Positions 1 through 64,000 of a stretch of 64,000 nt of DNA are shown here, one piece after another; position 1 is the stretch's first letter; each line of letters begins with the position of its first letter. This stretch comes from a bacterium. GTDB taxonomy: Bacteria > Sysuimicrobiota > Sysuimicrobiia > Sysuimicrobiales > Thermofontiviventaceae. Where the stretch lies: contig JAUQQG010000057.1 in the NCBI GenBank assembly GCA_030550015.1, positions 1-64,000 on the forward strand, written 5' to 3'. The notes under the pieces were generated by a model. The model saw only the letters and a program-made list of their open reading frames with translations, made no database searches and was not told the origin of the DNA. A program made the translations under genes and the position numbers.

Positions 1-799
1 GGAATTCGTTCGAGAGCATTACCACCTTCCTGTGCACTTCGTTACGCAGGAGGTTCCTCTCGGAAATGGACACGCCATCTATGTGGCGAGGGAGTTCCTG
101 GGAGAGGGGCCTGTGATCATCGTCATGGGGGATACCATTGTAAAGGCTGATCTCCAGAATATGGTCACTCTCACCACCTCCGCTCTGGCGGTCCAGGAGG
201 TCTATGACCCCAGGCGGTTCGGGGTGGTGGTGCTGGGCCGGGATGGGTTTGTGCGGCGTATCGTGGAGAAACCCGAGGAACCTATCAGCCACCTCGCGCT
301 TGTGGGCGTCTATTTCATTCGCAACGCCCCTCTCCTAGGAGATTGTTTGGAGCGGCTCATCCGCGAGGACCGGCGCGTACGAGGGGAGTACTGGCTTGCG
401 GATGCCCTGCAACTCATGATCGATGCGGGGGAGCGGATCCAGACCTTCCCTATCCAGGGCTGGTTTGACTGCGGGACGGCGGAGGCGCTCCTCCGGGCAA
501 ACAGGGATCTTTTAGAGGATGATCCCCCCCAGACCCCCCGTCTTGAAGATGCGGTGGTCTTCGCCCCTTCTTTCATCCACCCCCAGGCAGTGGTCCGGAA
601 TTCCGTCCTCGGTCCTTACGTCTCCATCGCGGAGGGGGCGCATGTGACCGAATCGATTATTCGGGACAGCATTATCAACGCCCATGCGCGGGTACACCGC
701 GTCCTCCTAGAGGGCTCGATCATTGGGGAGAACGCCGTCGTCACAGGCCAGCCAAGCCGCATCAACCTTGGGGACTCCTCGGTAGTCGAGCTCGCCTAG
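1..799 (+). CDS. sugar-phosphate nucleotidyltransferase with left-handed beta-helix tail (5' truncated)
   Basis: The frame is open from base 2, so the gene begins before the window. The N-terminal dinucleotide-binding loop is missing and the GTG at 32 is internal. Visible parts are the second half of a nucleotidyltransferase domain (VIIVMGDTI, a Mg-binding Asp region; IVEKPEEP; VGVYFI; GWFDCGT) and a C-terminal hexapeptide-repeat helix from about VFAPSFIHPQAVV onward. This layout matches the long glucose-1-phosphate thymidylyltransferase/uridylyltransferase family, which makes NDP-sugars for surface polysaccharides. The exact nucleotide and sugar cannot be told. It ends 133 bases before apt and its operon partners lie upstream of the window. 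Confidence 0.8.
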   Translation, partial: EFVREHYHLPVHFVTQEVPLGNGHAIYVAREFLGEGPVIIVMGDTIVKADLQNMVTLTTSALAVQEVYDPRRFGVVVLGRDGFVRRIVEKPEEPISHLALVGVYFIRNAPLLGDCLERLIREDRRVRGEYWLADALQLMIDAGERIQTFPIQGWFDCGTAEALLRANRDLLEDDPPQTPRLEDAVVFAPSFIHPQAVVRNSVLGPYVSIAEGAHVTESIIRDSIINAHARVHRVLLEGSIIGENAVVTGQPSRINLGDSSVVELA

Positions 800-842
800 C
801 AGTCCGAATCTCCTAACCCTCTTCCAACCAGTTGGCGGATAA

Positions 843-855
843 AAAGACGAACATT
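843..855 (+). promoter_or_regulatory. PurBox-like site upstream of apt
   Basis: AAAGACGAACATT matches the Bacillus PurR box AWWWCCGAACWWT at 11 of 13 positions. It closely resembles the two perfect boxes at 47023 and 47117 in front of the purine operon. It lies 77 bases before apt, a purine salvage gene, which makes purine-responsive control plausible. A single imperfect box is weak evidence. Confidence 0.35.
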
Positions 856-931
856 CATTCCGGAAAAGGAATTTCCGTCCGGGTTTCGAAGCAATTTTTT
901 AGTCCCCACGAATCCAAGGAGGGGGAGAAAA

Positions 932-1444
932 ATGGACCTGAAGCAGTGGATCCGCGACGTGCCCAACTTTCCTGTTGAGGGCGTGATCTTCCGGGACATC
1001 ACGCCTCTCCTCCAGGATCCAAAGGCATTTCGATACGCCTTGGACGAGCTGGAGAAGTATTGTCGTACGAAGGAGATTGATGTGATCGTGGCGATCGAGG
1101 CGAGGGGATACATCCTTGCCGCCCCCCTCGCGGATCGCCTCGGCGTAGGGTTCGTGCCTGCGCGGAAGCCTGGGAAGCTCCCATGGGACCGGATCCGGGA
1201 GGAGTACCAGCTTGAGTATGGCATGGCGGCTCTGGAGATGCATGCTGATGCCATCAAGCCTGGCCAGAAGGTCCTCATCGTGGACGACGTCATTGCCACG
1301 GGAGGGACGCTGAGCGCTACCAAGCGCTTGGTGGAGCGGTTGGGAGGGCAGGTTGTCGGGTTCGCCTGTCTCGTCGAGCTTACCTTCTTGAACGGCCGCA
1401 GGACACTAGAGGGGTACGATTTCTTCTCCCTCATCCAGTACTAA
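932..1444 (+). CDS. apt: adenine phosphoribosyltransferase
   Basis: The product (170 residues, the usual length) converts adenine and PRPP to AMP in purine salvage. The N-terminus has the Apt signature VPNFPVEGVIFRDITPLL, and the PRPP-binding loop reads VLIVDDVIATGGT. The ATG follows a strong ribosome site, AAGGAGGGGGAG. The gene stands alone between a nucleotidyltransferase and a small DNA-binding protein. A PurBox-like site lies upstream, suggesting shared control with the purine operon at 47 kb. Confidence 0.93.
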   Translation: MDLKQWIRDVPNFPVEGVIFRDITPLLQDPKAFRYALDELEKYCRTKEIDVIVAIEARGYILAAPLADRLGVGFVPARKPGKLPWDRIREEYQLEYGMAALEMHADAIKPGQKVLIVDDVIATGGTLSATKRLVERLGGQVVGFACLVELTFLNGRRTLEGYDFFSLIQY

Positions 1445-1595
1445 CGACTCCGGTAGAAGCCTTTCACGTTTTTCGAGGCCCGAGACAACCATTTTTCCTT
1501 CTCTCACCACCGAAGTTCCCTCTTGTGGGGCTCGCGAGGTTATGTAAGGATTATGTATAGGAGAGATTCTTCCGCGGAACAGGAGGGATCCGAGG

Positions 1596-1838
1596 ATGGC
1601 AGAGAAGAAAGCCGCTACCAAGCAAGTCACCTTGGATGAAACCCAGAAGGCGATCCTCACTGCTATGTCCGGCATGAAGGGTGCCGTCGGCTGCGGGGAT
1701 ATCGCGAAGGCCGCCAATCTTCCCACGCCGAAGGTTGTAGGGAAGATGCGTAGCCTCGCGAATCTAGGACTTGTCACCTCGCCGGAGAAGGGGAAGTACC
1801 GTCTCACCCCAAAGGGTCGTCGAACCCTCGCTGCCTAA
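1596..1838 (+). CDS. small winged-helix DNA-binding protein
   Basis: This 80-residue protein has a Lys-rich start followed by one predicted winged helix-turn-helix. The pattern is ILTAMSGMKGAVGCGDIAKA, then recognition helix TPKVVGKMRSLANLGLV and a short wing SPEKGKYRLTPKGRRTL. There is no ligand domain. A clear ribosome site (AGGAGGGATCCGAGG) precedes the ATG. Upstream, TTATGTA occurs twice (1540 and 1551) and may be a promoter or operator. The target is unknown. It could be a local transcription factor or a small nucleoid protein. Confidence 0.75.
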   Translation: MAEKKAATKQVTLDETQKAILTAMSGMKGAVGCGDIAKAANLPTPKVVGKMRSLANLGLVTSPEKGKYRLTPKGRRTLAA

Positions 1839-2092
1839 CCTTTTCTACGATCCCCGCTCCTTCTTGGCTGTAGTGGAATGCTTACGCTCACTGCGGAGGG
1901 GATCCCCTACCCTTGCGTAGGCGGATGGGCCTTTATTTGCTCCCGCTCGTCGCCCTCCATGAACAGGAACCTGAGGTTGGCCTTCTCCAGAATCACCCAC
2001 ACATTGCGTTTTGGTGGAGACGCGTAGCCTGTCCGTTGAAGACCCCGCCGCCTCCGACAGGGAATCTTTTGATGAAATTGGAGTCTGTGCGC
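1839..2092. other. intergenic region with a long imperfect hairpin
   Basis: There is no credible gene in this gap. GATCCCC-G-CTCC at 1849-1860 pairs with GGAGGGGATC at 1895-1904. An inner GTAGTG/CACTGC pairing extends it into a long imperfect stem just after the winged-helix gene. No U-tract follows, so it may be an RNA-stabilising or processing structure rather than a classic terminator. The short open frames in both directions here look non-coding. Confidence 0.4.
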
Positions 2093-2121
2093 TTGACAGG
2101 GGTATCGAGGTATACTAGAAT
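2093..2121 (+). promoter_or_regulatory. sigma70-type promoter for rplM
   Basis: TTGACA at 2093 and TAGAAT at 2116 are separated by 17 bases, close to the housekeeping consensus. The predicted transcript has a leader of about 75 bases before the GTG of rplM, leaving room for ribosomal-protein feedback control. Confidence 0.6.
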
Positions 2122-2160
2122 GACCCTGGTTTTCGTGCCGAAGGAGCCCCCGGCATAAGG

Positions 2161-2188
2161 AAAAGACGTTTGCCGAGGTACTCGAGAG
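2161..2188 (+). repeat. interspersed motif copy 1
   Basis: AAAAGACGTTTGCCGAGGTA begins this segment. Close relatives lie at 11253 (CAAAGACTTTTGCCGGGGTA, inside the glmS ribozyme P1 region) and 23293 (CAAAAGACATTTTCCGGGGT). All three are in untranslated regions. Function is unknown. Confidence 0.4.
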
Positions 2189-2201
2189 AAGGGAATCCGC
2201 T

Positions 2202-2630
2202 GTGAAGACGATCATGGCCAAGCCCAACGAGGTGGAGGAGCGCTGGTACCTTGTCGACGCAAGCGGCAAGGTGCTAGGGAGGCTTGCATCGCGTATTGCC
2301 GCAATTCTCCGCGGGAAGCACCGCCCGATATTTACCCCCCATGTCGATCTTCGGGATTTCGTCATTGTGATCAACGCGGAAAAAATCCGGCTGACCGGGC
2401 GGAAAGCGCAACAGAAGATGCTCTACCGGCATTCTGGATACCCTGGAGGGCTCAAGGAGGTCTCCTATGGCACCCTCCTTGCAACAAACCCAGAGCAGCT
2501 GATCCGGAAGGCCGTCATGGGGATGCTTCCCAAGAACCCGCTGGGCCGCAAGCTCCTAAAGAAGCTCAAAGTCTACCGGGGTCCGGATCATCCCCACCAG
2601 GCCCAGCGGCCGGTACCCCTAGATCTATAG
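2202..2630 (+). CDS. rplM: 50S ribosomal protein L13
   Basis: This 142-residue protein is one of the early-assembling 23S rRNA-binding proteins of the large subunit. The family pattern is intact: [19 protein letters not shown] near the start, then the [16 protein letters not shown] core, the [12 protein letters not shown] loop and [19 protein letters not shown]. The GTG start gives the standard MKTIMAKP N-terminus, with AAGGGA upstream. rplM and rpsI are normally separated by a few bases. Here a 228-base repeat-bearing spacer lies between them. Confidence 0.95.
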
Positions 2631-2657
2631 GCTTATGGTCCTTGCATGCGGAAAGGT

Positions 2658-2770
2658 GATCGAGGGTCGAGTGTCGAGGAAACCTACCACCCATCAGCGT
2701 TCTATCGTACCCCTTTCATAGTCCCTGACGTCGGTGTAGACATCCCTTCCCAGGCCTCGATCCTCGATCC
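2658..2770 (+). repeat. GATCGAG-type repeats forming an inverted repeat between rplM and rpsI
   Basis: GATCGAGGGTCGAGTGTCGA (from 2658) and CCTCGATCCTCGATCC (2755-2770) contain iterations of a GATCGAG-like heptamer in opposite orientation. They can pair over at least 8 bp (GATCGAGG/CCTCGATC) across about 90 bases. This low-complexity insertion separates two genes that are usually adjacent. Confidence 0.5.
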
Positions 2771-2858
2771 CTCCTCCTTTTCCTCAAGAAGGGCACTTTA
2801 AAGCCCCGGCGTAATCTTTTGACAGGATTTCGCTTGGGACCATTCAAGGCAGGTGAGG

Positions 2859-3260
2859 ATGTTGGCTGTTAGTGCACTTACTCCGGTCGTAGCAGGAAGA
2901 CGGAAGGAAGCCGTAGCCAGGGTCCGTTTGATCCCGGGCACGGGGAAGATCGTGGTCAACGGGAAGCCCCTGGAAGAGTACTTCCCGAGGTTTACCTGGC
3001 AGAGCATCGTCCGCCAGCCTCTCCTCGTGACCCAGACGGAAGGGCGGTTCGATGTCATTGCCACCGTGGAAGGGGGCGGTCTGAGCGGCCAGGCCGGCGC
3101 CCTCCGGCATGGCATCGCAAATGCTCTCCTCCAGGTGGATCCGCAATTCCGGCCTATCCTCCGGACAACTGGGTTGTTGACACGCGACCCGCGCATGAAG
3201 GAGCGCAAGAAGTACGGCCGGAAGCGCGCACGGAAGGGGTTCCAGTACTCCAAGCGCTAA
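2859..3260 (+). CDS. rpsI: 30S ribosomal protein S9
   Basis: The protein is 133 residues long, typical for S9, whose C-terminal tail reaches the ribosomal P site. Hallmarks are [19 protein letters not shown] near the start, [20 protein letters not shown] in the middle and the basic tail [20 protein letters not shown]. The ATG at 2859 has AGGTGAGG directly upstream, so I prefer it to the GTG six bases earlier. It probably shares the rplM transcript despite the long spacer. A motif beginning TTTTGACA at 2817 also recurs at 20447. Confidence 0.95.
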
Positions 3261-3306
3261 GGGCAGGAGCCTCAGCTGTCTCTGGAGAGAGCCCTGGAGG
3301 AGGTGG

Positions 3307-4170
3307 GTGGTGTACCCGTCCAGGCGCGCTGGCACAGGGGGATCTCTCATCTCCTGTTTCCTTGGTATCGCGTTGGCCCTGGCAATTCCCGGGAAAGCCA
3401 ATGCGGAACGTATCCATGTTGTTCAGCGTGGGGAGTCGCTTTTTGGCATCGCCAAGCGGTACGGGGTAACAGTGGAGGAGCTAACCCGGGTGAATGGCTT
3501 GGTAAGCCCAGACAGGATCCAGGCAGGACAGCGACTACGTATCCCAGAACCGGGGAAGAAAGGAGACCGTCCCCTTCCCCACAGGACACACGTAGTACAG
3601 CGTGGGGAGACGCTTTACCGGATCTCCCTCAGGTACGGCACAACGGTTGCTGCCCTCATAGAGGCCAATGGGTTGACCTCCGAGAGGATCCTGACGGGCC
3701 AGGTCCTCCGGATCCCCTCCACTCCCTCCTCCCAAGATGGAGGAACCCTCCTGCCCCCCGGGACCAGTGGAGAAGTGGTGCGGAGGGCGCTGGGGTGGCT
3801 CGGGACACCGTATCGATGGGGTGGAGCCTCCAGGCAAGGGGTTGATTGCTCCGGTCTCGTCTACCTCGTCTTCGCTCCGTGGGTCCCGAGCATGCCGAGA
3901 TCTTCCTTTGAACAGTTTCGCCTGGGGATGCCTGTGGATCGCCGGGAGCTCATCCCTGGGGATCTGGTCTTCTTCTCTACCTACGCCCCGGGAGCCTCAC
4001 ACGTGGGGATCTACATCGGCGGGGGTCGGTTCATCCACAGCGCAAAGGGTGCGGGAGGGGTCCTGATCACCCCCCTCGAGGATCCCTATTATGCAGCGAG
4101 GTATCTCGGTGCGCGCAGGATCCTGGTGCAGCCTCCCCAAGAGCCATCCCGGGGGCTTGGTGGAAGCTGA
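3307..4170 (+). CDS. LysM-LysM-NlpC/P60 peptidoglycan endopeptidase
   Basis: This is an exported cell-wall hydrolase of 287 residues. An N-terminal hydrophobic signal (SLISCFLGIALALAIPGKANA) is followed by two LysM domains, each starting HVVQRGE, at about residues 37-80 and 93-137. These bind glycan. A C-terminal NlpC/P60 domain has the catalytic Cys in GVDCSGLVY and the His in HVGIYIGG. Such enzymes cleave D-Glu/diaminopimelate-type stem-peptide bonds. The GTG start follows GGAGGAGGTGG. The substrate bond is inferred from the family. Confidence 0.88.
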   Translation: MVYPSRRAGTGGSLISCFLGIALALAIPGKANAERIHVVQRGESLFGIAKRYGVTVEELTRVNGLVSPDRIQAGQRLRIPEPGKKGDRPLPHRTHVVQRGETLYRISLRYGTTVAALIEANGLTSERILTGQVLRIPSTPSSQDGGTLLPPGTSGEVVRRALGWLGTPYRWGGASRQGVDCSGLVYLVFAPWVPSMPRSSFEQFRLGMPVDRRELIPGDLVFFSTYAPGASHVGIYIGGGRFIHSAKGAGGVLITPLEDPYYAARYLGARRILVQPPQEPSRGLGGS

Positions 4171-4188
4171 AAGCGTTGGGGTCTGTGC

Positions 4189-4767
4189 ATGGCGAAGCAG
4201 GGGGAGAGTGAAAAAGGAAGGGCAAGGCCGACGCTCTGGCAGTTTTTCTCCGTGCTCCTGGTCGTGGGGACTATCGCCATCGGGGGAGGGCGATCGATCA
4301 TCGCCATGCTTGAGCGGGAGCTTGTGGTGCGGCGTGCCTGGTTGGGCCGGGAGGAGTTCGCGGATACCTACGCCATGGCGCACATCATCCCCGGGGTGTA
4401 CTCTGTCAACTTTGGGGTGATCCTGGGGTTCCGGTTCTTCGGGGGAGTTGGGGCTTTGCTCGCCGCCATTGCGCTCGTCTTTCCTTCTTTCCTGATGGTT
4501 CTGCTCCTTTCCAAAGGATACGCGCTCTTGCGCCACACGCAAGCGGTCCAGGGAGCCTTCCAAGCTGTCGCTCCGGCAGTGGTGGGGATGTTCAGCGCGA
4601 TCCTGGTAGGCATGGGCAGGACTCTCCTCCGCACCCCCCTTGATGCAATCATGGCCCTCTTTGCCTTCGGGGGGTTCTTATGGTTCCATCTCCATCCTGC
4701 CTTTCTCCTTCTGGCCGCTGGGGGCGCAGGGTACCTCCTGGCGACGGCTCAGAGGCTAGGGAGGTAG
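4189..4767 (+). CDS. chrA: ChrA-family transporter, N-terminal half-size subunit
   Basis: This 192-residue integral membrane protein is one half of the CHR transporter fold. Visible landmarks are FFSVLLVVGTIAIGGGRSII, the HIIPGVYSVNFGVILGF segment (a PGP-like motif) and several long hydrophobic stretches. The next gene encodes the other half, so together they form a short-chain CHR pair working as a heterodimer. The family exports chromate or related oxyanions, but substrate is not proven for such pairs. The start has GGGGGCTTGG upstream. Confidence 0.82.
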   Translation: MAKQGESEKGRARPTLWQFFSVLLVVGTIAIGGGRSIIAMLERELVVRRAWLGREEFADTYAMAHIIPGVYSVNFGVILGFRFFGGVGALLAAIALVFPSFLMVLLLSKGYALLRHTQAVQGAFQAVAPAVVGMFSAILVGMGRTLLRTPLDAIMALFAFGGFLWFHLHPAFLLLAAGGAGYLLATAQRLGR

Positions 4768-4787
4768 TCTCTCCCTCTTCCATTGCG

Positions 4788-5300
4788 ATGCCGATCCTGA
4801 AAATCTTTTGGACATTTTTCCGGGTAGGCCTGTTCACATTTGGAGGGGGCTACGCCATGGTCCCCCTGATCCAGGAAGAGGCTGTGGACCGGGCTGGCTG
4901 GCTGACAACAGCTGAATTCCTTGATGGGATTGCCATCAGCCAGCTCACGCCTGGCCCCTTCGCCATCCTTGCGACGTTTGTGGGGTTCAAGGCGGCAGGC
5001 TTCCTAGGGGCCTTGGTCGCGACGCTGGGCATCTTCACTCCCTCCCTGCTCGTTGGCTGGGCGATCCTGCGTCTCCAGGTTTTCTTCCGGGGGGTTTCTG
5101 CGATGGACCGGGTCTGGGCGGCCATGCGGGCAGCAGTCGTAGGGCTCCTGCTCGGGGCGGTTATTCGCCTGGGCCTCTCCAGCATTCCCTCCCTCCCCTT
5201 TGGAGCGATCGCTCTGGGAGCATTCATGGCGGCACGTAGGGGAGTTTCTCCCATTCTCATCGTGCTCATCGCTGCTCTTATTGGGTTGATGTTCTCCTAG
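4788..5300 (+). CDS. chrA: ChrA-family transporter, C-terminal half-size subunit
   Basis: This 170-residue membrane protein is the partner of the preceding half. Family motifs are FFRVGLFTFGGGYAMVPLIQ near the start and the signature GIAISQLTPGPFAILATFVG, including the QLTPGP element absent from the first copy. I chose ATG 4788 because it opens directly into the first membrane segment. Earlier starts in this frame would overlap chrA part 1. The two genes lie 20 bases apart and are surely co-transcribed. The 165-base gap that follows shows no clear terminator. Confidence 0.82.
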   Translation: MPILKIFWTFFRVGLFTFGGGYAMVPLIQEEAVDRAGWLTTAEFLDGIAISQLTPGPFAILATFVGFKAAGFLGALVATLGIFTPSLLVGWAILRLQVFFRGVSAMDRVWAAMRAAVVGLLLGAVIRLGLSSIPSLPFGAIALGAFMAARRGVSPILIVLIAALIGLMFS

Positions 5301-5464
5301 CGAAAGTCCTTGGTTTTCGCCGGGGCTTCCTTGTTTGCTTCCTCTCAGCTTTCCTCCCCAGTGCACCAGAGGATTGGCCTGTGGCCATGGCGAAGACACT
5401 GCCAGGTAGCGCAAGGAAGACACAACTGGGCAATCCTTTCTGGATACTATAGAGGAGGGGCATC

Positions 5465-6802
5465 GTGAGGAAGATCCGGGTCATTATCATGGGGGCAGGA
5501 GGGCGGGACTTCCATAATTTCAACGTCTACTTCCGCGGGAACGAACGCTACGAGGTCGTTGCATTTACCGCCGCACAGATTCCCGAGATCGAGGGAAGAC
5601 GTTACCCTCCTGAACTCGCTGGTCCCGGATACCCTGAGGGGATTCCTATCTATGCAGAAGAAGAACTCGTCTCGCTGATCCGGAAGTTCGCGGTGGATGA
5701 GGTCGTGTTCGCCTATAGCGACGTCTCCCATGAGTATGTCATGCACCGAGCATCTCTAGCGATGAGCGCCGGTGCCAGCTTCAGACTTCTGGGGCCGAAG
5801 GAGACAATGCTGAAAGCGCGCGTCCCTGTGGTGAGCGTAGGTGCGGTCCGTACAGGAAGCGGGAAGAGCCCTGTTTCTAGGCGCATCGGCCTCCTCCTTC
5901 AGGAACTGGGTTGGAAAGTGGTGGTGATCCGTCACCCCATGGCTTACGGGGACCTCCGCCGCCAGGTGTGCCAGCGGTTTGCCTCCCTCGAGGATCTCGA
6001 CAGGCACGCTGTGACCATCGAGGAGCGAGAAGAATACGAGCCCCACTTGCGGCGAGGGCTCGTCGTGTATGCAGGCGTGGACTACGAACAAGTGGTGCGT
6101 GCGGCCGAGGCAGAAGCGGAGGTGATCCTCTGGGATGGAGGGAACAACGACTTCCCTTTCCTCGTGCCGGACCTCCACATTGTGGTCGTTGATCCCCACC
6201 GAGCCGGGCACGAGCTCACCTATCACCCAGGTGAGACAAATCTCCGCATGGCCAACGTGGTGGTGATTAACAAGGTGGACACAGCTCCACCCACTGCTGT
6301 AGAACAAGTACGGAGGAACATCCAGAGCGTCAATCCGGAGGCCACCATCGTAGAGACAAACTCTCCCATTTATGTAGACCAGCCGGAGCGGATTAGGGGG
6401 AGGCGGGTGCTCGTTGTGGAGGATGGGCCAACCCTTACCCATGGGGAGATGGCCTATGGCGCAGGGATGATTGCCGCCCAGAGGTACGGGGCGCGAGAAC
6501 TCGTGGATCCACGCCCATTTGCGGTGGGATCTATCCAGGAGGTCTACCAGATGTACCCGCACCTCGGGCCGGTGCTCCCGGCAATGGGGTACAGCGCACG
6601 TCAGATCCGCGAGCTGGAGGAGACCATCCATCGCAGCAACGCGGAGGTGGTGGTGATGAGCACCCCCGTAGACCTGCGCCGGGTGATCCGTCTGGACAGG
6701 CCTTCTGTCCGCATCACCTACGAGGTTGAGGAAAGGACGAAGCCAGATCTCCGGGAGATTCTGGCGGCTTGGACGGAGAACGTGAGAGGGGAGAAGCATT
6801 AA
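5465..6802 (+). CDS. GTPase, cyclic 2,3-diphosphoglycerate synthetase-like
   Basis: The 445-residue product has an N-terminal Rossmann-like part (VIIMGAGGRDFHNFNVYFR). A P-loop follows at about residues 126-140 (GAVRTGSGKSPVSR), then a switch-like region with DGGNNDFPF, and the NKVD base-specificity motif. It resembles proteins annotated as cyclic 2,3-diphosphoglycerate synthetase. That activity is established only for a few archaeal thermolyte-producing enzymes, so its reaction here is uncertain. The stop overlaps the ATG of argF (TAATG), implying coupled translation. A role in regulating carbamoyl phosphate use or in GTP-dependent metabolism is inference. Confidence 0.75.
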   Translation: MRKIRVIIMGAGGRDFHNFNVYFRGNERYEVVAFTAAQIPEIEGRRYPPELAGPGYPEGIPIYAEEELVSLIRKFAVDEVVFAYSDVSHEYVMHRASLAMSAGASFRLLGPKETMLKARVPVVSVGAVRTGSGKSPVSRRIGLLLQELGWKVVVIRHPMAYGDLRRQVCQRFASLEDLDRHAVTIEEREEYEPHLRRGLVVYAGVDYEQVVRAAEAEAEVILWDGGNNDFPFLVPDLHIVVVDPHRAGHELTYHPGETNLRMANVVVINKVDTAPPTAVEQVRRNIQSVNPEATIVETNSPIYVDQPERIRGRRVLVVEDGPTLTHGEMAYGAGMIAAQRYGARELVDPRPFAVGSIQEVYQMYPHLGPVLPAMGYSARQIRELEETIHRSNAEVVVMSTPVDLRRVIRLDRPSVRITYEVEERTKPDLREILAAWTENVRGEKH

Positions 6803-7740
6803 TGGCGCCTGGGACCTTGCAAGGACGCGATCTTCTGTCCATGGATGACCTCTCCGTCGAGGAACTCTGGATGGTGCTGGACCTGGCCCTTGATCTCAAG
6901 GCACGCATGAAAGCCGGGGAGCGTCCACCGCTGCTTCAGGGGAAAACCCTGGCGATGATCTTTGAGAAGCCCTCCCTGCGGACGCGGGTGACCTTCGAGG
7001 TGGGGATGTGGCAGCTCGGGGGGACTGCTGTCTACCTCGCCCCTCAGGATGTGCAGCTCGGAGTGCGTGAGAGTGTCGCCGACGTGGCTCGAAACCTAGC
7101 TCGGTGGGTCGACGGGATCGCTGCACGGACCTTCCGTCATGCGACGGTGGAGGAGCTGGCAAAACACGCGGAGATCCCTGTGATCAACGCACTGTCCGAC
7201 TTGGAGCACCCTTGTCAGGTGATCGCAGATCTCCTGACCATCTACGAGAAGCGTCGGCGCTTGGAGGGATTGCGGATCGCCTGGATCGGGGACGGGAACA
7301 ACGTCTGCCACTCCCTCCTCCTCGGAGCGGCGAAGATGGGGATGCACATCGTTGTGGCCACTCCGGAGGGGTATGCCCCCAGGGAAGATGTGGTGGAGCG
7401 GGCGCAAACGTCTGCCGCACGCTCGGGAGGACGTATCCAGCTCACCCAGGACCCTCGGGAGGCTGCCTCCGGCGCCGACATCATTTATACCGATGTGTGG
7501 GTCAGTATGGGCCAGGAGGAAGAGCGCGAGGTGCGATTGCAAGTTTTCCGCCCGTACCAGGTCAACCAAGCCCTACTCGCCCTGGCGAACAAGGATGTCC
7601 TTGTGATGCACTGCCTCCCTGCGCACCGGGGGGAGGAGATCACCGACGATGTCCTGGACGGGCCTCACTCTGTGGTCCTGGACGAGGCAGAGAACCGGCT
7701 CCATGCACAGAAGGCCCTGCTCGCTCTATTGCTAAGGTAG
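6802..7740 (+). CDS. argF: ornithine carbamoyltransferase
   Basis: The enzyme (312 residues) joins carbamoyl phosphate to ornithine to give citrulline in arginine biosynthesis. The carbamoyl-phosphate motif is EKPSLRTRVTFE, followed by HPCQVIADL and WIGDGNNVCHSL. The ornithine-site motif MHCLPAHRGEE identifies it as an OTC rather than an aspartate transcarbamylase. I start at the ATG overlapping the GTPase stop. No other arginine genes are in view, so an anabolic role is likely but a catabolic one is not excluded. Confidence 0.93.
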   Translation: MAPGTLQGRDLLSMDDLSVEELWMVLDLALDLKARMKAGERPPLLQGKTLAMIFEKPSLRTRVTFEVGMWQLGGTAVYLAPQDVQLGVRESVADVARNLARWVDGIAARTFRHATVEELAKHAEIPVINALSDLEHPCQVIADLLTIYEKRRRLEGLRIAWIGDGNNVCHSLLLGAAKMGMHIVVATPEGYAPREDVVERAQTSAARSGGRIQLTQDPREAASGADIIYTDVWVSMGQEEEREVRLQVFRPYQVNQALLALANKDVLVMHCLPAHRGEEITDDVLDGPHSVVLDEAENRLHAQKALLALLLR

Positions 7741-7742
7741 CC

Positions 7743-8537
7743 ATGCCTGTGCAGATTCGTCTTGCGGATCTTCTGGACATCGCCGTGGTGACCTTCCTGG
7801 TCTACCAGCTGCTCATGCTCATCCGCGGCACGCGGGCGGTCCAGCTGGTGATGGGATTAGCCGTACTGTTTGTCGCATACGCCGTAAGCCGGATGCTCGG
7901 CCTATATACCCTCCAGTGGATCCTGGGCTACATGGGCCTCGTGATCCCCATCGCCCTCCTTGTTCTCTTCCAGCCTGAGCTCAGGCGCATGCTGGAACAA
8001 CTGGGGCGGGGTGGACCCCTCGCACTCGCCATCTCTCCAGGTCTCCTCGACCGCCAGGCCACGATCCGTTTGGTCAACGACGTGGCGAGGGCGGCACGGA
8101 TTCTCTCCCTGAGGAAGTTTGGAGCACTGGTGGTGCTCGAACGCCGGACGGGCCTTGGGGATTTCATCGAAACAGGGATCCCAGTTGATGCCGTGGTAAC
8201 CGTCCAGCTCCTCATCAGCCTCTTTTTCCCCAATAGCCCCTTGCACGATGGTGCTGTGATCATCCGGGGGAACCGCGTGGTCGCGGCCGGGTGTCTCCTC
8301 CCCCTCAGTGAGAACCCTTCGATCAGCAAGACGCTGGGGACTAGACACCGGGCGGCCATTGGGATCACGGAAGAGACGGATGCCGTTGCTGTCGTCGTCT
8401 CCGAGGAGACAGGGACGATCTCGTTGGCCAAGGAGGGAGAGTTGCGCCGTGGACTCTCTGAGGAAGAGCTGAAGGTCGAGCTCCTCGATCTCATTGCAGG
8501 GGGGCAACGCCCTCTCCTCCGTTCGTGGGCGCGCTGA
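7743..8537 (+). CDS. cdaA: diadenylate cyclase CdaA
   Basis: This 264-residue membrane protein makes c-di-AMP from two ATP. Three N-terminal membrane segments (roughly residues 8-75) lead into a DAC domain. The catalytic DGA motif appears in SPLHDGAVII and the RHR motif in GTRHRAAIGI. The start is ATG 7743, two bases after the argF stop; any longer frame would run through argF. It is followed at once by cdaR and then glmM, the conserved module in which CdaR and GlmM modulate the cyclase. c-di-AMP governs potassium and cell-wall homeostasis. Confidence 0.95.
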   Translation: MPVQIRLADLLDIAVVTFLVYQLLMLIRGTRAVQLVMGLAVLFVAYAVSRMLGLYTLQWILGYMGLVIPIALLVLFQPELRRMLEQLGRGGPLALAISPGLLDRQATIRLVNDVARAARILSLRKFGALVVLERRTGLGDFIETGIPVDAVVTVQLLISLFFPNSPLHDGAVIIRGNRVVAAGCLLPLSENPSISKTLGTRHRAAIGITEETDAVAVVVSEETGTISLAKEGELRRGLSEEELKVELLDLIAGGQRPLLRSWAR

Positions 8538-8538
8538 G

Positions 8539-9723
8539 ATGCGAAGGTTCTTTCATGAACGGAACCTTTACCTCTTGCTCTCCCTGGCGATTGCCACGGT
8601 GATGTGGCTTTACGTCGCCAGCATCCAGAACCCCGAGGTGGAGCGGTCCACGAGGGTAAACCTGCGCCTCCGTGGGCTTGGCTCGAACCTCATCGTCGTG
8701 CGAGCTCCTTCCGAGGTTGAAGTACGCCTCCGCGGCCCCCGCTCTGCTTTCTCCTCCTTAGAAGGAGTTGAGGCGTGGGCAGATCTCTCCGGTCTGTACC
8801 CCGGCGAGCACAGGGTGCCCGTTTTGGTGACAGTTCCGGAAAATGTGAGGGTGTTGGGGAAGGAACCGCGAGAAGTCGTCGTCGTGGTGGACAGGAAGGC
8901 TAGGCGTGAGATGGATGTGGAAATCGAGTTCATCGGCAGACTTCCTCCAGGGATTGCCCTTGGGGAGCCTGAGGTCAATCCCCCCCGGGTGGTCATCGAG
9001 GGTCCCCAGGGGGAGGTGAAGGCAGTCCAGCGTGTGTTCGTCTCCCTCGATGTTAACGGCATCCGGAGCACGCAGACACTCACCCTCTCCCCAAGAGTTG
9101 TAGGGGCACGAGGAGAGTTCGTGCAGGGCGTGGAGGTCGTGCCCTCGGCCATCCAGGTGAAGGTTCCCGTGAAGGAGGAGTTCCTGGTCAAGGTCCTCCC
9201 CGTTCTCCCAGTCGTTCAAGGGTCCCCGGCTCCGGGGTACTCCATACACTCTGTGGCTGTCTCTCCCACAACCGTAACAACCCAGGGACCCGGTCGGGCC
9301 CTCGAAAACTTGGCTTTCCTGTATACTCTCCCTGTAGACATCGAGGGCGCGAGTTCCGACGTCGTCCAGGAAGTTTCCCTCCAAGTTCCCGAGGGAGTCC
9401 AGGCCGAGAAGACCCAGGTGAGAGTTTCTGTGGCTGTCCGTCGGTCGGTGGCCGCAAAAGTGCTGAAGGAGATACCGGTACGCCTCACCGGAGTCCCCCA
9501 GGGGTTCCGGGCCAAGGTAGAGCCTGGGACGGTCACTGTGATCCTCCAGGCTCCCCCTCCTGCTCTTGCCCAGATCGCTGCTTCCGATGTTACTGTCTTG
9601 GTGAGCGCTAGTGGGCTTGGTCCAGGGAGGCACACAAGACCGCTGGAGGTCCACGCTCCCCTTGGGGTGACGGTGATAGAGGTCGTGCCCAGGACCGTTA
9701 CAATCTCCCTCGAGGAGGGCTGA
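8539..9723 (+). CDS. cdaR: YbbR-domain protein, CdaA regulator CdaR
   Basis: The protein is 394 residues: a short cytoplasmic N-terminus, one membrane anchor (LYLLLSLAIATVMWLYVASI) and a long extracytoplasmic region. That region is built of repeated YbbR-like beta modules with periodic RLRGL, VEVRLRGPRS and VTVILQAP strands. In Bacillus-type systems CdaR contacts CdaA and tunes c-di-AMP synthesis. ATG 8539 starts one base after the cdaA stop and directly before the anchor. Gene order cdaA-cdaR-glmM supports the assignment strongly. Confidence 0.9.
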   Translation: MRRFFHERNLYLLLSLAIATVMWLYVASIQNPEVERSTRVNLRLRGLGSNLIVVRAPSEVEVRLRGPRSAFSSLEGVEAWADLSGLYPGEHRVPVLVTVPENVRVLGKEPREVVVVVDRKARREMDVEIEFIGRLPPGIALGEPEVNPPRVVIEGPQGEVKAVQRVFVSLDVNGIRSTQTLTLSPRVVGARGEFVQGVEVVPSAIQVKVPVKEEFLVKVLPVLPVVQGSPAPGYSIHSVAVSPTTVTTQGPGRALENLAFLYTLPVDIEGASSDVVQEVSLQVPEGVQAEKTQVRVSVAVRRSVAAKVLKEIPVRLTGVPQGFRAKVEPGTVTVILQAPPPALAQIAASDVTVLVSASGLGPGRHTRPLEVHAPLGVTVIEVVPRTVTISLEEG

Positions 9724-9758
9724 CGGGACCTGGTGTGGGAGGGGAGAGGGAGTTAAAC

Positions 9759-11114
9759 ATGGGCAAGCTCTTTGGGACCGATGGAATTCGGGGCATCGCG
9801 AACGCGGATCTGACACCTGAGCTCGCCTTCCAAGTGGGGCGTGCGGCAGCTTTCTGCCTCCTGCGGGGGCGCACGGGCCCCGTCCTCCTTGGCCGTGATA
9901 CCCGACTCTCTGGGTCGATGCTGGAAGCCTCCCTGGTAGCTGCGATCTGCTCGGTAGGGGGAGATGTGGCAAGGCTTGGGATCCTCCCAACTCCAGGGGT
10001 CGCCTATCTCACCAGAAGTTTCGGGGCGCCCTTTGGGGTAGTGATCTCAGCTTCCCATAACCCCATCGAGGATAATGGCATCAAATTTTTTGACCACGAT
10101 GGGTTCAAGCTTCCAGAGAGCCTGGAGGAGGAGATTGAAGCACTGACCACTGCGTCTCAGGAGTTTCCCAGAGCAACGGGCAGAGCGATTGGGCAAGCGT
10201 GGGATCTGCCCCAGGGCGAGGAGGAATATCTCTCGTACTTGCTTGCGCACGCGCGGGGGAAGCTTGAGGGATGGCGCATCGTGGTGGATTGCGCGTACGG
10301 AGCAAGCTACCGGATCGCCCCTCGGTTGTGGGAGGCGCTCGGGGCTCGCGTGATCGCTCTGCACGATGAACCGGATGGAGCGCGCATTAACGTGGCCTGC
10401 GGGTCCACCCACCCGGAAGTCCTCCAGAAGGCCGTCCGGGAGCATGGAGCTGACCTGGGGTTCTCCCACGATGGGGATGCTGACCGCGTCATCGCTGTGG
10501 ATGAGCGCGGAGAGGTCGTGGACGGGGACCGCATTCTGGGGATCTGTGCCTTGCACCTGCACGCGTTGGGCAGGCTTCCAGGGAAGCGCGTGGTTGGTAC
10601 CGTGATGAGCAACCTGGGCCTGGAGAAGGCATTGGCCAGGGCGGGGATTGTCCTGGAACGGACCAAGGTAGGCGACCGGTACGTTCTGGAGAAGATGCGC
10701 GAGCTCAACGCTCCCCTGGGAGGGGAGCAGAGCGGCCACATCATCTTTCTCGAATATGCAACGACGGGGGATGGCTTACTGACTGCTCTCCAGCTCGTGA
10801 ATGTCATGCTAGAAACGGGCAAACGGCTCTCTGACCTTGCTGCACCCATCGAGCGCTTCCCGCAGGTCCTCAAGAACGTGCGCGTTGCATCGCGTCCGGA
10901 GGTCGAGCGGGATGAGGAGATCCAAGAAGCTGTGCAGAGGTTCGCCTCTGCACTCGCCGGCCAGGGTAGGGTCCTTGTCCGCCCTTCGGGTACGGAGCCC
11001 GTTGTCCGGGTCATGGTCGAGTGTGAGCAAGAGGAGGAGGCAGAAGCCATTGCTGCCGAACTTGTAGAACTGATCCAGCGGAAGTACGGGGTAGAGATGG
11101 CGGGAGGGAGGTGA
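9759..11114 (+). CDS. glmM: phosphoglucosamine mutase
   Basis: GlmM (451 residues) converts glucosamine-6-phosphate to glucosamine-1-phosphate for UDP-GlcNAc. The phosphoserine loop is VVISASHNPIEDNG, the metal site is GFSHDGDADRVIAVD, and the C-terminal phosphate site is VRPSGTEPVVRVMVE. ATG 9759 has GAGGGAG upstream and gives the standard MGKLFGTDGIRG start. As the third gene of the c-di-AMP module it can also bind and inhibit CdaA. The transcript would continue into the glmS ribozyme and glmS. Confidence 0.96.
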   Translation: MGKLFGTDGIRGIANADLTPELAFQVGRAAAFCLLRGRTGPVLLGRDTRLSGSMLEASLVAAICSVGGDVARLGILPTPGVAYLTRSFGAPFGVVISASHNPIEDNGIKFFDHDGFKLPESLEEEIEALTTASQEFPRATGRAIGQAWDLPQGEEEYLSYLLAHARGKLEGWRIVVDCAYGASYRIAPRLWEALGARVIALHDEPDGARINVACGSTHPEVLQKAVREHGADLGFSHDGDADRVIAVDERGEVVDGDRILGICALHLHALGRLPGKRVVGTVMSNLGLEKALARAGIVLERTKVGDRYVLEKMRELNAPLGGEQSGHIIFLEYATTGDGLLTALQLVNVMLETGKRLSDLAAPIERFPQVLKNVRVASRPEVERDEEIQEAVQRFASALAGQGRVLVRPSGTEPVVRVMVECEQEEEAEAIAAELVELIQRKYGVEMAGGR

Positions 11115-11139
11115 GAACAAAGGTGCACGGCCCCGCTTG

Positions 11140-11481
11140 AGCGCCTGGACCCACCCATTGTGTCTGTTGCGTCGATCGCGTTGGTTGTGATCTTTGTTCT
11201 ACACACGTGCATGGCAACTCCGTTATTTCAAGACGGGTCCCCGGCAAACGTTCAAAGACTTTTGCCGGGGTACGATGGAACGCAACAGACGCGAGAAACG
11301 CAGTGAACACAGGTGGGTTGACGAGGGAGGGGTTGTGGGTTCCGTGGAGATCCAAGATTTTCACGGAACCCCATCGAACCATTCGGCGGATGCCCCTAGG
11401 CCCGGCCCGGGCCTCCTTGGGAAGGGGAGCGAGAAGGAAACCTACAAATCCCGGGGGTAACCCCGGGGACAAAGGGTTTCC
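11140..11481 (+). ncRNA. glmS ribozyme with an expanded P1 region
   Basis: The GlcN6P-activated self-cleaving ribozyme is recognised from its conserved core. It has the cleavage-site context A|GCGCC (A11140/G11141) and P1 strands GACCCACC (11148) and GGTGGGTT (11312). GTTGACGAGG (11317) and GGGGTT follow, then ATCGA (11373), TTCGGCGGATGCCCC (11382) and P4 (GGAAACC 11436 with GGTTTCC 11475, capped by a CCCGGGG/CCCCGGGG hairpin). Two insertions make it about 340 nt instead of the usual 150-200. P1 is extended by about 155 nt carrying an 11-bp stem, a CCCCGGCAAA hairpin and a repeat-family copy. A 10-bp hairpin (11337-11371) is inserted before ATCGA. Cleavage would destabilise the glmS message when GlcN6P is plentiful. 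Confidence 0.9.
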
Positions 11482-11693
11482 AGGGCACACAAGAGCGTGA
11501 GGCGTTTGGGGCAAGGAGGAGGGACTGCTCACTCCTCGCTCCTTCTCCGGCTGCAAAGGCTCCCAGCGGCACTGTGTACCTTCAGGGACCTTCTTCAGTT
11601 CTTGTGATGGACCCATCTCTGGGACCACGCCAAATCCAAGTTCTTCCACACAATATGCACGTATGTTGGTGACGACGCTGAAGGAGGTTCATC
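11482..11693 (+). other. spacer between glmS ribozyme and glmS start
   Basis: This is untranslated sequence of 212 bases. It includes GAGGAG (from 11515) and CTCCTC (from 11531), which can pair into a small hairpin, and a good ribosome site (GAAGGAGG) before glmS. No other element is recognised. Confidence 0.4.
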
Positions 11694-13520
11694 ATGTGTG
11701 GGATTATGGGCTACATTGGAGGACGGGACGCCCTTCCCATCCTCTTGGATGGGTTAAGGCGGCTGGAATACCGTGGATATGATTCCGCGGGAGTTGCCGT
11801 CTATACCGGGGAGAGGTTGGAGATTCGGAAAGCGGCCGGCAAGCTGCGCCGCCTTGTGGAGATGGTCTCGGCCGCCCCGGTACAGGGAACGGTGGGGATT
11901 GGACATACCCGCTGGGCCACGCACGGAAATCCTACCGACTATAATGCACACCCGCACAGCGATTGTAGAGGCCACATTGTGGTGATCCACAACGGGATCA
12001 TTGAGAACTTCCTGGAGCTCAAGGAGGAGCTCCACCGCCGGGGACATCGCTTCCAGTCCGAGACGGATACAGAGGTCCTCGCCCACCTCATCGAGGAGGC
12101 CTACGAGGGGGATCTCGAGCGCGCTGTCCGCCATGCCATCTCCAGGGCCAGGGGGGCGTACGCCATCGTCGTGCTCTCCTCGCATGAACCTGATAAGCTT
12201 ATCGCCTGTCGGCAGATCAGCCCATTGATTGTGGGCCTGGGGGACGGGGAGACCTGGCTGGCCTCGGACATCCCTGCTCTCCTCCCCTATACGCGCAAGG
12301 TCATGGTGATCGAAGACGGTGAGATGGCCACGATCACCAGGGACGGCGTTCGCATTACCACCCTCAACGGGGAAGTAGTAGAGAAAACCCCCATCCATGT
12401 GACCTGGGATGCCGAGATGGCTGAGCGAGGTGGGTATCCCCACTTCATGCTGAAGGAGATCCACGAGCAGCCCCGGGCTCTCCAGGAGACCCTCATGGGC
12501 CGCTTGGACCACGCTGGTCAGATCAGCCTTGATGGGGTTTCCCTCCCCGATATATTCGTGGAGAGGCTGGAGAAGGTCTGGCTCGTGGCATGCGGGACCG
12601 CCTACCATGCCGGGCTTGTCGGAAAATGGCTCCTCGAGCACCTGAGCAGGATCCCAGCGGAAGCGGACCTCGCCTCCGAGCTGCGGTATCGGGACCCCCT
12701 GGTCTTTGGGACGAATCTCACTGTGGCCATCAGTCAGTCGGGGGAGACCGCGGACACCTTGGCGGCGGTCAGGGAGATGAAAGCCCGGGGGTCGCGGATC
12801 TTGGCCATTACCAACGTGGTCGGGAGCACCCTCACCCGTGAGGCGGACGATGTTCTCTATATTCGCGCTGGACCAGAGATCGCCGTGGCCTCCACGAAAG
12901 CTTACCTGACCATGCTCGTTGCCTTGACCATGCTGGCCATCGAGCTAGGCAGGCGACGTAAGGCAATCCCCGACGAACGGCTGAACGCCTTGCTTTATGG
13001 CCTCCGCGAGCTCCCCGGGAAGGCGCAGGATGTCCTCCGCAGGGAGCCAGAAGTCTTGGAGCTAGCGAAGCGGTACGCGCACTGTCAGGATATCTTCTTC
13101 ATCGGCAGGGGCCTGGACTATGCCGTCGCCATGGAAGGGTCCCTCAAACTCAAGGAGATCTCCTATGTCCACTCCGAGGCTCTGGCTGCAGGGGAACTGA
13201 AGCACGGAACTCTGGCGCTTGTTACAGATGGGGTTCCTGTCTTCGCCCTGTGCACGCAACGACACGTGCGGGAGAAAATGCTGAGTAACATCCAGGAGGT
13301 TAAGGCGCGCGGAGCCATGGTTGTTGCTGTGGCCTACGAAGATGATCGGGAGGTGGCATCCCTCGTAGACCATGTGATTCCCATCCCGCCGGTGGACGAT
13401 CTCCTGAGTCCCATCCTGGCCATTATCCCGCTCCAGCTCTTCGCGTATTACGTGGCGCGGGAGCGTGGTCACGACATTGACCAGCCGCGGAACCTGGCGA
13501 AGAGTGTGACGGTAGAGTAA
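11694..13520 (+). CDS. glmS: glutamine--fructose-6-phosphate aminotransferase
   Basis: GlmS (608 residues) makes glucosamine-6-phosphate from fructose-6-phosphate and glutamine, the entry step of amino-sugar synthesis. The N-terminal Ntn glutaminase has its nucleophile at Cys2 (MCGIMGYIGG). Two SIS isomerase domains follow (VAISQSGETADT, and GRGLDYAVAMEGSLKLKEI). The C-terminal NLAKSVTVE carries the catalytic Lys. The start has GAAGGAGG eight bases upstream. Its product is the ligand of the ribozyme in its own 5' region, a direct feedback loop. The product also feeds GlmM, encoded just upstream. Confidence 0.97.
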   Translation: MCGIMGYIGGRDALPILLDGLRRLEYRGYDSAGVAVYTGERLEIRKAAGKLRRLVEMVSAAPVQGTVGIGHTRWATHGNPTDYNAHPHSDCRGHIVVIHNGIIENFLELKEELHRRGHRFQSETDTEVLAHLIEEAYEGDLERAVRHAISRARGAYAIVVLSSHEPDKLIACRQISPLIVGLGDGETWLASDIPALLPYTRKVMVIEDGEMATITRDGVRITTLNGEVVEKTPIHVTWDAEMAERGGYPHFMLKEIHEQPRALQETLMGRLDHAGQISLDGVSLPDIFVERLEKVWLVACGTAYHAGLVGKWLLEHLSRIPAEADLASELRYRDPLVFGTNLTVAISQSGETADTLAAVREMKARGSRILAITNVVGSTLTREADDVLYIRAGPEIAVASTKAYLTMLVALTMLAIELGRRRKAIPDERLNALLYGLRELPGKAQDVLRREPEVLELAKRYAHCQDIFFIGRGLDYAVAMEGSLKLKEISYVHSEALAAGELKHGTLALVTDGVPVFALCTQRHVREKMLSNIQEVKARGAMVVAVAYEDDREVASLVDHVIPIPPVDDLLSPILAIIPLQLFAYYVARERGHDIDQPRNLAKSVTVE

Positions 13521-13545
13521 GTCCTTTCGCCATCCGTCAAGTCTG

Positions 13546-13574
13546 TTGCAATCGGGCATCTCCGTTGATACAAT
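13546..13574 (+). promoter_or_regulatory. promoter for the XRE-TPR regulator
   Basis: TTGCAA (13546) and TACAAT (13569) are 17 bases apart, with TGA just before the -10 box giving an extended -10 element. It lies about 40 bases upstream of the next start codon. Confidence 0.55.
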
Positions 13575-13615
13575 GGCTTCAGATTCTGTGAACTGTTCAA
13601 ATGGGCGGGAGGACG

Positions 13616-14968
13616 ATGAGTGAGTCGCTAGGGCAGAGAGTTCGCCGCGCGCGCTTGGAGCTCGGGATGAGCCAGCATCAACTGGCCGCCCCCGATCTCT
13701 CCAAGAGCCTGATCAGTCTCATCGAAAACGACCGGCTACGACCTTCTCTGAAAACCCTCCAGAAAATTTCAGAGAGGCTTCAGAAACCCCTCACGTACTT
13801 CTTTGAAGTGGAAGGTCCACTCTCTGCGAAGGATCTCCGCCTCCTTCTTGAGATCGGGGAAACCGAGCTCGCCCGAGGCAGGTTCCCCCGTGCTCTCGAG
13901 GCTTTCCAATCGGCGTTAGATCTGGCAAGGTCCCTCGGCGATGCCCAAGCCGAGGTACGAGCCATGACGGGTCTGGGGGTCGCCTACAGGGAGACGGGGA
14001 CATTGGAGAAGGCGGAGGCAACGCTGGGAGAAGCCCACGACCTTGCTAGGGCCAAAGGCGACAGCAACGCCCTCGTCCGTGTGCTCCTCGAGCTTGCGAC
14101 CTTGGCCCTGCGCCAAGCCAAGCCCCGGCAAGCCCTTGGACACCTCCACGCAGCTTTGAAGATCCTGGAGGAGAGCCGCCTCCCCGACCCCTCCTTGAGG
14201 ACCAGGACGCTCATGCTTCGCGGGATCGCGTACGGCCAGCTGGGGCAGTTCACCGAGGCGATCACAAGCTTTGAGGAAGCTTTGAAAGCGAGCGCAGGCA
14301 GCGGGGACTTGGCCAGGATGGGAGAGCTCTATGCAGAGATCGGTGCCGCACACCGCGCTTCTGGCAACCTCGAGGAAGCGATTCGCTACATGCAGCAGGC
14401 GCGGGAGACTTTCGAAGCGCTGGAAGACCTCAAGCGGGTCGGAGTGATCAGCCGGAACCTTGGGATGATCCTCATGGAGCGCGGGGACCCACAGGGTGCC
14501 CTTCCCCACCTGGAGCGGAGCGTCCGGATTACTGAGCAGATCGGCCAGGAGCACTCCCGCGCGTATACCCTTGCAGAACTGGGCCGTTGCCGACTTGCCC
14601 TGGGAGACGTTGTGGGGGCCCGTAAAGCGTGTGAGGAGGCCAAGCGCTTCCTTCCACCGGGTTCCGATTCGGCGGAACAGGGCCGGGTCGAGCTGGTTAT
14701 GGCCCAGGTTGTTGATGCGGAAGGGCAGGTCGACCAAGCCATTGATCATGCTCGGAATGCTCTTGGGATCTTTGAGAAACTCGGCTTGACAGCGGATCTG
14801 GCGCGGGCTCGCATCGAGCTGGGGCGGCTTCTCCTGAAGAAGGGAGTGCCCACAGAGGCAGCTCCCCTCCTGTGGCAGGCGATTGAGGAGCTAGGGGTGT
14901 TACGGAAAGGGCTTGCGGGGTTCCCTCAGGAAATGGGTTCACCCAGCGGTCCCAGCACAACCCTCTGA
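13616..14968 (+). CDS. XRE-family helix-turn-helix regulator with TPR array
   Basis: This 450-residue cytoplasmic protein has an N-terminal XRE/Cro DNA-binding domain at about residues 8-65 (VRRARLELGMSQHQLA, then LSKSLISLIENDRLRPS). About nine TPR-like helical hairpins follow (e.g. ARGRFPRALEAFQSALDLAR, GQLGQFTEAITSFEEAL, MEQGDPQGALPHLERSV-like). The layout resembles peptide- or partner-sensing regulators of the RRNPP/PlcR type, though no peptide partner is encoded next to it. ATG 13616 follows GGGAGGACG. It has its own promoter. Targets are unknown. Confidence 0.8.
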   Translation: MSESLGQRVRRARLELGMSQHQLAAPDLSKSLISLIENDRLRPSLKTLQKISERLQKPLTYFFEVEGPLSAKDLRLLLEIGETELARGRFPRALEAFQSALDLARSLGDAQAEVRAMTGLGVAYRETGTLEKAEATLGEAHDLARAKGDSNALVRVLLELATLALRQAKPRQALGHLHAALKILEESRLPDPSLRTRTLMLRGIAYGQLGQFTEAITSFEEALKASAGSGDLARMGELYAEIGAAHRASGNLEEAIRYMQQARETFEALEDLKRVGVISRNLGMILMERGDPQGALPHLERSVRITEQIGQEHSRAYTLAELGRCRLALGDVVGARKACEEAKRFLPPGSDSAEQGRVELVMAQVVDAEGQVDQAIDHARNALGIFEKLGLTADLARARIELGRLLLKKGVPTEAAPLLWQAIEELGVLRKGLAGFPQEMGSPSGPSTTL

Positions 14969-15028
14969 GAACGTGCATAAGATCCTTACCGGGTGCTTCA
15001 TGGGAATGGCAGGGGAGGAGGCACGTCG

Positions 15029-15193
15029 ATGATCGATAAAGAGCTTTTGGAGATCCTGGCCTGTCCCCTTTGTAAGACGCCTGTAGAACTTGTGGAGGAC
15101 CGCCTTGTCTGCACGCATTGTGGTCGTCGCTATCCCATCCGGGATGGAATCCCTGTCATGCTCATCGACGAGGCGGAGCTTCCAGGTTCCTGA
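15029..15193 (+). CDS. Trm112/YcaR-family small zinc-ribbon-like protein
   Basis: This is a 54-residue protein with two CxxC pairs (LACPLCKTPV and LVCTHCGRRYPI) and the family ending RDGIPVMLIDEAE. It matches the Trm112p/UPF0434 family. Eukaryotic relatives activate methyltransferases, while bacterial members are poorly characterised. ATG 15029 lies just after AGGGGAGGAGG. The next gene starts 76 bases on, so they may share a transcript. Confidence 0.85.
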   Translation: MIDKELLEILACPLCKTPVELVEDRLVCTHCGRRYPIRDGIPVMLIDEAELPGS

Positions 15194-15268
15194 ACTACCC
15201 TACGCGATCCCTCGGGTGGAATTCTTTCCCATTGCAGGGCCCCTCGACGATCTGGTTGGAGGCGGGCA

Positions 15269-16864
15269 ATGCGACTTGTGACCGCTTCGGAAATGGCCGA
15301 GTTTGACCGCAGGGCAGTGGAGGAATACGGCATCCCACGCCTCCTCCTCATGGAGCACGCCGGGTGGAAGGTGGCGTGGGTCGCTCGGGCCCTCCTCCAT
15401 GGAAGGGAGGGGAGGAGGGTCCTTGTGCTGGCCGGGAAGGGGAACAACGGGGGGGATGGGCTTGTAGCTGCCCGTCACCTCCAAAGCCTTGGGATCCCCG
15501 TTCGAATTGTGTTGTTTGGCAAGGAGGAAGAGGTTGCCGGGGAGGCCAGGATAAACCTGGAGATTGCCAAGAGAATTGGGTTGGAGATCGTGCGGGGGGA
15601 TCAAGACACCCAGGTGGTGCAAGAAGAGGTAAAACATGCTGACCTGCTCATCGATGCCCTCCTCGGCACAGGCTTCCGTGGGGTTGTGCGCGGGGCCATG
15701 GCCGATGCCATCGAGATTGCCAATGCCTCAAGAAAGCCCATCCTTGCAGTAGACCTGCCCTCTGGCCTCGATGCGGATACCGGGCGTGTGGAGGGACCCT
15801 GCATGCGTGCCGCTGTGACGGTCACGATGGGGCTCCCCAAGATCGGGCTCTTCCTCTACCCCGGCGCATCCTTTGTAGGGAGGCTTTACCTCGCCGACAT
15901 CGGTTTCCCCCGTGCCCTGCTGGAATCCCAGGGATGGGCCCAGCTCGCTGGTCCGGAATTGGTCCGAGAGAACCTTCCACCGCGGCGCCCCGACACCCAT
16001 AAAGGGGATTATGGGCGCGTTTTTCTCCTTGCCGGATCTGTCGGGTACACCGGGGCCGCGGCCCTGTGCGCGCTTGGGGCGGTGCGCGCCGGCGCAGGTC
16101 TCGTGACGCTCGGGGTACCCGAGACGATCTACCCGATCGTGGGAAGCAAGGTGACCGAGGCGATGCCTACCCCCCTCCCTGCGGACGGGACTTCCCTCTC
16201 CGAAGCGGCCGTAGAGCGGGTCCTGACACTTGCCGCAGCGGCCGATGTGGTTGCTGCGGGTCCCGGTCTCTCCACCGCTCCAGGCGTTGCCCGGGTGATC
16301 CGGGCATTGCTCCAGGTAGGCCGCCCCATCGTGCTCGATGCAGACGCCCTCAACGTCCTGGCGGGTCAGAGTGAGATCTTGCGCAGCGCCGCAGGACCTG
16401 TGGTGATCACCCCTCACCCCGGGGAGATGGCCAGGCTGTTAGGGATCTCGACGCGGGAGGTGCAGAGTGATCGGGTGGGAATCGCTCGCCGGGTGAGCCA
16501 GGATCTTCGCGTGACTGTGGTTCTGAAAGGGGCGCGCACGATCGTTGCGGATCCTTCTGGGGGAGTCACCATCATCCCTACGGGCAATCCAGGGATGGCA
16601 ACGGGGGGAATGGGCGACGTCCTAACGGGAGCGATTGCTGCACTGATCGGCCAGGGGATCCAGCCATCGACGGCGGCTGCGCTCGGAGCCTACCTCCACG
16701 GCCTCGCGGGAGATCTCCTCGCTCAGGAGACGGGGGGGATCGGGCTTCTTGCTTCAGAAGTGGCCAACCGGCTGCCTGTGGCGATTGCGCGGGCGCGTTC
16801 AGGGCAGGTGGAGGAACCAGTCCTCCGGATTGAGGGAAGGGAGGCCTCTCTCCCCTCCCCATGA
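15269..16864 (+). CDS. nnr: bifunctional NAD(P)H-hydrate epimerase / ADP-dependent NAD(P)H-hydrate dehydratase
   Basis: This 531-residue fusion repairs damaged NAD(P)HX. The N-terminal epimerase domain (about 1-215) has VLVLAGKGNNGGDGLVAARH and the Asp-containing AVDLPSGLDADTG. The C-terminal ribokinase-like dehydratase (about 225-515) has KGDYGRVFLLAGS, VVAAGPGLS, VITPHPGEMARLLG and the nucleotide-site GNPGMATGGMGDVLTGAI. The two-domain architecture is the usual bacterial one. It precedes alr by 34 bases, a pairing common in Gram-positive-like genomes. Confidence 0.94.
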   Translation: MRLVTASEMAEFDRRAVEEYGIPRLLLMEHAGWKVAWVARALLHGREGRRVLVLAGKGNNGGDGLVAARHLQSLGIPVRIVLFGKEEEVAGEARINLEIAKRIGLEIVRGDQDTQVVQEEVKHADLLIDALLGTGFRGVVRGAMADAIEIANASRKPILAVDLPSGLDADTGRVEGPCMRAAVTVTMGLPKIGLFLYPGASFVGRLYLADIGFPRALLESQGWAQLAGPELVRENLPPRRPDTHKGDYGRVFLLAGSVGYTGAAALCALGAVRAGAGLVTLGVPETIYPIVGSKVTEAMPTPLPADGTSLSEAAVERVLTLAAAADVVAAGPGLSTAPGVARVIRALLQVGRPIVLDADALNVLAGQSEILRSAAGPVVITPHPGEMARLLGISTREVQSDRVGIARRVSQDLRVTVVLKGARTIVADPSGGVTIIPTGNPGMATGGMGDVLTGAIAALIGQGIQPSTAAALGAYLHGLAGDLLAQETGGIGLLASEVANRLPVAIARARSGQVEEPVLRIEGREASLPSP

Positions 16865-16898
16865 ATCCAAGTGCGTGAGGGATTCCAGGAGGTTTGGT

Positions 16899-18020
16899 GT
16901 GGAGTTGCGTACCTTAACCCTCCGGCCGGCGTGGGCAGAGGTGGACCTGGGGGCAATCCGTGGGAACGTCCAAGCCCTATGCGCCTTACTGGGTCCGGGG
17001 ACCAAGCTCCTTGCCGTGGTCAAGGCAAATGGGTACGGACATGGGGCAGTCGAGGTGGCGAAGGCCTGCCTCCAGGCAGGCGCTTCCTGGCTGGGGGTGG
17101 CTATCCCCGAGGAGGCGCTCTCCCTCCGGGAGGCCGGGATCTCCGCCCCGATCCTCATCCTGGGGTATATGCCGCCGCAGGCAGCGGAAGCAGTCGTGGA
17201 CGCAGAGCTCTCTGCCGCGGTATTCAGCGAGCAGGTTGCGCAGGCACTTTCCCGTGCTTCCCGCAAGCTGGGAAAACCCGCTCGGGTGCATCTCAAGGTA
17301 GACACTGGAATGGGACGGCTGGGCGTAAGCCCGGAAGGAATTCGGGATTTCGTCCGGCGCATCCGGCAGTTGCCAGGTCTTCTCATCGAGGGAGTCTTCA
17401 CCCACTTTGCCACTGCCGATGAGGAAGACCTTTCCTACTGCCGGCAACAGCTGGAGAGGTTCTATCAGGTGCTGGAGGTCCTGGAAGGGGAGGGACTGCC
17501 CATCTCTCTCCGGCATGCAGCCAATAGTGCCGCAACCCTCTCCCTGCCTGAGAGCCACCTCGATATGGTGCGCGTGGGGCTAGCGTTGTACGGGATCCCT
17601 CCAGCGATCCACCTCAATGGGAAGGTCCCTCTCAAGCCCGCCATGGCTTTGAAGGGGCGTGTCGCGTTTGTCAAGCGGGTGCCCCCTGGGACAAGTATCA
17701 GCTATGGGAGGACGTACACGACGCGTAGGGAGACCGTGGTTGCTACAATCCCTATCGGGTATGCGGACGGGTATCCTCGGTCCCTGTCGAACAGAGGGTA
17801 CGTCCTGCTGAAGAATCGCCGTCTCCCTGTGATAGGGCGGGTCTGCATGGATCATTTCATGGTCGATGCGACAGAGGTGGCGCCTGTGGAGGAGGGAGAG
17901 GAGGTCATGCTCTTTGGTCCCGGCCTTCCTGTAGAAGAGGTCGCGGAGTGGGCGGGGACCATCCCTTACGAGATCCTAACCGGAGTCAGCAGCAGGGTCC
18001 CGCGGGTTTATCACTCTTAG
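16899..18020 (+). CDS. alr: alanine racemase
   Basis: Alr (373 residues) interconverts L- and D-alanine with PLP, supplying D-Ala for peptidoglycan. The PLP lysine is in AVVKANGYGHGAVEVA. The second catalytic region has SYGRTY, and VDTGMGRLG, RVGLALYGI and RVCMDHFMVDATEV are typical. The open frame extends upstream into nnr, but GTG 16899 has AGGAGG six bases before it and gives the expected length, so I use it. It is followed by pheA after 12 bases, likely in one operon with nnr. Confidence 0.95.
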   Translation: MELRTLTLRPAWAEVDLGAIRGNVQALCALLGPGTKLLAVVKANGYGHGAVEVAKACLQAGASWLGVAIPEEALSLREAGISAPILILGYMPPQAAEAVVDAELSAAVFSEQVAQALSRASRKLGKPARVHLKVDTGMGRLGVSPEGIRDFVRRIRQLPGLLIEGVFTHFATADEEDLSYCRQQLERFYQVLEVLEGEGLPISLRHAANSAATLSLPESHLDMVRVGLALYGIPPAIHLNGKVPLKPAMALKGRVAFVKRVPPGTSISYGRTYTTRRETVVATIPIGYADGYPRSLSNRGYVLLKNRRLPVIGRVCMDHFMVDATEVAPVEEGEEVMLFGPGLPVEEVAEWAGTIPYEILTGVSSRVPRVYHS

Positions 18021-18032
18021 GGGGAGAGCAGG

Positions 18033-18848
18033 ATGAAAGTAGCATTCCAGGGAGAGAGGGGGGCGTATAGCGAGGAGGCCGTGGCACTCCTGTTCCACGA
18101 TGTCGATCTCCTCCCTTGCAGGACCCTCCGAGAGGTGTTCGAGGCGACTGCGGCGGGAAGCGTGGACAGCGGGGTCGTCCCGGTGGAGAACTCCCAAGCG
18201 GGGAGCATCAACGAGACATACGATCTCCTCCTGCGCTATGACCTGTTCATCACAGGCGAGGTGGACGTCCGCGTGCAGCACTGCCTCCTTGGTCTTCCGG
18301 GGGAGACCCTGGAATCGATCAAGAAGGTTTTCTCCCATCCCCAGGCCCTTGCCCAGTGCGAGGAGTTCCTCCGTCGCCTAGGAGCCGAGATGATCCCCAC
18401 CTACGATACCGCGGGGAGTGCCAAAATGGTTGCCCATGAGAAGCTCAGTGGATGCGCGGCAGTCGCCAGTCGGCGTGCAGCCATGCTCTATGGTCTCCAA
18501 GTACTCGCCTCCGGGATTGAGACCAACCCAGACAACTACACCAAGTTCCTAGCCATCGGTAGGGAGCCTGCACCGTATACTCCGGTCTCTAAGACCTCCC
18601 TCGTCTTCGCAACGCGCAATGTTCCGGGGGCGCTCTACCGAGCTCTGGGTGTCTTTGCCACCCGAGAGATCAACCTGACCAAGTTGGAATCCCGTCCCAG
18701 CAGGCGCAGGCCTTGGGAGTATATCTTCTATCTCGACTTTGAGGGACATCTCCAAGACTCTGCGTGTCGGGAGGCTCTCGAGGAGCTCAAGAAGTATACA
18801 ACTTTTCTGAAGATTCTGGGATCCTATCCAAAGGTGCCAAGTCCCTAG
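18033..18848 (+). CDS. pheA: prephenate dehydratase
   Basis: PheA (271 residues) converts prephenate to phenylpyruvate in phenylalanine synthesis. The catalytic domain (about 1-180) starts MKVAFQGERGAYSEEA and carries VPVENSQAGSINETYDLL and the catalytic Thr region NYTKFLAIG. A C-terminal ACT domain (about 190-270) has GALYRALGVFATREINLTKL and ESRPSRRRPWEYIFYLD, the usual phenylalanine-feedback site. There is no chorismate mutase domain. It lies 12 bases after alr with a GGGGGAGAGCAGG ribosome site. Confidence 0.94.
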   Translation: MKVAFQGERGAYSEEAVALLFHDVDLLPCRTLREVFEATAAGSVDSGVVPVENSQAGSINETYDLLLRYDLFITGEVDVRVQHCLLGLPGETLESIKKVFSHPQALAQCEEFLRRLGAEMIPTYDTAGSAKMVAHEKLSGCAAVASRRAAMLYGLQVLASGIETNPDNYTKFLAIGREPAPYTPVSKTSLVFATRNVPGALYRALGVFATREINLTKLESRPSRRRPWEYIFYLDFEGHLQDSACREALEELKKYTTFLKILGSYPKVPSP

Positions 18849-18889
18849 GGCCTGCAGTTGGCGCTTTTGCGCCATTGTCAGAGATTTCC

Positions 18890-18919
18890 TTGACGCCGGT
18901 CCCGGGGAGAAGGTAAAGA
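18890..18919 (+). promoter_or_regulatory. candidate promoter before the 18.9-kb hypothetical gene
   Basis: TTGACG (18890) and TAAAGA (18914) are 18 bases apart. The -10 box is weak. A small GGCGC-TTTT-GCGCC hairpin around 18860 precedes it and may mark the end of the pheA transcript. Confidence 0.3.
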
Positions 18920-18940
18920 TAATGATGGGAGGGTTCTTCT

Positions 18941-19312
18941 ATGCGGCTGCCCCGGAACCGGCTTGAAGAGTGGCGCAGGCAACTTGCCAAAGACTTCCAT
19001 AAGCCGGTCTCCATGGTCAAGGTGGTCCGGCAGGGGGGGAGCGAGTATCTCCACCTGAAGGTTACTCCTGCGGAAATCGAGCGCTATCTGTCCACTCGTT
19101 ATCCCACCCTCTCTCAGGCAACGCCTCCACTGAAGAGAGGACGTCACCATCTAAGGGTTGTTCCGGCCGAGACCCTCGATGTGGAGGAGGTCCCCCTGGA
19201 GTCGGAGAACGTGCCAGAAGAGGTGGGGGTTGAGACGGAAGAAGAGGAAGAGGTCGACCTCGGAGAAGAACCCGGGGGACCTCTCCGGTATCGCATGCGC
19301 CGGGCCGCGTGA
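18941..19312 (+). CDS. hypothetical protein with acidic C-terminal half
   Basis: I do not recognise this 123-residue protein. The first half is basic and probably folded (RLEEWRRQLAKDFHKPVSMV, then GGSEYLHLKVTPAEIERYLS). The second half is a low-complexity acidic stretch (EEVGVETEEEEEVDLGEE) ending in RYRMRRAA. There is no signal peptide or membrane segment. A ribosome site (GGGAGG) precedes the ATG, and codon use resembles its neighbours. It may be a small regulatory or nucleic-acid-associated protein. The 138 bases after it hold nothing recognisable. Confidence 0.6.
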   Translation: MRLPRNRLEEWRRQLAKDFHKPVSMVKVVRQGGSEYLHLKVTPAEIERYLSTRYPTLSQATPPLKRGRHHLRVVPAETLDVEEVPLESENVPEEVGVETEEEEEVDLGEEPGGPLRYRMRRAA

Positions 19313-19450
19313 GCGCCCCGCAACAGAAGCATCCCCTTCCTTCGTTGGATGGGAGCCCTGGCAGAAGTCCAGACCTTTTCTGGTATATGAGGATAGTCCA
19401 CGCCCCAATGCATTTGCGAAGAGCATGTGAGGGCATGTGTGGAGGTGTTC

Positions 19451-20452
19451 ATGCAGCTCGGTAGGTTCCCTCGTGTGAAACTTGCCTCCCTTCCTACTCC
19501 ACTGGAAGAGATGCCGCGGCTCACCGAGATCCTTGGAGGTCCCCGGCTATTGATCAAGCGCGATGATCTCACCGGCTTGGCCATGGGCGGGAACAAGGCC
19601 CGTAAGCTCGAGTTTCTCCTTGGGGAAGCCAGGTCCCGCGGGGCAGATGTTGTGGTGACGACGGGAGCCTTGCAATCGAACCACGCCAGGATGACCGCGG
19701 CGGCCGCCCAGAAGCTTGGGTTAAGGGCCATCCTCGTGTTGAGTGGGGAAGAGCCAGCGGAATATCAAGGGAACCTCCTCCTAGACGCGTTGTTTGGCGC
19801 GGAGGTTCGGGTGATCCAGAGCGAGGAGGAGTACATTCTCCACGCCACCATGGAGGATGTGGCACGGGAACTTTCCCGGGAGGGACATCGTCCCTACCTG
19901 ATTCCCCTCGGTGGATCCACGGGCCTCGGTGCGTGTGCGTATATCGAAGCAGCCCTGGAGCTTCTCCTCCAAGCCAATGCCATGGGTGTGGCTGTGGACG
20001 CCATTGTGCACGCGACCAGCTCCGGAGGAACCCAAGCAGGCCTGTTCGTGGGTACGAAGTTGACCCAGGCACACATCAAGGTCGTGGGGATCAGCGCAGG
20101 GCCGCCGCGGGAGGTGGTGGAACGGAGAGTCGCCAGTATCGTGGAGGAAGTAGCCAGGCTCCTCCAGTTGGACCTAAGGGCTCATCCTGACGATCTGATC
20201 GTTCTTGATGGGTACGTGGGCGATGGGTACGGGATTCCTACGCCCCAGTGCATCGACGCGATTCGTCTCCTCGCTCGCACCGAAGGGATCCTCCTGGACC
20301 CTGTCTATACAGGGAAGGCGATGGCAGGCCTCATCGATCTCATCCGGCAAGGTCATTTTGATCCTTCCCAAACTGTCGTGTTCTGGCACACTGGAGGGAT
20401 CCCAGCGCTATTCGCCCATGCGAGGGCGTTGAGCGCCCCTAAAGAATTTTGA
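19451..20452 (+). CDS. dcyD: D-cysteine desulfhydrase-like PLP enzyme
   Basis: This 333-residue enzyme of the ACC deaminase/D-cysteine desulfhydrase family uses PLP. The Lys lies in MGGNKARKLEFLLGEA, and the phosphate-binding region in STGLGACAYIEAALEL and SSGGTQAGLFVG. Family members degrade D-cysteine to pyruvate, H2S and ammonia, or act on 3-chloro-D-alanine or cysteate. Substrate cannot be fixed from sequence. I start at ATG 19451, which follows GTGGAGGTG and gives MQLGRFPRVKLASLPTPLEE. It stands between a hypothetical gene and a C26 peptidase. Confidence 0.85.
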   Translation: MQLGRFPRVKLASLPTPLEEMPRLTEILGGPRLLIKRDDLTGLAMGGNKARKLEFLLGEARSRGADVVVTTGALQSNHARMTAAAAQKLGLRAILVLSGEEPAEYQGNLLLDALFGAEVRVIQSEEEYILHATMEDVARELSREGHRPYLIPLGGSTGLGACAYIEAALELLLQANAMGVAVDAIVHATSSGGTQAGLFVGTKLTQAHIKVVGISAGPPREVVERRVASIVEEVARLLQLDLRAHPDDLIVLDGYVGDGYGIPTPQCIDAIRLLARTEGILLDPVYTGKAMAGLIDLIRQGHFDPSQTVVFWHTGGIPALFAHARALSAPKEF

Positions 20453-20516
20453 CAAGATTTTGCTGGGGCCTGGTCGTCGCTACAGACATGTGGCGGGGTA
20501 GTGAGAGGGGTGAGGT

Positions 20517-21221
20517 ATGGTAATCTGCATCGGGATAACGTGGAAAGCGTGCACAGAGGACAATGCGCCGTTGCCCACGCCGTACATCCGGGCCGTAGAG
20601 CAGGGAGGAGGTGTAGAGGTGGTGCTTCTCACACCAGCACCCGGGGTTCATCCAGAACGTGTTCTGGACGAGATTCATGGCCTTCTCCTCCCCGGAGGCG
20701 TGGACGTCCATCCCCGCCACTACGGTCAGGATCCGCACCCTCTCCTGGGCCAGGTGGATGAGGAGCGGGATGCGCTGGAGCTCTCCTTGATCCAGGAGGC
20801 CCTGCGGCGGGATCTCCCTATCCTGGCCATCTGCAGAGGGATCCAGGTCCTCAACGTGGCAGCCGGAGGGACGTTGTTCCAAGACCTCTCCCTTGCCGGG
20901 GTGGACGCAGCCCGCCATAGGACCACAGAGCCCGAGTGGGGAATCGCTCACCAGCTCTCGATCCGCGAGGGGAGCCTGCTCCAAGCGATTGTGGGCGTGC
21001 GGGAGATGGGTGTCAATACGTTCCACCACCAGGCCGTGGATCGCGTGGCGCGCGGGTTCGTGGTGACTGCCCAAAGCGAGGATGGCGTAGTGGAGGCAAT
21101 CGAGAGCACGAAGCACCGGTTCGTTTTGGGTGTCCAGTGGCATCCTGAGAGGATGGTGGACCATCATCCCCTCCAGCGCAAGCTCTTCGAGGCTTTCCTT
21201 TCCGCTGCCCGCGCATCCTGA
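20517..21221 (+). CDS. class I glutamine amidotransferase-like peptidase C26 (PuuD-like)
   Basis: This 234-residue hydrolase has the gamma-glutamyl-gamma-aminobutyrate hydrolase pattern. LLPGGVDVHPRHYG is followed by the nucleophile Cys in AICRGIQVLNVAAGGTLFQDL, and the His-Glu pair lies in GVQWHPERM. Relatives hydrolyse gamma-glutamyl amides in polyamine degradation or act on other gamma-glutamyl compounds. No putrescine genes are nearby, so the substrate is open. The start follows GAGAGGGGTGAGG. A stem-loop lies just after the stop. Confidence 0.85.
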   Translation: MVICIGITWKACTEDNAPLPTPYIRAVEQGGGVEVVLLTPAPGVHPERVLDEIHGLLLPGGVDVHPRHYGQDPHPLLGQVDEERDALELSLIQEALRRDLPILAICRGIQVLNVAAGGTLFQDLSLAGVDAARHRTTEPEWGIAHQLSIREGSLLQAIVGVREMGVNTFHHQAVDRVARGFVVTAQSEDGVVEAIESTKHRFVLGVQWHPERMVDHHPLQRKLFEAFLSAARAS

Positions 21222-21222
21222 G

Positions 21223-21270
21223 CAAAGTCCTTCCGCAAAGATCGAAAGGGCTTTGGCGAGGGCTCTTTTT
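21223..21270 (+). terminator. stem-loop, probable terminator after the C26 peptidase
   Basis: GCAAAGTCCTT (from 21223) pairs with AAAGGGCTTTGGC (21245-21257) with one bulge and a G-U pair. A second GC-rich segment runs into TCTTTTT at 21264. The end position fits the boundary before the MFS promoter. Confidence 0.45.
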
Positions 21271-21286
21271 GGAAAACCAGGTAACC

Positions 21287-21313
21287 TTGACCTCCTCTGG
21301 AGTATGCTATAAT
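21287..21313 (+). promoter_or_regulatory. promoter of the MFS transporter gene
   Basis: TTGACC (21287) and a perfect TATAAT (21308) are 15 bases apart. TGC immediately before the -10 makes an extended -10 element that can offset the short spacer. Transcription would begin near 21320. Confidence 0.55.
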
Positions 21314-21346
21314 CGCATCGTGCAGACAGGAACCATCTCGCAATCC

Positions 21347-22552
21347 ATGGATCAGCAGCCCGAGAGGAAGGCCAACCCTCGCATCCTTGCCCTCTTGAGC
21401 CTCGGGCACCTGATCACGGACATCAACCAGGGGGCCCTTCCTGTTCTTCTGCCCTCCCTGCGTTCGGCCTTCCACCTCTCCTACACCATGGTAGGTGTCA
21501 TTGTCACAGTCTCCACGCTGAGTTCTTCGGTGATCCAACCGCTCTTTGGCTTTTGGAGCGACAAGCTGAGGACCCCGTGGTTATTGCCTCTGGGCGTCTT
21601 TACCGCCGGCGCGGGGATGGCTCTCGCAGGGATCAGTCCGAGTTATCCCCTTCTGCTCCTGGCAGTCCTTCTCAGTGGGCTGGGAGTAGCAAGCTACCAC
21701 CCTGAGGCCTCTAAAGCCGCCTTTTTCCACAGCGGGCGACGGCGGGTTGCGTCCATGTCCATCTTCTCCGTAGGCGGGAACCTGGGATTTGGGATCGGTC
21801 CTCTGGTGATGAGTTTTCTCCTCACAGTGCACGGTCTTCGAGGTACCCTATGGCTCCTCGTTCCTGGTGCGCTCATGGCAGCCTTCCTGTGGAGAGTTCT
21901 TCCTCAGATATATGCGCAAGCGTGGGATCCTCCGGAGACCCCGCAAAGGGAGAGATCCCCCACAAGTGGTACCTTGAGGGAGCTGATGCGGGGGCCCATC
22001 CTCCTACTCCTCACCGTGGTCATCCTGCGCTCGTGGGCGCATATGGGCTTTGTCAGTTTTCTCCCGCTCTATTCCGTGAGCTACCTCCACGTTTCCACCG
22101 CCTATGCGGGAAGCCTGCTCGCCCTTTTCCTCGTCTCGGGGGCCGTGGGGACGCTGATAGGAAGCCCGCTTGCGGACTGGCTGGGGAGGAAGGTTGTCTT
22201 CGTGGGTTCCATGCTCCTCCTGACCCCTCTGTTGAGCCTTTTCCCCTACTCCAGGGGTTTTTGGACGCTCCTGCTCATTGCCTCCGCTGGGTTTGTCGTT
22301 GTTTCCACATTCGCGACGACCATCGTATGGGGTCAGGAGCTCCTCCCTCAATACCCCGGTGTCGCCTCGGGCCTGATCATCGGTTTTGCCATTGGAATGG
22401 GAGGGTTGGGGGCGACGATCTTGGGTCGGATTGCCGACCTGATCGGGCTTTTTCACACGCTCCGGGTGATCGGCTTACTCCCCCTGGTGGCTATGGTGGT
22501 CGCCTTGTTCCTTCCGGAACCTCAACATCTCACCATCGTCAGGCGCTCCTGA
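21347..22552 (+). CDS. MFS transporter, fosmidomycin-resistance-like
   Basis: This 401-residue protein has about 12 membrane segments. Motifs typical of the Fsr branch are LGHLITDINQGALPVLLPSL at the start, FGFWSDKLRTPWLLPLG after the second helix and GLGVASYHPEASKAAFFHSG. Family members export fosmidomycin and other small compounds. The natural substrate is unknown. The promoter TATAAT at 21308 puts the true start downstream of the long open frame, at GTG 21320 (near-leaderless) or ATG 21347, which I chose. Confidence 0.85.
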   Translation: MDQQPERKANPRILALLSLGHLITDINQGALPVLLPSLRSAFHLSYTMVGVIVTVSTLSSSVIQPLFGFWSDKLRTPWLLPLGVFTAGAGMALAGISPSYPLLLLAVLLSGLGVASYHPEASKAAFFHSGRRRVASMSIFSVGGNLGFGIGPLVMSFLLTVHGLRGTLWLLVPGALMAAFLWRVLPQIYAQAWDPPETPQRERSPTSGTLRELMRGPILLLLTVVILRSWAHMGFVSFLPLYSVSYLHVSTAYAGSLLALFLVSGAVGTLIGSPLADWLGRKVVFVGSMLLLTPLLSLFPYSRGFWTLLLIASAGFVVVSTFATTIVWGQELLPQYPGVASGLIIGFAIGMGGLGATILGRIADLIGLFHTLRVIGLLPLVAMVVALFLPEPQHLTIVRRS

Positions 22553-22656
22553 GGTCCCAAGAGCACATCCTCGCGAAAGGCCTCTGACACCAGTGGGAGT
22601 TTTGCCGCACCCTCATCATCCTCACAGGCAGGAGGGGCCCCTCTTTCTTTATAACC

Positions 22657-22695
22657 CCCTCTCCTATTGGGAGAGGGCACGGGGTGAGGGAGTGT
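22657..22695 (+). repeat. REP-like palindromic element, copy A
   Basis: CCCTCTCC-TATTG-GGAGAGGG forms an 8-bp hairpin followed by CACGGGGTGAGGGAG. Related elements at 50376 and 61261 have the same plan: a CTCCC/GGGAG hairpin, then a G-rich GTGAGG tail. It lies between the MFS gene and the CHRD gene. Confidence 0.6.
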
Positions 22696-22766
22696 GCTCT
22701 GTTACAGTCTTGTGACATACCTCCCTTATACTGGGCCAAACACATGGCTTTCTAGGGAGGTGGGGG

Positions 22767-23255
22767 ATGAGGAGAACGATTGGCGTTACGGCCCTACTGC
22801 TCGTCTTGGTCTTTGGTGTGCGCTTTGCTGATGCACAACGTGGCGCGTTCGTCGCCCGTCTGTCCGGTCAAGAAGCGGTTCCCCCTACGAACTCGGCGGC
22901 TACAGGGCTTGCGGTCTTCCAGCCTAGTTCAGATGGGACAAGGCTTTTCTATCGCCTCGAGGTGCGGAATCTCGAGAACACGCTCATGGCGCATATCCAC
23001 CTTGGGCGGCCAGGCCAGAGCGGGCCAGTCGTTGTGTGGTTGTATCCCTACGCGCCTCCACCCCGGTTGATCTCCGGCGTGTACAGTGGAGTGCTCGCGA
23101 CAGGTACAATCACTGCCGCAAATCTCGCCGGGCCCATGCAGGGCAAACCGCTTAGCGAATTGCTCACTGAGATCCAAAATGGGAATGCCTATGTAAACGT
23201 GCACACCAGTCGGTTTCCGGCTGGAGAAATCAGGGGGCAAATCCAAAGAATCTAA
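22767..23255 (+). CDS. secreted CHRD-domain protein
   Basis: The protein is 162 residues with an N-terminal signal peptide (MRRTIGVTALLLVLVFGVRF, cleavage near ADAQ) and a single CHRD domain. The domain shows FVARLSGQEAVPPTNSAATG, then AHIHLGRPGQSGPVVVWLY and ending YVNVHTSRFPAGEIRGQI. CHRD domains occur in extracellular bacterial proteins and chordin. No enzymatic role is known. A GGGAGGTGGGGG ribosome site precedes it. It appears to be a single-gene unit. Confidence 0.88.
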   Translation: MRRTIGVTALLLVLVFGVRFADAQRGAFVARLSGQEAVPPTNSAATGLAVFQPSSDGTRLFYRLEVRNLENTLMAHIHLGRPGQSGPVVVWLYPYAPPPRLISGVYSGVLATGTITAANLAGPMQGKPLSELLTEIQNGNAYVNVHTSRFPAGEIRGQIQRI

Positions 23256-23292
23256 GGAACCCCGTTCTCTCAAGAGGGCTTCCGACAAAGGG

Positions 23293-23320
23293 CAAAAGAC
23301 ATTTTCCGGGGTACTTAGCC
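23293..23320 (+). repeat. interspersed motif copy 3
   Basis: CAAAAGACATTTTCCGGGGT matches the motif at 2161 and 11253. Just after it, TCTCGGTC (23324) and GACCGAGA (23381) form an inverted repeat flanking the thioesterase promoter region. Confidence 0.4.
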
Positions 23321-23393
23321 GGATCTCGGTCTAAGCGCAATCCGCACTCTTTTGCAACTCGCAAGGCGAACGCTTCCTGGGACCGAGACCTCG

Positions 23394-23463
23394 TGGTACA
23401 ATAAAGACACTCCACCGGATGGGTGCTTCCTTTCCGGCGAGAGTTCGAAAGGAGCACCCATCC
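23394..23463 (+). promoter_or_regulatory. extended -10 promoter and strong 5'-UTR hairpin of the thioesterase gene
   Basis: TGGTACAAT (23394-23402) is an extended -10 element. About 15 bases on, an 18-base arm (23417-23434, GGATGGGTGCTTCCTTTC) pairs with 23447-23463 (GAAAGGAGCACCCATCC) with one bulge and a 12-base loop. So the transcript would begin with a very stable hairpin, which could stabilise the RNA or act as an attenuator (only TTTT follows). Confidence 0.5.
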
Positions 23464-23493
23464 TGATTTTCTGGGTTCAGTCGAACCTGTACG

Positions 23494-23904
23494 ATGGCTG
23501 GCTCCTTCTTGCTGAAAGATGATCGAAAGTGCTTCGTGTGTGGGCCTGAGAACCCAAAGGGGCTTCAGGTTCACTTTCGCTTAGAGGACGGGCGGGCGAT
23601 GGCGGAGTTCACGCCGACCGAAGTTCACCAGGGATGGGCGGGCATCGTCCACGGGGGCGTCATTGGGCTCCTCCTCGACGAGGCGGTCGCCTACGCTGCC
23701 TACTTCCACGGGTTCAAAGCCCTCACCGCCAGGGTGGAGACACGCTTCCGAAAGGTGGTCGAGGTCGGCCAGAAGCTCCGCTTCACCGGCGAGGTCATCG
23801 AGGAGAAGCGGCGCCTCCTGCGGATAAGGGCCACTGCACACCTCGAGGACGGGACCCTCGCCGCAGAAGCCGATGCGACCATGTACGTAGTCCGCGACCG
23901 CTAG
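23494..23904 (+). CDS. PaaI-like hotdog-fold thioesterase
   Basis: This 136-residue hotdog protein probably hydrolyses an acyl-CoA. Family features are KCFVCGPENPKGLQVHF near the start, HQGWAGIVHGGVIGLLLDEA with the catalytic-helix Asp/Glu, and RFRKVVEVGQKLRFTGEV. The CFVCGPENPxGL opening is typical of a small 4HBT subgroup. Substrate is unknown. It is convergent with the minus-strand enolase-superfamily gene, the two stops being 16 bases apart. Confidence 0.85.
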   Translation: MAGSFLLKDDRKCFVCGPENPKGLQVHFRLEDGRAMAEFTPTEVHQGWAGIVHGGVIGLLLDEAVAYAAYFHGFKALTARVETRFRKVVEVGQKLRFTGEVIEEKRRLLRIRATAHLEDGTLAAEADATMYVVRDR

Positions 23905-23920
23905 GAAGGCGCCGCCAGGC

Positions 23921-25018
23921 CTAGCGCGCCTCGGTTTCCTTCAGCGCATCCTCATTGAGTTCCAGACCCAAGCCTGGGCGCTCCGGAAGGGTCACCCACC
24001 CCTTCTCCGGACGTGGGGGGTTCTGGAAGATCGTCTCACCGACGTACCACATGAGCAGGTGAAACTCTACCCTCCAGCCGTTTGAGACTCCTGCGATCAA
24101 ATGCATGTTATGATGAGGCCAGCCGCCTCCGTTGGCTACGGGAAGGTTATACGCCTGGGCCATGTGGGCTACTTTCAAGGCTTCGGTGTACCCTCCCACA
24201 TAGACGACGTTGGGCTGGACGATATCCACTGCGCCACTTGCGATGAGCTCGCGGTGCCGCCAGCGGTGCCCTTCGTTCTGCCCAGCCGCGATCGGGATGC
24301 GGGTAACCTGTCGCAGTTGTGCGAGGAGGCGTGCATCGTTCGCGTACAGGGGCTCCTCGAACCACGCGATCCCGTAGGGCTCGATCCGCTGGGCGAGCTC
24401 CTTGGCTTCCAGGAAGTTGAAGAGGTGGTTGGCGTCCACCATGAGTTCGACATCTGGTCCCACTGCCTCGCGCACAGCTCGGACCCTGGCAGCATCCTCG
24501 CCGACATCCTTCCTTCCGTTCCGTTCAAACGCAACGACCATCTTCAATTTGTCATGACCTTCCTGGACGAATCTCCTCGCCACCTCCACGAGCTCCTCGC
24601 GGCTGTATTCCAGGAGGCCAAAGGTGATGTAAGCGGGAACAGTCCGGGCGTTCCCTCCGAGAAGCCTGTAGACAGGTTGGTTGAGGTACTTTCCCTTGAT
24701 ATCCCACAGGGCAATGTCAATTGCGCTGATCCCGTACTGGACAACGCCCGACATCCCCCTCTGGTTGAAGTTCCAGTACATTTCATGCCAGAGCCTTTCC
24801 GTGGAGAGGGGATCCTTCCCTATAAGAAAAGGGCCCAGCTCGCGGTTGATGAACTCCCTAGTGGAAAATCGAAGGATCCCTCCCGTCATCCCGACCCCTG
24901 TGATCCCCTCATCGGTCTCTACCCGGACGAGGACAACGGGGCGTGGGAACTTTCGGTCCAGCAGAGGGACCTGCACCATGACGTCATGGACCGTCGCTGT
25001 GACCTTCACGATCTTCAA
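23921..25018 (-). CDS. mandelate racemase/muconate lactonizing enzyme-family protein
   Basis: This is an enolase-superfamily enzyme of 365 residues. A capping domain spans about residues 1-125 and a beta-barrel follows. The barrel carries a catalytic Lys pair region (GHDKLKMVV) and metal ligands in VDANHLFN, WFEEPLYA and AAGQNEGH. A C-terminal NGGGWPHHNMH may supply a catalytic His. Members dehydrate or racemise carboxylate sugars and hydroxy acids. The exact reaction is unknown. The TTG start follows GGAGGTGAAC. It is the last gene of a Tct-transporter operon, so its substrate is probably the imported carboxylate. Confidence 0.85.
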   Translation of the reverse strand: MKIVKVTATVHDVMVQVPLLDRKFPRPVVLVRVETDEGITGVGMTGGILRFSTREFINRELGPFLIGKDPLSTERLWHEMYWNFNQRGMSGVVQYGISAIDIALWDIKGKYLNQPVYRLLGGNARTVPAYITFGLLEYSREELVEVARRFVQEGHDKLKMVVAFERNGRKDVGEDAARVRAVREAVGPDVELMVDANHLFNFLEAKELAQRIEPYGIAWFEEPLYANDARLLAQLRQVTRIPIAAGQNEGHRWRHRELIASGAVDIVQPNVVYVGGYTEALKVAHMAQAYNLPVANGGGWPHHNMHLIAGVSNGWRVEFHLLMWYVGETIFQNPPRPEKGWVTLPERPGLGLELNEDALKETEAR

Positions 25019-25190
25019 CGAGGTTCACCTCCTTGCAGGATTGAGCCTCCCCCAGATCCCGTGCTGGATCTTGGTTAGAGTGCCAAATAACCCAGCACAC
25101 TGGCTTCCCACAGAATGCAGAGCATCTTGTGGAATAGCGAAAGCCGTGTCCTAGAGAAAATCTCCTCCACAAATGTTCATCTAAAGCACC

Positions 25191-26711
25191 TTACGTGCGC
25201 GGGATCATCGAAGCCTTCCGCGCCAAAGAGAGTCCCTTCACACCTCGGTACAGCAGAGGAAACAGTGTAACCAAAGACAGTGCCAGAAGGCTTGCGGAGA
25301 TAGGCCGGGTGAGGAAGATCAAAGGACTCCCCTGAGACATCAACAGGGACTGGCGTAAGGACATCTCCAGGATCTCGCCAAGAACGAGCGCGAGTAGCAA
25401 GGGGGCGGCAGGATACTCGAGCTTCTTCATGAAGAAACCTACGAGTCCAAAGAAGAGCATCAACCAGACGTCAAAGAGGCTGTTGTCGATACTGTACACC
25501 CCTACCACGGAGAAGGCGATGACAAACGCATTGAGAATCGCACGGGGCAGCCTTAATACGCTCGTGAATGCCGGGATGAACATCGTGTTCATAGCCAGGA
25601 GGAGGAGGTTCCCAAGAAACATGCTCGCGATGAGCCCCCACACGAATTGGGGGTTCTGCTGGAAGAGGAGGGGACCTGGCCGGAGCCCGTACATCAATAA
25701 CGCTCCCATCATCACGGCAGTGGTGGCCGAGCCTGGGATCCCCAGGGTGATCAGAGGGATCAGCGCCCCCACCGCGGCCGCATTGTTGCTCGACTCTGGT
25801 CCGGCTACGCCTTCGATGGCACCCCTGCCGAACCGCTCTGGAGTTTGAGAGAGTCGTTTTTCCACGGCATAGGAGATCATAGAGGCTGTCGTTGCACCTG
25901 CGCCGGGCAGGATCCCGACAAAGAAGCCAATCAGGGTCCCGCGGAGGATTGCCCAGCGGGACATCACCCAGTCTTGGATGGTAGGGAAGAGGTTGCGCAA
26001 GCGGAGGTCGGCCTTCACAAACTCTGCCTCCTCCTTCTCCTCCACGCTGGAAAGGACTTCTGCGATTCCAAAAAGTCCCATGGCCACAGGGACGAACTCT
26101 ACACCGCTGAGGAGCTTCAATTGGCCGAACGTGAACCGCGGGAGCCCCGTAAGGATATCCACTCCTACAATGGAGAGGAACAGGCCAAGCAGCAGGGAGA
26201 TGAACCCTTTGAGGGGTGATCGGCCGGTGAGACCGATGACCAAGGTGAACGCCAGTACCATCAGGGCAAAGTACTCCGGTGGGCCAAAGTGTAACGCTGC
26301 TCTGACCAGCCACCAGGCGAAGAAACTGAAGAGGATCACGCTGCTGATCCCGGCAATAAACGAGCCAATTGCAGCGATCCCAAGAGCAGCGCCAGCACGC
26401 CCTTGAAGGGCGAGCTGGTACCCATCGAGGGTAGTCATGACAGAGGAGGCTTCGCCCGGGACGTTGATCAACACCGATGTGATCGTCCCCCCATACATCG
26501 CCCCATAATAGATCCCGGCGAACATGATCATCGCCGATGTCGGGTCCATGCCGAAAGTCAGAGGAAGGAGAAGCGCCACTCCCGCAGGTGGGCCAATTCC
26601 CGGGAGGACCCCGATCAACTGACCCACCGTCACCCCCACGAGCGCGAACAAGATGTTCGCGGGTGTGAAGGCTACGGCAAATCCTTGTGCGAGACCAGAG
26701 AGGATTTCCAT
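25191..26711 (-). CDS. tctA: tripartite tricarboxylate transporter, large membrane subunit TctA
   Basis: This 506-residue integral membrane protein has about 11-12 hydrophobic segments. TctA landmarks are GQLIGVLPGIGPPAGVALLLPL at the N-terminus, IYYGAMYGGTITSVLINVPG, and the repeat-like GILPGAGATTASMISYAVEK and TLGIPGSATTAVMMGALL in the second half. With TctB and the binding protein TctC it imports a di- or tricarboxylate using the ion gradient. I start at the ATG 26709-26711, four bases after the tctB stop. Confidence 0.93.
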   Translation of the reverse strand: MEILSGLAQGFAVAFTPANILFALVGVTVGQLIGVLPGIGPPAGVALLLPLTFGMDPTSAMIMFAGIYYGAMYGGTITSVLINVPGEASSVMTTLDGYQLALQGRAGAALGIAAIGSFIAGISSVILFSFFAWWLVRAALHFGPPEYFALMVLAFTLVIGLTGRSPLKGFISLLLGLFLSIVGVDILTGLPRFTFGQLKLLSGVEFVPVAMGLFGIAEVLSSVEEKEEAEFVKADLRLRNLFPTIQDWVMSRWAILRGTLIGFFVGILPGAGATTASMISYAVEKRLSQTPERFGRGAIEGVAGPESSNNAAAVGALIPLITLGIPGSATTAVMMGALLMYGLRPGPLLFQQNPQFVWGLIASMFLGNLLLLAMNTMFIPAFTSVLRLPRAILNAFVIAFSVVGVYSIDNSLFDVWLMLFFGLVGFFMKKLEYPAAPLLLALVLGEILEMSLRQSLLMSQGSPLIFLTRPISASLLALSLVTLFPLLYRGVKGLSLARKASMIPRT

Positions 26712-26715
26712 GAGG

Positions 26716-27162
26716 CTACCGGAATACCCCCCGCGGCAATGGGACGCCAAGCCACCGCTCGAACACCAGGTAAAATCCCAAAGGAACAAGAATCATCAAA
26801 AGGAACAGAATCGGCCACCGTCGCATTCCCAGCATCCACACGATCCCGGCCATGAACAGGGCAAGGGAGGGGACCATCCCGAGGAGCGGGATCACCGCGA
26901 CCCAGAGGACAGTCATCACCGCCAAACCGACCAACCTGGGGATCGCAGAGGGTTCCACGAGGGAGACCTTTGGGCTTAAAGTCGTCCATGTCCGGATGAG
27001 GTTTGCCGCGGAGGCAATCCCAAGGCCCAGGCCGATCCAGAGCGGCGCAAACCCTGGGCCAGGCACGCCACCGCGCATATAGGAAAGGTGGAGGGCCCCG
27101 ACGATCACGTAAATCGAGAAACCTAGCAAGAGGAGACTGATGATAGCATCCGCAGTGCGCAC
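26716..27162 (-). CDS. tctB: tripartite tricarboxylate transporter, small membrane subunit TctB
   Basis: The protein is 148 residues with four predicted membrane helices (AIISLLLLGFSIYVIVGAL; LWIGLGLGIASAANLIR; VGLAVMTVLWVAVIPLLGMV; ILFLLMILVPLGFYLVFERW). This is the standard TctB topology. The GTG start (27160-27162) has GGAGGTGG just upstream, better than the longer open frame. It is tightly packed with tctA. Confidence 0.88.
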   Translation of the reverse strand: MRTADAIISLLLLGFSIYVIVGALHLSYMRGGVPGPGFAPLWIGLGLGIASAANLIRTWTTLSPKVSLVEPSAIPRLVGLAVMTVLWVAVIPLLGMVPSLALFMAGIVWMLGMRRWPILFLLMILVPLGFYLVFERWLGVPLPRGVFR

Positions 27163-27252
27163 ACTCCACCTCCTGCGAGTTCCACCTCGCGCGTAGAAAG
27201 GCGATTCATGAAACACCACTGAGAACTCGCAACGGCAGGCTCCTGTGAGAGT

Positions 27253-28219
27253 TTATTTGATCACCCCGAGCTCCGTGAATACCTTCTTGTACATCTCGTT
27301 GATCGCGACGATTGCCTTGCCGAACTCTTCCGAACCCATAGGAGCTGGGACGAGCATGTTCCGGTCCACGTAGTTTTGCTGCCAGGACTTGCTCTTCGCC
27401 ATCTTCAATAGGGCTGTCTCCATGATCTTCACAGCATCCCTCGGGACGTCTAGAGGCATGACCACACCCCGGAGCTGCCGGAAGACGAGGTTGATCCCCA
27501 GTTCTTTGAAGGTCGGGACCTCCGGGAGTTGCCGGAGCCGTTTCTCCGCCGCCACTGCCAAGGGCCGGGCGAGCTTTCCCTCGATCTGGCCGATGGCCTC
27601 TCCCGGGTTTGCCCAGGCGATGGTGACTTGGCGACCAAGGAGAGCTGTCATGACCTCACCGCCGCTGCGGAAGGGAATGAGGTTGAGCTGGATACCCGTC
27701 TCCTTCTGGAAGATGTAGGTCACCACAGCGTCGTCAGAGGTAGCCCCTGTCCCGCCAACTGTGACAAGCTTGGGCGAACGTTTGGCGACCTCCACCAGAT
27801 CGCGGAGGCTCTTGATCGCGGAGTTCTGGTTTACCAAGAGCAGGTATGTATCGTAGACAAGCCCGGCCACTGGGGTGAAATGCTGATAGTTGACAGGCGA
27901 CTGGCCGAGGAGCGGGGTGGTCCAGAAGCTGGAGCTGACTGTTGCGATGACGTAGGGGTCGCCGCGCTTGCTGGCAACGTAGCTGTACCCTACCGCTCCG
28001 CTTCCTCCTGGTTTGTTCACCACCACGAGGGGCTGTGGGAGGAGCTTCTCCTCCTGGATGACCTTGGCGATGTTCCTGGCGAGGATATCACTCCCACCTC
28101 CTACACCAAAGGGCACAACGAACTCGATGGGTTTGGTCGGATAAGCCAGCTGGCCAGGTGGGGACCACAGCGATAGCAAGGACGACGAAGAGAGCTCCTA
28201 CGAGAATACTTGCGCGCAC
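27253..28219 (-). CDS. tctC: tripartite tricarboxylate transporter substrate-binding protein TctC, apparent frameshift after the signal peptide
   Basis: The mature Bug/TctC-type binding protein is intact from YPTKPIEFVVPFGVGGGSD to the C-terminus, including VVVNKPGGSGAVGY and VGGTGATSDD. The signal peptide lies in another frame. It starts at GTG 28219 after GGGGGGAGAAC and reads MRASILVGALFVVLAIAVVP. Frames join if one base is removed from the GGGG run at 28160-28163 (CCCC in the gene), giving AVVPPGQLAYPTKP. So this is a one-base insertion: a disabling mutation, an assembly error or a slippage site. Without it the in-frame start at 28179 (TTG) would yield a protein lacking an export signal. 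Confidence 0.85.
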
Positions 28220-28258
28220 TGTTCTCCCCCCTTTGAGAGTGTGGTTTCCTGGATTCCC

Positions 28259-28909
28259 TTAAGTTCCTTGCTTGACAGGTGGCGATGTTTTCTCAGCCAT
28301 CTGTGCGAACAATCTTTCCGCCCTGAGGTGGTTAAAGACCCCGCAAGGGCATAGACGAGCGCAACGTAAAGCAGCGCGCCGGGGCGTGGTCTTCCCTCGG
28401 CGGATATCCGAGACGAGTTTCTCCACGAGGGCACTAGAGATCATATGATGGCCGCACATCGTGGTGATCTCCAGCACATCTTCGGGCGGGAGGAGCTCCT
28501 TCTTCCCCCACACTCCAAGCGAGAAGTTGATGGTATGAGGAGTCACACCGGCCTGACGGCAGGCGTCCAGGACGTCTTCCAACAGCCCGCTGATGATCAC
28601 GGACATCCCGAGATCCTTTTCCTTCAGAATACGCAGGAACTCAACAACTTGTTGTTTGGAAGTGAACACGCCGCGCACGCGTGACCTGTCCGTCAGATCT
28701 CGCTTGATCTCTTCGGCAGGCCGCGCCAGGACTGATCCGGCTTTGGTATCCCCCCAATTCTCGCAGCCGACCGCCTGTGCCGCCTCGATGATCTCAAGGC
28801 ATTTCCTTCGGATATCCACATCATTGATCCCCCGCGACCAGTACATGAGCCAGGGGAAGTCGTCCTGGAGGGATTCAGGAGTTCCACTGCGATGGAGGGT
28901 GTGGGTCAT
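28259..28909 (-). CDS. conserved-looking protein of unknown function with Cys-rich motif
   Basis: I do not recognise a family for this 216-residue soluble protein. Conserved-looking patches are THTLHRSGTPESLQDDFPWL at the start and DLGMSVIISGLLEDVLDACR in the middle. A TMCGHHMISSALVEKLV segment follows, and then ARLCPCGVFN. Cys and His in TMCGHH and LCPCG could bind metal or an Fe-S cluster. It has no signal or membrane segment. It sits between the ferredoxin-like gene and tctC, all same strand, so it is probably part of the imported compound's catabolism, perhaps receiving electrons from the ferredoxin partner. ATG 28909 follows GGAAGGGACACC. Confidence 0.7.
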   Translation of the reverse strand: MTHTLHRSGTPESLQDDFPWLMYWSRGINDVDIRRKCLEIIEAAQAVGCENWGDTKAGSVLARPAEEIKRDLTDRSRVRGVFTSKQQVVEFLRILKEKDLGMSVIISGLLEDVLDACRQAGVTPHTINFSLGVWGKKELLPPEDVLEITTMCGHHMISSALVEKLVSDIRRGKTTPRRAALRCARLCPCGVFNHLRAERLFAQMAEKTSPPVKQGT

Positions 28910-29008
28910 TGGTGTCCCTTCCTTTCCTACTGAAGAGTTCGCATGTAGCAAAGTTCGGTGGTCTCAGGTTTCGTCGCGGTGGCGAACCTGCCGTCTGCCA
29001 GTCTTGGG

Positions 29009-29737
29009 TTACGCGTCCACGAGCGGCCGCCCCAAGCCCACATTGACCTTACCCCTCATCGGCTTCGGAATCCCATGACGCACAAGCTCTTCGAGCGCCG
29101 GATGATACCCGCTAGGGTCGACGCGCAGCACCATCCCTACAGAGAAGACGGTATCGATTTGGTGCTGGACTTCCTGAAGGGCCTTCAAAACCGCCCCCAC
29201 ATCCTCCACCCGGCACGTTCCCTCGATGATGATGGAGAGGAGGTGGACATCCGCAAGTCCTTCCTTCAACCGAGGATCCTGCAGGTTGTCGAAGATGCTG
29301 GCAAGGGGGTTCCGGTGTGGAGGTTCGAGTTCCAGCCCTGCTGCCACTACGGCCCTGGCGACGGTTTCCACGTCGCGCAGGTACACCCCGATGCCTGGAC
29401 GGCCCATGTCGATCGTGAAGCCCACCCTGTGACGCGGGTACCTCCCGGTCACATCGTTGGTCTTGCACTCCTCTGTCCCGCGTCCTGTAATCCCTGTTGC
29501 TTCCACTGTTTCGGTGGGATCGCTGAGGACATGTTTGAAGGTATCGCCGAAGGTTTCATAGGGTCCCGGAAGAATGGCGTGTTTGGGGCAAACTGGATTC
29601 CGGTAGCATACTCCGCATTCTGTACACACGCGTCGGTCGATGGAGACCTTCCGCTCATCGGCGGAAATCGCACCGACAGGGCAGTAGGGGATACAAATGT
29701 TACAGCCAGTGCAGCGCTCGAGGACCACAGTGGCCAT
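29009..29737 (-). CDS. two-cluster 4Fe-4S ferredoxin-like protein with unknown C-terminal domain
   Basis: The protein is 242 residues. Residues 1-65 are a ferredoxin domain with CTGCNICIPYCPVGAI and CTECGVCYRNPVCPKHAI, enough Cys for two clusters, the second in an unusual spacing. The remaining 175 residues include EECKTNDVTGRYPRHRVGFT and MGRPGIGVYLRDVETVARAV. A later beta-rich stretch contains IIIEGTCRVEDVGAVLKAL. They match no domain I know. Its ATG overlaps the gntR stop (TAATG), implying translational coupling. It probably acts as an electron carrier or redox subunit together with the next protein. Confidence 0.75.
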   Translation of the reverse strand: MATVVLERCTGCNICIPYCPVGAISADERKVSIDRRVCTECGVCYRNPVCPKHAILPGPYETFGDTFKHVLSDPTETVEATGITGRGTEECKTNDVTGRYPRHRVGFTIDMGRPGIGVYLRDVETVARAVVAAGLELEPPHRNPLASIFDNLQDPRLKEGLADVHLLSIIIEGTCRVEDVGAVLKALQEVQHQIDTVFSVGMVLRVDPSGYHPALEELVRHGIPKPMRGKVNVGLGRPLVDA

Positions 29738-30423
29738 TAGATCTTTGCCTCCTTGGTGAGCGTTGTCAGTTGCTTCCACGCAGCTTCCCTGGCCCGTGCC
29801 ACATGCGCGCGCATGAGCGCCTCTCCTTCATCGGGCAAACCTCTCTCCACAGCTCTGAGGAGTTGTCGGTGTTCTCTCACAGATTCCTCCGGCCGCCCCG
29901 GGAGGGAGAGAGACTGCACGCGGAGCAGGCCGATACGTGCCCGCAGATTGGACAGCAGGGACTGGAGGAGTTTGTTGCCACTCCCCTTGCTGATGGCCTC
30001 GTGGAAGGCCCGATTGGTTGCGACCAGCGCGCGGAGGCTTCCACGTGCAAGCGCCCTCTCACCTGCCTCGACAGCTTTCCGCATCGCCTGGATCGCCTGG
30101 ATGTCCTGCCGCGTTGCCAATAACCGGATGGCTAGGCCTTCCAGGACCGCGCGCACCTGGAAGACTTCCTCGACATCCTCCGGACTGAGGACGGTCACGA
30201 TAGGGCCTTTGTAGGGGATGGTCGTGATCAGGCCTTCCTGCTCGAGCTTGCGAATTGCCTCGCGGATGGGGGTGCGACTGATGCCCATTTTCTTGCACAG
30301 CTCCCGTTCGATGAGGCGGTCGCCTGGCTTGAAATATCCGGATAGGATCGCGTTTCGGAGCTTCTCGAGCGCGAGGTCGCGGACAGGGACGTTTTCAGTA
30401 ATGAGCAGGTTAAATGCAGACAT
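29737..30423 (-). CDS. GntR-family regulator (FadR/FCD subgroup)
   Basis: This 228-residue regulator has an N-terminal winged helix (about 10-78: LEKLRNAILSGYFKPGDRLI, CKKMGISRTPIREAIRKLEQ, EGLITTIPYKGPIVT). A C-terminal all-helical FCD ligand domain (about 85-215) carries the conserved Asp/His metal-site pattern (TNRAFHEAI, EHRQLLRAV, AHVARAREAAW). FCD regulators usually sense the carboxylate or sugar acid of their operon. It heads the minus-strand operon ending in the enolase-family gene. A consensus operator lies 13 bases upstream of its start. Confidence 0.92.
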   Translation of the reverse strand: MSAFNLLITENVPVRDLALEKLRNAILSGYFKPGDRLIERELCKKMGISRTPIREAIRKLEQEGLITTIPYKGPIVTVLSPEDVEEVFQVRAVLEGLAIRLLATRQDIQAIQAMRKAVEAGERALARGSLRALVATNRAFHEAISKGSGNKLLQSLLSNLRARIGLLRVQSLSLPGRPEESVREHRQLLRAVERGLPDEGEALMRAHVARAREAAWKQLTTLTKEAKI

Positions 30424-30436
30424 GGCCTATGGACTA

Positions 30437-30447
30437 TTGTATACCAA
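30437..30447 (-). promoter_or_regulatory. GntR/FCD-type operator upstream of gntR
   Basis: TTGTATACCAA (within ATTGTATACCAAAT) fits the TNGTNNNACNA-type palindrome bound by FCD regulators. It lies in the only gap upstream of the regulator, between gntR and the last ABC gene. Autoregulation of the whole GntR-ferredoxin-Tct-enolase operon is the simplest reading. Confidence 0.55.
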
Positions 30448-30485
30448 ATACCTTCCCCCGTCAACATCCCATTCTTCCTCAGGAT

Positions 30486-31376
30486 TCACCCCCTGAGAGC
30501 TCCTGCGAGGAGACCCCGGAGGAAATACCGGCCGAGGAGGATGTATACGAGGAGCGTGGGGAGCGCAGCAAGGAGAGCCCCTGCCATCTGCACGTTCCAC
30601 TCGACGATCTGGCTCCCTGCCAGGTTCTGGAGGGCAACTGTGATGGGCTGTTGTGCGGGATTGCTGGTGATCGTTACGGCGAACAGGAACTCGTTCCAGA
30701 TAGAGGTGAACTGCCAGATGACGACCACCACGAACGCGGGCGCAGAGAGCGGGAGAATGACGTGACGGTACACGCCGAAGAACCCTGCCCCGTCCATACG
30801 CGCTGCTTCTACGAGGTCGTTGGGGATGGAGGCATAGTAGTTCCGGAAGATCAGGGTTGTGATCGGGATCCCGTAGACGATGTGGACCAGCACGAGCCCC
30901 GTGATTGTCCCGTAGAGCTGAACAGGCAGATACTGGCCGGCCCAGCGGAGGAACTGGACAAGCGGGATCAGGATGCTCTGGTAAGGGATGAACATCCCAA
31001 AGAGCAACAACGGGAAGAGGACCTCTGATCCCCGAAACTTCCATTTTGCCAAGATATAGCCGTTGAGAGAGCCCAGGAACGAAGAGAAGAGCGTTGCTGG
31101 CACGACGAGGGAGACGCTGTTGAGGAAGTTGGGTGAGAGCTTGTCGAACGCTTTCTCGAAAGAGCGCAACGAGAGCGCAGAGGGGGGTGCCCACATCTTG
31201 CTGAGGCTGACCTCTTGGAAGGATTTGAGGCCGTTCACCACGAGGACATATACGGGCATTAGGTAAAAGAGGGCAAAAGCTACCAGGACGATGTAGATCA
31301 CAATGCGTCCCCAGCGGAGTCTCATTCGGTGTCCCCGCGCTACTCTCTGGACCGCTGGAGCTTCCAGGGATCTCAT
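30486..31376 (-). CDS. carbohydrate ABC transporter permease (MalG type)
   Basis: This 296-residue permease has six membrane segments and the CUT1 EAA loop [20 protein letters not shown], which contacts the ATPase. It is the last gene of a three-gene importer (binding protein, MalF-like, MalG-like). Its start overlaps the preceding permease by four bases. No ATPase gene is present, so a shared MsmK-like ATPase elsewhere must energise it. The transported sugar is unknown. Confidence 0.93.
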
Positions 31377-32254
31377 GGCCCCGCCTCCGTTCGCATCGTG
31401 TACCAGAGGTAGGGGACGATCAGGATGGCCACAAGCAGGAGCATGATCATGGAGATCGCTGCTCCCTCAGCGAACCGGTTCCCCCGGAATGTGGTCTCAA
31501 ACATGAACACCCCTGGGACATCGGTGGAGAATGCCGGGCCGCTTCCCGTCATGGCATAGACCAAATCGAAGATCTTGAGGGAGATATGTCCCAGGACGAT
31601 CACCGCGCTTAAGGTGACAGGGTGGAGAAGGGGGAGGATGACGTAGCGGTAGACCTGCCACTCGGTGGCTCCATCCACCCGTGCCGCCTCCAGGAGCTCA
31701 TCCGGTACCCCTCTGAGGCCGGCGAGATACATCGCCATCGTGAACCCCGACATCTGCCAAACGGCAGCCAGGACCACCGAGAAGATCGCAATGGACGGAT
31801 CCGTGTACCACCTGGACTTTAGGAAGCCCAGCCCAACCTGATCGAAGAGCAGGTTCACCCCTGTGCTGGGGTTGAGGAGCCATTGCCAAGTTACTCCCGT
31901 GACAATGAAGGAAATGGCCATGGGGAACAGGAAGATGTTGCGGAACACCGCCTCCCCGCGCACGCGCTGGTCCAGGAGCACGGCGAGGAGGAGCCCGATG
32001 CCCAGGCTTGCGGCAAGGAACGTGAACGTGAAGATGAGAGTGTTGCGCAGGTCCGCCTGGAAGCGGAATGAACGCATGAGCGCCAGATAGTTGGTCAACC
32101 CTGCGAAGGAGAGGTCGGGGACGAAGGTGTTCCAGTTGCTGAGGGAGACATATGCCGTCCAGCCGATGAACCCGTAAACGAAGATCCCCACCGCGACGAG
32201 GGAGGGGAGAAGAAGGGCGATGGCAATGAGGCGATCCAAGGAGATCCGCAGCAT
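31373..32254 (-). CDS. carbohydrate ABC transporter permease (MalF type)
   Basis: The permease is 293 residues with six membrane segments. The EAA loop is [20 protein letters not shown], and [20 protein letters not shown] is typical of CUT1 family members. I start at ATG 32254, since the upstream TTG/ATG options add only four residues. It partners the MalG-like permease with which it overlaps. A strong hairpin lies between it and the binding-protein gene. Confidence 0.92.
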
Positions 32255-32268
32255 GTGTCTACACACTG

Positions 32269-32298
32269 GGAGGGATGGGCGGACCCGCCCATCCCTCC
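32269..32298 (-). terminator. hairpin between binding-protein and permease genes
   Basis: A perfect 14-bp stem (32269-32282 with 32285-32298; GGAGGGATGGGCGG in plus orientation) lies 50 bases downstream of the binding-protein stop. No U-run follows. Such elements often reduce readthrough or protect upstream RNA, giving more binding protein than permease. Confidence 0.55.
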
Positions 32299-32349
32299 TT
32301 CACCAGCCTACAGATTCATCCCAGAGACCAGACCTTGTCGACCCCCAGC

Positions 32350-33615
32350 TCACTTGCACATTTTGGCCCGCACGCATGCCTCCTGCAGGGCCTTCTGCGC
32401 GGCACCCACGTCGCGGCGGGTTACGAAGACGTTCAGGATGTCGTTGAACTCAGTGGCGAAGGTCTCTGGCGCAGCCGAGCCATGGACCTCGCTGGGCACA
32501 AGCTTGTCCCTGGCGAAGTCGGCCATGGAGGACTGCAAGTAGACGTCGAACTTCGCCTTGTCGCAATCTGTCCTGGCGCAGATGGAACCCTTCTTCGGGT
32601 TGAAGGCCTCCTGCCCCTCCTTCGACCCCACGATGCGGAGCCAGTTCAACGCCTGCTCGCGGTGCGGTGCTTTCTTGGGAAGGCCGAATGTGTCGGTGAC
32701 GATGACGAATGATCCTTTCGTGCCGGGTGCTGGCAGGAATCCATAGTCCACATTTGGTTTCCAACCCTTGGCAGTGAAGTACCCAGCCACCCAGTCCCCC
32801 ATCACGTTCATTGCTGCCTTGCCGTCGATGAGCATCTGAGCTGCCTGGTCCCACACGAGTGCCGCATGATCGCTATTCACATACTGGAGGGCCTTGGCGA
32901 ACGTCTCCAGGGCTCTCTTCACGCCGCTCCCCGTCCACGATGTCTTGCCGGTCCAGAGGCCATTGTATCCTTCGGGGCCGAGCGTCGCCAGGAGGATATC
33001 CTCGAACAGGTGGGCGGCCTCCCACTTAAGCTTGTCTCCAAGGGACAGCGGGGTGATGCCCTTCCCTTTCAGCGTCTCTGCCACCTTGAAGAAATCATCC
33101 CACGTTGCGGGGGGCTTAAGGTTGTTCTGGTCAAAGATCCGCTTGTTGTACCAGAGGACGTTCCCCCGATGGACGTTTGCGGGGATAGCGTAGACCTGTC
33201 CCTGGTAGCTGACCATCTCCACAAGATCCTTCGGGATGACCTTTAGCCACCCCTCGGTCTGGGCTAAGGAGGTGATGGGTTCCATGAACCCTGTCTTCAC
33301 CCACGTCTCGATGAGCTCGGCGCCTCCGTGGACCTGGAAGGAGTCCGGCGGGTTTCCACCCTGCATTCGTGTTTTCAACACGGCTTTGGCAGCAGCGCCG
33401 GCCCCGCCTGCGACGGCGGCGTTCATGATCTCGACGTCCGGGTATTTCTTCTTGTACACGGAGAACAACGCGTTGAGGCCTTCCGCCTCCCCACCGGCGG
33501 TCCACCACGAGAAGATCTCCAGCTGCTTGGCTGCCCCGGCCTGAAGAGCCTCCACGCCGGAAAGCCAGAGCAGGAGCGCGGTAACCAGCAAGGGAATGCA
33601 GATTCTCCTCGACAT
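32350..33615 (-). CDS. carbohydrate ABC transporter substrate-binding protein
   Basis: This exported CUT1-type binding protein has 421 residues. The signal peptide is SRRICIPLLVTALLLWLSG, ending near LQAGAA. Family features include LEIFSWWTAGGEAEGLNALF, a pattern common in glucose/mannose-type sugar-binding proteins, then YAIPANVHRGNVLWYNKRIF and MNVMGDWVAGYF. I start at ATG 33615, which follows GGGGAGAGAAC. It is the first gene of the importer operon, transcribed divergently from the DNA ligase. Confidence 0.92.
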   Translation of the reverse strand: MSRRICIPLLVTALLLWLSGVEALQAGAAKQLEIFSWWTAGGEAEGLNALFSVYKKKYPDVEIMNAAVAGGAGAAAKAVLKTRMQGGNPPDSFQVHGGAELIETWVKTGFMEPITSLAQTEGWLKVIPKDLVEMVSYQGQVYAIPANVHRGNVLWYNKRIFDQNNLKPPATWDDFFKVAETLKGKGITPLSLGDKLKWEAAHLFEDILLATLGPEGYNGLWTGKTSWTGSGVKRALETFAKALQYVNSDHAALVWDQAAQMLIDGKAAMNVMGDWVAGYFTAKGWKPNVDYGFLPAPGTKGSFVIVTDTFGLPKKAPHREQALNWLRIVGSKEGQEAFNPKKGSICARTDCDKAKFDVYLQSSMADFARDKLVPSEVHGSAAPETFATEFNDILNVFVTRRDVGAAQKALQEACVRAKMCK

Positions 33616-33818
33616 GTTCTCTCCCCCTTTCCCCGCCCCTTCACCTATGGCGGGGGCAATGCTCACTTCCACAGGGAGAGAGATCTTCCCTTCTCTGAGG
33701 CAGGGAAGGCTAGGAATGGTTCAGGTCGCCCCCCGGCGAATTCGGATTCTTGAAGGGCCTCGCGAGAACCCGGTCGGGGCAATTATGGTAAATTATGGAC
33801 CGCCTGGAGGGATCCAAG

Positions 33819-35474
33819 ATGAGGATGGGATCGTTCCGGGAGCTGGCTGAAGTCATGGAGGCGATTGCCTCGACGGCGAGCAAGCTAGAGAAAATCGCCC
33901 TCCTTGGCGAGTACTTGAACACCCTTGAGGATGCGGACCTTGAGGTAGCCTGTACATACCTCACTGGATCCCCTTTCCCCGCAGGAGACCCCAGGAAGCT
34001 CAACATAGGGTGGTCTGCGCTTGTTGACTTGATCTTGGAGATCTCCGGGGCATCGCTTCAGACTCTGGACGCCCTCTATCTCAAGCATGGGGATCTGGGG
34101 AAGGTTGCAGAGGAGCTTCTCTCAAGGAAGGTCATGCTCTCCCTCTTTCCTGCTCCCTCTCCTCCCTTGACCATCCAGGGAGTCCGGGAGGCATTTGAGA
34201 CGATTGCAGCGTTGAGCGGCCCCCGGTCCCGACAGCACAAGATGGAGATCCTGCGCCGCCTTCTCCTCGATGCCACCCCTCTGGAGGCGAAGTACCTGGT
34301 GAAGATCATCACTTCCGACCTGCGGATCGGGTTGCGGGAGGGTTTGCTGGAAGAGGCCATTGCGCGGACCTGGTCTGTTTCCCTAGAAGAAGTGCGTAGG
34401 GCCAACATGCTCCTGAGCCACGTGGGGCTTGTTGCAGTGATGGCCCGGAGAGGTCAGATCCACACGGCCAGTCTCATGTTATTCAGACCCCTGAGGTTCA
34501 TGCTCGCTGAGACGATCTTTAGCGCAGAGGAGGCCTTTCAAGATCAAGCCGGCGCTCTTCTCGTTGAGGAGAAATATGATGGGATCCGGGTGCAGGTCCA
34601 TAAGGAGGGGGACCGGTTGGCCATCTACAGCCGCACCTTGGACGACATCACGGCGTCCTTTCCTGAACTCCACGCAAACCTGCTCTCCCTGGCTAGCTGC
34701 TACATCCTGGACGGCGAGATCGTTGCCTGGCGCGACGGCCCGTTGCCCTTCTACCTTCTCCAGCAACGGCTGAGACGTGAAGACCCGGCTACCCTCCTCC
34801 AGGAGATCCCTGTGGTCCTGTTTGCTTTTGACCTCCTCCACTTGGACGGGCAGGACCTCCTCTCCCTCCCTCTTGAGGCCCGGCGGAAGGCCCTCGAAAG
34901 GCTCAACTTCCGTGCTCCCGTCTACCTCTCTAGGGCAATCATCGCTACGACCCCACAGGAAGTGACGCGGGCATTCCGTGAAGCCAGGGAGAAAGGGAAT
35001 GAGGGGGTTATGGTGAAGCGCCTTGATGCTCCCTATACCCCAGGCAAGCGCGGGCGGCTGTGGATGAAGTGGAAGGAGGAGCTAGCAACTCTGGATGTGG
35101 TCGTTGTGGCGGTTGAACATGGACACGGGAAGAGGGCGAATGTCCTCTCGGACTATACCTTTGCTATCCGGGAAGGCGAGCACCTGCGCACCATCGGGAA
35201 GGCTTACTCGGGCCTTACAGATGAAGAGATTGAGCGCCTCACCGAATGGTTTCGCGCCCATACCATCCGGGACCTTGGCCGGGTCAAGCTGGTCGAGCCC
35301 AAGATCGTTCTCGAAGTAGCCTTCGACGCCATCCAGCGGAGCGATCGCCACGACTCAGGTTTTGCCCTCCGTTTCCCCAGGATCAAGCGGATCCGCGAAG
35401 ACAAATCCCCCGAAGAGATTTCCACCGTGGAGGACGTACGGCGCATCTACGAGCACCAGAGAATCAAACCTTAG
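33819..35474 (+). CDS. lig: ATP-dependent DNA ligase, archaeal type
   Basis: This 551-residue ligase has the three-domain plan of archaeal/eukaryal enzymes. It has an N-terminal helical DNA-binding domain (about 1-215) and an adenylation domain with the AMP-accepting Lys in VEEKYDGIRVQVHKEG. Later nucleotidyltransferase motifs are DGEIVAW, FDLLHLDG, GVMVKRLD and WMKWK. An OB domain follows with RFPRIKRIREDKSPEE. Bacteria normally rely on NAD-dependent LigA, so this is probably an extra repair enzyme, perhaps of archaeal origin. I prefer ATG 33819 (TGGAGGGATCC upstream) to ATG 33795. The 5' region holds AATTATGG twice. Confidence 0.92.
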   Translation: MRMGSFRELAEVMEAIASTASKLEKIALLGEYLNTLEDADLEVACTYLTGSPFPAGDPRKLNIGWSALVDLILEISGASLQTLDALYLKHGDLGKVAEELLSRKVMLSLFPAPSPPLTIQGVREAFETIAALSGPRSRQHKMEILRRLLLDATPLEAKYLVKIITSDLRIGLREGLLEEAIARTWSVSLEEVRRANMLLSHVGLVAVMARRGQIHTASLMLFRPLRFMLAETIFSAEEAFQDQAGALLVEEKYDGIRVQVHKEGDRLAIYSRTLDDITASFPELHANLLSLASCYILDGEIVAWRDGPLPFYLLQQRLRREDPATLLQEIPVVLFAFDLLHLDGQDLLSLPLEARRKALERLNFRAPVYLSRAIIATTPQEVTRAFREAREKGNEGVMVKRLDAPYTPGKRGRLWMKWKEELATLDVVVVAVEHGHGKRANVLSDYTFAIREGEHLRTIGKAYSGLTDEEIERLTEWFRAHTIRDLGRVKLVEPKIVLEVAFDAIQRSDRHDSGFALRFPRIKRIREDKSPEEISTVEDVRRIYEHQRIKP

Positions 35475-35639
35475 TAACGGGCCCCTGTACGTCTCTTCTG
35501 GAAAAAGATCGCAAGGGCTCTAGCTCCCTCTCCAGCACTCCCTGCTGCGTATGACCCAGGCGCGCATACCTTACATACCGCCCAGCCGGATCGTGGAGCT
35601 TTTGAGATCCGTTTGCAAATTTTTTAAAACAAAAAGGTA

Positions 35640-35668
35640 TTGACAGGATGCGAGATGTGTGATAAGAG
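35640..35668 (+). promoter_or_regulatory. promoter of the amt operon
   Basis: TTGACA at 35640 is followed 17 bases later by TAAGAG (35663), within TGTGATAAG, which could instead serve as an extended -10. The upstream DNA is unusually A/T-rich (AAATTTTTTAAAACAAAAA). Transcription would begin near 35675, leaving a leader of about 150 bases. Confidence 0.45.
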
Positions 35669-35697
35669 AAAATACCAAGAGACGCAATGGCCGTGAT

Positions 35698-35795
35698 GCC
35701 AGCCGGAGAAATCCGGCTGGCGTTCGTGTTTTCGGTGGCCGAAGAGGGCCACGTGGGCCTTGATGCCCTCGGCGATGATGCATCGCCGGGGGCAT
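35698..35795 (+). promoter_or_regulatory. structured amt leader with three hairpins, the last attenuator-like
   Basis: Three stems lie in a row. Stem 1 is 35698-35707/35712-35721 (10 bp, GAAA loop). Stem 2 is 35735-35740/35747-35752 (GTGGCC, hexaloop GAAGAG). Stem 3 is 35763-35777/35781-35795 (15 bp with one T-G pair), followed by TTGATTTC. Stem 3 ends 32 bases before the amt ATG and resembles an intrinsic terminator with a weak U-tract. The operon encodes an ANTAR protein, a class that binds paired hexaloop hairpins to prevent termination. The loops here do not clearly show the conserved A1/G4, so the link is inference. Confidence 0.5.
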
Positions 35796-35827
35796 TTGAT
35801 TTCTGGACCAGAAGGGAGGAGGAGGGT

Positions 35828-37219
35828 ATGCGATTTTTCTTGGTTGGGGCTGTCATCCTGAGCGTCCTGATGGTCCCCGTGTTGAGCTGGGCGGCTGACC
35901 CTACTGGATCGGAGACCATCAAGACGGCGCCTGAGGCGGCGGTCAATTTCGCCTGGACACTGATCGCCGCATTCTTGGTGTTCTTCATGCAGGCAGGCTT
36001 CGCCATGGTGGAGGCTGGCTTCGCGCGCGCAAAGAACACCGTCAACATCCTCACTAAGAACTTCATGGACTTCTGCATGGGCGGTCTTGCCTTCTGGGCC
36101 TTTGGATTTGCTCTCATGTTCGGAGGATCCAAGCTCGCCTCCGGGCTGGACTTTGGGAACCCGTGGATCGGTTTCTCGGGTTTCTTCCTCTCTGGCGATA
36201 GCTACGACGTGACCACCATCGAGCTCTGGCTATTCCAGATGGTCTTCGCGGCCACGGCGGCCACGATTGTCTCTGGAGCCATGGCGGAGCGAACAAAGAT
36301 TACCGCCTATCTCGCCTACAGCTTTCTCGTCTCTGCCATCATTTACCCTATCTATGGCCATTGGGTCTGGGGAGGAGGCTGGCTTTCCGCACTCCCTTTT
36401 GGGGTTGGCGCAAGGGACTTTGCAGGATCCGGGGTCGTGCATGCAGTCGGAGGGCTGGTCGCCCTTGCCGGAGCGGCGATGGTCGGACCTCGCTTGGGTA
36501 AGTATAACGCCGACGGAACCCCCAACGTGATCCCTGGCCACAACCTTGCGTATGTGGTACTTGGCACGTTCATTCTTTTCTTCGGGTGGTTTGGGTTTAA
36601 CCCGGGCAGCACACTTGCAGCGACCGACCTCCGCATCAGCGTGATCGCCGCAAACACGTTTTTAGCTGGGATTGCAGGCGCAGTCGTCGCCCTGTACGCA
36701 TCCCTGATCAAGACGGGGAAGGCGGATGTGACGCAGGCCTGCAACGGCGCCCTTGCTGGGTTGGTAGGTATTACCGCTCCATGCGCTTACGTCGCGCCTT
36801 GGGCAGCAGTCGTCGTTGGTGGCGTGGCTGCACTGGTCATGTTGTGGAGCCTTGGGTTCGTGGAACGCACCCTGCACGTGGATGACCCGGTGGGGGCGAT
36901 CTCGGTTCACGCTGCGGCGGGTTTGTGGGGACTGCTGGCCGTCGGCATCTTCGCCGATGGGACTTACGGTGGCGTCAAGGGCCTCATCGTGGGAGAGGTT
37001 GGGCAACTGATCGCCCAACTCATCTCCGTAGTTGTCGTTACCGCCTGGTCACTTGCCACCGGGTTCCTCATGTTCTGGATCCTCAAACGGGCCATGGGGT
37101 TGAGAGCTTCACGGGAGGAGGAGATCGGTGGGCTAGACCTCACAGAACATGGGCTGGAGGCGTACCCCGCGCAGCTCGTGTCTTTCGCGAGTGTTGCTGG
37201 CGGGCAGGAACTCTCATAA
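35828..37219 (+). CDS. amt: ammonium transporter
   Basis: This Amt-family channel has 463 residues: a signal-like first helix (MRFFLVGAVILSVLMVPVL) and about eleven membrane helices. Signatures include FFMQAGFAMVEAGFARAKNT, the VVHAVGG pore-His region, GWFGFNPGS and ISVHAAAGLWG with the second pore His. It moves ammonium/ammonia across the membrane. The open frame extends to 35687, but ATG 35828 has GGGAGGAGGAGGGT upstream and opens into the signal helix. No GlnK gene is seen. A 37-residue membrane peptide and glnA follow. Confidence 0.95.
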   Translation: MRFFLVGAVILSVLMVPVLSWAADPTGSETIKTAPEAAVNFAWTLIAAFLVFFMQAGFAMVEAGFARAKNTVNILTKNFMDFCMGGLAFWAFGFALMFGGSKLASGLDFGNPWIGFSGFFLSGDSYDVTTIELWLFQMVFAATAATIVSGAMAERTKITAYLAYSFLVSAIIYPIYGHWVWGGGWLSALPFGVGARDFAGSGVVHAVGGLVALAGAAMVGPRLGKYNADGTPNVIPGHNLAYVVLGTFILFFGWFGFNPGSTLAATDLRISVIAANTFLAGIAGAVVALYASLIKTGKADVTQACNGALAGLVGITAPCAYVAPWAAVVVGGVAALVMLWSLGFVERTLHVDDPVGAISVHAAAGLWGLLAVGIFADGTYGGVKGLIVGEVGQLIAQLISVVVVTAWSLATGFLMFWILKRAMGLRASREEEIGGLDLTEHGLEAYPAQLVSFASVAGGQELS

Positions 37220-37237
37220 CCAAGGGAGGTGAATGAA

Positions 37238-37351
37238 GTGCCAGTGGAAGCGATCTATGGGATCGTAGGGTTTGGCATCCTCTTCATCATGTGGGTGGTG
37301 CTCCCGCGCCGTCTCACGCAGAGGTCGGAATCGCTCAGGGAGAGAGAATAA
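37238..37351 (+). CDS. 37-residue single-span membrane peptide between amt and glnA
   Basis: An unlisted small gene starts at GTG 37238 after an excellent ribosome site (AAGGGAGGTGAATGAA). It encodes 37 residues: a short N-terminus MPVEAIYG, one membrane helix IVGFGILFIMWVVL and a charged tail beginning PRRLTQRSE. The stop TAA is at 37349. It sits 18 bases after the amt stop and 39 bases before glnA, so it is co-transcribed with nitrogen-assimilation genes. It may bind or modulate Amt, by analogy with small membrane subunits of transporters. That is inference. Confidence 0.6.
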   Translation: MPVEAIYGIVGFGILFIMWVVLPRRLTQRSESLRERE

Positions 37352-37390
37352 GCCCGTACCGATGTGCGGCAGAAAGGAGGTCACAGGGAT

Positions 37391-38830
37391 ATGAAACCAC
37401 GAACGCCGAAAGAAGTACTGGCCTTTGCCAAGGAGCGAGGGGTGCAGGTCGTTGACCTACGCTTTACCGATCTCCCAGGGATGTGGCAGCATGCTTCGAT
37501 TCCCGCCTCGCAGCTTGATGAGGCCGTCTTCTCAAAGGGGGTTGGCTTCGACGGGAGCAGCATCCGAGGGTTCCAGGCGATCCACGAGAGCGATATGCTG
37601 TTGATCCCTGATCCCAACACCGCTTTCATCGATCCCTTCCTTGAGGTGACCACCCTCGTTCTGATCTGCAACGTCCACGACCCCGAGACCCGGCTTCCCT
37701 ACTCCCGGGACCCACGCTACGTGGCGCAAAAAGCGGAGGAATACCTGAAGATAACGGGGGTAGCTGATACCAGCTTCTGGGGGCCAGAGATCGAGTTCTT
37801 CCTCTTCGACCATGTCTCCTATGAAGTGGAGACGCACCGCATGGGATATGCCATCGATTCCAGGGAAGGGGTGTGGAACACGGGCAACAACAACGGCCGG
37901 AATCTTGGGTACCAGATCCGGCCGAAGGAAGGATATTTCCCTGCCCCGCCCTCCGATACTTTCCAGGACATCCGCAGCGAGGCGGTGCTGATCCTGGAGC
38001 AGATTGGGATTCCTGTGGAGATGCACCACCACGAGGTTGCTACGGCAGGGCAGGCGGAGGTCGACATGGAGCGTGACACCCTCGTGCGGATGGCCGACAA
38101 GGTCATGATCTACAAATATGTGATGAAGAACGTGGCGCGCCGCCACGGGCTCACTGTTACCTTCATGCCCAAGCCGCTTTTCGGGGACAATGGCAACGGG
38201 ATGCACACCCACCAAAGTCTGTGGCAAAACGGCGACAACCTCTTCTACGACGAGAGGGGGTACGCGGAGCTGAGCGAGACCGCGCTCTCCTATATCGCCG
38301 GCCTGCTCACCCATGTGGACGCACTCCTCGCGTTGACCAGCCCAACGACCAACTCTTACAAGCGCCTCGTCCCTCACTACGAGGCGCCGGTGAACATTGC
38401 CTTTTCCAAGCGGAACCGTAGTGCCTGTGTTCGGATCCCCATGTACTACAACGGCCCGGAGAGTGCGGCCAGCAAGCGCATCGAATTCCGCCCTCCAGAT
38501 CCCAGTTGCAACCCCTACTTGGCATTCGCTGCCATGCTCATGGCAGGGCTCGATGGGATCCAGCGGAAGCTGGACGCTTCACCGTTCGGTCCGCTGGACG
38601 TCAACACCTACGAGCTTCCACCGGAAGAGGCCGCTCTCGTGCGGAGCGTGCCCGGTTCGCTCGGTGCAGTCCTGGATGCGTTAGAGGCGGATCAGAAGTT
38701 CCTGCGGGAAGGAGAGGTCTTCACGGAAGACCTGCTCCGGGCCTGGATCGATTACAAACGAACCAAGGAGCTGCAGGAGGTGAGCATCCGCCCTCACCCT
38801 TATGAATTCTACCTTTACTACGACATTTGA
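37391..38830 (+). CDS. glnA: glutamine synthetase type I
   Basis: GlnA (479 residues) makes glutamine from glutamate, ammonia and ATP. The substrate-loop motif DGSSIRGF is present, as are metal and glutamate sites GPEIEFFLFD, MHHHEVATAGQAEVDM, NGMHTHQSLW and RSACVRIP. NTYELPPEE aligns with the region holding the adenylylated Tyr in enteric enzymes, so covalent control is possible. ATG 37391 follows AAAGGAGGTCACAGGG. Its placement after amt and before an ANTAR regulator marks a nitrogen-control locus. Confidence 0.96.
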   Translation: MKPRTPKEVLAFAKERGVQVVDLRFTDLPGMWQHASIPASQLDEAVFSKGVGFDGSSIRGFQAIHESDMLLIPDPNTAFIDPFLEVTTLVLICNVHDPETRLPYSRDPRYVAQKAEEYLKITGVADTSFWGPEIEFFLFDHVSYEVETHRMGYAIDSREGVWNTGNNNGRNLGYQIRPKEGYFPAPPSDTFQDIRSEAVLILEQIGIPVEMHHHEVATAGQAEVDMERDTLVRMADKVMIYKYVMKNVARRHGLTVTFMPKPLFGDNGNGMHTHQSLWQNGDNLFYDERGYAELSETALSYIAGLLTHVDALLALTSPTTNSYKRLVPHYEAPVNIAFSKRNRSACVRIPMYYNGPESAASKRIEFRPPDPSCNPYLAFAAMLMAGLDGIQRKLDASPFGPLDVNTYELPPEEAALVRSVPGSLGAVLDALEADQKFLREGEVFTEDLLRAWIDYKRTKELQEVSIRPHPYEFYLYYDI

Positions 38831-38853
38831 GTCGAGGGGAGGCGTAGTGAAAC

Positions 38854-39402
38854 GTGTCAGGCCGCGTGGTGATTGCAGACGACGAAACAGTCATCAGGTT
38901 GGGTGTGCGGACCATCCTCGAGGAGGCAGGGTACACTGTTGTGGGGGAAGCCTCCGCCGGCGGCCAGGTCCTGGGCCTTGTGGAAGAGTTGAACCCAGAC
39001 GTGGTGGTTTTGGACATCAAGATGCCCGACATAAACGGGATCGAGGTCGCTCGACGCTTGCATCACCAGCACCCGGTCCCAGTGGTCTTCCTGACCGCTT
39101 TTGGAGATCAAGAGCTGATCCGTTTGGCCAAGGAAGCTGGTGGGTTTGCCTACGTGGTCAAGCCGATCCAGGGGGCAGAGATCGTTGCTGCCGTGGAGTT
39201 GGCCCGGGCGCGATGGCAAGACCTCCAGAGCCTCCGCGAGACGCTGGAAACCCGCAAGCTCGTGGAACGAGCAAAGGGGATCCTGATGCGAAAACTTGGG
39301 ATCGGTGAAGAGGATGCATACCGGTTGCTGCACCGCTTCAGCCGTTCCCAGCGCAAACCGCTCCGCAAAGTTGCAGAGGCGGTGATCGCAAAGGAGGGAT
39401 AG
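38854..39402 (+). CDS. response regulator with ANTAR RNA-binding output domain
   Basis: The protein has 182 residues. A receiver domain (about 4-118) has acidic residues in VVIADDETVI, the phospho-acceptor Asp in VVVLDIKMPDINGIEVA, Thr in VVFLTAF and Lys in YVVKPI. A C-terminal ANTAR domain (about 125-178) reads LVERAKGILMRKLGIGEEDA then AYRLLHRFSRSQRKPLRKVA. ANTAR proteins act at RNA, preventing transcription termination. No histidine kinase is adjacent. Its likely target is the amt leader or another nitrogen gene. The GTG start gives MSGRVVIADDE. Confidence 0.93.
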   Translation: MSGRVVIADDETVIRLGVRTILEEAGYTVVGEASAGGQVLGLVEELNPDVVVLDIKMPDINGIEVARRLHHQHPVPVVFLTAFGDQELIRLAKEAGGFAYVVKPIQGAEIVAAVELARARWQDLQSLRETLETRKLVERAKGILMRKLGIGEEDAYRLLHRFSRSQRKPLRKVAEAVIAKEG

Positions 39403-39613
39403 CACCCTCTCTGGGGACACGGATTGTCATCTTCCTCCCCAAGGTCCCCCCTGCCCTCAGGACCACGAACCGCCTTCCCTTTTCCTCCTTTCTCCTCGTT
39501 CTTCCCGTCACCGCGGGAGAGGGGGTCTTCCCCCTTTTCGCCCCAAACCACGAGAGCCTCCTCTCCCTCCCGACCCACAATCGAGGAATGGCCCAAGGGA
39601 TGTAGAAGAATAA

Positions 39614-40975
39614 ATGAGGGATGTCTTTGTGATGAGAAGAGGAAGAACGTTCGTGCAAAGGTTGTGGCTCCTGTGGGCGATTCTGTGGGTGGGTATATTC
39701 GCGTTTGCCCAGGATTCCCAACCGGTGGTCTATCTCATCAAAGTGGACGGCGTGATCGGCCCCTCAACCGCGCATTACATCAGCCGTGCCATTGGGGAAG
39801 CTGACCGCAATGGTGCCACCGCCCTGGTGATCCAGCTCGATACTCCAGGGGGCCTGATGAAATCCACAGACGACATCACCCGGGCGATGCTGGCCAGCCC
39901 GGTTCCAATCGTGGTGTATGTTTCTCCTAGCGGGGCGAGGGCTGGGTCGGCCGGGGTCTGGATTACTTACGCCGCCAACATCGCTGCTATGGCTCCGGCA
40001 ACCCACATCGGGGCGGCCTCCCCTGTAGGGCTTGGGGGGCAGGCGCCAGACGAGACTCTCAAACGGAAGATCACCGAGGATGCCGTGGCTAACCTCCGCG
40101 CCTTGGCAAATAAACGCGGGCGCAACGCCGAGTGGGCGGAGAAGGCCGTACGGGAGGCAGCGAGCATTACCGAACAGGAAGCCCTTCGCCTCCGCGTCGT
40201 GGACCTCATCGCCCAGGACCTGCGTGACCTTCTGCGGAAGATCGACGGGAGAGCCGTGGAGACAGCGAGCGGCAAAGTGATCCTGCGTACGGCCAACGCC
40301 AGGGTCGTGGAGATCTCCCCGGATGTGCGGGAGAAGTTCCTGGACCTCCTCAGCGATCCCAATGTCGGCTTCGTTCTCATGACCATCGCCATCTACGGGA
40401 TCATCTTCGAGCTCTCCAACCCTGGAGCGATCTTCCCTGGGGTCATTGGGGGGATCGCCCTCATCCTGGCTCTGGCCTCGTTTGCTATCCTCAAGGTGAA
40501 CGTGGCGGGCCTTCTGCTTATTGGCTTTGCTCTGTTGCTCTTCCTTCTCGACCTCTTCCTCCCCAGCCACGGGATCCTCACGGCGGGTGGGATCGCCTCC
40601 TTCATCTTCGGGGCCATCCTGCTGACAGAGCGCCAGGCGCCCTACCTGCAGATCTCCCTCCAGCTCATCATCGCCGTCGCACTGCTCACAGCGGCCTTCT
40701 TCTTGTTCGCCGTGGGTGCGGGCCTGCGGGCCCAGCGACGGGTGATCCGGACAGGGAGGGAAGGCCTCATCGGGGCCACGGGGGTGGCCCGGACGGAGAT
40801 TAACCCGGAGGGGACGGTCTTCCTCCAGGGCGAGCTGTGGAGCGCGATGTCCGATGGCGAACCGATCCCAAATGGAGCGCGCGTCCAGGTAGTTGGGGTG
40901 GAAGGTCTCCGCCTTAGGGTGAGGCGGGTCGAGGAGCATCCACCTGGAACAGCGGCAAAGCCTCCCCATTCGTAG
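39614..40975 (+). CDS. nfeD: NfeD-family membrane-bound serine protease
   Basis: The long-form NfeD has 453 residues. A signal helix (LWLLWAILWVGIFAFA) is followed by a ClpP-like serine protease domain with VIQLDTPGGLMKSTDDI and the nucleophile Ser in GARAGSAGVWITYAANI. About four membrane helices follow, and then a C-terminal OB-fold (GATGVARTEINPEGTVFLQG). It works with a slipin (next gene), whose homologue is a substrate in Pyrococcus, in membrane quality control. The 210 bases before it are pyrimidine-rich with a small hairpin (CCCG..CGGG near 39506) and no promoter I trust. Confidence 0.92.
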   Translation: MRDVFVMRRGRTFVQRLWLLWAILWVGIFAFAQDSQPVVYLIKVDGVIGPSTAHYISRAIGEADRNGATALVIQLDTPGGLMKSTDDITRAMLASPVPIVVYVSPSGARAGSAGVWITYAANIAAMAPATHIGAASPVGLGGQAPDETLKRKITEDAVANLRALANKRGRNAEWAEKAVREAASITEQEALRLRVVDLIAQDLRDLLRKIDGRAVETASGKVILRTANARVVEISPDVREKFLDLLSDPNVGFVLMTIAIYGIIFELSNPGAIFPGVIGGIALILALASFAILKVNVAGLLLIGFALLLFLLDLFLPSHGILTAGGIASFIFGAILLTERQAPYLQISLQLIIAVALLTAAFFLFAVGAGLRAQRRVIRTGREGLIGATGVARTEINPEGTVFLQGELWSAMSDGEPIPNGARVQVVGVEGLRLRVRRVEEHPPGTAAKPPHS

Positions 40976-41005
40976 GGGGTTCGAGCGCAGGGAGGTGGGT
41001 TGAAG

Positions 41006-41767
41006 ATGCTGTATTGGCTCTACCTAAGCGTCATTGCCATCTTCGCATTCGCCGTGCTCTCGGCAATGATCAAGATCATCCGGGAGTACGAGAGGGCTGT
41101 GGTATTCCGACTGGGACGCCTCCTTGGTGCAAAGGGGCCTGGGCTCATCTTCCTCATTCCCTTTGTGGACCGGATGGTGAAAGTAGACCTGCGGGTTGTG
41201 ACCTTCGACGTTCCGCGCCAAGAGGTGATGACCAGGGATAACGTTCCCGTGACCGTGGATGCCGTGGTGTATTTCCGGGTTGTAAACGCCGAAGATGCCA
41301 TCGTCAAGGTGGAGAACTTCGGCAAGGCGACCTCTCTCATCGCCCAGACCACCCTGCGCAGCGTCGTTGGGCAACACGAGCTTGACGACCTTCTCGCGCA
41401 CCGGGATAAAATCAACCAGCAGCTCCAGCGGATCATCGATGAGGCCACGGAACCATGGGGCATCAAGGTGACGGCGGTGGAGGTCCGGGATGTCGTCCTC
41501 CCCGAAGGGATGAAGCGCGCTATGGCCAAGCAGGCCGAGACCGAACGGGAGCGACGGGCCAAGGTGATCAATGCGGAGGGCGAGTTCCAGGCGGCGGAGA
41601 AACTCGTGGCCGCGGCCCAGATGATTGCCACGCAGCCCATTGCCCTTCAGCTCCGCTTCCTCCAGACGCTCACGGAGGTGGCCACGGAGCAGAACTCGAC
41701 CACGATCTTTCCCATTCCCATCGACCTCTTTACGCCCTACCTCAAGCGCGCCCTAGAGTCACGGTGA
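41006..41767 (+). CDS. slipin (stomatin/prohibitin-like SPFH protein)
   Basis: This 253-residue membrane protein has an N-terminal helix (LYWLYLSVIAIFAFAVLSAM) and an SPFH domain (IREYERAVVFRLGRLLGAKG; LRVVTFDVPRQEVMTRDNVP; QTTLRSVVGQHELDDLL). A coiled-coil tail follows with ALKQAETERERRAKVINAEG-like repeats. It partners NfeD in the classic nfeD-slipin operon that organises membrane microdomains. ATG 41006 follows GGGAGGTGGG with better spacing than the TTG at 41000. Confidence 0.93.
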   Translation: MLYWLYLSVIAIFAFAVLSAMIKIIREYERAVVFRLGRLLGAKGPGLIFLIPFVDRMVKVDLRVVTFDVPRQEVMTRDNVPVTVDAVVYFRVVNAEDAIVKVENFGKATSLIAQTTLRSVVGQHELDDLLAHRDKINQQLQRIIDEATEPWGIKVTAVEVRDVVLPEGMKRAMAKQAETERERRAKVINAEGEFQAAEKLVAAAQMIATQPIALQLRFLQTLTEVATEQNSTTIFPIPIDLFTPYLKRALESR

Positions 41768-41789
41768 ACTCCGAGCAACCCAAAACCTG

Positions 41790-42284
41790 ATGAACACGAT
41801 AAACCTGATGTTTCACACCCGGAGTCCTGAGGAGACACAGCGCCTGGGCGAGCGCCTGGGGGAGATCCTCCAGGCCCCTGCGGTCGTAGCCCTGGTCGGG
41901 GAGTTGGGGGTTGGCAAGACCTGTTTCATCCAGGGAGTCGCCAGAGGGCTTGGGGTGAAGGGCTATGTCCCGAGCCCTACGTTCACCCTCATCCGCGAGC
42001 ACCATGGGCGGGTCCCTGTCTATCACGTTGACCTCTACAGGCTGGAGAAGCCGCAGGAACTGGAAGATCTCGGTCTTGAAGAGATCCTCGAGGGGGAAGG
42101 GGTTGTGCTCATCGAGTGGGCCGAGAAGGTTCGTTTCCTCCTTCCCCCGGAGCACTTACAAGTCGAGTTGCGCTTTGGCCAGGGGGATGAGGAGCGGGAG
42201 ATCCTCATAGTCCCTCATGGCGAGCGGTATAGGCAGCTCCTCCGTGGCTTCTCGCAAGGGCCCCATGCGCGTGCTAGCCTTTGA
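41790..42284 (+). CDS. tsaE: tRNA t6A37 synthesis ATPase TsaE
   Basis: TsaE (164 residues) is the ATPase that resets the TsaB-TsaD complex during t6A formation on ANN-decoding tRNAs. The P-loop is GELGVGKTCFIQG, then VPSPTFTLIREH, the Asp motif HVDLYRLE and VVLIEWAEK. The start codon lies inside a repeat-family copy (CCTGATGAACACGATAAACC, 41786-41805) that also occurs in the purD-purE linker. tsaB overlaps its 3' end by 20 bases. Confidence 0.93.
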   Translation: MNTINLMFHTRSPEETQRLGERLGEILQAPAVVALVGELGVGKTCFIQGVARGLGVKGYVPSPTFTLIREHHGRVPVYHVDLYRLEKPQELEDLGLEEILEGEGVVLIEWAEKVRFLLPPEHLQVELRFGQGDEEREILIVPHGERYRQLLRGFSQGPHARASL

Positions 42285-42948
42285 GACCTCGACATCCCGG
42301 GCTGGGATAGCCCTGGTGGATCACCAGGGGATCGTCGCCGAGTCCCTCCTCCTCGCGCCGATGCGTCACCTCGAGTGGATCCTTGTTGGCCTCGAGAGTA
42401 TGCTGCGGGAAGCCGGGGTTCCCCGGGACAGCATCGAGGGGGTCGCCGTATCTTTGGGCCCCGGTTCATTCACGGGGCTACGCATCGGCATCGCCACTGC
42501 CATAGGTTTGGCGAAGGGGTGGGAGGTCCCTATCGTCGGGGTTCCGACCCTGGATGTGGTCGCCGCAGGGATTCCTCGAGACGGGCTTGTGTGCGCGCTC
42601 TTGGACGCGCGGCGGGGGGAAGTCGCTGCTGCGATCTTCCGGATATGGCGCGGGGCGCTCACGAGGATCACGGGAGATCTGGTCGCTCCTATCCGGGAGG
42701 CGATTGAGCTCTTGGAAGGGTATGAAGGGGAGATCGCGCTCACCGGCGAGGGGGTTGCGAGGTTCGGGAAAGAGATTTTGGACAACCTCGGGAACCGCAT
42801 CTGGATCGCCCCGCCGGTATACTGGCCTCCACGCGCGGCCATGGTGGGGTGGCTTGGCCGTGCCCTCCTTCTCCAGGGCGTGAGGGGCGATCCCTATCAC
42901 CTCCAGCCTGTCTACGTTCGGCGCCCGGTACCTCTAGCCCCCTCCTAA
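42265..42948 (+). CDS. tsaB: tRNA t6A37 synthesis protein TsaB
   Basis: TsaB (227 residues) is the inactive ASKHA-fold partner of TsaD. It starts MRVLAFETSTSRAGIALVD and carries AVSLGPGSFTGLRIGIATA and VPTLDVVAAG. I use ATG 42265, because that gives the family N-terminus and a 20-base overlap with tsaE, suggesting coupled translation. The following 99-base gap contains ACAAAGGGTTTCTGG, like a segment at the end of the glmS ribozyme. Confidence 0.93.
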   Translation: MRVLAFETSTSRAGIALVDHQGIVAESLLLAPMRHLEWILVGLESMLREAGVPRDSIEGVAVSLGPGSFTGLRIGIATAIGLAKGWEVPIVGVPTLDVVAAGIPRDGLVCALLDARRGEVAAAIFRIWRGALTRITGDLVAPIREAIELLEGYEGEIALTGEGVARFGKEILDNLGNRIWIAPPVYWPPRAAMVGWLGRALLLQGVRGDPYHLQPVYVRRPVPLAPS

Positions 42949-43047
42949 GGAGACAAAGGGTTTCTGGCCCACGGGAGGAATGAGGGAAGGTACAGGTATT
43001 GACCGCGCGTGTAAAATTGAGGAGAGACCAAGAGGAGGATCCGCGAC

Positions 43048-43581
43048 GTGAAGCAGTTGACAAGGGTCGTCATCGAGCCCATGCGGGTGGAACATCTCCC
43101 CCGCGTGCTGGAGATTGAACGCGTCTCCTTCCCCACGCCGTGGCCACAGGATGCCTATCTTCAGGAGATCAGAGGAAACCGCTTAGCGAGCTACATTGTG
43201 GCCAAGGTGGAAGAGGAAGTGGTGGGATACGCTGGGATGTGGGTCATCCTCGATGAAGCCCATATCACCACAATTGCTGTCGACCCTCGGTACCGGCGAC
43301 AATCCATAGGGGAGCGGCTGCTCCTTGCCCTGATCGAGGAAGCAATACGCCGGGGTGCCCGGTGGATGACTCTAGAGGTCCGCAAGTCCAACACGGCAGC
43401 CCAGGCCCTCTACCGCAAGTACGGGTTCCGGGACATCGGGGTTCGCCGGGGATACTACAGTGACAACCGCGAGGATGCCATTGTGATGTGGGCTGGGGTG
43501 CTTCAGGAACCCCACTTCCAGAATCACCTGAACGCCTTGCGGGCGAAGCTGGAAGGGAGCGACCCCATGGATGATGGGTGA
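43048..43581 (+). CDS. rimI: ribosomal-protein-alanine N-acetyltransferase-like GNAT
   Basis: The GNAT acetyltransferase has 177 residues. Acetyl-CoA motif A is IAVDPRYRRQSIGERLLLAL, preceded by ERVSFPTPWPQDAYLQEI and followed by LEVRKSNTAAQALYRKYGF, all typical of RimI. It acetylates protein N-termini, classically S18. Location between tsaB and tsaD is a conserved arrangement. The GTG start is preceded by AGAGGAGGATC. The C-terminus (about 25 residues beyond the usual end) runs into a tandem repeat. Confidence 0.88.
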   Translation: MKQLTRVVIEPMRVEHLPRVLEIERVSFPTPWPQDAYLQEIRGNRLASYIVAKVEEEVVGYAGMWVILDEAHITTIAVDPRYRRQSIGERLLLALIEEAIRRGARWMTLEVRKSNTAAQALYRKYGFRDIGVRRGYYSDNREDAIVMWAGVLQEPHFQNHLNALRAKLEGSDPMDDG

Positions 43582-43623
43582 CAAGGTGACAGGGTGACAA
43601 GGTGACAGGGTTGACAGGGTGAT
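43577..43623 (+). repeat. tandem GGTGACARG repeat at the rimI-tsaD junction
   Basis: About five degenerate 8-9 base units (GGTGACAA, GGTGACAG, GGGTGACAA and so on) begin at the rimI stop codon and end 14 bases before tsaD. One unit supplies the TGA stop itself. There are no spacers, so it is not a CRISPR. Confidence 0.75.
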
Positions 43624-43636
43624 TGGGAGAAAGTCC

Positions 43637-44638
43637 ATGCTGGTGCTTGGGATCGAGACGTCGTGCGATGAGACTGCTGCAGCGGTTGTGGAGGATGGCC
43701 GGATCATCCGCTCGAATGTGGTTGCCTCCCAGGTGGATCTGCATGCACGCTTCGGTGGGGTTGTCCCCGAGCTTGCCTCCCGCAAGCATATGGAACGGAT
43801 CTTCCCCGTTCTCGACGAGGCCCTCGAGCAGGCCAGGGTGAGCTACAGAGAACTCCAAGGGGTGGCCGTGACCATTGGGCCGGGGCTCATGGGTGCCCTC
43901 ACCGTAGGTGTCGCTGCCGCCAAGGCGCTGGCATTCAGCAGAGGGCTTCCCCTCGTTGGGGTGAACCACTTGCTTGGGCACATCTATGCGAATTTTCTTG
44001 AGCACGGGGAGATCCCCCTCCCAGCCCTCGCTTTGGTCGTTTCAGGTGCTCACTCAGATCTCATCCTCATGAAGGAACATGCTTCCTACCAGATCCTGGG
44101 CCGGACGCGGGACGATGCCGCCGGGGAGGCTTTTGACAAAGTCGCCCGCGCGATGGGCCTCGGTTATCCAGGGGGTCCGGCGATCGACCGGCTTGCCCGT
44201 GCGGGTGACCCCTATGCCATCCCGCTTCCGCGGCCCTTTGCAGAAGTTGACTCCCTCGACTTCAGCTTTAGCGGGATCAAGACGGCCGTCCTCCGGGTGC
44301 TCCACAGGAACCCCTCGCCGGATCCTTCCTTTCTCGCCAACCTTGCCGCTTCCTTCCAGCGTGTGGTCGTGGAAACCCTGATCGAAAAGACTATGCGCGC
44401 AGCCCGGAGGGTTTCCCCGAAGGCTATCTTGCTGGCAGGTGGGGTTGCGGCGAACTCCCTCCTGCGGGAGCAGATGGCAGAGGCCGTGGAGAAGCTGGGG
44501 CTTCCTTTCTACCGCCCTTCCCCCTCCCTGTGCACTGATAACGCCGCTATGATCGCTGCCTGCGGCTACTACCAGCTCCGCAGGGGGGAACGGGCTGCGC
44601 TCACCCTGGGCGCCTATGCAGACCTTCCCATCTCCTGA
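43637..44638 (+). CDS. tsaD: tRNA N6-adenosine threonylcarbamoyltransferase TsaD
   Basis: TsaD (333 residues) transfers the threonylcarbamoyl group to A37. The start MLVLGIETSCDETAAAVV is typical. The metal-binding HxxxH is in VGVNHLLGHIYAN, and later motifs are GPGLMGALTVGVA, DAAGEAFDKVARAMGLGYPG and LAGGVAANSLLREQM. ATG 43637 has GGGAG upstream, better than the GTG at 43619 inside the repeat. TsaC is not in the window. Confidence 0.95.
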   Translation: MLVLGIETSCDETAAAVVEDGRIIRSNVVASQVDLHARFGGVVPELASRKHMERIFPVLDEALEQARVSYRELQGVAVTIGPGLMGALTVGVAAAKALAFSRGLPLVGVNHLLGHIYANFLEHGEIPLPALALVVSGAHSDLILMKEHASYQILGRTRDDAAGEAFDKVARAMGLGYPGGPAIDRLARAGDPYAIPLPRPFAEVDSLDFSFSGIKTAVLRVLHRNPSPDPSFLANLAASFQRVVVETLIEKTMRAARRVSPKAILLAGGVAANSLLREQMAEAVEKLGLPFYRPSPSLCTDNAAMIAACGYYQLRRGERAALTLGAYADLPIS

Positions 44639-44757
44639 AGCGGAAGGTCCTTCCTGGGCCCCTCCTGTTTCCTTTAGAAATCTTGAAAAAGAACGAGCTT
44701 TTCCAAGAGAGTGTGGGCAAATTCGGCCAAATTTACTTAACTCGGTTATCTAAGGGT

Positions 44758-44786
44758 TTGATTGGGTCTTCTTCCTTGCCTATGAT
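44758..44786 (+). promoter_or_regulatory. groESL promoter
   Basis: TTGATT (44758) and TATGAT (44781) have a 17-base spacer. The CIRCE operator begins 10 bases downstream of the -10, overlapping the expected transcription start. The preceding 119 bases after tsaD contain the short palindrome GGAAGGTCCTTCC and nothing else recognisable. Confidence 0.7.
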
Positions 44787-44796
44787 GGTGGGTGGA

Positions 44797-44823
44797 TTAG
44801 CACTCTCAGGGTGAGAGTGCTAA
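44797..44823 (+). promoter_or_regulatory. CIRCE operator (HrcA binding site)
   Basis: TTAGCACTC (44797-44805), nine bases, then GAGTGCTAA (44815-44823): an exact match to the CIRCE consensus. HrcA bound here would repress groESL until heat stress. hrcA itself is not in the window. Confidence 0.97.
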
Positions 44824-44941
44824 TTCTTCCTGCAAAACCCTGGAGATACGCGAGGAACGTGTAACCTCCTTCCCGCTTTGGGAAGGAAACGCGCCGAGAT
44901 ATACGTTCTCACCATTCACGCTCAGAGGGGAGGGATGGAAG

Positions 44942-45253
44942 ATGAAGTTACGTCCGCTTGGAGACCGGGTTGTCGTGAAGCCCATCGAGGAGGAGGAGAG
45001 GACACCTGGAGGGATTGTCCTCCCAGATGTCGCCAAGGAGAAACCCCAGCAGGGAGAGGTGGTTGCAGTCGGCCCCGGGGAGCTGAACGAACGGGGAGAG
45101 CGCAATCCGATGGATGTCAAGGTAGGTGACCGGGTGATCTACTCCAAGTATGCGGGGACGGAAGTGAAGCTGGGGGAGGAACAGTACCTCATCCTCCGAC
45201 AGAGCGACATCCTGGCGATTGTGGAGAAAGAAGCAGCGCCGGCAAAGAAGTGA
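44942..45253 (+). CDS. groES: co-chaperonin GroES
   Basis: GroES (103 residues) is the heptameric lid of the chaperonin. It has [20 protein letters not shown] at the start, the mobile loop [20 protein letters not shown], and [20 protein letters not shown] near the end. It is slightly longer than average through a short KEAAPAKK tail. AGAGGGGAGGGATGGA precedes the ATG. The leader from the CIRCE-controlled start is about 150 bases. Confidence 0.97.
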
Positions 45254-45283
45254 GACAGGTTGCCCCGCAGACTCTATGGATGA

Positions 45284-46906
<1,623 letters not shown>

Positions 46907-46927
46907 GTTCCTCAGGATGTCCTGAAC

Positions 46928-46971
46928 AAGCTTGGGAGCCTGGAGGGAATTCCCTCCAGGCTCCCAAGCTT
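46928..46971. terminator. perfect 44-bp palindrome after groEL
   Basis: Arms 46928-46949 and 46950-46971 are exact inverted copies (left arm starts AAGCTTGGGAGCCTGG) with no spacer. As RNA they would fold into a roughly 20-bp stem. It lies 21 bases after the groEL stop. Only TTTCCCC follows, so termination may be Rho-independent but weak, or bidirectional. Confidence 0.6.
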
Positions 46972-47022
46972 TCCCCACCCTCCTCGAGCATCCCATCGTG
47001 CACGCGATGCCCCATGAAGCTA

Positions 47023-47035
47023 AAATCCGAACATT
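47023..47035 (+). promoter_or_regulatory. PurBox 1 upstream of the purine operon
   Basis: AAATCCGAACATT matches the Bacillus PurR box AWWWCCGAACWWT at every position. It lies within GCTAAAATCCGAACATT, which is repeated identically at 47113. It sits 13 bases upstream of the -35 element. Confidence 0.65.
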
Positions 47036-47047
47036 ACCCTACGTATC

Positions 47048-47076
47048 TTGACATAGCATTTGCCTTCTGATACTAT
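47048..47076 (+). promoter_or_regulatory. purine operon promoter
   Basis: TTGACA (47048) and TACTAT (47071) have the ideal 17-base spacer. It lies between the two PurBox-like repeats, and transcription would begin near 47083, giving a leader of about 60 bases that contains the second box. Confidence 0.65.
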
Positions 47077-47116
47077 TTCCCCGGGTTTAGGTGTTGTTCC
47101 AAGTTCCTTTTCGCTA

Positions 47117-47129
47117 AAATCCGAACATT
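47117..47129 (+). promoter_or_regulatory. PurBox 2 in the purine operon leader
   Basis: A second perfect AAATCCGAACATT, 94 bases downstream of the first and in the same orientation. In Bacillus the two boxes are inverted and close, so here looping between distant direct boxes, or a different regulator, is likely. Confidence 0.65.
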
Positions 47130-47144
47130 CCTCGAAGGTGCGGG

Positions 47145-48980
47145 ATGAATGTCCTGGTCATCGGTTCTGGGGGTAGGGAACATGCCCTGGTCTGGGCACT
47201 AAGCCGGAGCCCCCGGATCAAAAAGATCTACTGCTGTCCAGGGAACCCCGGGATCGCTGCTCTCGCTGAAACCCTCCCCATCGCCCCCACAGATATTCCC
47301 GCCCTTGTCCGGGGGGCAGAGGAACTTTCCATCGACCTCACCGTGGTTGGGCCGGAAGCACCGTTGGTTTTGGGCATCGTGGACGCCTTTCAGGAGAAGG
47401 GTTTGCGGATCTTCGGCCCTACGGCAGCCGCAAGCCTCCTTGAGGGGAGCAAGGTCTTCGCGAAAATGCTGATGCGCCGCTACGGGATCCCCACGGCACA
47501 GTTCTGGACGTTTTCCGACCCCCTAAAAGCAAAGGCCTTTGTCCGCAAGGCCCATCGTCCCCTTGTGGTGAAGGCAGATGGCCTTGCCGCAGGGAAGGGG
47601 GCGATCGTCGCCATGACGCCGGAAGAAGGGGAGCGCGCCGTCGGCATGCTCATGGAAGAACGCATCTTCGGGGAGAGCGGTGCACAGGTCGTCATTGAGG
47701 AGTTCCTTGAAGGAGAGGAAGTAAGCTTCTTTGCCCTTTCCGATGGGAGGACCGTCCTCCCTCTCCTGGCGGTCCGGGACCATAAGCGCCTGCTGGACGG
47801 AGACCGCGGCCCGAACACAGGCGGGATGGGCGCGTACGCACCTGTCCCCTTCGTAGACGGAGCCCTGTCTGAGCGGATGATGCGAGAGGTCGTGGTTCCC
47901 ACAGTGGAGGCGATGAACAAAGAGGGGCGGCCCTTTACGGGGGTTCTCTATGCTGGTCTCATGCTCACCGAGGACGGCCCCAAGGTTTTGGAGTTTAATG
48001 TGCGCTTTGGCGATCCCGAGGCCCAGGTCCTCCTCCCGCTGCTCCAGACCGATCTCCTGGACCTGTGCGAGGCGGTTGTAGATGGCCAGCTGGATCGCCT
48101 CTCCGTGGTCTGGAAACCTGGGGCAGCGGCCTGTGTGGTCATGGCCTCAAGAGGGTATCCGGATCACGTGGAAACCGGGAGCATCATCGAGGGGCTGGAG
48201 GGCGAACAGCCTCCTGGGGTTTTGATCTTCCATGCTGGGACGGGATGGAAGGAGGGTAGGCTCGTTGCAACAGGCGGAAGGGTCCTGAATGTGGTGGGGC
48301 TTGGAGAAAACCTCCAAGAGGCCGTAGAGCGGGCCTACCAGGGCGTTGGGAGGATCCGGTTCGAGGGGATGCAGTACAGAAAGGATATCGGGTCAATCGC
48401 GTTCATGGGGTCTAATGCGTCTATGGAATCGCCTGGTTCCTTGGGTCATGGAGTCGTTGAGCCAACGGGTCTCTCAGACCGCAGACCTGATGAACCCGAT
48501 AAGCCCGCCCTGGTTGGGATCGTGCTAGGGAGCGATTCTGATGCCCCCGTGATGGAGGAGACGGCCAGGATGCTCGAAAAATTCGGGATCCCCTATGAAG
48601 TGACCATCGCTTCCGCCCATCGGTCTCCACGCAGGGCTCTCGCTTACGCTGAGGAAGCGGCGGCGCGTGGCCTGAAGGTCCTCATCGCGGCGGCTGGAGG
48701 AGCTGCACACCTTCCCGGGGTCCTGGCTTCCAGCACCCCACTCCCGGTCATTGGGGTCCCTATGGAGGCGACCCCGCTAGGAGGGCTGGATTCCCTCCTC
48801 TCGATGGTCCAGATGCCGGGTGGGGTCCCTGTTGCTGTGGTCAGCATAGGGAAGGCTGGCGCTCGCAATGCTGCCCTCCTTGCGGCTCGGATCCTAGGCA
48901 CCACAGACGTGGAAATCCGCAGGCGCGTGGAGGCGTACATGGCAGAACTGGCAGCGGAGATTGCATCGAAGCGTGTATAG
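47145..48980 (+). CDS. purD-purE: PurD-PurE fusion: GAR synthetase / class I N5-CAIR mutase
   Basis: This is a 611-residue fusion. Residues 1-422 are PurD (NVLVIGSGGREHALVWAL; ATP-grasp KADGLAAGKGAIVAM, GMGAYAP, FNVRFGDPEAQVLLP; ending FEGMQYRKDIGSI). PurD makes glycinamide ribonucleotide. Residues about 455-611 are PurE (IVLGSDSDAPVMEETARMLE; SAHRSPRRAL; AAGGAAHLPGVLAS; LLSMVQMPGGVPVAVVSIG), class I by motif, which needs N5-CAIR from PurK. The linker of about 33 residues is encoded by repeat-family DNA. PurD-PurE joined in one chain is unusual. The domains act at non-adjacent pathway steps. It is the first gene of the purine operon. Confidence 0.92.
   Translation: MNVLVIGSGGREHALVWALSRSPRIKKIYCCPGNPGIAALAETLPIAPTDIPALVRGAEELSIDLTVVGPEAPLVLGIVDAFQEKGLRIFGPTAAASLLEGSKVFAKMLMRRYGIPTAQFWTFSDPLKAKAFVRKAHRPLVVKADGLAAGKGAIVAMTPEEGERAVGMLMEERIFGESGAQVVIEEFLEGEEVSFFALSDGRTVLPLLAVRDHKRLLDGDRGPNTGGMGAYAPVPFVDGALSERMMREVVVPTVEAMNKEGRPFTGVLYAGLMLTEDGPKVLEFNVRFGDPEAQVLLPLLQTDLLDLCEAVVDGQLDRLSVVWKPGAAACVVMASRGYPDHVETGSIIEGLEGEQPPGVLIFHAGTGWKEGRLVATGGRVLNVVGLGENLQEAVERAYQGVGRIRFEGMQYRKDIGSIAFMGSNASMESPGSLGHGVVEPTGLSDRRPDEPDKPALVGIVLGSDSDAPVMEETARMLEKFGIPYEVTIASAHRSPRRALAYAEEAAARGLKVLIAAAGGAAHLPGVLASSTPLPVIGVPMEATPLGGLDSLLSMVQMPGGVPVAVVSIGKAGARNAALLAARILGTTDVEIRRRVEAYMAELAAEIASKRV
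48395..48505 (+). repeat. repeat-derived DNA encoding the PurD-PurE linker
   Basis: AATCGCGTTCATGGGGTCTA (from 48395) resembles the GCGTTCATTGCGTTTCT repeats at 48981-49094. CCTGATGAACCCGATAAGCC (48486-48505) matches CCTGATGAACACGATAAACC at 41786-41805 in 18 of 20 positions. Both families are otherwise found at gene boundaries. Confidence 0.55.
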
Positions 48981-49094
48981 CGTTTCTCGCGTTCATTGCG
49001 TTTCTCGCGTTCATTGCGTTTCTTGCGTTTTGAAATGAAGTTCAACAAACGCGATCAACGCAAGAGACGCGATGAACGCCATCAACGCGAAAGG
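48981..49094 (+). repeat. GCGTTTCTCGCGTTCATT repeats and long inverted repeat between purDE and purA
   Basis: An 18-base unit GCGTTTCTCGCGTTCATT is repeated about two and a half times from 48980. The last left arm (49007-49029) pairs with 49057-49079 over 23 positions, including two G-U pairs, around a 27-base loop. A related sequence (ACGCAACAGACGCGAGAAAC) occurs at 11280 in the glmS ribozyme. The hairpin may tune expression between purDE and purA. Confidence 0.75.
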
Positions 49095-49105
49095 ACGAAG
49101 TGAGG

Positions 49106-50407
49106 ATGCCTGTCACAGCTGTTGTCGGGGGACATTGGGGAGACGAGGGGAAGGGCAAGGTTGTGGACGCCTTGAGCCGGAGCGCGGACATGGTCATCCG
49201 TTACAACGGCGGGAACAACGCGGGCCACACCGTGGTCAACGAGTACGGCACCTTCCGCCTCCACCTCGTCCCCGGCGGGATCTTCAACCCGGAGGCAGAT
49301 TGTATTATCGGTCCTGGCACGGTAGTGAACCCTGATGCCCTCCTCAAGGAAATCGGGGAACTCGAAGCCCACGGGATCTCCACAGAACGCCTGTACATCT
49401 CCGACAGGGCGCACATCGTCCTCCCCCACCACATTCTCATCGACGTCCTCGAGGAACGAGCCAGGGGACCGAAACCCCACGGGACCACCAAGCAAGGGAT
49501 CTGGCCTGTCTACGCGGACAAAGCGAGCAGGATCGGTCTCCGCATGGGCGATCTCCTCGAGGAAGAGTACCTGGCAGAGCACCTCTCCTGGATTGTGGCG
49601 AGGAAGGGTGCTCAACTTCAGGGGGTCTATGGATACCTTCCCCTGGAATACGAGGAGGTCATGGCCAAGTGTCGCCAGTGGCGGGAGCAGCTTGCTCCCC
49701 GCATCGTAGACATTCTCCCTATGGTCCAGCGTGCCCTGCGGGAGGACCGGCACATCCTTCTGGAAGGGCACCTGGGGGTGATGCGGGATCTTGATTGGGG
49801 GATCTACCCATACGTGACCTCTTCCACTACCCTCCCCGGGGGAGCATGTGCTGGCGCAGGGATCCCGCCTCAGGCGATTATCCGCGTCGTGGGCGTGGTG
49901 AAGGCCTACACCACTGCCGTCGGCGGTGGGCCCCTTCCTACGGAGATCTCCGGGGAGCTTGCCGACTTGCTCCGGGAGAGGGGGCAGGAGTATGGAGCGA
50001 CCACGGGCAGACCCAGACGGTGCGGGTGGTTTGACGGGGTGGCCGCGCGGTACGCCGCGCAGGTGGCTGGGTTCACGGACCTTGCCGTGATGAAGCTGGA
50101 TGTTCTCGATGGGATGGAGACGGTCAAGATCTGTACAGCCTACCGGCTGGGGGACAGGGTCCTCGAGACCGTGCCCCATACGGCTGCCTTAGAGAGGGTC
50201 CAGCCTGTCTACGAGGAACTCCCGGGGTGGCGCGGGCCCTGCAGGGGAGTGCGGGAGTACGAGGATCTCCCTCCTGAGGCGAAGGCGTTCCTCCGGCGCA
50301 TCGAGGAGGTCGTGGGCGTCCCAATCTCTCTCATTGGGGTAGGGCCCGGGCGCGAGGAGATGATCGAGATTTCCCCCTTCTCCCCTGTGGGGAGAAGGCG
50401 CAAGTGA
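49106..50407 (+). CDS. purA: adenylosuccinate synthetase
   Basis: PurA (433 residues) converts IMP, GTP and aspartate to adenylosuccinate. The GTP P-loop and catalytic Asp are in VVGGHWGDEGKGKVVDAL, with catalytic His in NNAGHTVV. Other motifs are GTTKQGIWPVYADKASRIGL, LEGHLGVMRDLDWG and PRRCGWFDGVAARY. ATG 49106 has AAGTGAGG upstream; a GTG six bases earlier is the alternative. The last dozen residues (ISPFSPVGRRRK) are encoded by a REP-like palindrome and are probably not family sequence. Confidence 0.94.
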   Translation: MPVTAVVGGHWGDEGKGKVVDALSRSADMVIRYNGGNNAGHTVVNEYGTFRLHLVPGGIFNPEADCIIGPGTVVNPDALLKEIGELEAHGISTERLYISDRAHIVLPHHILIDVLEERARGPKPHGTTKQGIWPVYADKASRIGLRMGDLLEEEYLAEHLSWIVARKGAQLQGVYGYLPLEYEEVMAKCRQWREQLAPRIVDILPMVQRALREDRHILLEGHLGVMRDLDWGIYPYVTSSTTLPGGACAGAGIPPQAIIRVVGVVKAYTTAVGGGPLPTEISGELADLLRERGQEYGATTGRPRRCGWFDGVAARYAAQVAGFTDLAVMKLDVLDGMETVKICTAYRLGDRVLETVPHTAALERVQPVYEELPGWRGPCRGVREYEDLPPEAKAFLRRIEEVVGVPISLIGVGPGREEMIEISPFSPVGRRRK

Positions 50408-50416
50408 GGGGGTGAG
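50376..50416 (+). repeat. REP-like palindromic element, copy B, overlapping the purA 3' end
   Basis: CCTTCTCCCC-TGT-GGGGAGAAGG forms a perfect 10-bp hairpin, followed by CGCAAGTGAGGGGGTGAGG, which also provides the purA stop and the purB ribosome site. Same plan as copies at 22657 and 61261. Confidence 0.7.
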
Positions 50417-50419
50417 GAG

Positions 50420-51721
50420 ATGATCCCCCGGTACACCACAGCAGAGATGCGGAGGTTATGGAGCCCGCAGGCGAAGTTCCAGACCTGGCTCAACATCGAA
50501 GTCCTGGCCTGTGAGGCCATGGGGGAGCTGGGGTTGATCCCTCTGGACGCGGCGCGGCGCATCCGCGAGCGCGCCAGGCTCGGCTCCATCCGGCGCATCG
50601 AGGAGATCGAGGAGAAGGAGACCAAGCACGACGTCGTGGCCTTCCTGCGCGTCGTCTCCGAGAGCCTCGGAGAGGATGCGCGCTACCTGCACTTCGGCCT
50701 TGGATCCTCAGATATTGTGGACACAGCCCAGGCTGTGCTCATGAAGAGAGCCGCCGACATTCTTCTCCGGGACCTCCAGGTCCTGATGGGGGAGGTCCAG
50801 CGCCTCGCCGTGGAACACCGGTACACTCTGATGGTCGGGAGAACCCACGGCGTCCATGCGGAACCCATCACCTTCGGGCTCAAGATGGCCCTTTGGCTCG
50901 CAGAGCTCCAGCGCCACCAAAGGCGCCTGGAACAAGCGCGGGAGGCGATTGCCGTGGGCAAGCTCTCGGGGGAAGTGGGGACCTACGCCCACCTCGACCC
51001 GAGGGTCGAGGCGTACGTGTGTGAAAAGCTTGGGCTTAAGCCGGCCCCTGTTTCCTCTCAGGTCCTCCAGCGAGACCGCCACGCCGAGTACATGACCGCC
51101 CTGGCACTCCTGGCCAGCTCCCTTGAGAAATTCGCGACGGAGATCCGCAACCTCCAACGGACGGAGATCCGCGAGGTGGAGGAGCCCTTCCAGGCCGGGC
51201 AAACGGGGTCCTCGGCAATGCCCCACAAGCGCAACCCTATTCTCTGCGAACGTATCGCTGGGCTTGCACGTTTGGTGCGGGCCTACGCCCTTGCTGCCAT
51301 GGAGAACGTCGCCCTTTGGCACGAGCGCGACATCACCCATTCCTCTGTGGAGCGGGTGGCTATCCCTGATGCCACTTCCCTTGTGCACTACATGCTCCGG
51401 AAATTCACCTCTGTCCTCCGGGGTCTCCAGGTGTACCCCGAGCAGATGCGAAGGAACTTGGAGAGAACAGGAGGGTTGATCTTCTCCCACCGCCTGTTGC
51501 TCCGGCTCGTGGAGAAAGGCCTATCCAGGGAGGAGGCTTACGCCACAGTCCAAAACGCCGCGATGAAGGCGTGGCGAGGGGAGGAGAGCTTCCAGGAGGC
51601 GCTCCTCGCTTCGGGCGCGTTCTCCCCGAGCGAGCTCGCGGAGTGTTTCGACGCCCGATGGGCGCTTCGGTATATCGATGAGATTTACCAAAAGGTAGGG
51701 ATTGCTCATGCTGGGGATTGA
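50420..51721 (+). CDS. purB: adenylosuccinate lyase
   Basis: PurB (433 residues) cleaves SAICAR to AICAR and adenylosuccinate to AMP, serving two pathway steps. Fumarase/aspartase superfamily features are the KHDVVAFLRVV segment, HFGLGSSDIVDTAQ, VGRTHGVHAEPITFGLK and the flexible catalytic loop GSSAMPHKRNPILCE. GGGGGTGAGGAG precedes the ATG and derives from the repeat upstream. Its end overlaps purC by 14 bases. Confidence 0.96.
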   Translation: MIPRYTTAEMRRLWSPQAKFQTWLNIEVLACEAMGELGLIPLDAARRIRERARLGSIRRIEEIEEKETKHDVVAFLRVVSESLGEDARYLHFGLGSSDIVDTAQAVLMKRAADILLRDLQVLMGEVQRLAVEHRYTLMVGRTHGVHAEPITFGLKMALWLAELQRHQRRLEQAREAIAVGKLSGEVGTYAHLDPRVEAYVCEKLGLKPAPVSSQVLQRDRHAEYMTALALLASSLEKFATEIRNLQRTEIREVEEPFQAGQTGSSAMPHKRNPILCERIAGLARLVRAYALAAMENVALWHERDITHSSVERVAIPDATSLVHYMLRKFTSVLRGLQVYPEQMRRNLERTGGLIFSHRLLLRLVEKGLSREEAYATVQNAAMKAWRGEESFQEALLASGAFSPSELAECFDARWALRYIDEIYQKVGIAHAGD

Positions 51722-52610
51722 AGAGTTTGGCCATTCTGCGCTTGCATCCACCGATCTGCCCCTTCCTCTCTATGCCAGGGGAAAGGTGCGGGATATCTAC
51801 GACCTCGGGGAAGCGCTCTTGATGGTTGCCACCGATCGCATCTCCGCCTTCGATTGCATCCTGCCCACGCCGATTCCCGGGAAGGGTCAGGTCCTGACGA
51901 AGCTCTCCGCGTACTGGTTTGAGGCCACCCGCCCCATCGTGGAGAACCACTTGATCACCACCGACACGGACGCCCTCCCCTCCACCTTGCTTCCCCACCG
52001 TGACCTCCTTGCGGGCCGGGCGATGCTGGTGCGGAAGGCGAAGCCCATTGAGGTGGAGTGCGTTGTGCGGGGATACCTGGCGGGATCGGCCTGGAGAGAA
52101 TACACCCAGACGAGGGAAGTGTGCGGGATCCCTCTCCCTGAAGGGCTTCGGGAGGGAGATCGCTTGCCCCAGCCAATTTTCACCCCTGCGACGAAAGCGC
52201 GTCACGGGCACGATGAAAACATCACCTTTGTGCAAATGGCTGAGGTTGTCGGAGAAAAGCTCGCGCAGGAACTTCGAGAGCTGAGCCTCGCTTTGTATAC
52301 CTTTGCCGAAGGTCGCCTCCGGGCCAAGGGCCTCATCCTCGCCGATACCAAGTTCGAGTTTGGAATCCTCGACGGAGAGGTCATCTTGATCGACGAGCTC
52401 CTCACTCCCGATTCCTCCCGCATATGGGATGCCGAGGAGTACCGAGCTGGCCGTGCCCGGGTGGGGTTTGATAAACAGTATGTGCGCGACTACCTGGAAT
52501 CCATTGGGTGGGACAAAAAACCCCCGGCTCCACCCCTCCCGCCCGAAGTGGTCGCTGCGACCCGCCGGCTTTATCTAGAGTGCTACCATCGGGTTGTTGG
52601 CTCCCGGTAG
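51708..52610 (+). CDS. purC: phosphoribosylaminoimidazole-succinocarboxamide synthase
   Basis: PurC (300 residues) ligates aspartate to CAIR. Motifs are YARGKVRDIYDLGEALLMVA, TDRISAFDCILPTPIPGKGQ, VECVVRGYLAGSAWREY and the metal/ATP region TKFEFGILDGEVILIDELLT. It is the long form (about 300 residues) like the yeast type, rather than the 240-residue Bacillus form. ATG 51708 lies within purB, suggesting coupled translation. Confidence 0.95.
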   Translation: MLGIEEFGHSALASTDLPLPLYARGKVRDIYDLGEALLMVATDRISAFDCILPTPIPGKGQVLTKLSAYWFEATRPIVENHLITTDTDALPSTLLPHRDLLAGRAMLVRKAKPIEVECVVRGYLAGSAWREYTQTREVCGIPLPEGLREGDRLPQPIFTPATKARHGHDENITFVQMAEVVGEKLAQELRELSLALYTFAEGRLRAKGLILADTKFEFGILDGEVILIDELLTPDSSRIWDAEEYRAGRARVGFDKQYVRDYLESIGWDKKPPAPPLPPEVVAATRRLYLECYHRVVGSR

Positions 52611-52617
52611 ACCAACG

Positions 52618-52851
52618 ATGGCGACGTTCCGGGTGATCATCACACTCAAGCCAGGGATCCTGGACGCGCAGGGACAGGCGATCCGAAGAGGGCTCCTGGC
52701 GCTGGGATTTGAAGGGATCCAGGAGGTTCGCACGGGCCGGTACTTGGAGATCGATGTCCCAGAGGGGTGGGGGGAGGAGAAGATTCGAGCGATGTGCGAG
52801 GGGTTGCTTGCCCACCCACTCGTAGAAGAGTACCGCCTCGAAGGGTGTTGA
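52618..52851 (+). CDS. purS: FGAM synthase subunit PurS
   Basis: PurS (77 residues) bridges PurQ and PurL in the three-part FGAM synthase. It has the pattern FRVIITLKPGILDAQGQAI then RTGRYLEIDVPE, ending LLAHPLVEEYRLEG. I use ATG 52618, since the upstream frame overlaps purC. Spacing is 7 bases after purC and 12 before purQ. Confidence 0.93.
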   Translation: MATFRVIITLKPGILDAQGQAIRRGLLALGFEGIQEVRTGRYLEIDVPEGWGEEKIRAMCEGLLAHPLVEEYRLEGC

Positions 52852-52863
52852 GGGAGGAGTGCC

Positions 52864-53562
52864 ATGCGATTTGGCGTCGTCATTTTCCCCGGCTCGACAT
52901 GCGACCAGGACTGTCTTTACGTCATCCGAAAGGTTCTTGGGGCTCCGGCAGTGCCAGTCTGGCACGCGTCCTCTAAGCTTCCCGAGGTGGACGTGGTCAT
53001 CCTCCCAGGCGGATTTTCCTACGGGGACTACCTGCGTGCGGGGGCCATCGCAGCTACGAGTCCCGTGATGGGCGCCATTCGACGCTTCGCCCAGGAGGGA
53101 GGTCTCGTTCTAGGGATCTGCAATGGCTTCCAGATCCTGGTCGAGGCAGGGCTATTACCCGGTGCTCTCCTCTCCAATCTCTCGACACGGTTCCTCTGCC
53201 GTACCGTCCACGTGCGTGTGGAAAATCCCCACACGCCCTTTACCAGGGCGTACCACCAGGGACAGGTTCTCCGGCTCCCCATCGCTCATGCTGCCGGACG
53301 GTACTACGCGCCCTCTCCCCTCCTTACCGAGTTGGAGACCCGCGGGCAGGTCGTCTTCCGCTACTGTGATGAGGCCGGCCAGACCACGCCAGAGGCGAAC
53401 CCGAACGGGAGTGTCCATCACATCGCCGGAATCTGCAACGAACGCGGGAATGTCCTCGGGCTCATGCCGCACCCCGAGCGGTCCAGCGAGAGCGCGCTGG
53501 GTTCTGAAGACGGACTCCTCCTCTTCCACTCCCTCCTTCTGCAGGCCGAGGCCGTGAGATGA
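52864..53562 (+). CDS. purQ: FGAM synthase glutaminase subunit PurQ
   Basis: PurQ (232 residues) releases ammonia from glutamine for PurL. It is a class I amidotransferase: [14 protein letters not shown] at the start, [17 protein letters not shown], nucleophile Cys in [20 protein letters not shown], and the His/Glu pair in [10 protein letters not shown]. The ATG follows GAGGGAGGAG. It overlaps purL by four bases (ATGA). Confidence 0.95.
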
Positions 53563-55838
53563 GCGTCCGAGAACTCCCCACAGCTCAGGAGAGCCTCCGT
53601 GCTCCGTGGGAGCTCGCGGGGTTGACACCGGAAGAGTACGAAGAGATCTGCAGACGGCTGGGCAGGGAACCGAACCCCACGGAGCTGGCCATGTTTGGGG
53701 TGATGTGGTCGGAGCACTGCAGCTATAAGCACTCCCGGATTGTGCTGCAAGCACTTCCAACGTCCGGCCCACGCATTCTCCGGGGACCCGGGGAGAACGC
53801 AGGTGTGATCGACATTGGCGACGGGTGGGCTGTGGCCTTCAAAATGGAGAGCCATAACCACCCAAGTGCCGTGGACCCGTTCAACGGGGCAGCCACTGGT
53901 GTAGGGGGGATCATCCGGGATATCCTGGCAATGGGAGCAAGGCCTATCGCCTTGCTCGACTCCCTGCGGTTCGGCCCTCTGGAGGATCCACGGGCCAGGC
54001 GGATGCTCCGGGGAGTAGTCTGTGGGATCTCCACCTACGGCAACGACATCGGCGTCCCCACTGTGGGGGGAGAGGTAGAGACAGGGCCCTGGTACACGAA
54101 GACCCCCCTCGTCAACGTCGCTTGCTTGGGCCTTCTGCGGGTTGAGTCCATTGCCACGAGCCGTGCTCAGGGCCCTGGGAACCTGGTGATGGTGGTGGGC
54201 GCACGCACAGGGAGGGACGGGATCCACGGAGCCTCCTTTGCCTCCGCGGAACTCGACGAGGGGAGGGACGAGCGTTCATCTGTTCAGATCGGTGATCCTT
54301 TTACCGGCAAGCTCCTCATTGAGGCAACCCTTGAGGCCCTCGCCACAGGATCGGTGGTGGCCATTCAGGACATGGGCGCGGCGGGGTTGACCTGTGCTGC
54401 GAGCGAGATGGCCGCCCGTGGTGGTGTAGGGATGGTCCTCGATCTGGAGCACGTGCCCAGGCGGGAGACCGGAATGGAGCCTGTGGAGGTTCTCCTCTCC
54501 GAATCCCAGGAGCGCATGCTCATGGTCATCCGGAGAGGGGCGGAGGAGCGCATCAAGGAGATCTTCCGCCGGTGGGGCCTTGAGGCGGAAGTACTCGGGG
54601 AGGTGGTGAGAGAGAAAGTCCTGAGGGTTTCCGACGGTGGGACTCCTGTCGCCGAGCTCCCGCCTGAGGCCCTTGCGGAAGGGCCCCGCTACAAGCCCGA
54701 GGCACGGGAGCCTGCAGGTCTTCAGGATTTCTGGCCTTTGGATCTCTCGGAACTTCCGGAAGTCCCCCCAGGAGAAGCCCTGCTTACCTTGCTGGCCGAC
54801 CCCGACATCGCCTCCAAGGAAGCGATCTACGAGCAGTATGACCACATGGTCCAGCTCCGCACGGTAATCCTCCCTGGTGCAGATGCCGCCGTGCTCCGCC
54901 TCCCCGAGTGTCCATCCAAGGCCCTTGCTCTGGCTGTGGATGGGAAGGGACGGTATGGTGTCCTCGATCCCTACAGGGCAGCGGTCCTGGCTGTGAGCGA
55001 GGCTGCAGCGAACTTGGCCTGCTGCGGAGCCCAGCCTCTTGGCGTAACCGATTGTCTGAACTTCGCCAATCCCGAGGACCCTGAGGTCTTCTGGACATTT
55101 GTACGGTCCGTCGAGGGCCTTTCAGACGCCTGCAGGGCCCTGGACATCCCCATCATCGGGGGGAACGTAAGCTTCTACAACGAGTCCTCAGCCGGCCCTA
55201 TCCCGCCCACGGTAGTCGTGGCAATGGTCGGCCTCCTTGAGGATGCCCACCGAATCCCTCGGATCCCCTCAGCGGGGTTCGCGCAGGAAGGCGACAGGAT
55301 CCTCCTTGTAGGATCTGGAGCGGGCTCCCAGCCGCCCCTGACATTGGGGGGGAGTTGCTACCTCAAAGCCGTCCATGGTCAAGTAAGGGGGCGCCCGCCC
55401 GAGGTCGATTTGTCGATGCACCGGCGCCTCCTCCGCCTCATGATCGAGGCGGTACGGCGTGGCCTCGTGCGCTCAAGCCACGATTGCTCTGACGGGGGCT
55501 TTGCTGTGGCCCTGGCGGAGTGCTGCATCCTGGGGCGACTCGGGGCGCATGTGCAGGTTGCGATTCCAGAAGGCAAAGGGCGGAGGGAGGAGATCCTGTT
55601 CGGCGAGGGAGGGTCCCGGATTCTCCTCTCCACCTCTCCAGAGGCGGTCCAATCCCTCCTCTCCCTTGCAGCGGAACACGACGTCCCCGTACAGGTCCTT
55701 GGGGTCGTAGGGGGCGATCGCCTGGTGATTGGGTCCATGAACTCCGGTATCCCTGGCCAGCCTCTCCTCGATCTCCCAGTCCGGGACCTGGAGGAGGCCT
55801 GGAGGAACGGGTTCCGGCGATGGATGGAAGAAGCCTAG
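53559..55838 (+). CDS. purL: FGAM synthase subunit PurL
   Basis: PurL (759 residues, the small bacterial form) catalyses ATP-dependent conversion of FGAR to FGAM. Motifs: [84 protein letters not shown] and [15 protein letters not shown]. It has two AIRS-like halves. It overlaps purQ and precedes purF by 11 bases, consistent with a single translational series. Confidence 0.96.
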
Positions 55839-55849
55839 AGCGCTGAAGA

Positions 55850-57268
55850 ATGATGGGCGATACGCTCAAAGAGGAATGCGGTGTGGTAGGAGTCTACTGC
55901 CAAAGCGGCAAGGCTGCGTCCCTTGCCCTTCTCGCCCTCCACGCCCTCCAACACCGAGGGCAGGAGAGCGCGGGCATCGCTACCTCCGACGGGGTTCGAG
56001 TCTGGACGCATAAGGGGTTAGGTCTTGTGTCCCAGGTGTTTGATCCAGGACGGCCGCCCGACCTCCCAGGACATCTCGCCGTCGGTCATGTCCGTTACTC
56101 TACCACGGGTTCCACGCGGATCGAGAACGCCCAGCCCTTGACCACCTCCTCCCGTTGGGGTTACCTCGCGCTCGCTCACAACGGCAACCTCACCAACGCC
56201 GCGGAGCTCAGGGGAAGGCTCGAAAAGGAGGGAAGCTCCTTCGTCTCGACTACAGATAGCGAGGTGATCTCCCACCTCATCGCGCGGGCTGGAGATCCGA
56301 CGCTGGAGGGGGCGATCTCCCTGGCGATGGGCGAGCTTGAGGGAGCGTACACCGTGGTTCTGGTCGGGGGCGGGAAGCTGTGCGGCTTCTGCGACCCGTA
56401 CGGAATCCGGCCGCTTGTCGTGGGCGAGTTTGCCGATGGGTACATTCTCGCCTCGGAGAGTTGTGCCTTAGATCATGTCGGCGCACGGTTTGTCGCAGAA
56501 GTGGAGCCTGGAGGCCTCGTGGTCATCGAGAGGGGTCAGCTCACTGTCCACCAGGCGCAGCCCCCCCAAGGGACCGCGGGGTGCGTCTTCGAGTACATCT
56601 ACTTCGCGCGCCCAGATACGGTATGGAGAGGAAGGAACGTCCATCAAGCCCGGCGGCATATGGGCAGGATCCTGGCACGTGAGCACCCGGCCGAGGCCGA
56701 TGTGGTGGTCCCTGTCCCGGACTCTGGCCTTTCCGCGGCCATGGGGTACGCTGAGGCCACCGGCATTCCTCTGGAGATCGGCCTTGTCAAGAACCGCTAT
56801 ATCGGGAGAACCTTCATCCAGCCAGAACAAGCCATGCGAGACTTCGGAGTCCAGGCCAAGCTGAACCCCGTCCGGGAAGTGGTACAGGGGCGCAGGATCG
56901 TCCTCGTGGACGATTCCATCGTCCGCGGCACCACGAGCAGCAAGATCGTAGGGCTACTTCGGGCTTCGGGCGCTAGGGAGGTACACGTGCGCATCAGCTC
57001 TCCTCCTATCCGGTTCCCCTGCTTTTACGGGATCGACACGAGCAGCCGAGGGGAGCTCGTGGCCGCGCGGTTGAGCGTGGAGGAGATCCAACGGCTCATT
57101 GGTGCCGACAGCCTGGGTTTCCTCAGCCAGGAGGGACTGGTGGAAGCGCTGGGTTTGGCCCGGGAGGAGCTCTGCATGGCTTGCCTGGACGGCCGGTACC
57201 CGACGAGGATTCCCAGGGAGGGAGAGGCCGGGCGCCAGGCACTGGAGTTCACCCGGCGAATCCGATGA
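55850..57268 (+). CDS. purF: amidophosphoribosyltransferase, Fe-S type
   Basis: PurF (472 residues) makes phosphoribosylamine, the committed step. A short propeptide precedes the nucleophile Cys in KEECGVVGVYC. The glutaminase domain has GIATSDGVRVWTHKGLGLVS and VRYSTTGSTRIENAQPL. The PRPP loop is IVLVDDSIVRGTTSSKIV. Cys in GTAGCVFEY, RFPCFYGI and the CMACLDGRYP pair match the four 4Fe-4S ligands of the Bacillus enzyme. So this is the oxygen-sensitive cluster type. Two adjacent ATGs open the gene; the first is used. Confidence 0.96.
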   Translation: MMGDTLKEECGVVGVYCQSGKAASLALLALHALQHRGQESAGIATSDGVRVWTHKGLGLVSQVFDPGRPPDLPGHLAVGHVRYSTTGSTRIENAQPLTTSSRWGYLALAHNGNLTNAAELRGRLEKEGSSFVSTTDSEVISHLIARAGDPTLEGAISLAMGELEGAYTVVLVGGGKLCGFCDPYGIRPLVVGEFADGYILASESCALDHVGARFVAEVEPGGLVVIERGQLTVHQAQPPQGTAGCVFEYIYFARPDTVWRGRNVHQARRHMGRILAREHPAEADVVVPVPDSGLSAAMGYAEATGIPLEIGLVKNRYIGRTFIQPEQAMRDFGVQAKLNPVREVVQGRRIVLVDDSIVRGTTSSKIVGLLRASGAREVHVRISSPPIRFPCFYGIDTSSRGELVAARLSVEEIQRLIGADSLGFLSQEGLVEALGLAREELCMACLDGRYPTRIPREGEAGRQALEFTRRIR

Positions 57269-57288
57269 ACCGCAGAGGGAATGGGGAG

Positions 57289-58320
57289 ATGAATGCTCAG
57301 GGTCTTACCTATCGCGATGCCGGAGTGGACCAGGAGAAGAAGGAAGCCCTTCTCCGCAAACTTGGAGAACGGATCCGTACTACCTTTACACCGGATGTGT
57401 TAGGGAACGTGGGGTTGTTCGGCGGCCTTTACGCCCTAGGCCCGGGAGCGTCCGATCCTGTGCTTGTTTCCTCGGTGGATGGCGTGGGGACGAAGACGAA
57501 GGTCGCGCGCGAGACGGGACGTTTTGAGGTAATTGGGAGGGATGTCGTAGCCCACTGTGCCAACGACGTCGCTGTCCACGGGGCGCGGCCTTTGTTCTTC
57601 CTCGACTACGTCGCCATGGGCTGTCTGGAGCCAGGAGTGCTGGAAGCGCTCCTCGAGGGGATGGTCCAGGAGTGCAAAAAGACAGGCCTCGCCCTCGTGG
57701 GTGGGGAGACAGCGGAGATGCCGGGGATCTACCTCCCGGGAGAGTTGGATGTCGTTGGGTGCGTGGTCGGGATGGTCCCTCGGGCGAGGCTGATGGATGG
57801 GAGCGCTATAACCCCCGGAGATCTGCTCATAGGCCTTGCCTCAAGCGGCCTCCACACCAACGGGTACTCCCTTGCTCGTCATGTTCTGGCGAAGGCCGGG
57901 ATATCCCTTGATGCATGGCCAGTCGGCCTTGATGCACCCCTTGGGGAAATTCTCATGCGCCCGCATAGGAACTATGCTCCGGCGATCCTCCAGGTCGTGC
58001 AGGAAGAGGAGGTCCATGGCATCGCCCACATCACAGGAGGAGGCCTTCCCGGAAACCTCGTCCGTATCCTTCCCCCCGGTTGTCATGCGGTGATCCGGCG
58101 GGGGAGCTGGCTCGTTCCTCCCATCTTCTCCTTCCTCCAGGAGGTGGGGAGCATCTCTGAGGAGGAGATGTTCCGCACCTTCAACATGGGGATCGGGCTG
58201 GTTCTTGTCGTACCTCCCCACGCTGTGGAGAAGGTGATGCGCCTGCTCCACCAGCGGGGGGAACAGGCCTTCCCCATCGGGGAGGTCCGGCCCGGCCAGC
58301 AGGGAGTGGAGATCCGGTGA
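57289..58320 (+). CDS. purM: phosphoribosylformylglycinamidine cyclo-ligase
   Basis: PurM (343 residues) closes the imidazole ring to give AIR. Hallmarks are LTYRDAGVDQEKKEALLRKL, LVSSVDGVGTKTKVARETGR, FFLDYVAMGCLEP, LVGGETAEMPGIYLPGELD and LASSGLHTNGYSLARHVL. ATG 57289 is preceded by AGAGGGA. An ATG overlapping the purF stop at 57265 would add eight residues and is also possible. It overlaps purN by four bases. Confidence 0.96.
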   Translation: MNAQGLTYRDAGVDQEKKEALLRKLGERIRTTFTPDVLGNVGLFGGLYALGPGASDPVLVSSVDGVGTKTKVARETGRFEVIGRDVVAHCANDVAVHGARPLFFLDYVAMGCLEPGVLEALLEGMVQECKKTGLALVGGETAEMPGIYLPGELDVVGCVVGMVPRARLMDGSAITPGDLLIGLASSGLHTNGYSLARHVLAKAGISLDAWPVGLDAPLGEILMRPHRNYAPAILQVVQEEEVHGIAHITGGGLPGNLVRILPPGCHAVIRRGSWLVPPIFSFLQEVGSISEEEMFRTFNMGIGLVLVVPPHAVEKVMRLLHQRGEQAFPIGEVRPGQQGVEIR

Positions 58321-58970
58321 TCCGCCTTGGGGTCCTCGTCTCAGGAAAGGGAACCACGTTGCAGGCAATTTTGGATGCCTGTTCCCGTGGGCTTATCGAT
58401 GCGGAGGTGGTTGTGGTCATTTCTAACAACCCTGAGGCTTTCGCCTTGGAGCGTGCCCGGCGGGCTGGGGTTGAGGCGATTGTCATCAACCACAGGGATT
58501 TCCCTGACCGCCCTTCCTTTGAGAGAAAGCTGGCTGAGGAGCTGGAGCAACGCAAGGTAGATCTCGTCTGTCTTGCAGGCTTCCTGCGGATCCTCACTCC
58601 GGTGTTCGTCGAGAGGTTCAGGGGGCGCATCATGAACATCCACCCCGCCCTCCTCCCGGCATTCGGGGGGAAGGGGATGTACGGCGAACGGGTCCACGCG
58701 GCGGTCCTGGCTTCTGGGGCGAGGGTCTCCGGGTGTACGGTGCACTTCGTGGACGAGACACCGGACGGGGGGCCGATCATCCTCCAGGCAGTCGTTCCTG
58801 TCCTGGACGGGGACACCGTAGAGACTCTGGCGGCGCGGGTAGCCAGGGAAGAGCACCGGTTGTACCCTCTCGCCATCCAGCTGTTCGCCGAGGGAAGGCT
58901 GGAGGTCCACGGCAAGCGCGTGGTGGTTGTGCCCCGTGAATCGGAAGTGGTGAGAAGGTCCAAACCGTGA
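58317..58970 (+). CDS. purN: phosphoribosylglycinamide formyltransferase
   Basis: PurN (217 residues) formylates GAR with 10-formyl-THF. The GTG start overlaps the purM stop (GTGA). Motifs are LGVLVSGKGTTLQAILDACS (GAR phosphate loop, K in place of the more usual N) and VVISNNPEAFAL. The catalytic Asn-His is in NIHPALLPAFGGKGMYGERV and the Asp in VHFVDETPDGGPII. The last 20 residues are basic. Confidence 0.95.
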   Translation: MIRLGVLVSGKGTTLQAILDACSRGLIDAEVVVVISNNPEAFALERARRAGVEAIVINHRDFPDRPSFERKLAEELEQRKVDLVCLAGFLRILTPVFVERFRGRIMNIHPALLPAFGGKGMYGERVHAAVLASGARVSGCTVHFVDETPDGGPIILQAVVPVLDGDTVETLAARVAREEHRLYPLAIQLFAEGRLEVHGKRVVVVPRESEVVRRSKP

Positions 58971-59002
58971 GAACTGTGCATGGGATGCGAGGTGAGGGAG
59001 CT

Positions 59003-60547
59003 GTGCGCGTAGCGAGGGCGCTCCTCAGTGTGTATGACAAAACAGGCCTGGTGGAGTTCGCGAAGGACCTGGAAGCGCTCGGAGTGGAACTGATCTCCAC
59101 CGAAGGAACCGGTCGCCTCCTGCGGGAAGCTGGGTTGCCTGTGCGCTTTGTCTCTGAGCTCACCGGCTTCCCGGAGGTGCTGGACGGCCGGGTGAAGACC
59201 TTGCACCCTGCCATATTCGCCGCGATCCTCGCCCGACGTGGGCGGGAGGACGACGAGCGCCAGCTCAGGGAGCTGGGCCTTGATCCCATCGACCTGGTGG
59301 TCATAAACCTCTACCCGTTTGAACGTGCCGTTATGGAGCTACCCCTGGGTGAGGCCCTCGAGTACATCGACATTGGAGGAGTTGCCCTCCTGCGCGCCGC
59401 CGCGAAGAACTGGCCGTGGGTGGGAGTCGTCAGCCACCCTCGGCAGTATCCCGTAGTCCTCGCAGCGCTCCGACAGGGGGGAGGGAAGCTTCCAGAGGAT
59501 CTCCGGAGGAAGCTTGCCTGGGAAGCTTTCCAGGCCACGGCCACATACGATGCTGCTATCGCTGCCTTTCTGGGGGAACCTCTCCAGGGCTTCTCAGCGG
59601 GGGGCGAACTGCCTCAGCAGGTGCTCCTGAGCTTGAGGAAGGTCCAGGATCTCCGCTACGGGGAGAACCCTCACCAGCAGGGGGCTCTTTATCGAATCCT
59701 TGGAGCCCCCGTGGGTCCCTTGGTTGGGGCGAGGCTGCTTCATGGAAAGGCACTCTCCTACAATAACTTCCTTGATCTCGAGGTGGCCTGGGGCTTGGTC
59801 AACGAGTTCTCGGAGCCAGCAGCCTGTATCATCAAGCATGCCAGCCCGTGCGGGGTGGGGGTCGCGCGAACTTTAGAGGAGGCGTACAGGAAGGCCAGGG
59901 AGGCTGACCCCGTCTCCAGCTTCGGAGGCATCGTTGGGTTGAACCAGGAGGTGGATGGGGCTACCGCTCGGGAGATCTCCACGTTGTTCGTCGAGGCCGT
60001 GATCGCCCCTGGATTCGCTGCGGAGGCCCTGGAGATCCTCTCCCGCAAGAAGAACCTGAGGATCCTCGCCGCTGGAGGGCCACCACAGGTGGAGTGGGAG
60101 TTCCGAAGCGTTTCCGGGGGTATTCTGGTTCAAGAAGTCGATCGCGCGCCTTTCGCGGAAAGTTCCCTGACCTTCGTCACCTCGCACAAGCCCACGCCAG
60201 AGCAGATGGAAGAGATGCGATTCGCCTGGAAGGTCGTGAAGTGGGCGAAGTCCAATGCCATCGTCATTGCGAGGGACCGGCAAACGGTAGGGATCGGGGC
60301 AGGTCAGCCCAATCGCGTCGACGCCGTACGCATTGCTGTTCGGCGCGCCGGAGAAAAAGCGCAGGGGGCCGTGTTGGCTTCCGATGGATTCTTCCCCTTC
60401 CCCGATGGGGTGGAAGAGGCTGCCCGCGCTGGCGTCACCGCCATCATCCAGCCCGGAGGCTCGGTGCGAGACGCAGAGGTCATCGCTGCTGCCCAGGCGC
60501 ACGGGATCGCCATGGTCCTCACGGGCGTCCGGCACTTCCGCCACTGA
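59003..60547 (+). CDS. purH: bifunctional AICAR transformylase / IMP cyclohydrolase
   Basis: PurH (514 residues) performs the last two steps to IMP. The N-terminal MGS-like cyclohydrolase domain reads [38 protein letters not shown] and [18 protein letters not shown]. The C-terminal transformylase has [27 protein letters not shown], the [20 protein letters not shown] region and [20 protein letters not shown] start at GTG 59003 after GAGGTGAGGG. The longer frame starting at 58967 overlaps purN and adds 12 atypical residues. It closes the operon. Confidence 0.95.
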
Positions 60548-60560
60548 GGCCTCCACGAGG

Positions 60561-60589
60561 TTGACATACCCTACAGGGTATGGTAATAT
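60561..60589 (+). promoter_or_regulatory. promoter with embedded CsoR/CstR-type operator
   Basis: TTGACA (60561) and TAATAT (60584) have a 17-base spacer. The spacer is almost wholly the palindrome ATACCCTACAGGGTAT (60566-60581), which fits CsoR/CstR operators with GGGTAT arms. A partial second site, ATACCCTCGGGG, follows at 60587. Repressor binding would block both promoter elements. Confidence 0.75.
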
Positions 60590-60628
60590 ACCCTCGGGGT
60601 GCACAATCTTCCCGGAGGTGGAAAAACC

Positions 60629-60844
60629 ATGAAAGGCTGCGTCGGGACGCTGGATCGTGTGATCCGTGGGTTGGTTGGTGTTGTGCTCCTTGCCATTGGC
60701 CTGACCCATGCAGGGGGAATTTCGCAGGGGTGGGCGTACCTGGCGGATCTCTTGGGGGTGATCGGTATCGTGACAGGGTTGGCTGGATACTGTCCCTTGT
60801 ACCTCCTGCTGGGGATCCAGACCTGCCCTGCGAAGAGGGCATAG
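60629..60844 (+). CDS. DUF2892 (YgaP-like) inner membrane protein
   Basis: This 71-residue protein has two hydrophobic helices (LVGVVLLAIGLTHAGG and LADLLGVIGIVTGLAGYC) and the family ending CPLYLLLGIQTCPAK. DUF2892 domains often accompany rhodanese and sulfide/persulfide genes, which agrees with its neighbours. ATG 60629 follows CCGGAGGTGG. It is the first gene after the CstR-type operator. Confidence 0.85.
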   Translation: MKGCVGTLDRVIRGLVGVVLLAIGLTHAGGISQGWAYLADLLGVIGIVTGLAGYCPLYLLLGIQTCPAKRA

Positions 60845-60903
60845 GGAATCTGGGCTGAACGGGTCTTCCTGTGCAAGCCCCCGGCAACCATGGGGAGAAG
60901 AGG

Positions 60904-61203
60904 ATGACGCTGCATCCGCGCCTTGGGATGGAACGCAACTTCACGGATCTGCTCTCCCCAGAAGACAGAGCAGAACTCCACCGTCGTTTGCGGCGGATTG
61001 AGGGCCAGGTGCGTGGAGTGGAGCACATGCTGGATACTCAACGGTCCTGCGAAGAGATTGTCCAGCAGCTCGCCGCGATCAAGGCAGCGGTCCACCAGGC
61101 TGGCCTCGAGCTGCTCCGCCGTCTCCTGGTGAGCTGCACAAGGGGAGGGAGGGGATCTACGGAGATCTCCCACCTCTTGGAGTTGTTCAATCGCTTTGCC
61201 TGA
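60904..61203 (+). CDS. cstR: CsoR-family repressor, CstR-like (persulfide-sensing type)
   Basis: This 99-residue helical repressor of the CsoR/RcnR/CstR fold has LHRRLRRIEGQVRGVEHMLD, a first Cys in QRSCEEIVQQL and a second in RRLLVSCTRG. The His that CsoR uses for Cu(I), four residues before the second Cys, is Leu here, while both Cys remain. This is the CstR pattern for disulfide/trisulfide sensing of persulfides. With CoA-disulfide reductase downstream and the GGGTAT palindrome upstream, control of sulfur stress is the best reading. ATG 60904 follows GGGGAGAAGAGG. Confidence 0.85.
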   Translation: MTLHPRLGMERNFTDLLSPEDRAELHRRLRRIEGQVRGVEHMLDTQRSCEEIVQQLAAIKAAVHQAGLELLRRLLVSCTRGGRGSTEISHLLELFNRFA

Positions 61204-61260
61204 GTTCCCCACGAACTCCCTTGGTTTCAGATTTGGCGGGGGAGGTGGTGATGTGCCGTC

Positions 61261-61296
61261 TTTCTCCCTGTGGGGAGTGGCTGCTGTGAGGTGATG
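61261..61296 (+). repeat. REP-like palindromic element, copy C
   Basis: CTCCC-TGT-GGGGAG hairpin followed by TGGCTGCTGTGAGGTGATG. It shares the plan and much sequence with the copy overlapping purA (50376) and lies between cstR and the CoA-disulfide reductase gene, supplying the latter's ribosome site (GTGAGGTGATG). Confidence 0.55.
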
Positions 61297-61300
61297 TCCA

Positions 61301-62641
61301 ATGGGCCAGAGGCTCATCGTTGTGGGAGGCTCGGCGGCCGGGATGAGCGCAGCAGCGAAAGCGCGCCGGACGAACGAGAACTTGGAGATCGTTGTCTATG
61401 AGAAGTCTCGATTTGTGAGCTATGGCTCGTGCGGCTTTCCGTATTTCCTGAAGGGTGAGATCCCTCGCATAGAGGACCTCATTGTGCGCACACCCCAGGA
61501 ATTTTTCAAGCAGGGGATCCATGCCAAGATTCGACACCAGGTTCTGTTCATCGACCCACAGGAACGCACCATGCAAGTGCGCAACCTTGAGACGGGAGAA
61601 GAGTTCACAGAGCATTGGGATAAATTGATCCTGACCACTGGTGGTATTGCCGCTCGCCCTCCCATCCGAGGCCTCGCCCTTGCGGGGATCTTCACCCTGC
61701 GTACCCCAGAGGATGCGCTGGCTGTCCATGCGTGGCTACAGCAGGCGGACGTGAAGTGGGGTGTGATTGTGGGGGGAGGCTACATCGGGTTGGAGATGGC
61801 CGAGGCCCTGGCGGCGCGTGGACTCCATGTGACCCTGGTGGAGATGCTGCCCCAGGTGATGCCGGGGATGGATCCAGAGATGGCTGCGCACGTTCTGGAG
61901 GAGTTAAGACGGAATCAGGTGGACGTGCGCCTTGAGCACCCTGTTGAGGCGTTCGAAGGCGATGGCCGCGTGCGCGCAGTGATGGCTGGCGGGGAACGCT
62001 TCCCAGCGGATGTGGTCATCCTCAGCGTGGGAGTGAAACCGGAGGTCGCTCTCGCACGTGCTGCCGGGATCGCCCTTGGTCCAACAGGGGCGGTGGCTGT
62101 GGATGATCACCAACGAACCAACCTCCCCGAAGTCTGGGCCGCAGGAGATGTGGCTGAGGCCCTTCACTTGGTTACAGGGAAACCTGCTTACATCCCCCTC
62201 GGCACGACCGCGAACAAGCAGGGGCGTGTGGCCGGGGCCAACGCAGCAGGCGGGGATGCGATCTTCCCGGGCGTCGTAGGAACTGCGGTGGTCAAGGTGT
62301 TCGACCTCGAGGTTGCGCACACCGGGCTCTCAGAGCGCTCCGCGCGTGCAGAGGGATATGACGTGGAGACCGTCACGATCTCCGCCCCCGCGAGGGCCCA
62401 CTACATGCCCTACCACCCGCCCATCCATCTCAAGCTCGTATTTGAACGAGGTTCGCAGCGGTTATTGGGCGCTCAAATGGTGGGCCAGGAGGGGGTTGCA
62501 AAGCGCATCGATGTCCTGGCTGCCGCCCTTTCTGCCCGATGGACCACGTATGACTTGGCAGGTCTAGATCTCAGTTATGCCCCTCCATTCGCTCCTGTCT
62601 GGGACCCCATCCTTGTTGCGGCAAACGTGGCCAACCGCTGA
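61301..62641 (+). CDS. cdr: CoA-disulfide reductase-like FAD/NAD(P)H oxidoreductase
   Basis: This 446-residue flavoprotein has an FAD motif (LIVVGGSAAGMSAAAKARR) and the single redox Cys in SYGSCGFPYFLKGE, hallmark of CoADR/Nox/Npsr enzymes. The NAD(P)H motif is IVGGGYIGLEMAEALAARG, and the second FAD site is VWAAGDVAEALHLVTG. A C-terminal dimerisation domain includes YMPYHPPIHLKLVFE. No rhodanese domain is fused. It reduces CoA-disulfide or CoA-persulfide. Its place behind a CstR-like repressor favours a persulfide/polysulfide role. Confidence 0.9.
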   Translation: MGQRLIVVGGSAAGMSAAAKARRTNENLEIVVYEKSRFVSYGSCGFPYFLKGEIPRIEDLIVRTPQEFFKQGIHAKIRHQVLFIDPQERTMQVRNLETGEEFTEHWDKLILTTGGIAARPPIRGLALAGIFTLRTPEDALAVHAWLQQADVKWGVIVGGGYIGLEMAEALAARGLHVTLVEMLPQVMPGMDPEMAAHVLEELRRNQVDVRLEHPVEAFEGDGRVRAVMAGGERFPADVVILSVGVKPEVALARAAGIALGPTGAVAVDDHQRTNLPEVWAAGDVAEALHLVTGKPAYIPLGTTANKQGRVAGANAAGGDAIFPGVVGTAVVKVFDLEVAHTGLSERSARAEGYDVETVTISAPARAHYMPYHPPIHLKLVFERGSQRLLGAQMVGQEGVAKRIDVLAAALSARWTTYDLAGLDLSYAPPFAPVWDPILVAANVANR

Positions 62642-62652
62642 CTGCCGCAAAC

Positions 62653-62682
62653 TTGCATTGACCACGATCTATCTGATATAAT
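62653..62682 (+). promoter_or_regulatory. promoter of the YabE-like gene
   Basis: TTGCAT (62653), an 18-base spacer and a perfect TATAAT (62677) preceded by TGA (extended -10). Transcription would start about 195 bases before the coding region. Confidence 0.55.
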
Positions 62683-62729
62683 ACGCTCGTTAGAATTTTC
62701 AATAGATGAAGTTCCTCTCACTTGTGCAA

Positions 62730-62802
62730 TTGCCGAGGAAGTAGCCTAGCAAATTCCTGTCAAATTTTGGTGGGGTCCTGATTTTTAGTGATACCTCGGC
62801 AA
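62730..62802 (+). promoter_or_regulatory. long 5' leader with paired TTGCCGAGG/CCTCGGCAA arms
   Basis: TTGCCGAGG (62730-62738) pairs perfectly with CCTCGGCAA (62794-62802), closing a domain of about 55 bases that holds GGTGGGG and GCAAATTCC segments. CAAGAGCTAAAAAAG follows directly. Related genes elsewhere carry c-di-AMP (ydaO/yuaA) riboswitches, but the hallmark conserved segments of that class are not clearly present. It is an unclassified structured leader. Confidence 0.45.
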
Positions 62803-62885
62803 GAGCTAAAAAAGTTTCGGCGGGCTAGAGGTCACTCACCGGATTCCGTTCCGAGCGAGTAGGCGGAGAGGACGCGGTCAAACGG

Positions 62886-63902
62886 ATGGAAGGCAACGGG
62901 ACACAACCGGATGCGCTTCGTCCTGTGCTTGCGGGGATTGTCCTCGGCACAGCTGTTGCAGTTCTGCTCGTGCGCACAGGCGCCGTTTCTCTCCTCCGCA
63001 AACAGGTGACCATCCAGGTGGATGGGGAGCGGCGTGCCATCCGTACCTACCGATCCACCGTGGGAGAGGTTCTGGAGGAGGCGCGGGTCACCTTCGCTCC
63101 TCAGGACGTTGTGACCCCTCCTGTAGGGACACGGGTCAAGGATGGGATGGAGATCAGCGTCCGGCATGCTATCCCCGTGGTGATCCTCGCTGACGGACGC
63201 GAGGTGAAAGTACATACCACCGCGGCCACCGTGCGAGAGATTCTTGCGCACCAGAATATCTCCCTTGGGCCAAAGGACAAGGTCTACCCATCCCTGGATG
63301 CACAGCCTTGGGCGGGCGCGCGCATCCGGGTTGTGCGCATCGAAGAGAAGATCCTGTCCATGCGCCTCCCCATCCCGTACCGAACGGTCCAAAGGCCCGA
63401 TCCTCATCTCACCGTCGGGACAACGCGGATCGTGCGATCCGGCGAGCCGGGTTTCAAAGAGAAGCTGATCCTGCTCACCTATGTCGATGGGAGGCTCATC
63501 AGCCAGAAGGAGCTGGGAGAGCGCGTGGTCAAGGATCCCATCGACCGTCTCATCCTCTACGGGAGGCGGTTCCCCATCGCTTCACGTGGGGCGTTCTTGG
63601 GGCGGGAGTATATCGAGATGCTTGCCACTGCCTATTACCCAGGTCCCAAAAACTTCGGTGGGGGAGTGGACGAGGTGACAGCCATCGGCCTTCGGGCTGG
63701 CCGGGGGGTTGTGGCTGTAGATCCCAGGGTGATCCCCCTCCGAACCAAGCTCTATATCGAAGGCTATGGCTACGCGATCGCCGGGGATACTGGAGGACGG
63801 ATCAAAGGACTGCGCATCGACCTAGGGTTTGATACCTATCGAGATGCGATCCGCTTCGGCAAGCGCAGGGTGCGCGTGTACATACTTGAACGTCCTGACT
63901 AA
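62886..63902 (+). CDS. YabE-like cell-wall protein with DUF348, G5-like and 3D domains
   Basis: This 338-residue protein has an N-terminal anchor (VLAGIVLGTAVAVLLVRTGA). Two ubiquitin-like DUF348 repeats follow (VTIQVDGERRAIRTYRSTVG and VVILADGREVKVHTTAATVR), then a G5-like module (FKEKLILLTYVDGRLISQKE). The C-terminal 3D domain has three Asp typical of lytic transglycosylases (MLATAYYPG, GVVAVDPRVIPL, GDTGGRIKGLRIDLGFDTY). It is probably a resuscitation/wall-remodelling lytic enzyme. A long structured leader precedes it. Confidence 0.9.
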   Translation: MEGNGTQPDALRPVLAGIVLGTAVAVLLVRTGAVSLLRKQVTIQVDGERRAIRTYRSTVGEVLEEARVTFAPQDVVTPPVGTRVKDGMEISVRHAIPVVILADGREVKVHTTAATVREILAHQNISLGPKDKVYPSLDAQPWAGARIRVVRIEEKILSMRLPIPYRTVQRPDPHLTVGTTRIVRSGEPGFKEKLILLTYVDGRLISQKELGERVVKDPIDRLILYGRRFPIASRGAFLGREYIEMLATAYYPGPKNFGGGVDEVTAIGLRAGRGVVAVDPRVIPLRTKLYIEGYGYAIAGDTGGRIKGLRIDLGFDTYRDAIRFGKRRVRVYILERPD

Positions 63903-63935
63903 GATCCCTCACGGTTTGCTACACGACCGGCTTGC

Positions 63936-63964
63936 TTGATCCTCTGCCGCTTTCGCGATACGAT
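63936..63964 (+). promoter_or_regulatory. candidate promoter for the next gene beyond the window
   Basis: TTGATC (63936) and TACGAT (63959) are 17 bases apart. Sequence continues with GAGCTGAGGAG, ribosome-site-like, at the window edge. Confidence 0.35.
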
Positions 63965-64000
63965 AGACTTGCAGTGGCTCCCGAGAGCTGAGGAGATACG

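Follow-up and report, generated by a model that had tools for sequence, protein, structure and literature searches.

Positions 11140-11481 on the + strand of the window (the whole 64,000-nt stretch of DNA analysed here) are a glmS self-cleaving riboswitch (RF00234), i.e., a member of the family of self-cutting RNA switches that control sugar synthesis for the bacterial cell wall, and its P1 arm is lengthened by 156 nt of DNA from two repeat families of the genome. The preferred reading, to which a probability of roughly 0.8 is assigned, is that this is an ordinary glmS ribozyme, probably working in the standard way, with a tolerant P1 arm that takes up genome repeats recurrently.

Ribozyme identity and boundaries

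A cmscan search of positions 10900-11900 returned RF00234 with a score of 44.9 bits (E = 4.8e-9; curated gathering score 37). The match spans the whole model and is the only RF00234 match found in a genome-wide search; the best relatives reach 89 bits, about twice its score. Because the insert is too long for the P1 of the model, the Rfam alignment begins only at 11260 and puts the 5' strand of P1 in the wrong place; the ribozyme in fact starts at 11140, with the 5' strand of P1 at 11148-11155. Long P1 arms can lead covariance searches to misplace the cleavage site, and this case serves as a warning. The core features are as follows:

11140-11481, + strand: glmS ribozyme, 342 nt, cleavage site A11140/G11141 to the end of P4 (RF00234 and core motifs read from the sequence)
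11142-11145, + strand: 5' strand of P2.2, CGCC, partner GGCG at 11385-11388 (sequence; known glmS fold)
11320-11326, + strand: conserved GACGAGG, of which CGA 11322-11324 pairs with TCG 11374-11376 in P2.1 (sequence)
11373-11392, + strand: core strand ATCGAACCATTCGGCGGATG, contributing to P2.1, P2a and P2.2 (sequence, RF00234 match)
11436-11481, + strand: P4 domain with GTAA tetraloop and AAA/ACAAAG internal loop (sequence, RF00234 match)

The cleavage context AGCGCC is read at 11140-11145 (A11140 followed by GCGCC), ATCGA at 11373-11377, TTCGGCGGATG at 11382-11392 and P2 at 11328-11332/11393-11397. Strands able to form P2, P2.1 and P2.2 are thus accompanied by the UUCGGCGGAUG strand, by the internal-loop purines and tetraloop of P4, and by a position upstream of glmS. 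The original prediction had claimed a clear glmS core in a ribozyme of about twice the normal length and had proposed a covariance search with RF00234 as a check; the search was significant, the motifs were located, and the 342 nt compare with 158-221 nt in most relatives, the excess being due to the approximately 156 extra nt in P1 and to a unique and very stable hairpin between P2 and the AUCGA strand.

P1 base helix and its covariation

11148-11155, + strand: 5' strand of the P1 base helix, GACCCACC, partner at 11312-11319 (8/8 pairs; covaries in 21 distinct relatives)
11312-11319, + strand: 3' strand of the P1 base helix, GGTGGGTT (8/8 pairs; covariation)

AGCGCC occurs at 26 sites on the + strand of the window, and 8/8 pairing with the 3' strand is possible from 11140 alone. 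The helix was compared across a phylum sample of 43 genomes from one order, which yielded 30 ribozyme matches; the organism itself is represented by one fragmented assembly, and the comparison is with genomes from outside its family. AGCGCC and the P1 helix are present in 30 of the 30 matches. For the count, both strands were excised by motif and then joined without the loop. Standard pairs fill 98.8% of the cells of the 8-bp base (30 matches, 21 distinct P1 sequences), a figure somewhat favoured by the choice of the best-pairing upstream AGCGCC site as the 5' strand. Among the 21 distinct relatives the covariation score is 0.96, versus 0.23 in shuffles, and double-sided changes, which are not a consequence of that choice, number 53 versus 15. 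Sliding the partner strand by any offset abolishes the pairing signal. Since the core motifs and this covarying base are intact, cleavage dependent on glucosamine-6-phosphate at A11140/G11141 is likely, and the ribozyme is probably real and active.

Second insertion and ribozyme integrity

11336-11372, + strand: additional hairpin of about 15 bp, located between P2 and the AUCGA strand (z = -6.1 versus dinucleotide shuffles)

A hairpin of 10 bp had been predicted before ATCGA; the hairpin is real, and its length is about 15 bp. Its self match alone was significant in a genome search, and it was rejected as a genomic repeat for want of a second significant copy. Most relatives from the order that have an extra hairpin place it after UCGA instead. 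A possible parallel is offered by two Anaerolineales glmS ribozymes (L077 and L085) in which P1 is very short, spanning 17 nt, and the P2-P2a region holds an additional 52 nt; these may include a hairpin before AUCGA, while Rfam aligns the 52 nt inside P2a. Compared with the P1 insert, the hairpin at 11336-11372 sits nearer the core, and it might delay folding.

That the insertions have inactivated the ribozyme and left a decaying relic is quite improbable. There are two insertions, one of them near the core, and the closest named GlmS relative (L041, 75% identical) has no glmS ribozyme and just a short interval between glmM and glmS, the switch having been lost there or never present, which may be taken as a sign that loss happens. 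Against this, the core motifs and the P1 base are intact and P4 has retained its GTAA loop, whereas core bases would be expected to go first. Regarding GlmS more broadly, the protein matches come from uncultured genomes labelled Armatimonadota, ANGP1 and HR32.

Size and fold of the P1 extension

11156-11311, + strand: P1 extension, 156 nt, two genomic repeat families (repeat searches, folding, self-match)

Measured from GCGCC to GACGAGG, the P1 span is 174 nt here; in the other 29 phylum matches it is 22-44 nt (23 genomes), 64-69 nt (four) or 103 nt (two). The predicted interruption of P1 by about 155 nt agrees with the 156 nt enclosed by the base helix, and the base helix together with the sequence reading supports the claim that the insertions are peripheral. 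The extension folds into a long imperfect helix, the best fold of the whole 177-nt P1 region having -76.4 kcal/mol. A second stem of 11 bp (GTCTGTTGCGT/ACGCAACAGAC), also predicted, exists at 11162-11172/11280-11290, but it is not the favoured register (probability approximately 0.03; best fold containing it -74.2 kcal/mol). The arms are arrays of 9-nt repeats able to pair in several registers, and beyond the P1 base helix they are somewhat more complementary than chance would give (z = -3.2; equalled by 11 of 2000 shuffles).

Repeat families

11159-11191, + strand: 5' arm of the P1 extension, an inverted array of degenerate 9-nt units of family 2 (9-nt self-match 0.62, shuffle p = 0.0006; neither this p value nor the next is blind, the 9-nt period having been picked after family 2 was seen)
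11280-11311, + strand: 3' arm of the P1 extension, 9-nt units ACGCAACAG/ACGCGAGAA/ACGCAGTGA of family 2 (9-nt self-match 0.64, p = 0.0006)
48980-49088, + strand: further family-2 element, facing arrays of 9-nt units with 46-nt arms 80% complementary (genome search, sequence)
11220-11273, + strand: REP/BIME-like repeat of family 1, right half (spacer, hairpin B and TAC), hairpin A absent (best copies 83-93% identical)
11239-11270, + strand: hairpin B of the family-1 repeat, CCCCGGCAAACGTTCAAAGACTTTTGCCGGGG (sequence reading)

The CCCCGGCAAA hairpin and the repeat-family copy foreseen in the insert are both present, and the repeat was matched across the genome. Positions 11220-11273 match at least 30 places, the best at 83-93% identity; the 40 matches listed, some of them weak, represent 38 places, as the overlapping loci L038 and L040 show two copies twice. 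The full element, read by eye from the copies (automatic A/S/B labels are loose), consists of TAAGTAACCCCAGCAAAATCTCTTGTCGAGATTTTGCTGGGG, the spacer CCCCGTTATTTCAAGAGGGG and CCCCGGCAAAAGTCAAAAGACTTTTGCCGGGGTACTTA, i.e., two hairpins with inverted termini, of which the ribozyme copy retains the spacer and the right hairpin. A partial copy of the left hairpin lies at 20440-20467 of the window. The family was absent from the 42 same-order genomes searched. Among the copies scanned, that in the ribozyme is the only one found inside a known structured RNA, the others lying clear of any Rfam match; at L033 a tRNA starts approximately 20 nt past one copy. The repeat was rejected as an intrinsic terminator, hairpin B having no following T-run, and a terminator-like site at 11174-11192 in the 5' arm was discounted (1 observed, shuffle mean 0.7).

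The second family, which forms the P1 arms, had not been mentioned in the original prediction. Its unit, a degenerate ACGC[GA]ANNN, occurs in both P1 arms and at roughly 20 places across the genome; in reverse complement the units of the 5' arm read ACGCGATCG/ACGCAACAG. The 3' arm matches a family-2 array at 48991-49020 in a genome search (E = 0.0018 to 0.0026). The link of family 2 to P1 is weaker than that of family 1.

P1 arms in relatives

P1 also spans more than 100 nt in G019 and G023, the two other such cases, and consists there of 7-nt and 8-nt units, respectively, each belonging to a repeat family of its own genome (68 and 46 matches, counts which take in both strands of the same palindromic places). 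These families are unrelated to one another and to those of the window, and the three longest P1 arms among the 30 are accordingly repeats from unrelated families. At 28.4 bits the G019 ribozyme (L029) falls below the cut-off, but its core motifs are complete and a GlmS reading frame lies downstream of it. The P1 arms of 65-69 nt in G009, G007 and G034, which are the arms of the 64-69-nt class searched with their own sequence (that is, all save G003), are single-copy in their own genomes. G007, G034 and G023 belong to one genus and have differing P1 arms; P1 turnover is therefore fast.

Gene context

9735-11114, + strand: glmM, phosphoglucosamine mutase, ending 25 nt before the cleavage site (PGM_PMM I-IV, Pfam)
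11694-13520, + strand: glmS, with an AAGGAGG ribosome site at 11681-11687 (SIS and GATase domains, Pfam)

The gene order by Pfam is cdaA (DAC domain), cdaR (YbbR), glmM and glmS, in keeping with the predicted position between glmM and glmS in a c-di-AMP module. As the ribozyme begins 25 nt past glmM and no sigma-70-type promoter was found between glmM and glmS, it probably lies within a glmM-glmS transcript.

In one family of the same order, a fructose-1,6-bisphosphatase gene (PF01950) stands directly 3' of the glmS ribozyme in the three genomes checked (e.g., L014 1791-2969 and L025 214-1563, loci also named L045 and L046), and glmS was seen next, giving the order ribozyme-fbp-glmS, in two of the three. 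Other members of that family likewise have no glmS within 800 nt of the ribozyme. Fructose-1,6-bisphosphatase makes fructose-6-phosphate, a substrate of GlmS.

Origin and role of the P1 repeats

Published mutation data describe P1 and P2 as purely structural and P1 as tolerant of many deletions (PMC7125110); L4 docks on P1 (PMC11602151); and unconserved stem-loop insertions are common in riboswitches (PMC2258182). Given a structural, deletion-tolerant P1 and the frequency of such insertions, the ribozyme should tolerate a P1 that grows outward from the core. In the proposed mechanism, glucosamine-6-phosphate would bind a preformed core as cofactor, the RNA would cut itself at A11140/G11141 and glmS expression would fall, while P1, a helix lying outside the active site, would have a structural role. 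The long imperfect helix would first have arisen from two 9-nt-unit arrays in inverted orientation, and the REP/BIME-like hairpin element would then have been inserted at or near its tip, an order suggested by the nesting. Most likely the repeats are passengers that are tolerated since they lengthen P1 in the direction away from the core. With unrelated repeat families in P1 of at least two relatives, P1 seems to be a permissive site for genome repeats, and unrelated repeats at the same place point to tolerance rather than to a conserved second function.

The original prediction had allowed for a second sensing or processing function, and neither part is supported. That P1 harbours a tandem riboswitch, or a second one for sensing, is barely credible: size alone favours it, whereas the insert is repeat DNA, and a search for a second riboswitch or aptamer across 10900-11900 brought up no further Rfam family at E = 1 or below. 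The alternative that the repeats provide a site for processing or binding in the leader, and so change what becomes of the glmM-glmS mRNA after cleavage, is unlikely; RNase III might, for instance, target the long helix, or a barrier of the REP type might stop exonucleases. The folding energy of about -76 kcal/mol and the hypothesised effect of REP/BIME elements on mRNA stability (PMC3733652) speak for it; however, the arm is not conserved, P1 arms in relatives being short or unrelated, the same repeats sit in many other contexts of the genome, and there is no second Rfam family.

The repeats could in principle have been recruited instead of tolerated. It is doubtful that P1 of the glmS ribozyme is a preferred recruiting site in this phylum, each genome using its own repeat family and the arm being functional; in such a case facing repeat arrays would supply a strong self-complementary P1 that nucleates folding, as has been argued for trnL P6b. 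Under the preferred reading of a tolerant arm, the locus presents a catalytic riboswitch in which genomic repeats, mobile or amplified, make up the variable arm, as has come about independently in several lineages. It would thus be a natural experiment on the amount and the location of foreign structure that a ribozyme can accommodate, and it points to a possible source of the variable insertions, so far unexplained, in riboswitch families.

Comparison with known systems

With glmS ribozymes of RF00234 the locus shares the core motifs, the double pseudoknot pairing potential, P1, P4 and the place upstream of glmS; it differs in the 174-nt P1 span of interspersed repeats and in the extra hairpin between P2 and AUCGA. 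A literature search, outside which the main survey of glmS variants (McCown et al. 2011) lies, found no description of repeats within glmS ribozymes, which suggests that the repeat-built P1 is a variant of the known glmS ribozyme apparently undescribed in the literature searched.

Like REP, BIME and REPIN elements (PMC3733652, PMC3116915), family 1 consists of interspersed palindromes in many copies, often paired in inverted orientation as two hairpins with inverted termini (TAAGTA...TACTTA). In contrast to them, the GTAG tetranucleotide tag was not found in the repeat, and a Y1_Tnp (RAYT-type, PF01797) transposase was not found in this 94% complete assembly, and a RAYT transposase was accordingly set aside as its mover; the family is therefore termed REP-like rather than REP. 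A looser parallel is the pneumococcal BOX repeat located between two T-box motifs (PMC3049150).

The P6b stem of the trnL group I intron in cyanobacteria comes closest to the P1 arm; it is formed by facing arrays of a short degenerate 7-nt repeat and has undergone repeated shifts of repeat class (PMC4476775). Both are peripheral stems of a ribozyme built from facing short-repeat arrays; the present case concerns another ribozyme, its unit is 9 nt long, and a second, REP-like element is nested inside.
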